From Paramacrobiotus metropolitanus (Eukaryota; Tardigrada; Eutardigrada; Parachela; Macrobiotidae): a DNA stretch of 64,000 bases. Of this stretch, positions 1 to 64,000 are shown in pieces. The stretch is taken from the NCBI RefSeq assembly GCF_019649055.1, contig NW_026570236.1, positions 744,001 to 808,000 of the forward strand, read 5' to 3'. The first letter of the stretch is position 1. Each line of letters begins with the position of its first letter. The notes beneath the pieces are model-generated. The model was given only the letters and a program-made list of their open reading frames with translations. It was not told the DNA's origin and did no database searches. The position numbers were made by a program, and so were the translations under genes.

Positions 1-429
1 ATGGATCCTACTGTCGAAATCATGGAGTACGGAGTTCGACGGAGTACGCTGCGGACTGCGGAGTACGCAAGTCGCCAAAGCGCAGCTGACACCATTTGTA
101 AACACTATGTAGCGTGTGATACTACACTCAGGTGACTGAATTTGACAGTTTGATGAAACTTTCCCAACAATCTGTTTAGCTTTATACATCAGTATTAAAC
201 CACGCATCCACCCTCACTCGGGATATGAACAAGCGTTCAACACTTCTTAGGGAAATGTGTGCTAATGTTGTCGCAAACCGGATTCACAAAGGATCCTGGC
301 CAATACTAGTGCAAGCTGAGTTCCAGAAATTTTTTAGATTGTTGGTAATGGTAACGAAAATACGGAATACCAAATTTAATTATTCTGGGACAATCTGGAC
401 ATTTACCAGGTTTTTGTCCGTATTCTGTT
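1..429. other. intergenic, no gene seen
   Basis: This is the sequence downstream of the first receptor gene. The first 75 bases hold several degenerate GGAGTAC motifs, which read as a short decayed repeat. I see no convincing ORF or RNA gene. Confidence 0.5.
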
Positions 430-1404
430 TTACGCTGAGAAATTCTTCACAACAATAGCTTTTCGCCATTTCGACATAGTTAAGAACAATAAAATAGGAT
501 CGGCAACAGCTTGGCAGTCAAATAAGCCAATTATTACTACTTGGGCTTCCAGATTATGGTATCCAAACACATTCTGAAATCCAAAATACACCGCATACGG
601 TCCCCAGAAGGATAAGATACTAATGGCCAAAACGCCCATCAAGATGTTGGCCTGCTTTTCTTGCCCATTCTCATGACATTCGGCTGCCGATGGCTTGTAT
701 GAATGAGTCGCAGAACTGTCTCTCAACAAAGAACGTTTTTTCAATTTCCAGCTGATGACCGGTACAGAGACCAGAGTAATTATGCAACACATCAGTATAA
801 CCGTTTTCTGTATAAATCCGGCAGCCTTTTCGGCCGATGTGCTAGCGGCTTTTTCGTTAAAGCACTCGTCCACGTGAGTAGCATTCCTTGCCACTACGCC
901 AACCACTGCACACGGCAGCCCAATAATGTGTGGCACAAACCAAATGAAGATTATCGTTCGGTGAACAGCGCGTGCAGTGTAAAAATTCCGAAAGGTCATC
1001 GGAGCAACAATCGCGCCAATGCGGTGTAAGGCAATGACGGTGTGATTAACAGTTTGAACCATGCCGAAGACGTAGATTCCGTACACCCACACTGCACAGC
1101 CCGCTGTTCCAGACAGGTGTTCAGGATAAAATCCATAGACAACTGAGTTAGTAAGGCCGGTCCCGATGAACAGAATATTAGCGCACAGAAGACTAACGAA
1201 ATACAAATCAAATTGTGCTTTTCTGTTTACCCGTACACAGAACACAAGACATAAGACTGAATTCAGTAACAGCGCTGTAATGGCGATAGTTGTGGTGATT
1301 ACGAAAACACCAACAGCAGCAGGGGATTTCGTACTAGTAGCGTTGGAAGGAGTGTTGGAGGTTCCGTTAACAAGAAATGCAATACTTTCAGCCGAGATAT
1401 TCAT
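430..1404 (-). CDS. class A (rhodopsin-like) GPCR, array member 1
   Basis: A single-exon ORF of 324 aa gives a complete seven-helix receptor. The short N-terminus has N-glycosylation sites (NGT, NAT) and no signal peptide. TM1 lies at about residues 31-58. Cys in AGCAVW before TM3 and Cys in DECFNEKA in extracellular loop 2 can form the canonical disulfide. The DRY site after TM3 is replaced by LHRIGAIVAP. TM6 carries FWGPYAVYF, and the TM7 NPxxY site reads ADPILLF, followed by a short tail with MSKWRKA. It is closest to the two next receptors, with which it shares the loop-3 motif KKRSLLRDSS. A signalling receptor in the plasma membrane is inferred. The ligand is unknown; a chemosensory role is only suggested by the tandem, intronless, divergent array. 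Confidence 0.85.
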   Translation of the reverse strand: MNISAESIAFLVNGTSNTPSNATSTKSPAAVGVFVITTTIAITALLLNSVLCLVFCVRVNRKAQFDLYFVSLLCANILFIGTGLTNSVVYGFYPEHLSGTAGCAVWVYGIYVFGMVQTVNHTVIALHRIGAIVAPMTFRNFYTARAVHRTIIFIWFVPHIIGLPCAVVGVVARNATHVDECFNEKAASTSAEKAAGFIQKTVILMCCIITLVSVPVISWKLKKRSLLRDSSATHSYKPSAAECHENGQEKQANILMGVLAISILSFWGPYAVYFGFQNVFGYHNLEAQVVIIGLFDCQAVADPILLFLTMSKWRKAIVVKNFSA

Positions 1405-2533
1405 ATCCCAAAATTTTTTATGACGTTGAATATTAGCTAGCAGAACTCAGTTAGCGTAAGCGTATACGAATTGAAAAGCTGGTCTTACAAGCGTAAAAAT
1501 GTGCAGTGTTGTCCACATATAAATAGGACAAAAATCTGAAACCGTTATGTATAATGTATTAAGCATATTACGTCATTAAATACGGTTTCGAATGCATGTT
1601 TGCTTGTGATGCTTTACCAATGTTTATCTACCTTAATAGGATTGCTGGGGTAGATCCTTCCAACGCTGTGTATATAATCTGATCAGCTCATAGCGAATTG
1701 CAGAAACTTTGTTTCTACATTTGCGGCAACTGTTCAAACTAACTACGAAGCAATTTAATTTATTTATTTAATGAGCTCAGGTGGCTTTAACCACGGGGGT
1801 GGGGGGGGGTCTAATTGCTTCTAGATCATTGTTTCATTTGTAAACATTTTAGAATATAGAACAGTTTCAAATCGATCAAGTGTGCTGTGTGCGACGGAAG
1901 GTCCATGACGCAGACTGTCAGAGACAATAATAATATATTGATTAGTGATCACAAAGCAAAAATCACCGATAATCTTTATACTGCAAACCAAAATACGAGT
2001 GTTCAAATAAAATCAGCAATCATCAAAGCGGGTAAGTCTTGCAACTCCAGAGGCCGCAGACGCCAAAGTACGACGTAACAAGCACTGCCATACAAATAAA
2101 GATCCGAATGAAAACCAGTTGTGTGCAAAAAGCGTCTCGTAAAAATGAGACAGCCTGTATGTGCAATAGTTGTTCCGTTGCCATATTTCCCTTTTCAGGT
2201 TTATGCAGTTCTTAAATCACTAATACATACGTAGGAGCACTGAGCAGGCACTGAAAACGATATATAAATCTTGAAATTATTTCCGGTGACGTGTAACATC
2301 CAAATAATGCCATTCAGCCGTGAGGAACTTTACAGATAGTAAAATTGCTGGAGAAATGCTGTAAGTACTAGTGCACCACAGGTCCACAGTACCACTATCT
2401 ACAATCCATCGTTCAGCACTTTACCTGCAGTGATTCAACGTGTTACGGCGCTTTGCAATATTATTAACTCCGCAGTGTCGGGTTTCTGCCTTAATGCTGA
2501 TTGCATATTTATTTTTCAGAAGCAAGTGTTTTT
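1405..2533. other. intergenic between receptors 1 and 2
   Basis: About 1.1 kb of AT-rich sequence. It contains a G homopolymer with one interruption near 1795-1811 and no ORF with recognisable protein features. It presumably holds the promoter of receptor 1 near its right start. Confidence 0.5.
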
Positions 2534-3514
2534 TCACGTTCTGAGAAACCTTACAGCAGCATTTTGCCATTTGGGCAGAGTCAGAAATAGTATTACAGGG
2601 TCAGCCGCACCCTGGCACTCAAAGAGAGCAACCATTACTATTTGTGCTACAATATCCTCGTGTCCAAAGGTCTCTTGGAAGCCAAAATACACCGTATACG
2701 GCCCCCAGAAGATCAGGATGCTGATGGCTAAGACGCCCATCACAACATTAGTTTGCTTCTCCGATACACTCGTGCTGCCTTCCGATGTGGATGGAGTATC
2801 TGAACGCGTCCCGGAACGAGCTCGTAATAATGATCGCTTTTTCACCTTCCAGATGATAACGGGAATAGTGAATGCTGTAATTGCGAAACTCAGCACAAGT
2901 ATTACTCGCTGTGTAATCGATGTGACCTTTTCCGTTGACGTAAACATGTGAGCTGGCGCTACACTACTGCACTCGTCAACAAGGATATCGGTGCTTTTGG
3001 AAAGCACTCCAAATAATGCGCACGGAAGCCCAATAGCACACGGCACTAACCAAATTAACAGCACTGTTCGACGAATCGCTTTAATACTATGAAAATGTCG
3101 AAAGATCAAAGGGGCAATTATCGCCCCAATCCGGTGCAGGCCAATGACAGCATGGTTGACGATCGGTATCGTGGTGAAAATGTACACGCTGGATGTCCAT
3201 AATGCGCAAACAGGTCTTCCCAATTGCAATTTGGGATACAAAAATAAAATCGGAGCAAACACAATGTTCACCAAGTTAAACAGAACGTTGGCACATAATA
3301 GACTAACAAAGTATATATCGAACGGTATTTTATTAGTAACGCGGACGACAAATACGAAGCTTAGAAACAAATTCAGTATCAAAGATATGCTACTGATAAG
3401 TGTGGAATAGATGACAGGTCCTGCCACCGCGACGGAACTGCTGCTAACGTTCAGCGAAACATTCATGGTCGGTGTTCCTTGGAAATCTGACATGTTTTCT
3501 GCAATGACATTCAT
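2534..3514 (-). CDS. class A GPCR, array member 2
   Basis: Single-exon ORF, 326 aa. It has a glycosylation-rich N-terminus (NVSLNVSSSS), seven hydrophobic helices, the TM3 Cys in GRPVCALW and a loop-2 Cys in DECSSVAP. The TM3 end reads LHRIGAIIAP instead of DRY, TM6 has FWGPYTVYF, and TM7 has ADPVILFLTLPKW. Receptors 1 to 3 form one subfamily by shared N-termini (AEN or AES near the start) and the KKRSLLR intracellular loop. The start at the first ATG matches the other subfamily members. Ligand and G-protein coupling cannot be read from the sequence. Confidence 0.85.
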   Translation of the reverse strand: MNVIAENMSDFQGTPTMNVSLNVSSSSVAVAGPVIYSTLISSISLILNLFLSFVFVVRVTNKIPFDIYFVSLLCANVLFNLVNIVFAPILFLYPKLQLGRPVCALWTSSVYIFTTIPIVNHAVIGLHRIGAIIAPLIFRHFHSIKAIRRTVLLIWLVPCAIGLPCALFGVLSKSTDILVDECSSVAPAHMFTSTEKVTSITQRVILVLSFAITAFTIPVIIWKVKKRSLLRARSGTRSDTPSTSEGSTSVSEKQTNVVMGVLAISILIFWGPYTVYFGFQETFGHEDIVAQIVMVALFECQGAADPVILFLTLPKWQNAAVRFLRT

Positions 3515-4608
3515 AGTATTCTGTAGAACTGACCTCGTGTACTTTTAATAACAAGTTGACGTTGCACAAGAGGACGTTGGATGATGTAGTGAAAAACACT
3601 GAACAACAGGACAAAGTCGACTTTTTCAAACGTTTCGTGGGTGCCTTTTTTGCGCACTGTGAAATTCGGTAGTACGTACTTTCAGTTGGCAGATGTTTAA
3701 ATGTGGTACGGATGGATCGCAGCGGGCTTTGCAACTGGATACACTGGGAGTGCCTCGGTGCACATCTCGTTCTTCAAAACAGCTGTCAACAAGTTCAGTT
3801 ACGTACTACTGGAATTTAGCTGCCGAATGAAACGTTACCTCAATATTTGACGCGTTTCTTGCTCCTTTATGTCTACTGTCTAGATACCGGTGATTCAACG
3901 GATTAGTTAAAGGCACTTGCCTTTTCCACTATGGGTATACGAGTATTCAAAATCTCGGATGTTGGGCAGTTTTTACTCTCGGTGATCGGATACGTGCGGT
4001 GACCGATAGTCAGCGAGAGCCGATCGACCAATTTTGGGCCGGCGGAATTCAGTGCCCAACCCTCATGAGCAACCAAAGCAAGTACAAAATAGGCAGAAAA
4101 CTGAGAAGAGGCAAAAGGGTGTGGCCGGTGGTAAGAAAAGCAAAAACAATCTTGCACGCCTTCATACCAGGAAAAAGCGATGCGCAAATAAAAATCCAGC
4201 ACAAGCGTATCAGGAAAAAAATTAAGCGAGGTGCTGAGCGCAAAAGGGTCATGATCAGTAACCGCCTGGAACAGAGGAGTGGTAATATTACAGAAACCGA
4301 CCCATGAGCTTACATCACTCGTTAGTCGCTAGATGGGAAAAACGACAAGACGAGCGGAAGCGTATATCGTTCAGCTAACATTAACGTGCCACGAGAATTC
4401 AGTCATTATTTTTTACGGATCGAGACAACCGTACATCCTGTACAACTTTCTCATGTACACGTATAACTAAGTATCTAGGCACGTTCAGTAAAGCGGTAAA
4501 TGTCGCCATAATATGCACTCTGATTTGCAAGCGGCACTAAAAAATAGCGATAATTTTTGTCCGCAAGTATAGCGATGCATTTTTCTAGCGCCATGAGGTT
4601 ACAAAGCA
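3515..4608. other. intergenic with a Lys/Arg-rich ORF of doubtful status
   Basis: An ORF at 3999-4307 (+, 102 aa) is extremely rich in Lys and Arg. A second frame over the same bases (4034-4225) is also basic, as expected from an A/G-rich tract, so I do not call a gene. Nothing else is recognisable. Confidence 0.35.
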
Positions 4609-5574
4609 CTAGATTTTAAAGACATTTTTAACGGCGCTTTTCCACTTCGGCAGAGTTAGAAATAGTATTACCGGGTCTGCTACGCTTTGGCATTCAAAGA
4701 GCGCTACCATTGTAGATTGTGCTTCTGGATTATCATATCCGAAGAGATCCTGGAAACCAAAGTATACCGCATAAGGTCCCCAAAAGACTGATATACTAAT
4801 GGTTAGTACAACCAGGAAAATGGTCGACTGGTTTTCTGACGCATTCGAATTACTCCCGGATGCGGATAAGTTAGAAGACTGCATTGCAGAACTGTCTCGC
4901 AGTAGTGATCGTTTCTTCAACTTCCAAATGATAACGGGAATAGTTATCAAAGTAGTTACAAAAGCAACCAGAAATAATATTCGTAGTGTGTTCTCTGCAA
5001 AGTTCTCGGCCAATGTGCGCGTGGCTTTTTCCGTGAAACAATCTATAACGTAAACGGGGTTTTTTAGAAATACTACATATAACGCGCATGGTAGCCCAAT
5101 AAGGTGTGGCACCAGCCAAATGAAAATTACAGTCCGGCCAATCGTTTTGAAACTGTGGAAATTCCGAAAGGTTAGAGGGGCAATAATCGCGCCTATCCGG
5201 TGCAGAGTAATAACAGCATGATTAACTGTTTGGATCATGGGCAACACGTAAACTGAGTACATCCAGACAGCACAACCGGCCGTTCCCAGTGGCAGTTTAG
5301 GAAAAATAACGTAAAGGGGGGAAAACGAAAATGCAGTAATGCTGTAGAGCAGATTGGCAGACAGAAGGCTGACAAAGTACATATCGAACGGTGTTTTACT
5401 AGTCACCCGGATAAGAAAAACGATACATAGGAACGAATTCAGTATGCACGATATACCCGTGTCAAGTACGGTGAAGACCAGAGGCCAAACTGCCGTCGAT
5501 GAAGTACTTATGTTTAACGTAATATTTGAATGTGTTGCTGGGATGCCCGGCATGTTTTCTGCGATCATATCCAT
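4609..5574 (-). CDS. class A GPCR, array member 3
   Basis: Single-exon ORF, 321 aa, third member of the receptor 1-3 subfamily. The N-terminus has NITLNIS glycosylation sites. The TM3 Cys (AGCAVWMY) and loop-2 Cys (VIDCFTEKA) are kept. The DRY site reads LHRIGAIIAP, TM6 has FWGPYAVYF, and TM7 has VADPVILFLTLPKW. Helix boundaries, length and loop-3 sequence match the neighbours, so it appears intact. An LTR element has inserted about 330 bp upstream of its start (left end at 5909), close enough that promoter effects are possible. Confidence 0.85.
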   Translation of the reverse strand: MDMIAENMPGIPATHSNITLNISTSSTAVWPLVFTVLDTGISCILNSFLCIVFLIRVTSKTPFDMYFVSLLSANLLYSITAFSFSPLYVIFPKLPLGTAGCAVWMYSVYVLPMIQTVNHAVITLHRIGAIIAPLTFRNFHSFKTIGRTVIFIWLVPHLIGLPCALYVVFLKNPVYVIDCFTEKATRTLAENFAENTLRILFLVAFVTTLITIPVIIWKLKKRSLLRDSSAMQSSNLSASGSNSNASENQSTIFLVVLTISISVFWGPYAVYFGFQDLFGYDNPEAQSTMVALFECQSVADPVILFLTLPKWKSAVKNVFKI

Positions 5575-5904
5575 AATAAGTAACTACTGTAGACTTTGTA
5601 ACAAATTACTCGTGCTAAATGAACACTTCCTCTGTAGACAGCTTTAACTGAGGAGGTGGGAGCACTTCTGCTATGAAGATAGCGAGCGTATTCCGAAGCT
5701 CGGTAATTACAGGAGGCAACTAGCTAAATACAAAGTAACTGAATAACAGGGGACGGTTTGTGCGAAAGAAGTTCTGAATATTTAAGCAGCTGTTCTACTA
5801 TTGAAACTAATGTACTTAGATATGTCTGCATCAGGATGTGTAATTCGACTCACTCAATACCCATCTGGTCACATAAAACAGACACTACAGTGGCTGTGAG
5901 CTGC
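5575..5904. other. upstream region of receptor 3
   Basis: About 330 bp between the start codon of receptor 3 and the target duplication of the LTR element. It should contain the receptor promoter; I see no clear core element. Confidence 0.4.
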
Positions 5905-5908
5905 TACC

Positions 5909-6245
5909 TGTGAGGAGGAGTGGCCTCCCCGTACGCCCGCACAGGTGCGGGTGCTAAGTTGTTTTGCTGTTTTTGCTAGTGATTTTCTCCATCTACCAGC
6001 TCTTCGATCTGGTAGATTCTTCAGTTGCTAGCCATCGTCGTCTGAGTAACTTGCTGTACTTTTGGCCCCGCAGCATCTGCTGCGGGAGCATCTGTAGTGC
6101 TATATGAATGGGATATAAAAGTGTGCAGTTGATTGTCGGGTGTCTTGCGTTTCCGCATAGCTCGTAGTATACAACACTGCTCACTCTGCAGGATAGATTC
6201 CGTTTCTGTCTCTGTCCGTGGATTCTTTCTAGATCCACCATCATA
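5909..6245 (+). repeat. 5' LTR
   Basis: Left long terminal repeat of the element. It begins TGTGAGG and ends CATCATA, so it lacks the usual terminal CA. It contains a TATA-like motif and a G/C-rich self-complementary segment near its start. Confidence 0.85.
6114..6120 (+). promoter_or_regulatory. TATA-like box in LTR
   Basis: TATAAAA in the left LTR, repeated at 7437-7443 in the right LTR. Its position about 130 bp before the LTR end fits a retrotransposon promoter. This is inferred from position only. Confidence 0.5.
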
Positions 6246-6258
6246 TGGTAGCAGAGCG
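6246..6258 (+). promoter_or_regulatory. tRNA primer-binding site
   Basis: TGGTAGCAGAGCG directly abuts the left LTR. It begins with TGG, complementary to a tRNA CCA end, and resembles the methionine-tRNA type of primer-binding site used by many LTR elements. Confidence 0.7.
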
Positions 6259-6323
6259 TGTCGTTTATCCATTGGGACCATTAATCGTTTAAGCGGTTAT
6301 AAGGATACCGCAGCAGCAAAAGG

Positions 6324-6453
6324 GAACGGCTATACGGATGCCGTCATCGCGAAAAGAAGATGGATCGCGAAAGAAGATGGAACAAGAAGAACGGCTATAC
6401 GGATGCCGTCATCGCGAAAAGAAGATGGATCGCGAAAAGAAGATGGAACAAGA
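6324..6453 (+). repeat. 65-bp tandem duplication inside the LTR element
   Basis: Two adjacent copies of a 65-bp unit starting GAACGGCTATACGG, with the second beginning at 6389. The unit itself holds a smaller internal repeat (GCGAAAAGAAGATGG). A second, looser duplication around GGGTCACCAGTGT lies at about 6571-6770. Confidence 0.7.
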
Positions 6454-7232
6454 ATGTCAGCAACCAGCCAGCGACGACTACGCCAGCTCCAGTCCACAGC
6501 AGCTAAAGGACTGCCAGCCACCGAAGCCCACGTGTACCCTGCCACCACAGACGATGCAATGAGCTGCTCCGCAGGGTCACCAGTGTCAATTTGCCCCAAA
6601 CCCCTGCCCGATTTTCCTGGGATGACGACCTTTCCTGGACGGGTGCAGCGGAATTTCCCCACTGAAGAAGCGTATTTTGGTGTTTGCAGGGTCACCAGTG
6701 TACCAGTGCCCCAAACCCCTGCCCGATTTTTCTCAGAACGTGACCTTTTCCGACTGAAGAAAATTGGAATTTGCCCAGTTCCGGGTTGGACGTCGTCGCA
6801 GTCGTAAATTTCGTCGCAGCCAGTGCGTCGACCCAGACAAGGTTAAAGAGGTCAGAGCGGACTGGATCCAAAACCGAAGCGAACCGTGAACCGAGCCGAA
6901 CCGAAGTGTACCGTAAACCGATGTGAAGCAAGCCGTATGTGACGTCTTTCCAGTACCGCAGGCACCGGTGACGTCAGAGGATACAGAAATGAAACGAATC
7001 CGAAGCGAAGGTGCGAAAAAAGTGAAACGAAAGTGTATGTGTCAGTTTTTCCAGTACCGCAGGCACGAGGCCGTGTCTGCAGTGTGAAGGATGCGCATCG
7101 GCTATGTGGACTGGTGAGCGGAGGTTTACAGCCCCAGCGGCCACCCATGACTTCAACCCGGGAAGACGTGGAGGGGAGTTCGCGACGCCGCGCGATACGC
7201 TCGGAGGACCTCACGGGTTCCACCCGCAGGCA

Positions 7233-7568
7233 TGTGAGGAGGAGTGGCCTCCCGTACGCCCGCACAGGTGCGGGTGCTAAGTTGTTTTGCTGTTTTTGCT
7301 AGTGATTTTCTCCATCTACCAGCTCTTCGATCTGGTAGATTCTTCAGTTGCTAGCCATCGTCGTCTGAGTAACTTGCTGTACTTTTGGCCCCGCAGCATC
7401 TGCTGCGGGAGCATCTGTAGTGCTATATGAATGGGATATAAAAGTGTGCAGTTGATTGTCGGGTGTCTTGCGTTTCCGCATAGCTCGTAGTATACAACAC
7501 TGCTCACTCTGCAGGATAGATTCCGTTTCTGTCTCTGTCCGTGGATTCTTTCTAGATCCACCATCATA
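7233..7568 (+). repeat. 3' LTR
   Basis: Right long terminal repeat, followed by the duplicated TACC. It is one base shorter than the left copy in the CCTCCC run. I see no long polypurine tract immediately before it. Confidence 0.85.
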
Positions 7569-7572
7569 TACC

Positions 7573-7933
7573 TTTGTATAAATGTTGACTATTTTTTAAC
7601 CGATCCCATGTCCTGACGTTGTGTTTTAATGAGCGATCACATGCAGACGTGGCACGTCGGCAAAATGCAAAATCATCTAACGAAATCACGCACAAGTGAC
7701 TAAAACTGGTTCAGTTAGTTTAGGTTACTGGTTTGGAAGTTATACCAAGCCATCAGCCGCACATTTTTTTATTAAACTGCTCATTCAAAAAATAACTACA
7801 ATGAATGTTTAGTGTACATAATAATTACCTCGGAATTTTGACAACTTGACACGGGATAATAGACATTTTCACGTCGTAAACGTCGTGAAATAACTGTCAC
7901 TATTGTTCTCATTTTGGGGATCAACAGAGGGGT
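7573..7933. other. intergenic between LTR element and receptor 4
   Basis: About 360 bp of AT-rich DNA with no recognisable gene. Confidence 0.4.
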
Positions 7934-8914
7934 TTAATGAGCGCATAAATGGAAAATAGTTAACACAGCCTTTCTCCACTTCGGTAGCGCGAAAAGTATG
8001 AGGACAGGATCGGCAACAGCTTGACAATTAAACAGAACGATTACAACTATCTGTGCTATCGGATTATGATAACCGACTGCGCTTTGAAATGTAAAGTACA
8101 CGACATAAGGTCCCCAGCAAACAATTATGCTAAAACCTAAAACCATCATAAGAATATTGGCTTGGGTTTCTTGTAACTGTTCCGTTCTTTCCGCCAACGA
8201 GACAGCTTGGGATGTAATTAAGGCCGCTTTCCCGATTGACCTTTTCCTTAACTTCCAAATAATCACGGGTATGGAAATGGAGGCAATTGTAAAACAGAGT
8301 AGCAGCACAACCTTTTGCGCAATATCCGCTCCGTTATCAGTCAGAGCGCTAGCAGCTTGCATAATCAGGCAGTTTTCAATTTCGGCCTCGTTCCTCGACA
8401 ATACGCTGACGCAGGCGCATGCCAGTCCAACAAGGTTTGGAATTATCCATAGAACAAACATCACCCAAATCACTGTTTGCTTATTATGGAAACGTCGAAA
8501 GGTCATCGGTGCCACCATTGCCCAAATACGGTTGACCGCGATGGACGCATGAATTGCCATTTGAATTATTGTGAAGGTGAAGATAGCATATACGTAAACG
8601 ATACAGCCCGCTATACCCAGCTTGAATTGCGGATTAAATGTGGAAGTGAAAGAAAACGGAATGGTAAATCCATGGAGGAGGATATTGGCCGCTAATAGGC
8701 TGATGAAATACAGGTCAAACGGTGTCTTTTCCTTAACTCGCACAACGAAAATAACAAATAAAGGCAGGTTCAATGAAAAGATGGTGATATCACTGACAGC
8801 AAATGTAATCGAACTGGCCACTACTGATTTCAAAACTGCCACAGGAGTAATATTTGACGAAATATTCAGGCTTGTTTCTACTATGAAAATCAGCAAAGCG
8901 GAGGTATTATCCAT
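7934..8914 (-). CDS. class A GPCR, array member 4
   Basis: Intronless receptor gene. The ORF opens at 8935, but I choose the second ATG at 8914 (MDNTSALL), which gives 326 aa and an N-terminus like the other members. Seven helices are present. The TM3 Cys is in AGCIVYVY and the loop-2 Cys in IENCLIMQA. The DRY site is VNRIWAMVAP, TM6 is CWGPYVVYF, and TM7 is VADPVLILFALPKWRKA. The NRIWA motif links it to receptors 6 and 8 rather than 1-3. It appears complete. Function beyond a plasma-membrane receptor is unknown. Confidence 0.83.
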   Translation of the reverse strand: MDNTSALLIFIVETSLNISSNITPVAVLKSVVASSITFAVSDITIFSLNLPLFVIFVVRVKEKTPFDLYFISLLAANILLHGFTIPFSFTSTFNPQFKLGIAGCIVYVYAIFTFTIIQMAIHASIAVNRIWAMVAPMTFRRFHNKQTVIWVMFVLWIIPNLVGLACACVSVLSRNEAEIENCLIMQAASALTDNGADIAQKVVLLLCFTIASISIPVIIWKLRKRSIGKAALITSQAVSLAERTEQLQETQANILMMVLGFSIIVCWGPYVVYFTFQSAVGYHNPIAQIVVIVLFNCQAVADPVLILFALPKWRKAVLTIFHLCAH

Positions 8915-9168
8915 TTTCAAAAATCTGAAAATCATATAAACCGTTGCTTTTGCAAAAGTTATGAAAATGTTTTTGGAATTTGATCTACCAAAGATTTTGC
9001 AGGTCGCGTTGGCGAATGAAGCTCTGATGTTTTTGCAAAAATCAAGGCTTTGTTAATGGTATTGACATTGCCCAACACAGATGGTATCCTGTGAATCTTG
9101 GCTATTTCTTTGGTTTACTGCATATTGTTGTGTATTGTACCCATATCTTTAGAGTGCCGGCTCACATT

Positions 9169-9477
9169 TCATTGTACATAGAAAGGAAAATTGACATCAC
9201 GACTGTGAGAAATAGACCTTACAGGATGAAATAGATGCTTTTCGGTTTGCCGCCGTGTTTGAATTGTGTCAAACGTTTGATGAATTTGTTCAACATTTGG
9301 ACAAGAAGGTTGAGTTAAACTGTTTATACACGATAAAGGCACTTGTGTACAGGGTGAAAAGAAAGGATACGTTGGGTAGGTAAAAAAGGAAAGCGTAGGA
9401 TTCCGGAATGATGCGTAACACGGTATAACAATTAAAATTAAAAACAATAGTGCGTTAAATTGCTGTATCGGCATCAT
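9169..9477 (-). CDS. hypothetical small secreted protein
   Basis: The ORF opens at 9543. From the ATG at 9477 (MMPIQQFNALLF) it gives about 102 aa with a strong hydrophobic leader (FLILIVIPCYAS) that looks like a cleavable signal peptide, followed by a Pro/Ser/Phe-rich stretch with three Cys. I recognise no family. It sits between receptors 4 and 5, on the same strand. It could be a real small secreted gene, a first exon of something larger, or chance. The rest of 8915-9581 holds nothing recognisable. Confidence 0.25.
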   Translation of the reverse strand: MMPIQQFNALLFLILIVIPCYASFRNPTLSFFTYPTYPFFSPCTQVPLSCINSLTQPSCPNVEQIHQTFDTIQTRRQTEKHLFHPVRSISHSRDVNFPFYVQ

Positions 9478-9581
9478 TAGTAAATAACTACTTCTTCGTT
9501 GTAAGTCAAACTTTGGCAACGAAATTAAAACTTTTCTTTCCAAAAAACGCCGGTCAATTGACGCAATAGGTTATCGCTGGC

Positions 9582-10610
9582 TCAGCTAGCGTCAGTTTCG
9601 AATTTGCATAAATGGCTCTTTCGAATTTCTTTCGTGCAGTTGCTGTTAATCGTTCTCCATTTGGGCATCGTGACGCATAACAGTAATGGATCCAAAATTC
9701 CCTGGCAGTTGTACAATATTCTTACCACCATTTGCGCCGTAAAATTGTTGTATTCAAAGGCATTCTGAAAGCCGAAGTATACAGCGTATGGACCCCAACA
9801 AATTATTATGCTGAAGGCCAAAACTGTCATGTATACATCAACCGGCGTTTGCGATGAGCTTCCATTCTCTTCGCAGGAACGTACTTTCAATGGTAAATCA
9901 ATTTTTCCTCTTCGAACGAAGCGTCCCTTTAGTTTGTAAATTAATACCGGTATAGATAAGGATGTGATCACAAAGCACAGGAGCAGGCTAGTCTCTTGTA
10001 TAATATCCACGACTTTTTCAGTGAGCGATGCAGCAGCCTGCTCATTGAAACATTTGTCCGCCTCCTCGACTTGGCGGGAAAGTACACTAAATAGCGCACA
10101 TGGTAAGCCAATAGCATTTGATGCCAGCCATGTCAGCAAAATTATGCAGCAGACACGTCGTACGGTGTGGAACTTTCGAAAGGCCATGGGAGCCGCAATC
10201 GTAAAGTTGCGGTTTAAAGTAATCACACCATGGTTGATGGTTACCGCGATGGTATAAACGTAAATTCCGTACAAAAAGACTACGCAGCCGGCTGTGCCCA
10301 CACGAAAGAAATCGTGCATTTTGAGTTTCAGAATAACGGCGAAAGGAATGGTAGTCCCGTGAAGAAAGATATTAGTCACCAAAAGATTAAGGACATAGTA
10401 ATCAAACGGCGCTTTGGCCAGTTTTTGTAAGCAAAACATTAGACATAACCCACAATTCAAAATAATCGCAGCAATCTTTAAAACAACGTACATTATGTCA
10501 ACACCGCCTGAATCGGGGATTGTCATGTAGTCGTATGAAGAGTTGGCATTCCATGTTTTATTAGATGCAGCGTAATACAGATAGTCCATGCTATCAATTC
10601 GAAATTGCAA
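9582..10610 (-). CDS. class A GPCR, array member 5 (most divergent)
   Basis: Single-exon ORF, 342 aa, with seven helices. The TM3 Cys is in AGCVVFLY and the loop-2 Cys in DKCFNEQA. The region after TM3 reads LNRNFTIAAP, the most altered DRY site in the array. TM6 has CWGPYAVYF, and TM7 has ILDPLLLCVTMPKW, so even the final aromatic-like position is changed. The C-terminal tail is longer than in its neighbours and holds CTKEIRKSHLCKF, with Cys that could be palmitoylated. The N-terminus is Tyr/Asn rich with NKT and NSS glycosylation sites. Confidence 0.85.
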   Translation of the reverse strand: MQFRIDSMDYLYYAASNKTWNANSSYDYMTIPDSGGVDIMYVVLKIAAIILNCGLCLMFCLQKLAKAPFDYYVLNLLVTNIFLHGTTIPFAVILKLKMHDFFRVGTAGCVVFLYGIYVYTIAVTINHGVITLNRNFTIAAPMAFRKFHTVRRVCCIILLTWLASNAIGLPCALFSVLSRQVEEADKCFNEQAAASLTEKVVDIIQETSLLLCFVITSLSIPVLIYKLKGRFVRRGKIDLPLKVRSCEENGSSSQTPVDVYMTVLAFSIIICWGPYAVYFGFQNAFEYNNFTAQMVVRILYNCQGILDPLLLCVTMPKWRTINSNCTKEIRKSHLCKFETDAS

Positions 10611-11412
10611 ACAACTGCAACAACGTTAGTTTAATTTTATATATGGAAGAAAAGACAGAAACAAGCAACGACCTAATTTAACGGTAGCGGTATAGAAAAA
10701 ATAATTGTAACTGTGTCTGTGTGACAAATTTCTACCGTAAAACATGACAGTCATTTGATTTTTCATGCCATGTTTCGGCCTTTACGCCTTACCTGATTGA
10801 CACGTGCAACTGCTCCAAAACAGTTCATGCGTCAAACAATTGCAAATGTCATGGCTTGACGTACAAGTACATGAATGACATCGTTTGCTCTTTTGTCACT
10901 GCCAGAATGAATGATCAATAGTCACCCCTGAGCGTCATAGCGCTGTAGTTTTTTTAACATCTCGAATAACAACGAAAAACGTTTTGTAGGTTTTGTACAA
11001 TATTGTAGTTTAGTTATAATCCGACCTGCTACAGTCGGCGGCGTACTTTTAAGTACTAATTATAACAGTACAGTACGCTTACTCATAATAGTGAATCTGC
11101 AAAGCATTTTACATTAGTACCAACTTTGTACCTAAATACAAAATTTGTATTAACATCGATATAGCAAGCAGTATTACAAAATAGGGATTAGCATCGATAC
11201 TACAGCAGCACAGTCACACGGTTTTCCTTTTATACATTCTGAAGAAACGGGTCATCAGAATTTACAAAAACTGAACTGATTGGATCGCTCGGCTTGATAT
11301 TTTCTGTGCGATATACATAATGCCAGGAAATATATACAATGCACCTGGAGAATCTAATTTCGCGTCCCATTTTCCAGTTCATTGGATGGATAAAGGGTTA
11401 TCGCGTTTTTCT
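10611..11412. other. intergenic between receptor 5 and protease A
   Basis: About 800 bp. It contains the likely promoter of receptor 5 (TATATATGG near 10640) and otherwise AT-rich sequence without a gene. Confidence 0.4.
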
Positions 11413-14397
11413 TCAAATCATGATAGAGACATCACCAAGAGGAGCCGTATTGAAGATCCATGGTAAATTCGGAGCGACACCACTGTACAGGCTGGGTTTA
11501 CCAAATCCACATCCGCTGAGAGCCGACACGATTCCCGCCAGGTACTGGGTGCCGGTTTTGTGATCATAGCACGTCAGAGGCCCCCCGCTTTCACCAAAAC
11601 ATATCCCTTCGCCGGTAACGCCCCCAGCGCAAAGAACAAGCCCGAAGTCAGTTTGCAACTCAGAATCCACTCCGAGACACGCTTCTTTGGGAGCGATAAT
11701 TTGCTGAACGTACTTCAAAGGGACATAAGAGCGCGGTGGGTCCGGAGTTGTGTAATCTAATAAACAGGATAGTTATCGATCGGTCCGATTCACCATCGTA
11801 ATGTTATAAAAAAATTAGGGGAAGGCTCCGCACACCACGTTTCACCACCAAAGTCTTCGCACACCACGAAACACCACCGCCAGGCTCCGCACACCACTTT
11901 TTATTATTTTTTAATTTTTTTACAAAAACTACTAAAATCTTCGGACACCACCAAGGGCAGAGTGCACATCACCACAGTCTCTGCACACCACTATTTAAAA
12001 CAAAAATAATTAATTGTTGTTACGGGGGGAGAAAAAGACAGCTCTTTCGTCTCACGATCTGGCTTCTCTTTTTTCAGTTTTTTGGTACCACTCGTTTGCC
12101 TCCGCTTCCGTTCTAGTAGCAAATTTTTCGGTTTTACAAACTTGCCGAACGCAAGTTGTTTTTGTTTGTGGATGGTTGCTTGCCGCAACCACATGTTTTC
12201 TGCTGTGCTTACCTACTTAAGAAGTGCTTATGTACTTACTTTTTGCTGTGCTTACTTAAGAACTTTCTGTGCTTACTTACTTGCATTACGCATGCTGTAC
12301 TGTATAGTAAAGATTTGCGTTGCGCTATATTGAAACCCAAAACATTGTGATTTAGATACAACGTATTTTAAGTAAAGTACTACCTGCTGTACACACACGA
12401 AAAATACAACATAGCTCATATTAGTCGTATATACGACCGAGCGCTGTATGTTTCCGAAACTACGAGTATAAGGTGGTGTCCCGAGACTGGCGATATTTTT
12501 AAATATATATGGTGGTGCTCAAAAATGGTGGCCCGAGACAAAACATGGTGCGAACAGTGGTGTGCGCAGCCTGGTGGTGGTGAAAGGTGGTGCGCGGAGA
12601 CTTTGGTGGTAAAACGTGGTGTGCGCAGCTTTCTCCAAAAAATTATAGGCGAACTGTGGCGATAACATGATTTGCGGTCATCATTTTCAGCCTTGTATAA
12701 CTTGCAAAAAATAAGTAACTTAATTATGCATTTTGATTATTGACAGTTCAAACGTTTGTCAACACTTACTACCGGCAGCATTTGTGTCGAACATGGATTC
12801 CATCCCAAATCCGGATACCACGCATCTGTCTCCTGGTTGCTGGATTTTCGGTGTTAAACACATTTTACAAGCACAAGCACTGTGCAGACGAAAATCGATA
12901 GGTTCGGACAGAATTAACACCGCGACGTCATGGTTGAATGTTTGCGGGTCGTAATCGGGGTGGGGAATGGCCTCACGGACAGCATACTCGCGGGAGCAGT
13001 TCTCGACGACCGACGAATAGAAATAGGTTCGATTCGGAGCCGACGAAACCGCCTGGGTGCCAATATTAACGGTCCAGGTGACATCAGACGCATTATAACC
13101 TCCGTCAGCGGTAATATTTTTTGGGATGGTCACACAATGGGCAGCGGTGACGATTGTCTGTGCTCCGATGATGACCCCACCGCAGAGACCTGCATCGATA
13201 TTGGGCGATCGGACCCGAACCGATACCTGGAAATTAAAGGGATTCGTCTCAGTATAGATTACGAAAACCGACAAGAAAACACAACACTGTGGATACCTGC
13301 CAGCAAAGTGATGCACTTCCGTTGGGAGCTTCAAAGCCGCCCACAATTCTGCCCTGTACCGTCGATAGGCCACCTAAGAAACTCAGGTAAGCTTTGAAAG
13401 CTTCCTGTTGCTTTGCGAACAGCTGTACTGCCGACTGTGAGGAATCTCTGGATCTATTTCTCGGGGGGAACTTCGGTGGTTTTTCTAATGGCGCAAATAT
13501 TTTGGGGTCGATGTTGGCAATTCCGCATTGCATTTCTTGCACACAAGCAGAATGGGAACTGAGATACGTTGCCGACAACGTATCATTTCTGCCGCAGGAT
13601 GAGGTTTGCTTGGCTGCATGAAATGTGTGTATGAACAAAATAATGCAGCAGCAGATAATGCAAGCGCTGGTTTATTTAACGAACGGTGGTTTTTGACTTA
13701 CCATGGCAGCATACAGCATCACCATATTGAAAGTTATTACAGTCTCTTGAAACGGAGATTGTCAGATTGGCTTTTCGGCACACATCAATAGCACTTCGTG
13801 CAAGACAGAACCCGGCAATATGTGCGTTCTTTTTGGGATAATCGGGAAAGCATCTGGGGCCGATGACCTCTGATGGCGCAGGTTTAGGATAGTTTGGAAT
13901 TTCTGGTTGGTACGGCTGCGTTTGGTATTTACGACTATCGCGACCGCTAGAATCCAAATAATTTATTCCTTTCTGATGGTAACTCGCTGGATATTCAGAG
14001 TACCTGTCCATAAAATAACTGCTCTTAATATGTGTAACGCTTTTATTTGTAAAACTTTCAGTCAAAAGAGAGTCACCGGATATCCGGATTTGCCGTTGTT
14101 AATTAAGTATAAGTAACTGGGCACAGAGAACGCTAATGTGCCCTAGAAGGAAGTTTTTTACCTGGAATTGTTTTGGAATAGGATTCCGTTATTCCCACCT
14201 GTTGAATATGGAGGAGCGTATTGCTGCTTGTACTGATTGTAAAGAAACGCCGGGCTCTCTTCGACTTTGTATGGAGGTCCATAATCTTGGCGAGAATGCC
14301 CGTAAATGGGCGGATTGCTTCCTGCTTGTTCATATCCATTCGTTGCACCAGTGCCTAATGTCAGCGCTATGAAGACAAAAGGGTTTATAGCTGTCAT
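11413..14397 (-). CDS. CLIP-domain serine protease A
   Basis: Five exons fit in phase: 14162-14397, 13702-14003, 13297-13613, 12770-13226 and 11413-11756, giving 551 aa. The protein has a hydrophobic leader (ATG at 14397), a Tyr/Pro-rich linker, a six-Cys CLIP domain ending AVCCHG, a linker Cys (MQCGIANIDP), the activation site VQGR before IVGGFEAP, and a chymotrypsin-fold domain with His (TAAHC), Asp (NHDVAVL) and Ser (FGESGGP). CLIP proteases are secreted zymogens of extracellular cascades. Two features are odd. The Asp before the catalytic Ser (position 194) is Glu, and the specificity position 189 is Gly rather than the trypsin Asp. An extra Cys cluster CACKMC precedes the SGFG strand, shared with B and C. 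The last intron carries a MITE. Confidence 0.88.
11818..12636. mobile_element. MITE-like element with long imperfect TIRs
   Basis: The left end (GGGGAAGGCTCCGCACACC) and right end are inverted copies over about 85 bp, rich in CACCAC / GTGGTG motifs. A 9-bp duplication AAAAAATTA flanks it (11809-11817 and 12637-12645). It is 819 bp long with no transposase ORF and sits inside intron 4 of protease A. The 9-bp duplication and G-start suggest Mutator-type mobilisation, but this is inference. Confidence 0.7.
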
Positions 14398-15764
14398 AAT
14401 CACGCTTTAATTGATGGAAAATTAACAGTTTTCAGCTAATACGTTTTTCGTTAATTTTTACATAATGTTCATAACACTAAAAGCTAGGTCCGCAACTTGT
14501 GGTGCAGTGCGGCTGATAAAAAAGTGGCTTTTACGTAACAGCGATCAGTTTACCAGATTGGCAGTCAATCATTTCCCAAGACAAAAAAAATCGGCAAAAA
14601 AATAGATTGGCTGTCAACGACTTTTCAAGATCACACAAAAAATTTTGAAAAAACTAATCCACTCTGTAGTAGTAACAATGACACGCAGCGCGGGTTACAT
14701 AATTATGTGCACAACTTACTGGTAGAGGCTGGTACCAGCCGTGAGCCGAGTACCATAATAAATGTACCGAGTATTGCTTGTGAGGGATTCATGAGCGAGA
14801 TTGCTTAACACGCTTTTACTAATTGTTGCCCAGTTCGACAGAATAAGCTTATTTTTTAAAATCAAAAACAGAACTATCTGTAGTAAGCGTTTGGTCAGGA
14901 TGTTAACGGTACAAAAGGCTTGATTCTTTCAATTGATTGATCGTTGTAAGAATTGATTCGTTCACTTTGATAGTCCCGTATCATACGTTCGTTACAATTT
15001 ATGCATAAACTGTACTCAGTTTATACCTACTTTATACTATTGCACATCACCCGCTCACGCAGTAAGCCTCAAATATTACAGACAAAAAACCAATTGACCG
15101 CAGTCAAAGAGAAGGAGCTTGGAATATTCGAGTTGTTTTCAAGAATGCTGCCTGCTTCCATAGACCACATGACGTAAACTCCCACCAAAAGCTGGAATGT
15201 GGGACTTCCGCCTCGACACTACCGCTTCTTCAAAAGGAGACTAAACCGGACACAATATCCTGTTTAATCGCTTAAATGCGATTAATGCTTAATGTACACA
15301 ACTAAAGTCACACTGCGAAGGCCAGAGCTGGTCAATAACAAGGAGCTGCTTTCTACCGACGGCTACCGAAAAACACTAACGTGACATTTCCTACGGAAAT
15401 AGCTCCGTCAGGCCTGGATGGGAAAGGGAAACAATCGGGATAAACGGGAACTGGATACAAACCACGTGGAATACTTATATAATTATTAGGCTATTAGCCC
15501 AACCAGTAGGTCTAGTATTCTAGCGACGGCTATGCAGTATGCCCGTATTAACAGGCATACCGTAAACCACACCCGTCCAGACCCCTAACTTGTGCCAATC
15601 ACAGGCGTGTAACATTTTGGTTACAGATTTCCCATAGACCGTGCGAAACAGGCCGTATATACTATACACTATTCTACAGAAAGCTTACAATCTGTGCAAT
15701 CTATATGTATTGTACGAGCGCAGTATCATGGCACGCCAGAGCATCACAGCATAACGGAGGGATG
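14398..15764. other. intergenic between protease A and receptor 6
   Basis: About 1.4 kb. A weak inverted motif (TATGCAGTATGCCCGTATTAACAGGCATACCG) lies near 15530-15562. No ORF with protein-like features is seen; the promoter of protease A should lie at the left end. Confidence 0.4.
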
Positions 15765-16748
15765 TCACTTCGGCGACGACGAACATGTGATCCTGCCAGC
15801 CTTCCGCCACTTTGGCATCGCAAAAAACAACAGAACTGGATCCACTATCCCCTGGCAGTTGAATAACTCGCCAAGCGCAAATTGCACATCCACATCATAC
15901 AGCCCAAAAACGTACTGAAAAGTGAAGTACACTGCATACGGTCCCCAACAAACGATAACGCTAATTACCAAAACGACCATAACAATATTAGCTTCGTTTT
16001 CCATCAGCTTTGCTTTTCTATCTTCTGCTGACACTCCATCAGACAACGTCTGTCGTTTCTGCGAATAACGTTTGTGTAACTTCCAGACGATGAGCATGGC
16101 CGACACAAGGGTAAACGCAAAGCACACCAAGATTATAGCTTTTTGCGTAGTTGCCGCAATTTCCTCGGTTAACGAGTTCGCCGCTTTAAGGTTATAACAC
16201 TTGTACATTTGACTAACTTGCCGAGAAAGTACATTTAGCACAGCGCATGACAATCCGATAGCGATAGACACAAACCAGACCCCAGCAAGAACATAACAAA
16301 CGCCGCGGAAGGTTTGGAAATGGCGAAAGGTCACGGGTGCAAGAATCGCCCAAATACGGTTGACAGCAATATTGGCGTGGCTTACAGTTTGCAACGTGGT
16401 AAAGGCATAGATGGTAGCCATGTAGACGATGCACCCGAAAGTGCCAACAGGAAATTTCGGCAGCCAGAAGATAATCACGCCAAACGCAATTTCTAATCCA
16501 CTGAGCCATATATTAGCACAGAGTAGACTAAAGAAATACAAGTCAAATGGTGTTTTGGGCTTGATGTAAATGATGAAATTGCAGCAAAGATAAGAGTTCA
16601 GGATCAACGATGCTGCATCGAAAAGCAAATAGGTAAACTGTAATAGAGGATTTTTTAAGAATTCTGCGCCTGAAGTAGTATTGCAATCATAGGATCGGTT
16701 CACAGCTCCGATAATATCACTGGTAGAATCTAAAGAGGAGTTATTCAT
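15765..16748 (-). CDS. class A GPCR, array member 6
   Basis: Single-exon ORF, 327 aa, starting MNNSSLDS with several glycosylation sites. Seven helices are present. The TM3 Cys is in FGCIVYMA and the loop-2 Cys in YKCYNLKA. The DRY site is VNRIWAILAP, TM6 is CWGPYAVYF, and TM7 is IVDPVLLFFAMPKWRKA. It is a close paralogue of receptor 8, with long identical stretches from TM3 to TM5 (for example PVTFRHFQTFRGVC). Its upstream DNA also resembles that of receptor 8, which marks a block duplication together with receptor 7. Confidence 0.85.
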   Translation of the reverse strand: MNNSSLDSTSDIIGAVNRSYDCNTTSGAEFLKNPLLQFTYLLFDAASLILNSYLCCNFIIYIKPKTPFDLYFFSLLCANIWLSGLEIAFGVIIFWLPKFPVGTFGCIVYMATIYAFTTLQTVSHANIAVNRIWAILAPVTFRHFQTFRGVCYVLAGVWFVSIAIGLSCAVLNVLSRQVSQMYKCYNLKAANSLTEEIAATTQKAIILVCFAFTLVSAMLIVWKLHKRYSQKRQTLSDGVSAEDRKAKLMENEANIVMVVLVISVIVCWGPYAVYFTFQYVFGLYDVDVQFALGELFNCQGIVDPVLLFFAMPKWRKAGRITCSSSPK

Positions 16749-17417
16749 TTCTACAGCATATCCACGGTCTGTCGTTTACAACCCCACGGAAGCCTCATTT
16801 TATGCAAAGCTTTTATTCCGAGTTTTATCTGTTTTGACCACAAAATATTTTAAAGACAACTATGCATTGTGCATGTGCGACGTTATATTTTGCTAAGAGC
16901 TTACTGCACGCCGAACGCAACTCATAAAATGAACGTCAGGGTCAAATTCAGCGGCACGTTCAGGTAACCTATCGTTTACTAACCATGCAGCAGCTGTCGA
17001 AGCAATACAACATTCTACAGAATATAAAGCGTTTTTAAATGTTTGCTTTACAGCAACTGGTTCTGTTGATTGGTAATTTTACTACTAAAAGCAAGATTCC
17101 ATCCATACTTATCTAAATCACAAGCAAGTGCGACACCTACACTGTAAGCAGCCAATTTTTGCGTGACATTTGGACAACCACCTACCCAGTAGCAATGTTT
17201 CCTTATCAGTGCGACATTGCAACATTGCACATTGTCGTTCCTCATCTTTAAGAGTAAAAATGGATAGGCCATCAGGAACCGACCTGATCTACTTTAATAA
17301 CAGTGTGATCAAGGAATCAACTCAACCGATTCTATAACCAGAGGTAATGATGATGAGGCGTTCGTTTTTATGATAGTTTTATCGCTGATTTTCTGGACAG
17401 ATCTCTGTAGGTCCATT
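16749..17417. other. intergenic, duplicated block with 21105-21440
   Basis: The segment around 16880-17060 resembles 21250-21440: similar words, order and spacing (GACGTTATA, GGTCAAA/GGTTCAAA, TTCAGGTAAC/TTCAGGTGAC, GTTTACT). A Cys-containing ORF on the minus strand (17048-17272, 74 aa) lacks a leader and is not called. Confidence 0.5.
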
Positions 17418-18413
17418 TCAGACCACCCTCCGTCTTGTAAACATATTAATGCCGGCCAATCGCCACTTCGGGACAGTTAAAAACACCAACACTGGGTCCG
17501 CAATGGCCTGACAGCTGAACAGATAAGCCACCGCTGATTGTGCACGTACATCATATATTCTAAACGCACGCTGTAAGATAAAGTTAATCGTAATATATGG
17601 TCCCCAGAAGAGTAGGATGCTGACAGCTAAGGCTCCCGTGACCGTGTTAGCGTCGTTCTCTAAGCGTTTTGCTTGCCCGTCTGCAGTTGTTCCCTTTGCA
17701 TTTGGCCGTACTAACGTTTCACGGCTTTTGAACCGCTGCCGTAATTTCCAAATAATCAAGAAAAGCGCTACGATGGTAACGATAAAACATAGTACAACCA
17801 CACTTCTTTGTATGACTTCCGCGATTTCCTCAGTTACCGAATGTGTTGCTTGATAATTAAAACATTCGTCCAACCAGTGGACGTTGCGGGAGATGACGCT
17901 CAGCACCGCACAAGGATATCCAACAATCTGCGGTACAAACCAAATAATTGCCAGTAGACATCCAACGAAGCGAAATGTCTGACATCGGCGAAAGGTCACC
18001 GGTGCGACAATGGCCCAGATGCGGTGTAGAGCGATATTGGCATGATTGACAGTTTGCATTACCGTGTAGACATAGACATTGGACATGAACGCAATGCAGC
18101 CAACAGGTCCAATTGGAAATTTAGGATGGTAAGACAGAATCCCCGATGCTGGACTGTCTACTCCATAAAAGATCACGTTAGCAGCAAGCAGACTTGTGAA
18201 GTACAAGTCAAATGGTGTCTTGGGGGTAACTTTAAAGAGGAATGTTACACACAGAAGCAAGTTGAGCGTAAACGCTGTAATGTCGATGACAAAGAACGGC
18301 AGCTGGAAGGCAGCATTGTTCATTAGTTGAACGGAAAGAGAAACATTGTCATCATCCGATCGACTTAGATTGCCTGCAACCGGATGTCCACTGAAGTTGG
18401 TAGTGTTTTCCAT
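17418..18413 (-). CDS. class A GPCR, array member 7
   Basis: The ORF is open from 18566. The ATG at 18413 (MENTTNFSGHPV) aligns with the start of its paralogue receptor 9 (MSNTTGFKGFPV) and gives 331 aa, so I prefer it. Seven helices are present. The TM3 Cys is in VGCIAFMS and the loop-2 Cys in DECFNYQA. The DRY site is LHRIWAIVAP, TM6 is FWGPYITINF with one extra residue relative to relatives, and TM7 is IADPVLVFLTVPKW. Membership in a duplicated pair (6+7 versus 8+9) is clear from sequence and order. Confidence 0.83.
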   Translation of the reverse strand: MENTTNFSGHPVAGNLSRSDDDNVSLSVQLMNNAAFQLPFFVIDITAFTLNLLLCVTFLFKVTPKTPFDLYFTSLLAANVIFYGVDSPASGILSYHPKFPIGPVGCIAFMSNVYVYTVMQTVNHANIALHRIWAIVAPVTFRRCQTFRFVGCLLAIIWFVPQIVGYPCAVLSVISRNVHWLDECFNYQATHSVTEEIAEVIQRSVVVLCFIVTIVALFLIIWKLRQRFKSRETLVRPNAKGTTADGQAKRLENDANTVTGALAVSILLFWGPYITINFILQRAFRIYDVRAQSAVAYLFSCQAIADPVLVFLTVPKWRLAGINMFTRRRVV

Positions 18414-20126
18414 GTTGCAACGAATAGTGTTTTCCATGGATTTCCAAAACTTGTTGTAAAGCACAATACGACCATGCATACAACCGCGTGTGTAAAATTT
18501 CGTGAAGAAACTAGCAATTAACCAAAGGCAAATGTTGGTTAGGAAGACATCTCCAGTTGGCCACAAGAGTGAATTCTCCAGGAAGCCTTTAGCAGCGCTC
18601 TAGCTAATGCGCGAATACAACGTGTATGGAAAGCATAGTACTCTGAGCTGTCATACGCAACTGCAATATACAAGTACAACTGATTTCATAATTATTACAA
18701 GCCGTATAAAGTACATTGGTGCCGTACTTTGCTACTTTTACACACCACAGTTTCCTAATACACGTATGTTGGTTAAAAAATTTGTTTCCTCTGAAATATA
18801 GAACTTTGTTTCTTTAGCCGCTCGTCATCTTTTAGCAGCTGTATCTATCTCAAATACACTTGAAACGGCGGCAGTGCTACGAGACTTAAGGCCTATGTAT
18901 ACTTCACTTCAGTCACGTTTTTTTCTACGTCCGTCAAAATTGTGTTTTATGGACGTCCACCAGAATGTACGAGAAAAAAGGTGGCCGTGACAAAAAACGG
19001 TGCTAGATCCACCTTAGATCACGGTCGTGTACAAAGCGGCTTTCTATTTATACTAGGATAGCATGTCCGTCAAAAACCTTGCGCGAAAAGTACAGATCTT
19101 GATGTCCGTCAACTTTGAAAAATAGAACCAGTTCTATATATTTCAAAATTTTGACGGACGAAGCCAAACTTTGACGACCATAAACTTGACGGACCTAACT
19201 TTCGGACAATGTCCGGGTATTTGGTTATACGCCACAAGTCAGTCACGTGCAATGTGACGGACATGAGGAAGTGTTTACAGTTGCGAAATTTCATCAGTTC
19301 CGTGAGATATGACGGTCTTAGAGCCGAGTGTAAATAGGCCTTTATCTAGTTGCCTTTTGCAGAAGTTTGGGTACATCTAGCTACTTACTCGGGTAGCACT
19401 GTTTTCTAACCGTGGCTTATTGTCATCGCTGTAATTCTGTACTTAGCTGACACGGACGGTTTAGACTCGAGAGTGTACATGGAACAATAACTGCAGGACT
19501 TAAATCGATTTCACTCATATTTTGGTCACTTTGTATTAATTTTCAGAAACTGATCACTAAACACCTACGCATCACCCATGAATCCTAAACTCCAAACACA
19601 ACAGTCTTAGAAATGATCGCTTTTATCATAAAAATTATGCTCAGGACATTCAGCTTGTAAACTATCTAGATCATTAGCAGATTACAAAATGCAGTCTGAA
19701 ATAAGAAAACTCAAACGAGAGCGCAAAGCGGTTGTTGGTTATTTAGGTAGCGCGCCATATGGGTGGCACCGGTGACAAATGGATAATACCTTATACGCAA
19801 AGTGACGGAACTGGAAGTATTATATATGATAAAAATAAATTCAGGTACGTATGAATATGACTGGAAAAAATGGACTTTAGTGGTACGGTAATGACTTCTG
19901 CGAAGCCTCTCAATTAACTGTAAAAGCCTCTACAGCCATTGCACATAACCGTTCTGTAGTATCGAATCGACAGGTCGATCTATCCGCTATATGCTGTACT
20001 CGTAATTCGTAAAATGCAAAAGTGCATGGAAACGAGGTACTGGAATACAGTGATGCACAGCAAATTCCTAATGTAGAATAACTAAGAAAAATAGTTCCAT
20101 GGATTTTGCTCTTCAAGGCAAAGAGA
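18414..20126. other. long intergenic spacer with inverted GTCCGTCAA motifs
   Basis: About 1.7 kb. Between about 18926 and 19220 the word GTCCGTCAA occurs several times in one orientation and TTGACGGAC in the other, forming an imperfect foldback centred near 19130. This looks like a decayed MITE. No gene is recognised. Confidence 0.4.
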
Positions 20127-21104
20127 TCACTTCGACGAGGACGAACACACGGTTTTGCCAGCCTTCCGCCACTTTGGCATCGCAAAAAACAACAGAACTG
20201 GATCCGCTATCCCCTGACAGCTGAATAATATAGACAGCGCAGTCTGCACATTCATATCATATACTCCAAAAGCGTACTGAAAAGTGTACCCCACTGCATA
20301 TGGTCCCCAGCAAATGACAATACTAATCGCCAAAACGCCCATTACAATATTAGCTTCGTTTTCCATCAGCTTGGCTCTTTTATCTTCCGGCGCTCCTCCA
20401 TTAGGCAGGGTCTTTTCTTTATACGAATAACGTTGATGCAATTTCCAAATGATGAGCATGGCCGACACAAGGGTGACCGAAAAGCATACCAAGATTGTAG
20501 CTTTTTGCGTAGTCGCCGCAATCTCCTCGGTGGACGATTTGGCAGCATCGAAGTTATAGCATTCGTGCATTTGGCTGACTTGGCGAGAAAGTACATTTAG
20601 CACGGCGCACGGCATTCCGATAGCGATAGACACAATCCAGATTACAGAAAGTATACAACAAACGCCGCGGAATGTTTGGAAATGGCGAAAAGTCACGGGT
20701 ACAAGAATCGCCCAAATGCGGTTGACAGCAATATTAGCGTGGCTCAGAGTTTGCAACATGGTGAACACATAAATGGTAGCCATGTAAACTATGCAACCGC
20801 AAATACCAACACGAAATCTGGGCTGCCAAAAGAAGATCACCGAAAATGAACCTTCTATCCCACCAAACAGCACATTAGAACAGAGGAGGCTGAGAAAGTG
20901 CAAGTCAAACGGTGTTTTGGACTTGACTTTAAAGATGAAAATGCAGCAAAGACAGAAGTTAAGTATCACTGCTGCAGCGGAAAGAAGCAAATAGATAACC
21001 TGGACTACTGGCTCTTCCAGGATTTCTCTTCCTAGCGTAGCGTTGTCCTCGCGAGATCGATTCATGGTAATCTCACCATTAAAACGTGAAGAGGACTTAT
21101 TCAT
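20127..21104 (-). CDS. class A GPCR, array member 8
   Basis: The ORF opens at 21185. The ATG at 21104 (MNKSSSRF) gives 325 aa and matches the MNNSS start of receptor 6, so I use it. Seven helices are present. The TM3 Cys is in CGCIVYMA and the loop-2 Cys in HECYNFDA. The DRY site is VNRIWAILVP, TM6 is CWGPYAVGYTF, and TM7 is IADPVLLFFAMPKWRKA. It is nearly identical to receptor 6 through the C-terminal tail and through TM3-TM5. The open upstream extension could be a longer N-terminus, but it has no signal peptide. Confidence 0.83.
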   Translation of the reverse strand: MNKSSSRFNGEITMNRSREDNATLGREILEEPVVQVIYLLLSAAAVILNFCLCCIFIFKVKSKTPFDLHFLSLLCSNVLFGGIEGSFSVIFFWQPRFRVGICGCIVYMATIYVFTMLQTLSHANIAVNRIWAILVPVTFRHFQTFRGVCCILSVIWIVSIAIGMPCAVLNVLSRQVSQMHECYNFDAAKSSTEEIAATTQKATILVCFSVTLVSAMLIIWKLHQRYSYKEKTLPNGGAPEDKRAKLMENEANIVMGVLAISIVICWGPYAVGYTFQYAFGVYDMNVQTALSILFSCQGIADPVLLFFAMPKWRKAGKTVCSSSSK

Positions 21105-22713
21105 TTCTGCAACCCGTCCGCTGGCCATTAGTGAGCGTATTTTAGGCAATGGAAACCTGATTAGCTGCGAAAATTGCGAATACAAATATTATACATATAA
21201 TTGCGTCACTTTCTTTTCCGAATTTCAGGCGCAACAGTACAGATAGATCTATCAAACGACGTTATACTTACTGCTTACCGCATCCTATACTGCTCTGTGT
21301 GGCATGGTACGTTAACGTTAGGTTCAAACTCTGCGGTGCATTCAGGTGACTTAATGTTTACTGACCATTCAGCTGTCAGGATTCGATGACATTTTAATGC
21401 ATTGCAATGTACTGAAATGTTCGCTTTTACAACAACAGAATGGTACTACTGTATGAAGCTCATTAGAACAGCTGACAACAAAGGGACAGTTATGAAATAA
21501 AACTGATGTCATAATTTAGTAAGCAGTACTAAGCACCCAGTTGACCTCGAAAGAAATTTTTACTGCCATGGAACCACCATCGGTTAAAATGGGATCCTAA
21601 TTGCTCCCAGAAGGGTGATGAGCGAAGTTGAGAAAAATTATTTTGATAGGCAGAAACGTTCTGGAATCTAGGATGAAAAAGTTGAATATGGAACTGAAAT
21701 CTGGAAACGACATGTATACTCGCTAAACAGATTTTGTTTTTAATTTGCCGCGCTTACATTGCAAAATATTTCAAAGCTCGTAAACTGTACTTCTACTGCA
21801 CCTCGTTCACACCAGATTATCGGTGTGCAGAAAAAATATCACAATCTGAAGAATAACTTCTGTCCTAGAGCAGAGCTGAGTAAGTAATGGAGTGCACCGC
21901 TGTTGGTTGGTATCAAATGAACGAAGCGAAGCCGGAAAAAATTTTTCATAATATAGATGTTGATTTCCACATTTTGGTTCAGAAACTTAGAAAATTTGAG
22001 TTTGGAAAATTACAATTTAAAAAGTCTATTAGCGGTTTGAAAATAAAGACGTTAGCTTTCCGCCAGTTTTTGTATGCGACAAACAACAGAATTGGAGTTT
22101 TGCCCATTTGCTTTTACTATGCTATTAATGCTTCACGGTTAAATAAGCACTAGCGCATTCTGTATTTCATACTATTTGTATTTTATTTAACTTGTACCCT
22201 CAGCAAAAGATCACGAAAGCAGGGTTCACCCAGTGCGATACTGAGGCTTTTGCATGGCTCAAGGTCTGCTACACCAGGAGTCCAAAAGCTTACAGAATAA
22301 ATGTATAGAACTGCAACCAGGAGGTTTGACTGGAAATATGAAGGAAATAAGTTGCAAAACATAATTTCTCTTGTTAAATGACATATGTACTGCCACAGAA
22401 AGATTTTTTATTCAAAGCACAAGGCAAGCGCTACTTTTAGCGAATTTAGGGCTTTCATGTATGTTTTTATTTTTCTGCACATCAGCTACGAAACCAATTA
22501 GATAGACGATTTGCTACCATCAAGAAGCGCGTGCTTTCCAGATAATTGGAAAACTGCAGCTTTTACGCAGGTAACAATGAAAGAGCTCGATGGATTAGTT
22601 TGAAGTTTTAGAATTCTGAGTGAGGTGTTAATTTTTGTGGTAAGCCGAAAGCGGTATTTTCTATAAAGCTGATAAGGAAAGCTATGCGAACACTAGCGTC
22701 CTTCTCATGTTCT
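21105..22713. other. intergenic between receptors 8 and 9
   Basis: About 1.6 kb. The part near 21250-21440 is the duplicate of the region upstream of receptor 6. An ORF at 21887-22153 (+) has no protein-like features and is not called. Confidence 0.4.
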
Positions 22714-23703
22714 CTACATTGTAAACAAGCTTATGCCGGCCATCCGCCATTTCGGAAAAGTTAAGAATACCAAGACAGGGTCCGCAATAGCCTGGAAACT
22801 AAATAAAACAGACACCGCTGATTGCACTTGAACGTCATATATTCCAAATGCACGCTGCAAAATAAAGTAAATTGTATATGGTCCCCAGAAGAGCAGGATG
22901 CTGACAGCTAAGGCTCCTGTGATCCTGTTTGCGTCATTCTCTAGACGTTTCCCTTGCCCGTCTGCGATCGTTCCCGTCACATTTGACCTTTGTACCGTTT
23001 GAGTTTGAGTATGAATTTGGTAACGTTGGCGTAATTTCCAAATAATTAGCGAAAGCGCTACGATGGTCACCGTAAAACATAGCACAACCACAGCCCTTTG
23101 TGTGGCGTCGGCGATTTCCTCGGTTACCGAATAAGCCGCTTCAAAATTAAAGCATTCGTCCAACAGGGTGACGTTACGAAAAATAACACTGAGGACTGCA
23201 CAAGGATATCCGATAGCCTGTGGTACAACCCAAATAATAGCCAGCACACATCCAGCAAAGCGAAAGGTCTGACAGTGGCGAAAGGTAACCGGTGCGATGA
23301 TCGCCAATATACGCTGTATGGCGATATTGGCATGATTAATAGTTTGCATTACCATGAAGACGTTAACATTGGACACGAAAGCAACACAAGCAGCAATTCC
23401 AATTGGAAACTGCGGATGGAAAGAAAGAATTGCCGATGCTGGACAGTCTATTCCATAAAAGATCATGTTAGCAGCAAGCAGACTTAAGAAATAGAAGTCA
23501 AACGGTGTCTTCGGGTTGACTTTAAAGATGAACGTGATACACAGAAACAGGTTGAGTGTGAACGCGGTAATGTCGATACACAGGAATGTCAGTAAGTAGG
23601 CAGTATTGTCCATAAGTTCCACGGAAAGACTAACATTACCACTGCCCGATCGATTCCAGTAATCGGTAACTGGAAAACCTTTGAAACCCGTAGTGTTGCT
23701 CAT
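22714..23703 (-). CDS. class A GPCR, array member 9
   Basis: Single-exon ORF, 329 aa, paralogue of receptor 7. The N-terminus has NTT, NRS and NVS glycosylation sites. The TM3 region Cys is in AACVAFVS and the loop-2 Cys in DECFNFEA. The DRY site is IQRILAIIAP, a further departure because the residue before Arg is Gln. TM6 is FWGPYTIYF and TM7 is IADPVLVFLTFPKW. It is intact and the last receptor in the array before protease B. Confidence 0.85.
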   Translation of the reverse strand: MSNTTGFKGFPVTDYWNRSGSGNVSLSVELMDNTAYLLTFLCIDITAFTLNLFLCITFIFKVNPKTPFDFYFLSLLAANMIFYGIDCPASAILSFHPQFPIGIAACVAFVSNVNVFMVMQTINHANIAIQRILAIIAPVTFRHCQTFRFAGCVLAIIWVVPQAIGYPCAVLSVIFRNVTLLDECFNFEAAYSVTEEIADATQRAVVVLCFTVTIVALSLIIWKLRQRYQIHTQTQTVQRSNVTGTIADGQGKRLENDANRITGALAVSILLFWGPYTIYFILQRAFGIYDVQVQSAVSVLFSFQAIADPVLVFLTFPKWRMAGISLFTM

Positions 23704-24576
23704 TTTACTAAGTAGCTCGGACTAATTAATTTGCAAAAAAAGTATTGTAAAACACAAGAAACGCTTACGTAAACACGAGCAAAATATGGTTTTGTGGAAA
23801 AATCGTATATGACGGATGACATTAATTTTAGACTCCGAGAGACACATGAACCAATACTCTGGCAGCCTGTAGCAGCGCTATAGGACGTGGCTGATTATAC
23901 AATGACTAGGATGTTGTATTTTCAGTTTCAATTTTGATTTCAATTTAAATCCGATCAGGTAGCTCATTTCGGCGCTTAGCCGGCTTATTCAGTATCCAGT
24001 TGATATTAATGCCCTTGTTTTACAAGCCACATAAAGTACACTAGTACATTAGTAGACATCATATTTCTCTAATACGTGTTAGCTGAGGATATCAGTTTTT
24101 ACAGAAACATGAACTCTGCTGCTCTAGTTCTGCATGTCACTGTTCATTAGCAATCCTTATTTCCTAGCTCCTTCGGGAAAAGGTCGACTCGAATTTACGG
24201 TGAATATTATGTACGTAAATATTTAGCGCGCGTCTAAATATTTTGAGCGCGGCATCCTGGCAGTAGAAATACGAATGCACCCTTACAATAAATTACCGAG
24301 GACTCTGTATACCAAGAATAAACAGTACTTCATAAATAATTCATTAATAATTAATAATTCGTTTTCTGGCTCTTTTGATCATTTGGAACTTCAAATATCA
24401 AATCTATTACTAGTAGTTTATCCTCCAAGCTGCTGTGATCAGTCGTAATTTTTTCAATCAGCAGATGTGCCGGGTGTTATAGTACTCGTATAACAGCTGC
24501 ATTTTTTCCAATCTTGTACAATTTATCTTTTCGAACTGGAATTGCTGTACAACACGAATACAAAAAGGAAGGCCAG
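23704..24576. other. intergenic between receptor 9 and protease B
   Basis: About 870 bp, AT-rich, with no recognisable gene or repeat. Confidence 0.4.
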
Positions 24577-26623
<2,047 letters not shown>

Positions 26624-28181
26624 GATAAACAGAAAAACACACGCAGTATATTAAATATAAACATGTATATTTTATTATACGAACACGCGCATTGTTAACG
26701 CGCGTAAATTAGACAACAGTTATCGAAGTGTAATTCTGCACGACAGTAATGACATCAAACCTGAAAGGTATAACGCTTTTGCGAAGTAATTATTTCTTCA
26801 TTTTACTTCGGACGGATGATTTATTGTGAATAAGAGAATCATCTGGCCATGGAACTCCGGTACCATTAATTTGTGACTCTTCACTTTTGTAGCAAGACTG
26901 TTTTCCATCTTGATGTGCGACGTTCGTTTTCAAATAAGTAAATGCCGGCAACGGCTACTTGCATTATTGCGGCGCTTTGAACCGCTTTGTTCGTTCGAAA
27001 TACAAAATGCACAATTTTTGAAAGGGCAATAATTACTGCTACATATGATAGCGTAGGTGTTAGAAGATTACTAATTAAACAAAGTGATTCTAGTCATTGA
27101 TGTACAGTCCTTTGTACCAGTTCTTCTAAAAACTTCGGCAAGCTTCTTTGCACTTGACACGGAATCAGTAATCACCCGTGTTTACCATTATACATAATTG
27201 TTATTGTTGTCTTTTAGTGCTTCCCGTATTATTAAGCACCCTGCAATCTATTAGTAACTGTTAAAGTTATCCCAAAACACCACATTATGCATTATTATTT
27301 TGTTCTACATCTACTGAGCATTTACGCAGATGTAAAATCTACATAATATACTACTAACAATAAATACAGCAGTGCACTGCGAAACTAATAGCTAATATTT
27401 AAAAAAAGCCAACAGAGTACTAACTACGACCAAGACAGACAGTTTACGTTGTGTAAAAACCAATAACTTGCAAAATATTGCGGCGTATTACCCTAGGGTA
27501 CGGGGTTTTTATATGGATCGGTGGCGCTCTACAATAGGAGCGACTGAATTATTTATGCATTCTGAATAAGCAATTTTGTGGGCACAGTTGTATTTGTACT
27601 TGTAAGCTTGTAGCTAGCTGCAGTGTACGGATGCGATACCCTGTGCATTACATAATAACATCCATTCTAAACTAAAGCGTTGGTACCACACAGCAAGTAT
27701 CGTATATCAACAAATTAGTCAACAATAACCGTTATAGTATTAAACCATTACCAAGATCGTATTAACCATTTCCTCAACTCGTGAAGTTCTGCATCACTAA
27801 TAACAAAAACATACAGATTGTCTGCATTACTTTGGCAATGAAGATCTACAACCGTAAAGCACGCTATCAAGAAATAAAATAATGTGTTATCACTTATCAT
27901 TTGTGAAATGACTGATAGGTTATTGGCTTATTGCCGCGCTGCATCCATGCATACCATGTTGACTTTTTAAGAGTATCAGGACAGCCAGCTAAAGAAGGCA
28001 AATGATACCCGTATTTAGGGATAATTTCAAGGTATATACGGCCGATTTTGAGCTAACTCCTTCATCGTGTCGAATTTTATATTTGTTGTGTATTCTTATC
28101 TACAGCGTCAGCCGCCAGGTATACTTGTTCTATAACTATCTGCATATATTCTTCGTAGTCAGAGGTATCGGAACATTTGTT
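26624..28181. other. divergent intergenic region, protease B and integrin-like gene
   Basis: About 1.5 kb lies between two divergently transcribed genes and must contain both promoters. No beta-propeller or other integrin-alpha exons are visible here on the plus strand, which matters for the interpretation of the next gene. Confidence 0.5.
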
Positions 28182-30083
28182 ATGTTCCGGAGGATGGGAC
28201 TGGCACGCGCTAGTTTCCCCAGTGTGGTGGGTGTGCTGTTATTGGCGCTTTATCCAGCGCACTGTAATTATCATACAATTACAATTCTTGGAGAATCGGA
28301 ACCAGACGTTATCGAAGTTCTTCGGAGTGCCTACAAACCAGTTCCAAAAATACAAAAAGTCGAAGAAATCGGCAGTTTATTTCATCACACTTTTACAGTA
28401 AGTACGTACGCAAGCATAAAAGTGCTTAAGTGTTGACAAGGGGCAGTGATTCTCGATTAATAAGTCAATAATTGCGTTAAGAGACTTTTAAAGAGTTTAT
28501 TTAAAGCTTCGCGGTACGTATCGCGGTTTTGTTAAATACTGGCCTTCACGGCTCGACATTTTAGATTGATAAGAGAGAGTAATCTTCACTAGGATATTCT
28601 GATAAAATCGATCTTTGAGTTATTTTTTTTAATTTTTTCTCTTTTTATGTATTTGTTTTGAAGGTAATTTCGCTGCAGGTTCACAACACAGGAGAATGGC
28701 CGTCACAGGACAGCCGACTGCTGGTGCAGTGGCCTTACAGCGTCCGGAACCCTCAGGAAGTGGAAGAACAACTGACTTATTTTGAAAGCGATATCATTGT
28801 TCAGGTAATTCAAGGGACGGTTATAGTTCTGTTTCATGTACTGTAACTATGCATTCCTATGCGGTGACATTTGGTTTATTTAGCTTGACGATGCACATTA
28901 AAATACAGCTGCACGATGCACATACAACTTATTGTTAGCATATCAGTTTTATGTGTGCGAAAAGGTGTACAGTACACACCATGATAACGTGGACTATGGA
29001 GTTAGGACTTACGAAGTATGAAAACAGAGTAAATAACGCTTTTAACATTAAGTACGGTAGTTATTGCTGTCAACAGTATATACATTTTCTACAGTACTTT
29101 TACGAGTCCATCTAGCACGCGACTTAAAACGGCAATGCAGAACTAGTAAAGCACTCGTATTCGGTATTATTAGATGTATTCGGAAAAAATCCAAGAAATG
29201 CTGACGTGAACACAAACACTGTCCTGGTAAATTTTCGAATGACGTTATCATCATCGTAGGATCTTTCCACTGGACTTGAAATACTATCGAACTGTTCGCT
29301 GCCAGAGATTCTGCATAATCCTCCAAAGTTTGCAGTGAGTACGGTCCCACTTTTTTCACGCGTCATGTTGTTCATTAAGTTTTCGTTTGGATTCATAGAA
29401 AAAACGGAGAAGCGTAACTCCAACCGACCAACTCAGCAACACCAAAGGGCAAACGCCATTCTCCAAAGCTGCAACTTCACCGTGGCATTTTCACCTGGTA
29501 AACGCTGAGATGTACATTTTCTAGGCAGTTTAAATTTCGCGTGAAGTTAATCAGTTTGCTGAACTAAAAACAGAGCTGCAATCACTCCCGGGTCAACTGC
29601 GTGCCGCTGACATGCGACCTTCCGCCAATCGGCGCAGACCAAAAGATCGTCGTCAAGATCGCGGCCAGACTATGGGAGAGCACATTAATCCAAGACCTCG
29701 CACCGTTCCATACGATTCATATTCACTCCCTCGCCACACTATACTTAAATCCTCCATTAGAGTTGCGTCACAAACGATCCCTACCGGCAGTTTACGTTAC
29801 GAGTGCGGAATTAACGGCTGTCATCGAACCGGTACGATCGGAAGATCCAGGACGAAATTGGGAGGGTCCGTTTTTTGGCATTGTTTTTGCCGCTATAATC
29901 CTACTGCTAGTGATATTTACCGTGAACGCTAGAAGATCAGCAAAATTCCGGGAGGAGCGGCACAAAAACGCTACGAACCGGAGAAGCAGAACACGGAGTC
30001 CAGCAAGGCCAATGTATTCTGTTGTTAAATTTGCAAAAGTAGCAGAGCCACTGCTGGAAGGGCAAGCCACGACGACCGTTTAA
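28182..30083 (+). CDS. short integrin-alpha-like membrane protein (calf-2 + TM)
   Basis: Exons read with confidence are 28182-28397, 28679-28804 and 29574-30083, all phase 0. A further phase-0 candidate at 29399-29497 carries a furin-like KKRRS. The start gives a signal peptide (VVGVLLLALYPAHC). Next comes a calf-2-like stretch: a GESEPDV motif, then EEIGSLFHHTFT, VHNTGEWPS and VQWPYSV, which line up with the order of motifs in integrin alpha calf-2 domains. The last exon has CVPLTCDLPPIG, ARLWESTL, a TM helix (FFGIVFAAIILLLVIF) and a basic tail. The conserved GFFKR after the TM is missing; the tail begins NARRSAKF. Beta-propeller, thigh and calf-1 domains are absent. It may be a genuine mini-protein with its own signal peptide, or a partial duplicate. 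Confidence 0.65.
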
Positions 30084-31213
30084 AGGCTGTTCGAAGACTT
30101 GCCAATCAGTTAAAGAAAAATCTCGCCGACAATTGAAAGCCCTGAACCCGGTTACCCATTCAAGTTAATATTGACTGTGCCTTTAATATTATTTTGGCTC
30201 CTTATGTTGGAAAGCAAATTCAGCAATCATTTCATTATACATGTATGAAGTACTCTGTACATAATAATGATGTTCTATCCTAGCAATACCCCTTATAACA
30301 AATCCGCTGCCATAATTATACGACATTTATGAAGGCGTCCGCTGTTTAATAACCTTAATTAAGCGATCTCTAATTAAGCCAGCAACTGATGGTTCCGAAG
30401 GAATTAGACATCCACGAGAATATTATCGACAACAACTGAATGGAAAAGTGAAACACATTCCATCAGTTGCTGGCTTCCGCACTCTGCTGCCGGTGAACTT
30501 CATTTCGACTGCACATTCGTTGTAATTCATTGTTCATTCATTGTAATGTACATAAAATCAACTGCACCTTACATTTCCACTTCTGGTATTACTAAAGGTC
30601 TGTAAATCTGCAGCAATGAGCAAGAAAAACTTGTAAAATGGCGCATGCTTTGCACTCGTACACGAACACTTGAGGAAATGCAAGCACTAAAAAGATATTG
30701 CAGCTCAAGCGCATCTGCATATGACAACTGGGTATAGCAAGGCACCTGGGGAATCGAAACAAAGAACATTTATTTGTTTTTGCATTTGCGGCGATTAATC
30801 ATCAGTCATCACACATCGGCCAGTTGTTTAATCTGCGGGAATAAAGCACCAGGATGGTCGGATTACAACGTCAACACGGTACTCTGACAACCTAGCCGAC
30901 ATAGTGCAGAAGTGCTCTCTCAATGGAATCGATTTTTGGCAAGCATTTTTGCAGTGCATTTCTACGAATATCAGTTTTTAACAGTTTTTGTCTGTACTGA
31001 ATTCCGCTGCAGTGATGCATTATTCAACAATTCGTGTGAAATTATGAACAAAACGCTGTGTGTAGTGTTATGTCAGAATGTGTCACACCTATTTGAAACG
31101 ATTCAGTATCAGTGTAATGAAAAACTATACAGTTGCGCATTGAACTGATCGTTGGATAATGCGGTATTTTTCCGAGTTTCTCCAAACAAAACCGTTATCT
31201 GTACAAGCCCAAA
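30084..31213. other. intergenic between integrin-like and IR genes
   Basis: About 1.1 kb containing the 3' region of the integrin-like gene, a 17-bp perfect inverted repeat (listed separately) and the presumed promoter of the IR gene. No gene is seen. Confidence 0.45.
30376..30476. repeat. 17-bp perfect inverted repeat, 67-bp loop
   Basis: AAGCCAGCAACTGATGG at 30376-30392 is repeated inverted at 30460-30476. It lies about 300 bp past the stop codon of the integrin-like gene. It could be an RNA hairpin in a 3' UTR or a small transposon remnant. Confidence 0.7.
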
Positions 31214-34200
31214 ATGAGGACACTGAGATGGACATCCTTAGTCTACTTGGTTCTGTTAGGTTTACTGCACTTCATAGTGCGGTCACCATGGTCTGCACAT
31301 CTTGCTAGCGCCCAAAAGTTTGGTAACTCCATGCCAATTTTCTACCAGATGGTTTTGCTGATTATCTTACGGGTTGCACACATTTCCAAGTGCTCTGTGT
31401 GTTTTACTGATTGCATGTACTTTCAGGTATCCTGGATGCCATTGAAGAAGCGGAAGGTATTCTGGGAACTGGGATTAGCAGCGAATCGAATTCTCAGACA
31501 CTGTCGCATCTCTATGATATCCGGGAATTTCTCGGCCAACCTGTAACGAAAGGTCATAAAAAATGATTATTAACTTTTGCAAATCTGATTATCTATAATG
31601 ATGAGGTATACGTAACTGTACTTATAGTCTTGTGATATTATGTAAGTAAATATATGTATATAATCGACGCCCAAAACATTCTATCAATGAATAGCATAGC
31701 CGAAGCTTATTGTACGGTGTTTACACTTTACAGTATGTGAGACACTGGATCTTCTAAGTGATCTTCTCTATATCACTACGGAATCTTGTATGCCTCCTCG
31801 AATTGTGAGAAGCATCCGAAATCCTGTTATACTGATACCCACCAGATCCAGTATGGGGGATGACCGCGAAGGCTGTGTCGCCCAGTCAACCACACCAGCA
31901 TCCGTTGATGGCTTTTCCAATCTGTTCCCCTTTTATATGTTTGGATATGGATTATCCGAGATCGTACCGGGTATCATCAGTCAGGGTTTTCGTTGGGACA
32001 ACGCTGTGGTTATTCATATGTGCGATGGAGAATCCTTTTGCGGTAAGTACTCATGCAATGCAGAGCATGCATTGAATCATTATGCAAGAGTTGAGGATAC
32101 AGGACTACATAAAATGCCGTCATATGACGGCATTTTATGTAGTCCTGTATCCTCAACTCTTGCATAATGATTCACGCTTATGCGATATCCTTTGGCCCAC
32201 GTTATTTTATTCCAGACCGTACGTTTTAAAAACGTTGGGTAAAAACTAAAGCAAACAATCTCCTGTACAATCAGTGTCTTACCAGGTCGTGAAGAAATGG
32301 AGGCGACCATCGAGCGGCTCCATGCCCAGTTTGTTACTACGCTTCAGTGTTGGCTGCAACCGCGCGATGCACAGCAGTTCAACCTTCTCTTTGGAGAGTG
32401 CTTGCAGTTGCTCACTTTGCTTCCCAATGCTGACCGGAGGATTCTAATCGTCCCACACACCAAAAACAACGTTATCGCAGCTTCTTTAAAAGTTGTAAGA
32501 GCGTTTAATAGCTGTGGCAATTACGTTAATCCAATAATACCGAAACGATACAGTACCACAAGCTTTCCGTATCGTATTACAGTAACATCGCGGAATGCGA
32601 AATGACGTAGTGCACGGGCTGTTAGTTATATACGAGTTAGTTATATAATGGAATATCGCATGAGCCAAGTCAATGAAAGTCGCACCTACAAGAAAATCAA
32701 ATTTCATTTTATGATACTTTTTGATTTGATTCCAACAAAATGTTGCTACTAAATCTTGCTTTTTAGATGACAGACATGTTGGTTTTAAACATGTTGGCAG
32801 AAGTCACCTTTGTCCTGCCATCCTGGTACCAAATAACCGAGCAGGACTTTCTGATCATCAAAGACCGTGACATCGTGCGTGTCGTACGCTGGCGCGCTGA
32901 GTACTGGTTGTCATCAGTCACCAGTCGCATCGTGCAGCACTACGTGGATTTTTGGATGAATTCCGCTCCCTTAAAACCAGAAGCTACAAACATCTACAGC
33001 AAGCAGATGTCGCTCGCTGGCCTTCTGTCAACAATCTCCACGACGGAGTATTACTCTCGCGTAATCGAGTCGCGAGGTCAAAACAGACATAGCGTCTGCG
33101 GGAACAACACATCTCCATCACCTGAAATTCAAGAGGTCATGCGAGAACTGGCAAAATTGCTGTCCTGCTCAGAAAACGCCGGATGGGAAGTGTGCACAAG
33201 TTATTCCGTGACGCGCTACGACATTGACCCGATGGACAACATGCCGCATGTTTATAATACGGGGATCTGGTACGTGGGTAACCAATCATACCACGGAATG
33301 AGTTATCGCAGCGTGAACGATCTGGGTGGTCGGATGCTGACCGTGGTGTCAATGGAGTTACCGCCGTTCATGGCCAAGAATGAAACCGCTTTCCAATTAC
33401 TCAGCAGCGGAGCGGCGTCCGTTTCTGATAAGCAGTATCTGTACCATGGAATAATACCGAATATGCTACAGACTTTATCACGAGTTCTTAACTTCAGGTT
33501 CGGGCATTGTCATTAAAAACATTAACTAGCAACTTAAAGAAACTATGCCGTTTTCTTTTGTGATAGGGTAAACTTACATCTTTTCAAAATTTAACGTCGC
33601 TTTACTCGCTGCGCTAAGCTCTGCGCAAAAAGTATGCAGACGTAGAGTCCTAATGCTTAACTAATCGTTACAGATATAAAATCATTTTCCCACCCAGTGG
33701 AGACAATTTCTACGGTAGCCGCGATACCAACGGATCATGGAACGGAATGGTCGGCATGCTAGCGCGAGGTGAAGTGGAGATGGTTGCGGCTGACCTCACC
33801 ATCACCGCAGAACGCGAGGAAGTTGTCCATTTCACCGTACCGTTCTTCGAAGATCCCATTACTGTTCTGCTTCCCCGAAGCGAGTTCGATAAGAGTTTGT
33901 TCACATTCCTTCTTCCTTTCAATAAAATTGTGAGTAGTAATATGCAGCATCATATATGACATTGATCACATTATGTACACCAACATTTTATGAATGCCTG
34001 TTGAAATATTTGCCGGTAACGAAAAGGTACGCATTTTTTACCACAATCGCTTTTGCACAGGTATGGATCTGTGTCATCGGAGTCGTCGCGCTCTCCGGTC
34101 CTCTGTTGTACTTTTTCAGCCGTCTTTCTCCATATTACCCGGCAACTGGCAAACCTAACCATTTCGCTTCCCTCTCCGAAGCGTACATGTACTGCTACGG

Positions 34201-35277
34201 TGCCATCGTCTCGCAAGGTGGTCAGATCACACCGGACTCCGATTCCGCTCGGATATTTATGGCCTTCTGGTGGTTGTTTGGTATTTGCACGGTAGCCACG
34301 TACTCCGGTAATCTGATCGCCTTTCTGACGTTTCCCGGGCGACTGCAGTTCATCGACAATTTCGATGACTTCGTGTATCAGAGTAACATCCAACCGGTGG
34401 TCACTCGTAATTCCTACATCGAGATTGCATTTCGCACAGCGGAGAAACAGATCTATCGGGATATCTGGAAAAAGATTACCAAAAATCCGGAAGCCGGTTT
34501 GGTGGATGAATATGATACCGCTGTACAGATGGTTTCCAGATTGAAATATGGATATATTGGACAACAAGCCAATATGCGGGTCACGATTGCGGAGGATTCC
34601 GAGTTACCGGGTCAGTGTCGGTTCGCGATGATGCGGAAAGCCATCGAAAAGTCGAAATACGCTCTTGGATTTCGCAGAGGCACAAATTACGCGCCTCTCT
34701 TCGACAAATGGTACGATACTAATTTCACGAGCAAAAATCTATTAAATTACAATGTAGTATCACGAATGCTTCTTTAGTGTACGATAGTCCTGAATTTTAA
34801 GCGTGTCAGCAGTAGAATGCGTTTTTTGTACTTGCACTCGTGGTGATCTTGATTAAAATACCAAGAAAATTATTGCAGCATAGTGAGCACAAACTACAAA
34901 GTAAATGCTAAAATATTTAAATTTTTAGGATACAACGTTTGGTCTTCTCTGGATTAATTGCGCACTGGGCGGACCGCGAATGGCAAGGTAACTATAAACC
35001 AAAGCGCTGTCAGCAGCAGCTGGAAAGCCGCCCGGACGAAATCCGCAAAGTGCAGATCGAGGATGTTATCGGCGTGTACATCTGCTGGGCTGTCGGTTTG
35101 ACCCTGGCTTGTATTCTCTTTGCGGCTGAAAGGTTGACCCTCACCTCACACCGCTTGGGTCGGGCATGCCGGAATTTCTTCAATAAACGAAGCAAAGCCG
35201 GGACGGAAACCTCGCCGCAAAGTTTTGATTTAAAGGTCATTACGTTAAATAACGGGATGGTTCTGGAATCGCGGTGA
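31214..35277 (+). CDS. ionotropic receptor (IR-type iGluR channel subunit)
   Basis: Eight exons fit in phase: 31214-31322, 31427-31552, 31734-32042, 32286-32494, 32767-33497, 33674-33929, 34061-34710 and 34929-35277, giving 912 aa. The end of exon 2 uses a weak GT site chosen by phase. Order: signal peptide; divergent N-terminal domain to about residue 440; ligand-binding S1 (LTVVSMELPPF to DLTITAEREEVVHF, with the ligand-contacting Arg retained); TM1 (VWICVIGVVALSG); pore loop (YCYGAIVSQGG); TM3 ending ATYSGNLIAFLTF; S2; and TM4 (VIGVYICWAVGLTLACILF) near 845. TYSGNLIAFLTF in place of the synaptic SYTANLAAF marks it as an IR rather than a synaptic receptor, perhaps IR93a-like, which is unproven. 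IRs form ligand-gated cation channels in sensory cells of protostomes. Confidence 0.88.
32073..32174. repeat. perfect 102-bp palindrome in intron 3 of the IR gene
   Basis: Two 51-bp arms are exact reverse complements with no spacer, centred at CATATG (32121-32126). The arms start TGAATCATTATGCAAGAG. No target duplication is evident. It is a foldback MITE, a replication product, or a read artefact; it does not disturb the exon phases on either side. Confidence 0.9.
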
Positions 35278-35478
35278 TGTACTTAATATCGTGCTTTGAT
35301 ACCTCTCATTCACTTTTTAACATACTTTACCAAATATAATTTAATGATCTCAATCAACCAAAGCGCATTTCGTACAGACATTCTGAAGACGGCACTTGCT
35401 TTTGATGCTGCAAGTTACACCGCTGCTATTGTGAAGACAAAAGTTTTGGCTTTTTAATTGAACTCCTGTTCTTTTTTT

Positions 35479-37225
35479 TTACACCATTATTGATAGATCA
35501 CCAAGAGGAGCAGTGTTAAAAATCCATGGTAAATACAGTCCAACCTTCGTGTAAAGCGCACCCCAGCTAGTGCCACAACCGATACCGATGGACACTATGC
35601 CCGCTAGGTACTGTGTGGAAGTGTTTGCGTCATAACAAAACAATGGTCCTCCGCTGTCACCCTGGCAGGAATCTTCACCAACCTTTCCACCAGCGCATAG
35701 AAAGAGATCCAAATTAGTATATGTGTGATTATTCAAAAAAATGTAGCCGCAGTGATCGTAACTGGATTGGAGGATGGTTTGCTGCACGTATTTCAGTGGA
35801 ATGGCCTCACGTGGGGCGGTCACATTGTCTGTACATAAACCGTAATGAAGTTCAATGCGTTCATAGTACTTCATACTGTACATTCTTGGTACTTGTACTG
35901 TACAATTTTGTACTTGTTTCGGGCTCGTGTTCTGACATTAAAAATTAATAATAGGGTACCGTAGTCGTTCTTACTTATACCTTATGTTTGAAATCTGGAT
36001 CTAGGTACTAAGTAGCCAGTTCTAGCATTAATTCGTCTTACCGAATTCTAGATCGACTTCATCTCCAAAACCGGATACAATACATTTGTCGCCTACTTCA
36101 GGAATCTGTTTGCTCAAACACAGCTTGCATGCACAGGCTCCCCGACGTCGAAAATTAATTGGTTCAGACAGGATTAGCAACGCTAAGTCGTTATCTTGCA
36201 CCGATGAATCAAAATCAGGATGCGGTATCGATAGCGATACGTTATAATTCCATGCGCATCCTTGCACATAGTTGGGAAGCAACGTTTCGCCGTTGGTGTC
36301 ACGCGTGATAGCGCCAATTGTAACAAGAAAGCGATTGGCTGACGAATTGTACTGAGCAGTGGTAATGTCGTTATCCACCATGCAGTGCGCGGCTGTCAAG
36401 ATAGTCCGACTGCCAATGATAACTCCGCCGCACAGATTCGCATTACCTGTTGGTCCCAGTCGAACGACGCTGACCTTTTTTAGCAAAGGAAATTTACGTC
36501 GTAAACATAGTCGTAAATGGTATTGCTATCGATATCTACAGTTATCTGTCAATATTTTTTGTCACAAGGTTTCGTCAAGGCAGTCTGCTAATTGTAAGTT
36601 TTAATCTGCTTTTTAAAGAACAGATTTTTCACAAAGAGCAAGAGCGCAGATTTTGCCGGAAATCTATCCAGCATTATGAGTTGGGTCTTTCCACATACTT
36701 GCCAGCAAAGAGAACCAGAACCATTCGGTGCATCGAATCCGCCCACAATGGTTTGCTGTATGGAGAATCGCGATTTGTGCGCGACGTTTGCACCACGTGA
36801 TTTCAATTTGACACGCCGAAACGTGGCTCTTTGTTTAGCCTTTTCAACGGCGATGTAAACATCGGGATCGCCATTCGGAACACCACATCTTTGTTCCCGG
36901 ACAGTGGCTTTGTGGGAGCCTCTGAGAAGACTGCTCGTCGTAGTCGTTGGAAGGGTCGACGGTATTGTCGTAATACTGTCGGCTGTAATTTGTAATGTGA
37001 TCAAATTTTGTAAAAATTGTGTAATTCTATCAGACTTCTTAATTACCGTAACAGCATAAAGCATTGCCAGTGTTAAAGTTGGCACAGTCATCTGAGGTGG
37101 TCATTTGCATGTCAATACATAAGTTTAACGCGCCAACGACAACACAGACACCAACTGGCCCATATTCTGGATGCGTTGCCGGGGTGCAATGAGGCCCAAT
37201 CGGGGCCGAAGTCGCTGTCTGTGTT
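35479..37225 (-). pseudogene. CLIP serine protease C, downstream part (gene split by Polinton)
   Basis: Exons are 37047-37225 (second half of exon 1), 36699-36982, 36042-36474 and 35479-35828, all in phase. This part carries the CLIP domain (HCTPATHP to ALCCYG), linker Cys (QRCGVPNGDP), activation region FSIQQT before IVGGFDAP, then His (TAAHC), Asp (DNDLALL) and Ser (CQGDSGGP) with Asp at specificity position 189. As in protease B, no basic residue precedes IVGG. The catalytic sequence has no stop or frameshift, so the gene was functional until very recently. The signal peptide and linker lie 18 kb away at 55537-55787 beyond the insertion. Including that part, the coding length is 498 aa. 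Confidence 0.88.
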
Positions 37226-37231
37226 GGTGAG
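37226..37231. repeat. target-site duplication GGTGAG, left
   Basis: Six bases immediately before the left terminus AGAAGAG. The same six follow the right terminus at 55537-55542. A 6-bp duplication is the Polinton hallmark. Confidence 0.9.
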
Positions 37232-38306
37232 AGAAGAGTAACGGGTGATATGGAATAAAATCTATTTTACATATTTTATCTAATTTTTATATTTATTACG
37301 TAAAATAACTATCTAACTTATATTTTATTACTACTTTTGCTCTTCTCTGAGTTAAGATTGTGTTTTAATATGAATGCTCGTGATTTGACATATGTCTTTT
37401 ACATAGGCATCTCATTATGCGCAAGTTTGGGTTAAGATTGTGTTTTAATGATTCTCGTACACATGTTTCCTTGGCGTCTGACCTGTCAAAACATGCTCAT
37501 TCCTTAATAACTCGCAACACACAGTTTCTTTAGATATCTAACTGCTGGTATACTCCCATGTCGTATCCTAGGGGTACAGATTACTTACAAACATCGGAAC
37601 ATTTTGTTTCTACCTACTCATATTATTCGTACAGTTCTGCAACATACTCATTTCTAAGGTACATCTGACTGTTGTATGTATGCCAGTTTCCATAAACATC
37701 TCATTGTCCGCAAGTGTGTAAGGCCCCAAAACGTTTTACAGTGCGTATCTTTCACAAACATCTGACGAGCTGCGTGCACTTTTTGTTACACGTTATTTGT
37801 TTGATTGTGCACAATTTTCATGAACTTTGCGATTTTAGCACACGTATCGCAATTGTCATCTGTGATCTGTCAGTTTCTGTAGACATTTAACCACGCACAC
37901 GTCCATACGCTATTCTTCGTGCCTCTAAGTCTCGACATTTCTGTCGACAACTGCATTTCTATCTGAACGGGCGTCGTACAATTGCCATATTAAACAGTAC
38001 ACTTGCACTGAAGACTCTAAAACCATCCATCAAACTGCATGTTCTGCCCTTTTGGCAACTTAGACTACACAATTTTTCATAGGAAACTGTAAAAAAGTTG
38101 CAGTAGATGTGAAGCTGCATAGCTTATAGTAAAAGGTATTTAGCACGCTTTGTATTCCATTCTCGTCTCATTGATTGTTTTGTTCCTAAAGGTTTTCTTT
38201 TTTTGTTTTCGAGCTAAGCATTTATGTGTTAACTGGATTACTGGCCGTTACCCGCCATTTGCTATTGTTGTGCTTGCGGATTACTAATCGCAGGTAAGCA
38301 GAAACC

Positions 38307-41300
38307 ATGTTTAACTTGGATGAAGTTTTGCGCTTTTATGCCGAGTTTCTGCAACAATGGTTGCATGAAAACTGGCCAGAAAAGGCAGAAGGGCTGTTTT
38401 CTCTCGATGCAATTGCCAATCTGTACGGGAAACAAAAGCTCATTCGTGAATACCGGAAGCTAACGCCATACAGAGCGGTGGATCAAGGGACTGGAATCCA
38501 CAGACTGGACAAAGTACTTTACTCTGGAAAAGATCAACGAAAAGCAAACAAAGAAATTTTCAACATCGGAAATCACGTATCGCGTTAAAATCGAAAACCT
38601 CAATATGAAATTCGATCCTGTCACCTCAATGGAAGCAATGCCCAAAGTGTTCGAAGCTATATTCAGTGTCATTACGAAAGAATTCGGACCAGACGACAGA
38701 ATCGTCATCCTTCTCTCCAGTCATACACTCAACCGCAAAGCTGATCTTCATATGAAAAGGTTACAAGATTTCAAGATTGACGACCTTATGGATATGATGG
38801 TCATGATTAATTCAAGCAACTCATTCTGCATCGACGAAAGTTTTCAAATTACAATTGTTCGGACCGTAATACCGGCTGGTGGAAGAAGAAGAAAACATAT
38901 CCATACTACGGTTGACCGAAAACGATTCAGCTCGTCTATTGTTACAGTGACAACAGGAAACAACCTTTGCTTACCTGCAGCATTGGCGCTCGGTCATTTC
39001 AGAAACACTCATGATGTCAGCGGCAAAGACAAGATGAAATGGAAAGCTTTAACTAATCCTAGAGGGCGTAAGTTGGAAAAACTCGCGTGTCAGTTGGTCC
39101 AAGATGCGGGTCTCACTATTGGAAAAATGTTTGGGTTGGAAGATTTGCCGGCTTTTCAACGCGTTTTAAAGTGTCAAGTCAAGGTTATTTCTGTGCAGGA
39201 AGGAAACACTCTTATCGCACAAGTGCCGGAGAAGAAGAAACCGGGAATGAAGCAGATTTACTTAATGTACGATAAAAATCATTTCGATCTGATAACTAAA
39301 CCATCTGGATACCACATGCAGAGTTATTATTGCACAAACTGCGATCAAGGATACGGCCGAAAGACAGATCATCGCTGTGAACAGAGATGCAACATGTGTT
39401 ATCGCAGTAAAAGCGATTGCAAAGCCAATGACCCAAAGTTATGCCCCGATTGTGGACGAACTTTCACCAACAAAGAGTGCTTTGATGTGCACAAGACTTT
39501 ACGAAAAAATGGAAGGACGCTTTGCGAGGATCTTTTCATCTGCTCCAAGTGCAACAAGTTTGTGAATATGCTCAATCGCCCGGATCAGGTTCATAACTGT
39601 GACGAAATGTACTGCTCAACCTGCAAAGACTGGGTGCCTCAAAATTCGCATAAATGTTACTTCCAACCTCTTGAACCAGAAGAATTGGATGCTAATCCGA
39701 AGTACATTTTCTTTGATTTCGAAACTTACACGTCGGTCGATGGTACTCACATTCCAAACTACGTCGTCGCGCAGTATTGCTGCGGAAAGGAATATCGTTT
39801 TCCTCCTGATGGTACTCCTCTAGCCGGTTATGATGTCATCGCAAACTTTTGCAAATGGCTTTTCCGTGAAGAGCATCGTGGCTACACGATAATTGCGCAC
39901 AATCTGCGAGGATACGATGGACATTTCATTTTGGCCCACATGATAGACAATAACTTGAAGCCGGACATTCTTTGCCGTGGTAGTCAGCTGCTGAATATTC
40001 GCTACAAAGCTTTGGACATGAACGCCGTGGATACGCTTAACTTTGTGCAGCTGGCTTTGTCTAAATTTCCTAAAGCGGTCGGTCTTAAATCTGATGAGAA
40101 GAAAGGTGACTTCCTCACAAAATTAATCAGCCGGAAAATTGGGATAAAATTATTCCTTCCCAAACCCGTCTTCTTACGGTATCGAAGCAATGTGTGCCGC
40201 CAAGCAGGTCGAATTCTTTAAATGGTATACAGGCGAAAAAACAAGAAGCAAGGACGTTTTGACTTTCGGCAGCAGTTAACCAGCTACTGTTCAATGGACG
40301 TGTCAGTTTTGCGGAAATGTGCCTTAAAATTCCGAGATGATTTTATGGCTCTAGCGTGCATTGATCCCTTTAAATCCGTAACCATTGCTTCAGCTTGTTT
40401 GAAATTTTTTCGAACTTTTAATCTCCGGAAGGAAGAAATCGGAGTCATTTCAGCTCACGGTTACCAAACCAACAGAATAACCAGCATGGAAGCAACTCAG
40501 TGGCTGACCTGGGTTAACAAAACACAAGCTGATTGGCGAATCGAGCATGGGCGAAATGGAAAAGAGAAACGTATTAATGATTATTTTGTGGACGGCTACG
40601 ATCAAGTTACCAACACGGTTTACGAATATAACGGATGTGTTTTTCATGGACATCCGGACTGCACCAACGCAAATGACCGTTCACCTTTATCAAACAAGAC
40701 TATGCAAGAAGTTTACGAAGAATACCGGATCAAAGTTTGTTCTATAAAAGCTCGGCGCTTCAACTTTGTGGAAATGTGGTCATGCCAGTGGCGCGAGCAG
40801 TTAAAAAATCCAAGCATTCGGCAGTATATGAACGATATGTCCCTCCGCAGTCCTCTTCAACCAAAAGAAGCATTTAAGGGCGGCCGTACTAACGCAAACA
40901 GGCTACTTTACGAATGCGGTCCGAATGAGAAGATCCATCACTATGATATCGTCTCTTTGTATCCTTATGTCAACAAGAATTGTGTGTATCCAATCGGGCA
41001 TCCGAAAATTATAACAGCAGACTTTAAGGATATAAGCGAATATTTTGGATTTGTAAAGTGTACAGTGCTTGCGCCGGGACAGTGCTTATTTCCTGTTTTG
41101 CCTGCAACTATAAATGGAAAGTTAATCTTCGCACTCTGCAGTAAATGTGCAGAGCTTCGGCAAAACGATTTTTGCACGCATGGCGACAAGGAGCGATTGC
41201 TGGAAGGTGTGTGGACTACTCCCGAACTGCATCATGCGATTTTACGTGGGTACAAAGTTGTTGCTGTTCATGAAGTCTGGCATTGGGAAATACGGAAAGA

Positions 41301-42230
41301 AAAATTGTTTGAAGACTTTGTTAACACATTCCTCAAAGAAAAAATTCAGGCAAGTGGATGGCCAAGTAACTGCACCACTGAAGCGGAACGGTTGGAGTTT
41401 GTCATAAAGTGAAGGACGTGGAAGGTATTGAACTGGATTCCTCGCAAATCGAAGACAATCCAGGCCGAAAAGCAGTTGCAAAGTTGATGCTGAACTCATT
41501 CTGGGGCAAATTCGGACAAAATGACAATCTTCATCAGACGAAAATTTTCTTCAAGCCGAAAGATTACTATGACTTCCTCGTATCAAAATCTACCTGGATC
41601 CACAATGTCCATATCTTCAGTCCTGAATGTGTCATGGCAACTATTTCCAAAATCGACGACTATCTAGAAGGATCGTACACCGCCAATATCCCTATCGCAG
41701 CCTTTACGACGAGTTATGCCCGGCTGAAACTTTTGGATATGCTTGAGAAGTTAGGTGAACGAGTACTTTATTTTGACACAGATTCCGTTATTTTTGTTCA
41801 GCGGTCAGGCGAGTGGCAGCCACCAACAGGTACGATGCTTGGAGAATGGAGCAATCAGTTAGAATCGGGAGAGTCATATTGTCAAGTTTATTTCTCTGGG
41901 GCCCAAAGTTTATTATTACGAAACAGATACAGGAAGGATAGAAAGTAAAATTAAAGGCTTTACTCAAAATGGATATACGGAGAATATCCTAGCCGATTCT
42001 GGGAAGGGCTGGTTCAAACAGGCCAGAGTATGGACTACAACCTTTGGAAATCGCTCTTGAAGAATGATGGCCAAACGGTGCGCGTTGTCTATCCCGAAAC
42101 CATCAAAAGAAATGTCAACACTCATGAAATCAGCACCGTTCAACTGACGAAAACTCTCAGGCGAGTATACGATAAACGGATGCTGTTGGATGATTATAGT
42201 ACTTTACCGTTTGGAACTCGCATGGAGTAA
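38307..42230 (+). pseudogene. PolB: protein-primed family B DNA polymerase (Polinton PolB), left copy
   Basis: Coding similarity runs from MFNLDEVL at 38307 to the stop at 42230, about 1300 codons. In order: an N-terminal region; Cys-rich zinc-binding clusters (CxxC pairs at about 39320-39660); exonuclease motifs DFET (about 39715), HNLRGYDG (about 39900) and YCSMD (about 40283); an embedded YNGCVFHGH motif; then polymerase motifs DIVSLYP (about 40950), KLMLNSFWGKFG (about 41480) and FDTDS (about 41770). The interval between the first two polymerase motifs fits the insertions of protein-primed enzymes. The frame is broken by single-base homopolymer differences near 38460, 38500, 40110, 40150, 41410 and 42000 that the right copy does not share, and by one break near 41870 that it does. 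The enzyme would copy element DNA from a terminal protein. Confidence 0.88.
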
Positions 42231-43049
42231 GTTAGAGTGTTCTTTCTGTACTTGTACAAAAAACAAAAAAAAAAAATTCGCATTATTTTTTTTTTGCCAG
42301 CTAGCGCCATATTCGAAGGGATGCGCAGGGACATGATGTCGTTGGAGCAAGTGTCGTAGTTTTCGATTTTGCAGTTTGTAACTGTTAGCATATAATAAAA
42401 ATAAAAATAAAAAAAAAATTTAAAAAAAAAAAAGCAAAAAAAAAAAAGAGGGCGAATGCCCCAAATCTGTACCGGCTTTAGCTTGTCTGCGGCCAGGTTG
42501 AAATCGTTATGGCTTTGGGCTTCGTCGCTGAAACAAAAGCCGCTAGCGGTAATATTTTGTGCTGCTGTATTATGGTGTTATATAACTGCATGGAAGCAAC
42601 CACAAAATATGATGAAACGGGGAGTAAATTGGCAGTGCAAGGTACTGCATCGAATATACTAGAAGAATAATGCTAGAGAAGTTACAAAAATCGGAAGAAT
42701 GGTTAGCAAATGCGACCAGATGATGCGCGTTCCGTTCATTGAGCTTGTATTCAAATCGAAACATATGTAAAATCTACGGGAAACTCATATGAAAAACTTC
42801 CGTTTTGCAACATTTCGATGAAAAACTTGTAGTTTTCCGTAGTCAAAAAAAAACGGAGGCTTTCGTTTTGGGATTCTCATTGACTTAACATACATTTTCG
42901 TAACTTTTAGGAGTTTTCGTTTTCACTTTTGGGAGTTTTTTGCTTCAGTTTCTTTGTTTTGTAAAACTTCCATTTCCGCACTAGCAAAAGAAATAAATAT
43001 ATTGACTTACTTTCACGCTTTTTGAAGAACGACAATCCATCTTACGCAC

Positions 43050-43800
43050 ATGTTCAAAGTGGCATTTCTAACTTGCATGTTTGCCGTGACATTTTCCAAC
43101 TTCGTTGCATGTTTGCCGTTACATTTCCAACTTTGTTGCATGTTTGACATGACATTTTCAACTTTCTTGCATGTTTGACGTGACGTTTCTAACTTTATTG
43201 CATGTTTGCCGTGACATTTCCAACTTTCTTGTATGTTTCACGTGACAGTTCTAACTTCCTGCATTTGCCGTGACATTCCTAACTTTCTTAGATGTTTCAC
43301 GTGACATTTCTAACTTTGTTTCATATTTGACATGACAATCCCAACTTTCTTGCATGTTTGCCGTGACATTTCAACTTTTTGCATGTTTCCGTGACATTTC
43401 TAACTTCACTGCATGTTTGCCGTGACATTCCTAAATTTTCTGCATGTTTGGCGTGACATTTCTAACTTCACTGCATGTTTGCCGTGACATTTCTAACTTC
43501 ACTGCATGTTTGCCGTGACATTCCTAAATTTTCTGCATGTTTGGCGTGACATTCCCAAATTTTCTGCATGTTTGGCGTTGCATTTCTAACTTTTGTTGCA
43601 TATTTGACATGACAATCCCAACTTTCTTGCATGTTTACCGTTACATTTCCAACATTGTTGCATGTTTGCCGTGACATTTCCAACTTTGTTGCATGTTTTG
43701 CCGTGATATTTCCAACTTTGTTGCATGTTTGGCATGATATTTCCAACTATGTAGCACTTGTGACGTGACATTCCCAAGTCCCTTGCATATGTGACACGAC
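43050..43800 (+). repeat. minisatellite, unit about 27-29 bp (left arm)
   Basis: Many degenerate copies of a unit like GCATGTTTGCCGTGACATTT plus CTAACTT. The block is about twice as long as its mirror copy at 49320-49705. Confidence 0.85.
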
Positions 43801-43929
43801 ATTTTATGCTTTCCCACAAGTCAAGTATAATATTTTTGGCTTCTTTAAATGTTTTGGTACGGCACTCTGAACTTCCAACAGGTTTAGTGTGATATGCTCA
43901 AGTTTTGCAATCGTTTCTTTTTTCGATAT

Positions 43930-44850
43930 GAATCGAATGCATGTTTGACGCCAGTCAGCTAATTGCACATCATTAAGTTACAGTAGTAATGGGAACGGAA
44001 TGCACACTTGGAGCCAGTTAGAAGTTGGAATGTGGTAATTATCGCAAATGTAAGGGAACACCGACAGTAATCATGGGAATGGAATGCATGTTTGGCGTCA
44101 GTCAGATAATTACACATCAGTAGGTTACACTAATGATGGGAACGGAATGCACACCTGGCGTCAGTTAGACGTTGGAATGTGGTAATTATCGCAAATGTAA
44201 GGGGACACCGACAGTAATCATGGGAACTGAATGCATGTTTGGCGCCAGTCAGATAATTACACATCGTTAAGTTACACTAATGATGGGAACGGAATGCACA
44301 CCTGGCGTCAGTTAGACGTTGGAATGTGGTAATATTCGCAAATGTAAGGGGACACCGACAGTAATCATGGGAACGGAATGCATGTTTGGCGCCAGTCAGA
44401 TAATTACACATCGTTAAGTTACACTAATGATGGGAACGGAATGTACACCTGGCGTCAGTTAGACGTTGGAATGTGGTAATTATCGCAAATGTAAGGGGAC
44501 ACCGACAGTAATCATGGGAACGGAATGCATGTTTGGCGCCAGTCAGATAATTACACATCGTTAAGTTACACTAATCATGGGAACGGAATGCACACCTGGT
44601 GTCAGTTAGACGTTGGAATGTGGTAATTATCGCAAATGTAAGGGACACCGACAGTAATCATGGGAACTGAATGCATGTTTGGCGCCAGTCAGATAATTAC
44701 ATCGTTAAGTTACACTAATGATGGGAACGGAATGCACACCTGGCGTCAGTTAGACGTTGGAATGTGGTAATTATCGCAAATGTAAGGGAACACTGACATT
44801 AATCATGAGAACGGAATGCTTGTTTGGCGCAAGTCAGGTGCATTCCCGCC
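43930..44850 (+). repeat. tandem repeat, unit about 147 bp (left arm)
   Basis: About six copies of a 147-bp unit containing AGATAATTACACATCGTTAA and GGAATGTGGTAATTATCGC, with spacing read from successive copies at about 44097, 44242, 44390, 44537 and 44682. Each unit has two related halves (GGGAACGGAATGCA occurs twice per unit). Confidence 0.85.
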
Positions 44851-45720
44851 CTCTTTCCTTATGCCTGACACGACATTTTAGACTTTCTTACAAGTGTGGC
44901 GCGACATGCTCAAGAGTTTCGTTGTTACGCCATCATGTCTGCCGTCAGTGCAGGTGCACTCTTACGGTCTTTTCATTATGACTGACGTGACATTCTGGAC
45001 TTTCCCACAAGTGTGGCGCGCCATTCTCAAGAGTTTCGATGTTATGCTATCATGCCTGGCGAAAGTGCAGGTGTACTTCCATTCTCTTTCTTATCCTTGA
45101 CAAAGCATTCTCAACTTTCTTACGTGGTCGACGCGACATTCACAACTCTCGTACATGTTTGACGTGGCACTCCCAACTTTCTTACATGATTGATTGTTTT
45201 CTTGCATGCTTGACAAGGCATTCACCACTTTCTTGCTTTTAACGTGGCATTCTTAATAATTTTGTTATACATGACGCCAGTGTAGGTACATCCACAACTT
45301 TGCCGCTTGATTGACGCGACATTCTCGAGAATTTCTTTGCTATGTCAACATGCCAGTAAAGCCATTCCCACTCACTTTTCTTTATGTCTGGTGTGTCTCC
45401 ACAAGAGTGGCGCGAGAGCTTAAAGACTTTGTCGTTATGTCAATAAGTTCGGCGTTAGTTCAGATGCATTCCCACTGTTCAGATGCCGCCAGACATAATG
45501 TCTGGCGCTGGCGTCTGGCGCGTTATGTCTGGCGCGGCATTCTCAGTTTTATCATAGGCTCCATGCAACATTCATAAATTTCTCACACGTTTTCGCGCGT
45601 TATTTTCGACTTTCTTACCAGTGTTACGCGACATTCTAATCTTTATACATGTATGACTCGACATTCTGAACTTTATCTCGTGCTGGGCACTGCAATTCCA
45701 CATGTTTTGACACGACATTC
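44851..45720 (+). repeat. diverged repeat zone with nested palindrome (left arm)
   Basis: Irregular sequence in which words like CGACATTCT...ACTTTCTTAC recur every 40-60 bp, suggesting an old decayed minisatellite. It includes the palindrome GCCAGACATAATGTCTGGC at 45488-45506, followed by further TCTGGCGC copies. The mirror zone is 47400-48300. Confidence 0.6.
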
Positions 45721-45789
45721 AACTTTCAAGTTTGTGTTTCGGAAAGGTTCATGATGATGCATACTGTGTACAACTTTGCCATCATTCCT

Positions 45790-46500
45790 GAAGCAAAAAA
45801 TTTTTTTTTGTGACCTTTCGTGACCTTTTGCATGATGTCGAAGTCGCAACTGATTGGGCATTTGGTACAACTTTGCATCCTAAACATTTCTACACAAAAT
45901 TTATAGGTGACCTTTCCGTGACCTTTTGCATGGTGTCGAAGTCGCAACCGATTGGGCATTTGGTACAACTTTGCATCCTAAACATTTCTACACAAAAAAT
46001 TTATAGGTGACCTTTTCGTGACCTTTTTGCATGGTGTCTGAAGTCTCAACCGATTGGGCATTTGGTACAACTTTGCATCCTAAACATTTCTACACAAAAA
46101 TTTATAGGTGACCTTTCCGTGACCTTTCTGCATGGTGTCTAAAGTCGGAACCCATTGGGCATTTGTACAACTTTGCATCCTAAACATTTCTACCAAAATT
46201 TATGGTGACCTTTCGTGACTTTTGCATGTCTGAAGTCGGTTTATTGGGCATTTGGCACAACTTGCATCCTAAACATTCTAAAATTTATGGTGACCTTTCC
46301 GTAATTTTGTTTTTTGTTTCTGAAGTCGCAACTGATTAGATGTACAACTTTGCATCAAAAACAAAGTGCCACCTTCTACATGTGCCAAATCGGTTTATTT
46401 GCGTTAGTAATTTTGCATTCGACAACTAGTAAAATTTTTGTGTGACCTTTCGTAACTTTTTTTTTCATGTCTGAAGTCGGTTTGGTGGTTATTCAGCACA
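45790..46500 (+). repeat. tandem repeat, unit about 100 bp (left arm)
   Basis: Several copies of a unit containing GGTGACCTTTCCGTGACC, CGATTGGGCATTTGGTACAA and CATCCTAAACATTTCTACAC. Copies become more degenerate toward the element centre. Confidence 0.8.
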
Positions 46501-46629
46501 ACTTTGCATCTTGAACAAGCCAAAGTAACACCTTCAGACAAATTATTTGCGTTTAGTATTATTCGAACCAAATTATTTGCTTTGTATTATCAACAACGTC
46601 AAAACTGCTTCATCATATCATCAAAAAAG

Positions 46630-46740
46630 ATCGAGATGCCAGCACTGAAGAAACAATGGATGATTTCAATGCTTTGTTCAACAAAATTCAGACGTTGCCG
46701 TAATCATCCACTGTTTCGATTCAGTGCTGGCATCTCGATC
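46630..46740. repeat. central hairpin of the palindrome
   Basis: GATCGAGATGCCAGCACTGA (about 46630-46649) is inverted at about 46721-46740. The inner sequence is also partly self-complementary (GAAACAATGGATGATT with AATCATCCACTGTTTC), leaving a loop of roughly 35 bases. This is the symmetry centre of the 18-kb element. Confidence 0.8.
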
Positions 46741-46899
46741 TTTTTGATGATTATGACCAGAAGCAAATTTTGAACAAAATTCTAGTTGAATAATACTAAA
46801 CGCAAATAAATTGGTTCGAAGGTGTTACTTTGGCTTGTTCAAGATGCAAAGTTGTGCTGAATACCCCACCAAAAACCGACTTCAGACATGAAAAAAAAA

Positions 46900-47330
46900 A
46901 AGTTACGAAAGGTCACACAAAAATTTTACCATAGGATTGTCGAGGATGCAAAATTATACTGAATGCACAAACAGAACCGATTTCAGGCACAATGTAGAAA
47001 GGTTAACAAAAGGTCACAAAAAAAAAGGTTTTGCATAAATTTTTTTTTTTTGGATGCAAAGTTGTACAATGCCTAATCAGTTGCGACTTCAGAAACCATG
47101 CACAAAGGTCACGGAAAGGTCACCTATAAATTTTTGTATAGAAATGTTTAGGATGCAAAGTTGTGCCAAATGCCCAATGGGTTCCGACTTCAGACACCAT
47201 GCAGAAAGGTCACGGAAAGGTCACCTATAAATTTTTGTGTAGAAATGTTTAGGATGCAAAGTTGTGCCAAATGCCCAATCGGTTGCGACTTCGGACATCA
47301 TGCAAAAAGGTCACGAAAGGTCACAAAAAA
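46900..47330 (-). repeat. tandem repeat, unit about 100 bp (right arm)
   Basis: Mirror of the left 100-bp block, with roughly three clear copies instead of five or more. Confidence 0.75.
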
Positions 47331-47399
47331 AAAATTTTTGCTTCAGGAATGATGGCAAAGTTGTACACAGTATGCATCATCATGAACCTTTCCGAAACA

Positions 47400-48300
47400 C
47401 AAACTTGAAAGTTGAATGTCGTGTCAAAACATGTGGAATTGCAGTGCCCAGCACGAGATAAAGTTCAGAATGTCGAGTCATACATGTATAAAGATTAGAA
47501 TGTCGCGTAACACTGGTAAGAAAGTCGAAAATAACGCGCGAAAACGTGTGAGAAATTTATGAATGTTGCATGGAGCCTATGATCAAACTGAGAATGCCGC
47601 GCCAGACATAACGCGCCAGACGCCAGCGCCAGACATTATGTCTGGCGGCATCTGAACAGTGGGAATGCATCTGAACTAACGCCGAACTTATTGACATAAC
47701 GACAAAGTCTTTAAGCTCTCGCGCCACTCTTGTGGAGACACACCAGACATAAAGAAAAGTGAGTGGGAATGGCTTTACTGGCATGTTGACATAGCAAAGA
47801 AATTCTCGAGAATGTCGCGTCAATCAAGCGGCAAAGTTGTGGATGTACCTACACTGGCGTCATGTATAACAAAATTATTAAGAATGCCACGTTAAAAAGC
47901 AAGAAAGTGGTGAATGCCTTGTCAAGCATGCAAGAAAACAATCAATCATGTAAGAAAGTTGGGAGTGCCACGTCAAACATGTACGAGAGTTGTGAATGTC
48001 GCGTCGACCACGTAAGAAAGTTGAGAATGCTTTGTCAAGGATAAGAAAGAGAATGGGAGTACACCTGCACTTTCGCCAGGCATGATAGCATAACATCGAA
48101 ACTCTTGAGAATGGCGCGCCACACTTGTGGGAAAGTCCAGAATGTCACGTCAGTCATAATGAAAAGACCGTAAGAGTGCACCTGCACTGACGGCAGACAT
48201 GATGGCGTAACAACGAAACTCTTGAGCATGTCGCGCCACACTTGTAAGAAAGTCTAAAATGTCGTGTCAGGCATAAGGAAAAGAGGGCGGGAATGCACCT
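47400..48300 (-). repeat. diverged repeat zone (right arm)
   Basis: Mirror of 44851-45720, including the palindrome GCCAGACATTATGTCTGGC at 47628-47646. Confidence 0.6.
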
Positions 48301-49200
48301 GACTTGCGCCAAACAAGCATTCCGTTCTCATGATTAATGTCAGTGTTCCCTTACATTTGCGATAATTACCACATTCCAACGTCTAACTGACGCCAGGTGT
48401 GCATTCCGTTCCCATCATTAGTGTAACTTAACGATGTGTAATTATCTGACTGGCGCCAAACATGCATTCAGTTCCCATGATTACTGTCGGTGTCCCCTTA
48501 CATTTGCGATAATTACCACATTCCAACGTCTAACTGACACCAGGTGTGCATTCCGTTCCCATGATTAGTGTAACTTAACGATGTGTAATTATCTGACTGG
48601 CGCCAAACATGCATTCCGTTCCCATGATTACTGTCGGTGTCCCCTTACATTTGCGATAATTACCACATTCCAACGTCTAACTGACGCCAGGTGTACATTC
48701 CGTTCCCATCATTAGTGTAACTTAACGATGTGTAATTATCTGACTGGCGCCAAACATGCATTCCGTTCCCATGATTACTGACGGTGTCCCCTTACATTTG
48801 CGAATATTACCACATTCCAACGTCTAACTGACGCCAGGTGTGCATTCCGTTCCCATCATTAGTGTAACTTAACGATGTGTAATTATCTGACTGGCGCCAA
48901 ACATGCATTCAGTTCCCATGATTACTGTCGGTGTCCTCTTACATTTGCGATAATTACCACATTCCAACGTCTAACTGACGCCAGGTGTGCATTCCGTTCC
49001 CATCATTAGTGTAACCTACTGATGTGTAATTATCTGACTGACGCCAAACATGCATTCCATTCCCATGATTACTGTCGGTGTTCCCTTACATTTGCGATAA
49101 TTACCACATTCCAACTTCTAACTGGCTCCAAGTGTGCATTCCGTTCCCATTACTACTGTAACTTAATGATGTGCAATTAGCTGACTGGCGTCAAACATGC
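48300..49200 (-). repeat. tandem repeat, unit about 147 bp (right arm)
   Basis: Mirror of 43930-44850 with about the same number of units. Confidence 0.85.
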
Positions 49201-49319
49201 ATTCGATTCATATCGAAAAAAGAAACGATTGCAAAACTTGAGCATATCACACTAAACCTGTTGGAAGTTCAGAGTGCCGTACCAAAACATTTAAAGAAGC
49301 CAAAAATATTATACTTGAC

Positions 49320-49705
49320 TTGTGGGAAAGCATAAAATGTCGTGTCACATATGCAAGGAACTTGGGAATGTCATGTCACACATGCAACAAAGTTGGAAAT
49401 GTAACGGCAAACATGCAAGAAAGTTGGGATTGTCATGTCAAATATGAAACAAAGTTAGAAATGTCACGTGAAACATCTAAGAAAGTTAGGAATGTCACGG
49501 CAAATATGCAGGGAAGTTAGAACTGTCACGTGAAACATACAAGAAAGTTGGAAATGTCACGGCAAACATGCAATAAAGTTAGAAACGTCACGTCAAACAT
49601 GCAAGAAAGTTGAAAATGTCATGTCAAACATGCAACAAAGTTGGAAATGTAACGGCAAACATGCAACGAAGTTGGAAAATGTCACGGCAAACATGCAAGT
49701 TAGAA
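49320..49705 (-). repeat. minisatellite, unit about 27-29 bp (right arm)
   Basis: Mirror of 43050-43800 but only about half as long, so the arms differ in copy number. Confidence 0.85.
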
Positions 49706-50537
49706 ATGCCACTTTGAACATGTGCGTAAGATGGATTGTCGTTCTTCAAAAAGCGTGAAAGTAAGTCAATATATTTATTTCTTTTGCTAGTGCGGAAATG
49801 GAAGTTTTACAAAACAAAGAAACTGAAGCAAAAACTCCCAAAAGTGAAAAAAAACTCCCTAAAAGTTACGAAAATGTATGTTAAGTCAATGAGAATCCCA
49901 AAACGAAAGCCTCCGTTTTTTTTTGACTACGGAAAACTACAAGTTTTTCATCGAAATGTTGCAAAACGGAAGTTTTTCATATGAGTTTCCCGTAGATTTT
50001 TACATATGTTTCGATTTGAATACAAGCTCAATGAACGGAACGCGCATCATCTGGTCGCATTTGCTAACCATTCTTCCGATTTTTGTAACTTCTCTAGCAT
50101 TATTCTTCTAGTATATTCGATGCAGTACCTTGCACTGCCAATTTACTCCCCGTTTCATCATATTTTGTGGTTGCTTCCATGCAGTTATATAACACCATAA
50201 TACAGCAGCACAAAATATTACCGCTAGCGGCTTTTGTTTCAGCGACGAAGCCCAAAGCCATAACGATTTCAACCTGGCCGCAGACAAGCTAAAGCCGGTA
50301 CAGATTTGGGGCATTCGCCCTCTTTTTTTTTTTTGCTTTTTTTTTTTTTAAATTTTTTTTTATTTTTATTTTTATTATATGCTAACAGTTACAAACTGCA
50401 AAATCGAAAACTACGACACTTGCTCCAACGACATCATGTCCCTGCGCATCCCTTCGAATATGGCGCGCTAGCTGGCAAAAAAAAAAAAATAGTGCGAATT
50501 TTTTTTTTTTGTACAAGTACAGAAAGAACACTCTAAC

Positions 50538-53500
50538 TTACTCCATGCGAGTTCCAAACGGTAAAGTACTATAATCATCCAACAGCATCCGTTTATCGTA
50601 TACTCGCCTGAGAGTTTTCGTCAGTTGAACGGTGCTGATTTCATGAGTGTTGACATTTCTTTTGATGGTTTCGGGATAGACAACGCGCACCGTTTGGCCA
50701 TCATTCTTCAAGAGCGATTTCCAAAGGTTGTAGTCCATACTCTGGCCTGTTTGAACCAGCCCTTCCCCAGAATCGGCTAGGATATTCTCCGTATATCCAT
50801 TTTGAGTAAAGCCTTTAATTTTACTTTCTATCCTTCCTGTATCTGTTTCGTAATAATAAACTTTGGGCCCCAGAGAAATAAACTTGACAATATGACTCTC
50901 CCGATTCTAACTGATTGCTCCATTCTCCAAGCATCGTACCTGTTGGTGGCTGCCACTCGCCTGACCGCTGAACAAAAATAACGGAATCTGTGTCAAAATA
51001 AAGTACTCGTTCACCTAACTTCTCAAGCATATCCAAAAGTTTCAGCCGGGCATAACTCGTCGTAAAGGCTGCGATAGGGATATTGGCGGTGTACGATCCT
51101 TCTAGATAGTCGTCGATTTTGGAAATAGTTGCCATGACACATTCAGGACTGAAGATATGGACATTGTGGATCCAGGTAGATTTTGATACGAGGAAGTCAT
51201 AGTAATCTTTCGGCTTGAAGAAAATTTTCGTCTGATGAAGATTGTCATTTTGTCCGAATTTGCCCCAGAATGAGTTCAGCATCAACTTTGCAACTGCTTT
51301 TCGGCCTGGATTGTCTTCGATTTGCGAGGAATCCAGTTCAATACCTTCCACGTCCTTCACTTTTATGACAAACTCCAACCGTTCCGCTTCAGTGGTGCAG
51401 TTACTTGGCCATCCACTTGCCTGAATTTTTTCTTTGAGGAATGTGTTAACAAAGTCTTCAAACAATTTTTCTTTCCGTATTTCCCAATGCCAGACTTCAT
51501 GAACAGCAACAACTTTGTACCCACGTAAAATCGCATGATGCAGTTCGGGAGTAGTCCACACACCTTCCAGCAATCGCTCCTTGTCGCCATGCGTGCAAAA
51601 TCGTTTTGCCGAAGCTCTGCACATTTACTGCAGAGTGCGAAGATTAACTTTCCATTTATAGTTGCAGGCAAAACAGGAAATAAGCACTGTCCCGGCGCAA
51701 GCACTGTACACTTTACAAATCCAAAATATTCGCTTATATCCTTAAAGTCTGCTGTTATAATTTTCGGATGCCCGATTGGATACACACAATTCTTGTTGAC
51801 ATAAGGATACAAAGAGACGATATCATAGTGATGGATCTTCTCATTCGGACCGCATTCGTAAAGTAGCCTGTTTGCGTTAGTACGGCCGCCCTTAAATGCT
51901 TCTTTTGGTTGAAGAGGACTGCGGAGGGACATATCGTTCATATACTGCCGAATGCTTGGATTTTTTAACTGCTCGCGCCACTGGCATGACCACATTTCCA
52001 CAAAGTTGAAGCGCCGAGCTTTTATAGAACAAACTTTGATCCGGTATTCTTCGTAAACTTCTTGCATAGTCTTGTTTGAAAAAGGCGAACGGTCATTTGC
52101 GTTGGTGCAGTCCGGATGTCCATGAAAAACGCATCCGTTGTATTCGTAAACCGTGTTGGTAACTTGATCGTAGCCGTCCACAAAATAATCATTAATACGT
52201 TTCTCTTTTCCATTTCGCCCATGCTCGATTCGCCAATCAGCTTGTGTTTTGTTAACCCAGGTCAGCCACTGAGTTGCTTCCATGCTGGTTATTCTGTTGG
52301 TTTGGTAACCGTGAGCTGAAATGACTCCGATTTCTTCCTTCCGGAGATTAAAAGTTCGAAAAATTTCAAACAAGCTGAAGCAATGGTTACGGATTTAAAG
52401 GGATCAATGCACGCTAGAGCCATAAAATCATCTCGGAATTTTAAGGCACATTTCCGCAAAACTGACACGTCCATTGAACAGTAGCTGGTTAACTGCTGCC
52501 GAAAGTCAAAACGTCCTTGCTTCTTGTTTTTCGCCTGTATACCATTTAAAGAATTCGACCTGCTTGGCGGCACACATTGCTTCGATACCGTAAGAAGACG
52601 GGTTTGGGAAGGGAATAATTTTATCCCAATTTTCCGGCTGATTAATTTTGTGAGGGAAGTCACCTTTCTTCTCATCAGATTTAAGACCGACCGCTTTAGG
52701 AAATTTAGACAAAGCCAGCTGCACAAAGTTAAGCGTATCCACGGCGTTCATGTCCAAAGCTTTGTAGCGAATATTCAGCAGCTGACTACCACGGCAAAGA
52801 ATGTCCGGCTTCAAGTTATTGTCTATCATGTGGGCCAAAATGAAATGTCCATCGTATCCTCGCAGATTGTGCGCAATTATCGTGTAGCCACGATGCTCTT
52901 CACGGAAAAGCCATTTGCAAAAGTTTGCGATGACATCATAACCGGCTAGAGGAGTACCATCAGGAGGAAAACGATATTCCTTTCCGCAGCAATACTGCGC
53001 GACGACGTAGTTTGGAATGTGAGTACCATCGACCGACGTGTAAGTTTCGAAATCAAAGAAAATGTACTTCGGATTAGCATCCAATTCTTCTGGTTCAAGA
53101 GGTTGGAAGTAACATTTATGCGAATTTTGAGGCACCCAGTCTTTGCAGGTTGAGCAGTACATTTCGTCACAGTTATGAACCTGATCCGGGCGATTGAGCA
53201 TATTCACAAACTTGTTGCACTTGGAGCAGATGAAAAGATCCTCGCAAAGCGTCCTTCCATTTTTTCGTAAAGTCTTGTGCACATCAAAGCACTCTTTGTT
53301 GGTGAAAGTTCGTCCACAATCGGGGCATAACTTTGGGTCACTGGCCTTGCAATCGCTTTTACTGCGATAACACATGTTGCATCTCTGTTCACAGCGATGA
53401 TCTGTCTTTCGGCCGTATCCTTGATCGCAGTTTGTGCAATAATAACTCTGCATGTGGTATCCAGATGGTTTAGTTATCAGATCGAAATGATTTTTATCGT

Positions 53501-54464
53501 ACATTAAGTAAATCTGCTTCATTCCCGGTTTCTTCTTCTCCGGCACTTGAGCGATAAGAGTGTTTCCTTCCTGCACAGAAATAACCTTGACTTGACACTT
53601 TAAAACGCGTTGAAAAGCCGGCAAATCTTCCAACCCAAACATTTTTCCAATAGTGAGACCCGCATCTTGGACCAACTGACACGCGAGTTTTTCCAACTTA
53701 CGCCCTCTAGGATTAGTTAAAGCTTTCCATTTCATCTTGTCTTTGCCGCTGACATCATGAGTGTTTCTGAAATGACCGAGCGCCAATGCTGCAGGTAAGC
53801 AAAGGTTGTTTCCTGTTGTCACTGTAACAATAGACGAGCTGAATCGTTTTCGGTCAACCGTAGTATGGATATGTTTTCTTCTTCTTCCACCAGCCGGTAT
53901 TACGGTCCGAACAATTGTAATTTGAAAACTTTCGTCGATGCAGAATGAGTTGCTTGAATTAATCATGACCATCATATCCATAAGGTCGTCAATCTTGAAA
54001 TCTTGTAACCTTTTCATATGAAGATCAGCTTTGCGGTTGAGTGTATGACTGGAGAGAAGGATGACGATTCTGTCGTCTGGTCCGAATTCTTTCGTAATGA
54101 CACTGAATATAGCTTCGAACACTTTGGGCATTGCTTCCATTGAGGTGACAGGATCGAATTTCATATTGAGGTTTTCGATTTTAACGCGATACGTGATTTC
54201 CGATGTTGAAAATTTCTTTGTTTGCTTTTCGTTGATCTTTTCCAGAGTAAAGTACTTTGTCCAGTCTGTGGATTCCAGTCCCCTTGATCCACCGCTCTGT
54301 ATGGCGTTAGCTTCCCGGTATTCACGAATGAGCTTTTGTTTCCCGTACAGATTGGCAATTGCATCGAGAGAAAACAGCCCTTCTGCCTTTTCTGGCCAGT
54401 TTTCATGCAACCATTGTTGCAGAAACTCGGCATAAAAGCGCAAAACTTCATCCAAGTTAAACAT
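50538..54464 (-). pseudogene. PolB: protein-primed family B DNA polymerase (Polinton PolB), right copy
   Basis: Inverted second copy of PolB, starting MFNLDEVL at 54464 and ending at the stop at 50538. It is open for the first 652 codons, through the zinc clusters and exonuclease motifs I and II, farther than the left copy. Private single-base differences break it near 52520, 52370 and 51605, at places where the left copy is open. A break near 50905 is shared with the left copy at about 41870, after the FDTDS motif. A few substitutions separate the copies, for example AND versus ASD in the zinc region. The mix of private homopolymer breaks and one shared break suggests either long-read consensus errors on top of one true mutation or neutral decay after duplication. 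Confidence 0.88.
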
Positions 54465-55536
54465 GGTTTCTGCTTACCTGCGATTAGTAATCCGCAAGCA
54501 CAACAATAGCAAATGGCGGGTAACGGCCAGTAATCCAGTTAACACATAAATGCTTAGCTCGAAAACAAAAAAAGAAAACCTTTAGGAACAAAACAATCAA
54601 TGAGACGAGAATGGAATACAAAGCGTGCTAAATACCTTTTACTATAAGCTATGCAGCTTCACATCTACTGCAACTTTTTACAGTTTCCTATGAAAAATTG
54701 TGTAGTCTAAGCTGCCAAAAGGGCAGAACATGCAGTTTGATGGATGGTTTTAGAGTCTTCAGTGCAAGTGTACTGTTTAATATGGCAATTGTACGACGCC
54801 CGTTCAGATAGAAATGCAGTTGTCGACAGAAATGTCGAGACTTAGAGGCACGAAGAATAGCGTATGGACGTGTGCGTGGTTAAATGTCTACAGAAACTGA
54901 CAGATCACAGATGACAATTGCGATACGTGTGCTAAAATCGCAAAGTTCATGAAAATTGTGCACAATCAAACAAATAACGTGCAACAAAAGTGCACGCAGC
55001 TCGTCAGATGTTTGTGAAAGATACGCACTGTAAAACGTTTTGGGCCTTACACACTTGCGGACAATGAGATGTTTATGGAAACTGGCATACATACAACAGT
55101 CAGATGTACCTTAGAAATGAGTATGTTGCAGAACTGTACGAATAATATGAGTAGGTAGAAACAAAATGTTCAGATGTTTGTAAGTAATCTGTACCCCTAG
55201 GATACGACATGAGAGTATACCAGCAGTTAGATATCTAAAGAAACTGTGTGTTGTGAGTTATTAAGGAATGAGCATGTTTTGACAGATCAGACGCCAAGGA
55301 AACATGTGTACGAGAATCATTAAAACACAATCTTCACCCAAACTTGCGCATAATGAGATGCCTATGTAAAAGACATATGTCAAATCACGAGCATTCATAT
55401 TAAAACACAATCTTAACTCAGAGAAGAGCAAAAGTAGTAATAAAATATAAGTTAGATAGTTATTTTACGTAATAAATATAAAAATTAGATAAAATATGTA
55501 AAATAGATTTTATTCCATATCACCCGTTACTCTTCT

Positions 55537-55542
55537 GGTGAG
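55537..55542. repeat. target-site duplication GGTGAG, right
   Basis: Second copy of the 6-bp duplication, identical to 37226-37231. Confidence 0.9.
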
Positions 55543-55787
55543 AAATACGGGTAATATGTGGATTGGTTCCGATAATAATCGGGCGTCGGTGCGGAAGTAT
55601 TGCTCCCGTAACTATAATTAGGCGAAACGATCGCGACGTTGGAGCCATCATGGTCCGATTCCAAAAGGTCGCCAAGGCGGCGAGATAATAAAGCACTTTC
55701 AATACGAGTAACGAAAACACAGATCATCAGGCATGTGTACGCGACCACTGAGGGAGCTGTTCGACGAGTGTACGAACGGTTAATCAT
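55537..55787 (-). pseudogene. CLIP serine protease C, 5' part of exon 1
   Basis: The reading frame starts at 55787 with MINRSYTR, followed by a hydrophobic leader (VVAYTCLMICVFVTRIES) and a Ser/Tyr/Pro-rich linker like those of proteases A and B. It runs to FSP at the duplicated GGTGAG. Reading on into the element gives Glu-Glu and then a stop, a truncated peptide of 86 aa. The 251 bases here plus the 179 bases at 37047-37225 give an exon of 430 nt, leaving one base over, exactly the phase needed for the next exon and the same phase as in protease B. Confidence 0.85.
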
Positions 55788-57489
55788 GATTATTTATCTG
55801 AATTGCAATTCCTTAAACTGTGACCATTGTACTCACTCTTCACAAGTCAAATAAATGAATGAACAGAACTGAATTTGTGATCAATATATATGACCATAGA
55901 ATAATAGACCTGAGTTATATAATTAGACTTCGTACTCATATTCGTATGCTAATTGCGACAGCTTGCCACCAGTAAGAGGATTTCCATATCGACTATATGA
56001 CTTTTACAAAATCGAATAGTCATGAAAATAGAAATTCATCTTGTGCATGTCCTTGCTAAATTTTAGTTGAATGAATAAGAAATTTCCGCTGACAGCTATT
56101 CTCGGGTACACAGAACAATGGTATTAATTAATACGTTCAGTGTAACTGTGTATGTGTCGAAATTAAAAGATGAGTCTGCAACGTAGATCTGTAACGATTA
56201 TGTTAACATGGATGAGTTATAAACAATGTACTCGTAGCAACTAGCACGATCTCGTTATATACGTAATTTCGTGAATCAGGTGAGCAACGCACAACCATGC
56301 CGGAAAAAAGTTCGAAGATCTGATTTACGGCATTTATAGTGCAACCATATTCACTGTTCATAATTAAATGTGGTATACTCTGCCGGTAACAATAATTTAT
56401 AACTGTTACTGTTAGTACCGGTAATACTATAATTATAATAATCTGTCGGAATAGCTGCTACTGCTTTTGATTTCAATCATTTTAATGTGTAGCTAGCGCT
56501 TGCCTACAGCTACAGTATCTACTGCATCAATCTGCATGAATTAACTTCCTGTTATGAACATGATCATTGGCTATTCGCAAATAAATTCATTTCTAAGAGC
56601 CACCCGCCCACGTTCTGCCTTCGGCTTTCGATATTTTATTCTAAGAAATTTAATTAGTTTTAAACATTAATTAATTTTGGAAGCGGGTAGTGCCTCTAAT
56701 TACTTACATCTAATGCAACACCGAATTATGAGAATATTTGACTCGGATGTCGATTCAAAATTAAAGTTGCGTAAAGCATGGAATTGTTCACCATGTCGTT
56801 TAATAAATTGATAAGCGGAACTGCCAGCAAGCCAGTAACTCCCATGAAAATGTTTCATTACTCTGTGGTGCAAGTTGCAACTAAAGTGGTGCATATAGTT
56901 GGAATTTGAAAGTCACTTTTACCAAAAAAATTCTGACAATTATTGTGTCCTTACCGTAATTATAATTATTTTAATAAGTAAGTTTACACCAAATACAAAT
57001 TAATAAGTACAATACCAAGGACAATACTGCGATTCAGTGGACACCGCAGTATAGGGCGGTTGGCGTAATGTTAAGACTCAAAAATGCGCATTGCGCACCA
57101 CGCAAGCATCCATACTGGCCCAAAACGCCAAAGCTTCAAAAGACTGAGCCGTGATTTCCACCGTTTTCGGACAGATTTATCATTTCTGATTTCTGCCACT
57201 TTTTTTAGTGGGCTAAAGTGCATTTGTGTCCCTTATATTCTGTGGTGTTAATATTCATTTTGACTACCGTAGCTTTTGCGCATCCATTCTCCTTAATGGT
57301 CTTCCTTCTGATGTCGTTACTTTGACTTCTTATATTCGTGTTTCACCCTTACGGTTGAGGGGTTTAATCTTTGGTGATACTGAGATACTGGCCAGTTTTG
57401 TCGGATTTCGTGAACGTAAGATTACAGCAGGATATACGACTGATCATTTCTCTTGGCAAAACCTTTAGTGTTCGTCGTTGACGGTGAAC
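55788..57489. other. divergent intergenic region, protease C and RBM25
   Basis: About 1.7 kb. The right part, from about 57000, should hold the RBM25 promoter and 5' UTR; the left part the protease C promoter. No gene or repeat is recognised. Confidence 0.45.
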
Positions 57490-60400
57490 ATGTCCTATCC
57501 ACAGTATGGGGGATTTAGTGGCCCAGGAACCCCACCAATGTTTAATGGCCGTCCAAATATGCTGCCAGCACAAGGCCAGGTTCCTGGCGGACGCATGCCG
57601 TTTGCTCCTGCTCCCTACATGAATCCACGTGGCCCAGGTGACTGGGATAATATCTGCTTAGTTTTCTGCTAGGATGACCAGAAATGTGTATGCAGGTGGT
57701 CCACCGCCACAAGGACCAGGGCAGACGGGACCACAGAATCCTCTGCTGCAGAATATTGCTCCATTCTCTGTCAATCCCACTCCACAGCCGTATTTTCCCA
57801 CTGGGGTAGGTTTCCATTTAGAAACTATGATATTGAATCTTTATTTTAATATAACACTATTCCGTTCATTGCGAAAGATTGCATTTGGTTTTGACTATAT
57901 TATCTGTATTAGAACCGTAGAACGGAGGAAAAAACGTCAATATTTTTGTAAGTTCTGTTAAATGGTGCGGCGAATTGTTAATTCCTTGTAAGTCGCAAAG
58001 ATAATGTATAACCCCTAACAGGGAAATGTTGAAGAAGATGTGCTAACATTACATGGCATACTGTATGTCGTGCTGAATTAAGAAATTTCGCATATTCGTT
58101 GATGTTTGTAAATCATAAGATAATGCGGGTAGTTTGCACCGCTGTAGACTATCAGATGCTAATAATCATTTTTTTGGGAATTTAGCTGAATTAAACGTAA
58201 TATCTATATTTTTCGGACATTTAAGTAACTGATTATTTTGATCTGTTCTTTTTCCTTCCGCTCTTGTAATCAGTAATCTGCTTCACGTGATGCCATACGC
58301 ACAGGAATCGCTCTCGTTCGTCTCGATATTTGTCATGTAAGTTATGTTTATTCCAGTCTAAGTGAACTCGATCTTGACTCTTGAGATTTAAAGCTGCAGG
58401 TTGTATAATAGTGCATATTTGGAACGTTTTGTAGTTTGCGATTTTGCGGAGCGATGATGATAATATACCGTAGATAATTATTATGTGCAGGTAGCCATAG
58501 TTGGAAAGTCTTGAAGCAGTCAACTGGCTGTTGCCTGCTTCTGCAGCTTGGTAATGAATTATTTGCTATTATTTGAAGTTTGCTTCGATTATATACTAGA
58601 GTGACTGGTTTAGTAGCAGAAGTAAATTAACAGCGTATCAGAAACTCACTAGGTGGATTTCGTGCTCAATGGAAGACATTCTTTCAGATGGATGTTGTAT
58701 TATCAAGTTGTTTTGGGACGCTGATGTTCGCCATTAGGTATTTCAAAATGAAGCCTGGTTGTTGGTATTATTTTTCGCTTGCATCATCCTAATACAGTTT
58801 TTACAAAGATTTTGGTTTTTCTGTAATTTCCTAGTATTGATTTTCATAGAGTGAAGTGTACGTGCTTAGTGCTAGGAATGTTGTTGGAAGCTGCTCAGAA
58901 TAAACCCTCGATAGTGTGTGAACATGGAATTGATTCATAAAATTGGAGCACAAGGGCAGCAACTTCTTGCCATATTTTAGAACGAATTACCTCCCGTAAA
59001 TGGCGTTCCTTATCCACCCCCGCGCGTTCCCGGCTTCGGCATGCCCCCGCGTCCACCCGGCGGACCGATGCCCATGCCGCCGCAGATGCCGTTTGGCGCT
59101 CCTCCCATGCCGGGACAAGTGCCCAATTTCCGTGCCGTGCCTCCGCCAGCCGGCCCGCCAACGTTTGCTAAAGAAGGTAAACGGGAACGGGGTTCTGGCA
59201 AGTACGGTTTTCCGGCCGCGCAAGAATCGAAGGTTAACTATGATCCGGAAAGCGTCGTTACAATATTTATTGGGAACATTGATGAGCGGGCTTCGGAAAT
59301 ATTAATGCGAAATCTCATCCAGGTTTGTGAGAATTAATTGGAAGAAAATTCTGCTAAAAATGACTAGTTTCAGTTTCGTGCTAGTTTCAGAAACTGTCGT
59401 TTTATAGCACTCTTACTGTCGATTAGGCATTTCGTATATGTGATGTTATATATACTCTGCTGTGAGCAGAAATTGTATTTCGGTGAGGAAGCGTGTAGTG
59501 CAATGGCTGTGGAAAACCTCTCTTCTAAGGTTTTGACATACCCAATAGAATGAACCCGATAGACTCTTGAGCGTTTGCGTTAAATCGGCATTTAGAAATT
59601 TTTTATTTTTTCTACAAAACGCAGCAGATTAAACAGTTAAGAACCGAGTAGAATCTACCCTTCGGCGTTTTACGAGGTTTGTTATTGCAGAAATGTGGCA
59701 ATGTGGCGAACTGGAAGCGCGTACATGGAGCGAACAATAAACTCCAAGGTACAGTTACTGTAATTCGTTTTGAAAACTGTTTCTGAGCTTTTACTCACCG
59801 CTTGTGGATTTATACAAATAACATTGTCAAAACAACATTGCTGTATCGGCACAGCTTTTGGATTCTGTGATTTCTTCGACGCTGAGTCCGCCCTTCGTGC
59901 CATTCGTCTGCTGGATAAGGTGCGGCTGGCCGCCCGGGATTTACAAGTGAAGATTGGAAATAAACAACATCCACTGATTCTGGCTTACCAGACCGTGATG
60001 AAATCCAGGCTGGGTCCGGATGCCCCGGAGGACGCTGTGGATGAAGGCACTAAACTGCAGGATCAGGTGTTGGCACGTGAGATCCAGATAATTATCGATG
60101 ATCACGAAGATGAACTGTCCAAACCGCTTCCAGGTATTGACAAAAATTTAATATCATTGATGAAATGAGCAGCATTGGGAATGATTTTTTGTGCAAACCT
60201 CTGAATTTTTGTTGCAGAAGAAAAAGCGTTGGCCGCGAGAAAGAAATCAGATAAAGACGCGGTAATTTGAACTCTGATTTGATTTTTCCTGTTTTAAAAA
60301 TGCAGTTGTTGCTTGGTAACAGAGCATCGAAGAGATTGAAATGGAAGACGACAAACGCCAGCTAATCAGTCGTGAAATCCAGAATTTCCGTGATACTTAC

Positions 60401-62789
60401 AAGGTAAGGTGATACTGGTACGTTTTTTATTTGATAGATATAAAATTAAATTGATATAATTTGTTTATAAAATCTCCGGGGATATCTTTCCGTATGATAT
60501 AAACTAGAAAACGTCAATGCCAGTGTTTTCTCAGGCTTGAAGAGCGCTTAATAGTTGTGTGCGCATATCCAAACCCGGTTTTGGGTGAGTGTGAAAAAAA
60601 TATGAAAAATGCGAGAAGAAATTAATAATTATTAATCGCGAAAAAACCTTTGTGGTTTAACTGTGGGGGACTGTTGGATGGGGCGGATGCTTCATCTCGA
60701 AAACAGTGTCATAAAGTTTCTGGCTTGTTTGTTTTATCAGGGCTCCGATGAAGTTTTAGAGGAACGTATCAAAGCAGCTGGACGGGCCCAGCGGAAACCT
60801 GTGGGTGAACGCGGGGATTCTCCAACCAGCAACGCCTCCGTCGACACCACCTCGGGCAACTCGTCGCAGAAGAGGCCACCCCGGAAAAGCCGTTCGCCCA
60901 GTCCCGCGTCCTCCTCATCATCCGAGGAGGTCGTCAACGTTCCCAGTCGACGCAGAGACATTCGGCGCCTAGCAGAACTGGAGAAGGAATATCAGGATCA
61001 GCTGGAGAAATGGTTAGATAGGGAGAAGAGAGTGTCGCGGGAGCGCGACAAGGATGACTCTCGGGAACGGTCCAAGCGGTCGGAGGAGAAGAAAAATGCT
61101 AAGAGATTGATCAGGGTGTACGAGGATTACGACGACGACAAAATGGATAACGAGTTTTATGGGTAAGCGCGATTGTTAATAAAACTTTATCGAAGAATCA
61201 ATCATCTACTGTTTTCGTTTACTCAGCTGAAACTTCTGTGATTAAGGAAGCGCTTTTGTAAGCGATAAACTATTTTCCGGGGTTATTTTTCTTATAAAAG
61301 TAAAATAAATAAAACGTTTATTAAGTTTTATATTATAGAATATTTGAATTTTAGTGGACTTTTTTTAATCTTCCGATTATGTAGTTCGAAGTTTTTTTTG
61401 TAAACGTATTTTTACCTGGCTTTTTTTCTGTAGGGGTAAGGCGTTGGCGAGGCTAATAAAAGACAGAGAAAAAGAGCTGGATGCCGACAAGAAAGACCGT
61501 GAACGGGAAACGAAAATGTTGGAAGAGTTGAAACAGCGATTAATCGACGAAGGTCGTGACTCGTTCGAAGCAGAAGAGCATGTGAAAAAAGTGGAGCTGG
61601 AACAGAATGAACATATGATATCGCAGAACTTCAAGGAAGCCCTCAGTTCCCTCAACGAACCAAATAGCTCCCTGAACGAGCCCATTAGTTCCCCGTTGAG
61701 TAAAGAAAGTTTGAAGGATTCTGACGAGATCAAACAAGAAAGTCAGTCCGAAGGCCTGCGTGAGTTACCTGTTATTTTATGAAGTAGTAATTAGCGTACA
61801 AATGGGAGTGAAGTTAATACGTGATGTTGATTTTACAGCAAATTCCACGATCTCCTTCCAACAAGCCACCAGTCGGCTAGCCAAGCGGATGCATGGCAGT
61901 AATACGATGTTCAGTCAGTCGGACGAGGAAGGGGAAGAGCCGGACAAGCGGAAGCGATTGTTTAGAAACGATGAGGAGGTGGATAGGAAGCGCGTCTTGT
62001 CGGATCAACGCAAAGCTCAAGCCAAGCGTCTAATTGAGAGTATTCCCACGAGGAAGGAAGAGTTGTTCGATTATCCTATTTCGTGGGATTCCCTTGATAA
62101 GGTACGGCGTTCTCCTTTTGTTTGCGTTTCATTGGTTTCAGGACGGCCTCCGTGTTTTCGGAGATTAGTAAAAATCTGCTGTGTTTCTTACTAGTTATTT
62201 TTATTTTGTTGCTTGCTCATAGAGTCTAATGGATGGGCGCGTTAAACCGTGGATTAACAAGAAAATCCAGGAATATATTGGTGAAGAAGAGCAAACACTG
62301 GTAGAATTTATCGCACAAAAGATTAGCAGCCGAGCCACTCCTCGCAGTATTATCGGCGACATATCGATGGTAAGTTTCATCATTTGCATTACGTTTACCC
62401 TTATAGCAAGAACAGAAAGAAACTCATAATTTCTTTTCTGTTTGATATATAATCTGTCGTCCTTTGTTTTATTTGAAGTAAAATGTGAATGTTTTGTTAA
62501 ATTTTGTCTGTTATAGTGATAATTTTGTTGGAGTATTTATTTATAACGTAATTATAAAACGTGCTCATGATATGACGTAGATCTGTATAACGGCATACTT
62601 TAGCATTTCGGTTTGATGCGACTAATACTGTGAAACACAATGAGGCATGATCGCATTACTTTTTCTGAACAAACATGTGCTTTGCAGGTGCTGGACGAAG
62701 ATGCTGAAATTTTTGTAGTTAAATTATGGAGATTGTTGGTGTATGAAACGGAAATGAAGAAAGCGATGCCCGCAGAGGCAAATCACTAA
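57490..62789 (+). CDS. RBM25: RNA-binding protein 25 (splicing factor, RRM + PWI)
   Basis: Twelve exons fit in phase: 57490-57637, 57696-57805, 58981-59322, 59691-59748, 59855-60133, 60218-60261, 60323-60403, 60741-61162, 61434-61759, 61839-62101, 62223-62369 and 62688-62789, giving 773 aa. The order is a Pro/Gly-rich N-terminus; an RRM from VTIFIGNID (about 180) to RNP1 AFGFCDFF (220); MEDDKRQLISREIQNFRD (a family signature); a charged Arg/Glu/Ser region; RVYEDYDDDKMD; LIKDREKELDADKKDRER; and a C-terminal PWI domain with KPWINKKIQEYIGEEE and VKLWRLLVYETEMKK. RBM25 associates with the spliceosome and affects splice-site choice in the nucleus. The charged RE/RD-rich stretch is shorter than in vertebrates. 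The first large intron (57806-58980) is the only one above 700 bp. Complete and apparently intact. Confidence 0.95.
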
Positions 62790-64000
62790 ATGGTGCGTTT
62801 TGTTTTTGTGGTAAGCTTTGGGTTGTGTTTTGTCTTCTCAGCAAGAAAATTTGCTTAAAATTTTTTCGCGCAATTTTGCTGTTGTATTTTTGACGTTTTG
62901 AACAATAACTATTTTGTCATCGTTTATCATTCCGATTCGTTTACGGTGGAAGCTATTTCTGTGACTATGTATTGTCAGTTTATGACAGGACGTGGAAAAT
63001 CATAAGGACATCTGGTGTACATAAAACATTATACGATTAATTCCATTCTTTGCAACAATAGCGGCGCCGGCGCGCAGAATGCTGATGCTTATTCTGAACA
63101 TTCCAAAACCCGGAAGCAGTGAAGCACTAATACAGATATTAGTGGTATGTAGTATTATACAAATATTACGAGTGTGTGTTTTGAACAGGGGGCTCTCGAT
63201 TGCGATCAGCGAATTGTCATTACCACATGATTTTCGTTGTCCGTTGTAAATTCACAAATCTATGTAGCGGGTTATCCATTTAAAAAATGAAGGAGACCGC
63301 GTGCTCGGCTCATTTATCAAAATTATAAGTGTACATTTCAAATGACTTAAGTGACCTTCTGGAACAGTTTACATATGCCATTGAACTACATCTGTTCCAG
63401 TGTTTCTTACCGTTAAAGGCAACTACAGTACATATCAATCGAACGGGAAAGTCAAGCTGCTGGTCATTAAAAATTGAGAAACTGATGCAAATTTTTTAAC
63501 TGCAAGCAACAAAAATTAATTCATCCAATAAAAAGTGCTTCTACGGAGAGTGTGATACTTGAAGTGGCTAAACTCATTATTAATGTTATCAGTAGACAGT
63601 AGATAATGATATTGCGAACGAGTACACAAACTGGTAAAGTATTGTAGTCCTTTAATTTCACTCTTATCCAAGTAATGGGAATCACCATCTTGGAGTTTTG
63701 TAGAGGCTGGCTTTGCAATATATGTCTTAAAAACACAGTGATTTTTGAAAATTGTGAGTTAAAACTGAACTTAAAAGGGATTTCTTTGTCGGGTGAATAA
63801 TAGTGCGCTGCTTTGAGTATACTTTGCTGCAAAAATTACTTACATTCATAATAAATAAGTAATCTTTTCAAATCAACGCAAATTTTTCCAAAAATTTCCT
63901 TTTACGAATAAATTATTTATTCACTTTTATGAATAAATTATTTATAAAAGTGAAAGAGACAAGCAAATCCCATGAAAATTAAAATTAATGTTATTCAATA
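62790..64000. other. 3' flank of RBM25
   Basis: About 1.2 kb with the RBM25 3' UTR at its left. A short inverted and direct AT-rich repeat (AATAAATTATTTAT) lies at about 63907-63950. An ORF at 63521-63832 (-) is not convincing. Confidence 0.4.

Follow-up and report, generated by a model that had tools for sequence, protein, structure and literature searches.

The mirror-image defective genomes of adenovirus, in which one end of a linear, protein-primed genome has been duplicated in inverted orientation, are by-products that need a helper. Y-chromosome palindromes are homogenised between their arms by gene conversion. The replication mode of Polintons (Mavericks) is, to our knowledge, inferred from their polymerase. 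A survey passage on 134 intact vertebrate Mavericks gives terminal repeats of 46–1447 bp and the terminal motif (AG)3//(CT)3 (PMC8097293). Among the papers listed in literature searches, none describes a palindromic Polinton in its title or the beginning of its abstract.

In the window, a stretch of 64,000 nucleotides from the tardigrade Paramacrobiotus metropolitanus, the element at 37232–55536 (labelled C16) is a near-complete palindrome of 18 kb. Its sequence shows that it consists of the PolB-bearing end of a Polinton-type element, duplicated in mirror image. Its termini, AGAAGAG...CTCTTCT, are comparable to the Maverick motif. The short terminal inverted repeat and the single-copy interior are not present, and the arms are joined by a 36-bp loop. 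Foldback transposons and Y-chromosome palindromes resemble C16 in their long inverted repeats, with homogenisation of the arms only in the latter; in contrast to C16, both are without PolB or protein-primed ends.

Architecture and gene content of the window element

The element is flanked by a perfect 6-bp target-site duplication, GGTGAG (37226–37231 on the left and 55537–55542 on the right, both unstranded). Its junctions with the host read GGTGAG followed by AGAAGAGTAACGGG on the left and CCCGTTACTCTTCT followed by GGTGAG on the right. The left arm (37232–46665, forward strand, 9434 bp) comprises the AGAAGAG terminus, a leader, PolB, tandem arrays and a central tip. The right arm (46702–55536, reverse strand, 8835 bp) is its mirror image, and the unpaired 36-bp centre (46666–46701, unstranded) forms the loop. 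Alignment of the two arms gives 8803 aligned columns with 123 mismatches, which corresponds to 98.6% identity, and an additional 663 gap columns in 39 events. The identity over aligned columns is 98.3–100% per kb in kb 1–8 and 96.9% in kb 9, and falls to 80.1% in the final ~430 bp before the loop. The palindrome is imperfect near its centre, and strong divergence between the arms is found only in the central stretch adjoining the loop. No BLAST match connects the left host flank (9.2 kb) with the right one (8.5 kb), so the symmetry ends at the element ends. The original prediction had placed the palindrome at exactly these coordinates and its centre at 46.6–46.75 kb, an interval that contains the loop. 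The Polinton-type ends, 6-bp duplication, protein-primed PolB and palindromic architecture that it described are borne out by the termini, GGTGAG, the PF03175 matches and the mirrored arms.

Tandem arrays are located between PolB and the loop. The left arm (forward strand) contains a 31-bp array of 22.8 copies (43073–43777), a 147-bp array of 6.2 copies (43935–44837) and, near the centre, a 98-bp array of 5.5 copies (45810–46337). The right arm (reverse strand) contains a 31-bp array of 11.7 copies (49335–49699), a 147-bp array of 6.2 copies (48299–49204) and, near the centre, a 101-bp array of 2.8 copies (47048–47324). The biggest gap block between the arms (374 columns) falls in the seventh kb, which also contains much of the 31-bp array.

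Both copies of the protein-primed DNA polymerase B gene are broken by stops and frame changes. The left copy (38605–41948, forward strand) is composed of ORFs 38605–40221, 40222–41412 and 41409–41948, the first two of which share one frame and are separated by a stop. The main ORFs of the right copy (50821–54464, reverse strand) are 52506–54464, 51363–52373 and 50821–51624. PF03175, which we take to be the family of protein-primed PolB, was matched in all six scanned ORFs, three per arm. All C16 ORFs of at least 100 aa with a start codon are PolB or overlap PolB. An Rfam search of the window returned nothing, one PDB search gave a single match at E 0.37 and the other none, and viral contigs gave one pattern match with none confirmed.

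Palindromic, one-armed and canonical relatives in the same genome

A second complete palindrome is located at C108:396443–414993 with the duplication GACCTG, which is distinct from the GGTGAG of C16. A third copy, at C6:1974643–1992177, has a truncated right arm that ends abruptly, and its right end is missing. The left arm of C108 encodes an uninterrupted PolB of 1210 aa (PF03175, E 7.7e-47). C108 and C6 have a common asymmetric centre, 99.4% identical and inverted relative to each other. Because the centre between their paired arms measures 760 and 853 bp, compared with the 36-bp loop of C16, the junctions of the two lineages differ. The tip and ~650 bp beyond are alike in C16 right and C108 (89.8–92.2% by stretch). 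When the genome was searched with the central 751 bp, 29 matches were returned, all at the C16, C108 and C6 loci, and no one-armed element holding the central sequence was among them. The three palindromes are a minimum: among the PolB matches listed, convergent pairs on C111 and C113 (each ~38–40 kb apart) and a divergent pair on C1 (~20 kb) were noted by eye and are uncounted. An end-like match on C21 (82% over 61 bases) had no PolB match in the flanks examined.

Four one-armed relatives (C159, C36, C130 and C62) are homologous to the palindromes in the PolB end and the first tandem arrays, with 85–91% identity in the longest match of each. Three of the four carry 6-bp duplications (GTCGCT, GTTGGC and ACTGGT). 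Unlike the palindromes, they have PolB at a single end, and their other half consists of a different interior, which in C159 includes a RING-finger ORF. In C36 and C130, only about ten bases are common to both ends. At the nucleotide level, the outer segment of C159 is almost identical to a palindrome arm: its outer 2.4 kb is 99.5–100% palindrome-type per 400 bp and then becomes C36/C130-type, with the switch between arm positions 2506 and 2547, a sign of exchange between the two types. Between palindromes and one-armed relatives, the dN/dS of PolB is 0.11–0.15. Within the palindromic lineage, the four PolB sites at which both C16 arms differ from the other arms (three nonsynonymous and one synonymous) are too few changes and give no signal of selection.

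A canonical Polinton (C50:661886–679719) has an integrase with a chromodomain, AGAAGA ends and the duplication GGCATC. It shares with the palindromes the AG...CT ends, a 6-bp target duplication and a protein-primed PolB directed inward from one end, with 56% amino-acid identity between the polymerases. Unlike the palindromes, it combines a single-copy, integrase-bearing interior with a terminal repeat of ~190 columns (85% identity); in a palindrome the whole arm of ~9 kb is the terminal repeat, and the searches detected no integrase. None of the 12 ORF products of C50 matched the window or the examined parts of C108 and C6. In tblastn, the C50 integrase had no match in the window, in these parts of C108 and C6 or in the one-armed relatives examined, nor in the Polinton-like L029 and L037, which leaves this query without a positive control. 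The ATPase-like and protease-like C50 queries, themselves weak in Pfam (E 0.027 and 0.06, below the cut-off), had no match in the palindromes; the former matched L037 and the latter L029. Pox_A32 was found at 14 places in the genome, by coordinates none within a palindrome or any of the four one-armed elements. A genome search for the DJR capsid family PF21738 gave no match, and its controls were likewise silent. Pfam named no C50 ORF as capsid, and the unnamed C50 ORFs had no match in the palindromes.

The name Polinton used in the original prediction therefore holds for the ends, the duplication and PolB and does not extend to a full Polinton. Since none of the 12 C50 ORF products, integrase included, matched the palindromes, the element is better named a Polinton-derived, integration-defective element. 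Further palindromic copies with different duplications, which the original prediction had set as its test, were found once in full (C108, with GACCTG) and in part in C6, which is palindromic with its right end missing.

Similarity of the arms and divergence of the lineages

The inner stretch was aligned with the longest BLAST piece per arm (814, 795, 813 and 795 bp for C108 and C6, compared with 961–962 bp for C16). Sites in the inner and outer arm were counted only in columns where every compared arm has a base and just two states occur, which leaves out gaps and three-state columns. In the inner stretch, the left and right arms are 99.8% identical in C16, 99.5% in C108 and 100% in C6, whereas C16 is 91.1–91.7% identical to C108 and C6 (8–9% apart). 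Of the 68 two-state sites in all six arms, 61 distinguish the C16 pair of arms from the other four, and at two sites the right arm of C108 agrees with the C6 arms rather than with C108 left. As the 61 sites split the lineages on both arms, either the arms have been copied onto each other or the palindrome of each lineage formed anew.

The outer arm contains 32 two-state sites: 16 group both arms of one copy, none group across copies and 16 concern a single arm. Raw identity over the outer 5.6 kb (99.64% for C16 left/right, 99.70% for C16 right/C6 left and 99.61% for C16 right/C108 left) does not favour pairing of the C16 arms, and the case there comes from the shared sites only. Compared with C108, both C16 arms display the same mosaic, with 99.3–99.6% identity in the outer 5.6 kb and 91.3–91.7% in the inner stretch. 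The left and right centre of C16 have diverged (70.3, 93.3, 74.0 and 80.8% by stretch), and in three of four stretches of this poorly aligned region the right centre is closer to the C108 centre than to its own left counterpart.

Origin and replication of the palindromes

The two further palindromic loci with nearly identical halves suggest spread as a mirror image, perhaps via a folded hairpin form. C16 probably belongs to a mobile family of Polinton derivatives that are palindromic and integration-defective, spread as a palindrome, are integrated in trans and have their arms homogenised in a fold-back stage. In a single origin, a single strand displaced from a protein-primed replicon would have folded back close to the present tip, and copying would have turned it into a mirror dimer, a step that may be likened to adenovirus mirror-image defective genomes. 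In these, as in the palindromes, one end is inverted-duplicated and two origins are kept; unlike such by-products, the palindromes are a genomic family with several insertions. Because each arm end would serve as an origin, the palindrome could be replicated by the PolB of the family. The displaced strand may then snap into a ~9-kb hairpin, in which arm differences would become stem mismatches and be repaired, or a single arm may template both. Pairing would fail at the loop, and the arms would for that reason stay alike except there. Integration may be supplied in trans by canonical Polintons, which have AGAAGA ends and 6-bp duplications.

Instead of replicative fold-back, ordinary gene conversion in the chromosome, of the kind that acts on Y-chromosome palindromes, might have made the arms similar once the element was inserted. 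This is somewhat unlikely: nine sites of the outer arm have changed on both arms of C108 alone, as post-insertion conversion would give, but the same mosaic on both C16 arms is easier to obtain by whole-arm copying. Moreover, C108 and C6, at different loci, have most arm states in common, and arm copying would therefore have preceded their insertion. Repeated independent formation, in which each lineage is recent and derives from its own one-armed parent by hot-spot fold-back, with arms alike because they are young, would yield the same 61-site pattern and agrees with the different centres of C16 and C108/C6. We nevertheless consider it unlikely, because a young duplication should not combine 99.8% arm identity in the inner stretch with 70–93% at the centre, as C16 does. 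The affinity of the C16 right centre to C108, despite the poor alignment, the single centre of C108 and C6, and the search with the central sequence, which gave no one-armed copy, also argue against it.

An assembly or nanopore fold-back artefact is very improbable. The published assembly is described as a Canu assembly of nanopore reads with an N50 of ~17 kb, about the length of the element, and read correction or polishing can raise apparent arm likeness. Indels equal or exceed substitutions in some arm comparisons (11 indels and 6 substitutions between the C108 arms), and the abrupt end of the C6 right arm points in the same direction. However, perfect 6-bp duplications bound the outer ends of the element at two loci whose flanks differ, and the arm differences include copy-specific changes. 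In a fold-back read, the host flanks would also be mirrored, and those of the window share nothing. These duplications and flanks, together with the other loci, disfavour assembly fold-back. If two neighbouring one-armed elements had inserted head to head, or an inverted duplication had arisen in the chromosome, the arms would be expected to resemble the PolB half of one-armed elements, as they do, but the centre as read has no AGAAGAG terminus, the arms are just 36 bp apart and the same architecture recurs at other loci. Given this centre and the one shared by C108 and C6, head-to-head insertion was rejected, and the whole explanation is exceedingly improbable.

Within the proposed mobile family, a bolder reading, which we regard as doubtful, is that the true replicon would be a half-length, hairpin-capped DNA consisting of one arm with a protein-primed open end and closed by the loop. 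The integrated palindrome would be its dimer, and each round would therefore rewrite both arms from one template. If so, this would be a new replication strategy among protein-primed elements, and the lineage would have persisted and split as a hairpin replicon into branches 8–9% apart in the inner arm, each with its own arms within 0.5%. Arms that are alike in lineages 8–9% apart are also what a protein-primed, strand-displacing fold-back cycle would predict, and the palindrome lineage makes such a cycle testable from genome sequence. The findings further suggest that a tier of PolB-carrying satellites swaps ends with full Polintons, and may be integrated by them, in one animal genome.

Structure of the palindromic element and its copies

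The element at window positions 37232–55536 (the C16 copy) was originally predicted to be an 18.3-kb Polinton forming one giant palindrome, and this is correct. It ends in inverted AGAAGAG sequences, lies between the copies of a perfect 6-bp duplication (GGTGAG) and consists of two arms, which align with each other and are separated by a 36-bp loop (46666–46701). Global alignment of the halves yields 8803 aligned columns with 123 mismatches (98.6% identity of aligned columns), plus 39 gap events that total 663 columns. Identity is 98.3–100% in each of the first eight kilobases, 96.9% in the ninth and 80.1% across the last ~430 bp ahead of the loop. No BLAST match was found between the two host flanks. 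Each arm carries PolB followed by tandem arrays of 31, 147 and ~98 bp; the expected presence of PolB in both arms was borne out by PF03175 in all six ORFs scanned. The ORFs of at least 100 aa with a start codon all are or overlap PolB, and a few additional stop-to-stop frames (100–127 aa) lie within the repeats. PolB of each arm is broken by stops and frame changes. The current genome of the species is described as a Canu assembly, with nanopore data of N50 ~17 kb (PMC11191345). The frame breaks may partly be nanopore indel errors, so no conclusion is built on them.

Terminal repeats of 134 intact vertebrate Mavericks are given as 46–1447 bp (PMC8097293). No palindromic Polinton was found in a literature search by titles and abstracts, with most subscription journals outside its scope. 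The assembly holding the window (G000:C16:744001-808000) comprises 169.8 Mb in 533 contigs, in which a PF03175 search gave at least 169 matches (79 scored of 507 candidates); of 22 PolB relatives found in the protein database, six carry the name of the tardigrade Paramacrobiotus metropolitanus. Upstream of the element, the minus strand of window 430–23721 bears an array of nine open frames of ~320–390 aa that resembles a local receptor expansion, the four frames scanned all being 7tm_1 (rhodopsin-type) receptors.

The first 1001 arm bases matched the genome 16 times, six of these at full length and 99–100% identity (two each at C16 and C108, one each at C6 and C159). A further palindromic copy with a different duplication, the check proposed with the original prediction, exists: C108:396443-414993 is a second complete palindrome of 18551 bp with GACCTG in place of GGTGAG. 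The right arm of a third palindromic copy (C6:1974643-1992177) ends at arm position 2383, and no arm sequence was found over the next ~7.8 kb; this abrupt end at G000:C6:1992177 may be due to deletion or an assembly break. Among the five full-length arms, which exclude the truncated C6 right arm, only the C108 left arm has an uninterrupted PolB (1210 aa); in the other four (left and right of C16, C108 right, C6 left) the gene is interrupted. The C108 left protein, read by eye, contains DFETY, KLMLNSFWGK and YFDTDS, which we take to be PolB motifs. The C108 centre (L010:1324-1480), also read by eye, includes a nested small hairpin repeating the tip motif, perhaps a scar of tip rearrangement.

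Probable arm copying and the age of the palindrome

Sequence comparison of the six arms suggests that the arms of a palindrome are copied onto each other. In the inner stretch, which runs towards the centre from where the 147-bp array ends, the left and right arms are 99.8% identical in C16 (960 columns), 99.5% in C108 and 100% in C6 (795 columns each), whereas C16 differs from C108 and C6 by 8.3–8.9% (787–806 columns). At 68 two-state sites all six arms can be compared; 61 of these set both C16 arms apart from the other four, one unites the C6 arms, two place C108 right with the C6 pair and four changed in a single arm. In the outer arm, 16 of 32 two-state sites pair the arms of the same copy (nine for C108; seven for C16 against the rest), none links arms of different copies, and the other 16 changed in one arm only; when the truncated C6 right arm is omitted, 17 of 47 pair arms (10 + 7), none is cross-copy and 30 are single-arm. 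Raw identity over the outer 5.6 kb counts against arm copying, as it does not pick out the C16 pair (99.64%, compared with 99.70% for C16 right/C6 left and 99.61% for C16 right/C108 left), because numerous changes are specific to the C16 left arm. Minor arm differences can be hidden by assembly smoothing, but if two arms were as diverged as the two lineages are, the assembly should have kept them separate, as it did the lineages.

The C16 palindrome is a mosaic relative to C108, with 99.3–99.6% identity in the outer 5.6 kb and 91.3–91.7% in the inner stretch. The simplest reading of this mosaic, identical on the two C16 arms, is a single exchange after which the arm was copied. The one-armed element C159 matches C16 right at 99.5–100% per 400-bp stretch over the outer 2.4 kb, then at 85–93%; beyond the outer part it resembles the one-armed C36 and C130, the switch lying between positions 2506 and 2547.

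C108 and C6 have a common asymmetric centre in opposite orientation (99.4% identity), and C16 right resembles C108 at 89.8–92.2% over the tip and ~650 bp past it. The left and right C16 centres differ by 7–30%, depending on the stretch, which exceeds the difference between C16 right and C108 in three of four stretches. This pattern fits an old palindrome in which homogenisation did not reach the loop region. Because the C16 centre alignment is poor, with indels and repeats, independent formation of the palindrome lineages, though unlikely, retains some probability.

One-armed relatives and fuller Polintons

Four one-armed elements have the PolB end in common with the palindromes. Counted from printed ends, these are C159:112845-133794 (duplication GTCGCT), C36:744435-764605 (GTTGGC), C130:298951-317145 (ACTGGT) and C62, the left end of which was not found. 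C36 and C130 are 99.3–99.8% identical across their four longest matches, and only ~ten bases are common to the two ends of each. By a simple count on aligned codons, dN/dS of C108 left PolB is 0.118 against C159 (its outer part being common with the palindromes), 0.146 against C62 and 0.111 against both C36 and C130. The far half of C159 encodes a RING-finger ORF near the non-PolB end (L017:331-1146); a related 486-aa ORF in C36 (L018:2224-3684) has no Pfam match.

An integrase-bearing Polinton at C50:661886-679719 (duplication GGCATC; terminal repeat 192 columns, 85%) encodes integrase with a chromodomain, TBP and a PolB that is 56% identical; its protease (E 0.06) and ATPase (E 0.027) matches are both below Pfam cut-offs. 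The TATA-binding-protein ORF (PF00352, E 5.2e-27) lies at L038:7873-8463, inside this apparently complete element. A second Polinton adjoins the C62 element, from ~C62:844237 (L029 ~1238), with homologues of five C50 ORFs, including the protease-like one. Its terminus matches the PolB-side end of C36 at 91% over 218 columns, and thus ends are common to fuller elements and PolB-only kinds.

Elsewhere, adjoining frames in L037 (G000:C27:890000-899999) encode a ribonucleotide reductase small chain, PolB (27–46% identical, in four pieces), an A32-type ATPase and a BIR domain; this cluster is either a further family, Polinton-like or viral in kind, or a host gene beside one. Convergent PolB pairs ~38–40 kb apart (G000:C111:278446-318015 and G000:C113:25166-67592) could be further mirror-image elements or mere neighbours.

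A possible route of formation and spread

The mirror dimer would be produced by fold-back of a displaced, protein-primed strand; mirror-image defective genomes of adenovirus provide a comparison. In each round, the displaced strand could snap into a ~9-kb hairpin, in which stem mismatches would be repaired, or a single arm could serve as template for both. As an opposing thought, we speculate that a transcribed palindrome would yield double-stranded RNA, which could draw silencing. The C50 TBP and four unnamed ORF queries matched no locus, and these searches were therefore without a positive control. The C50 integrase query likewise matched no locus and had no positive control. As it found no integrase in the palindromes, canonical Polintons with similar ends are the likely source.
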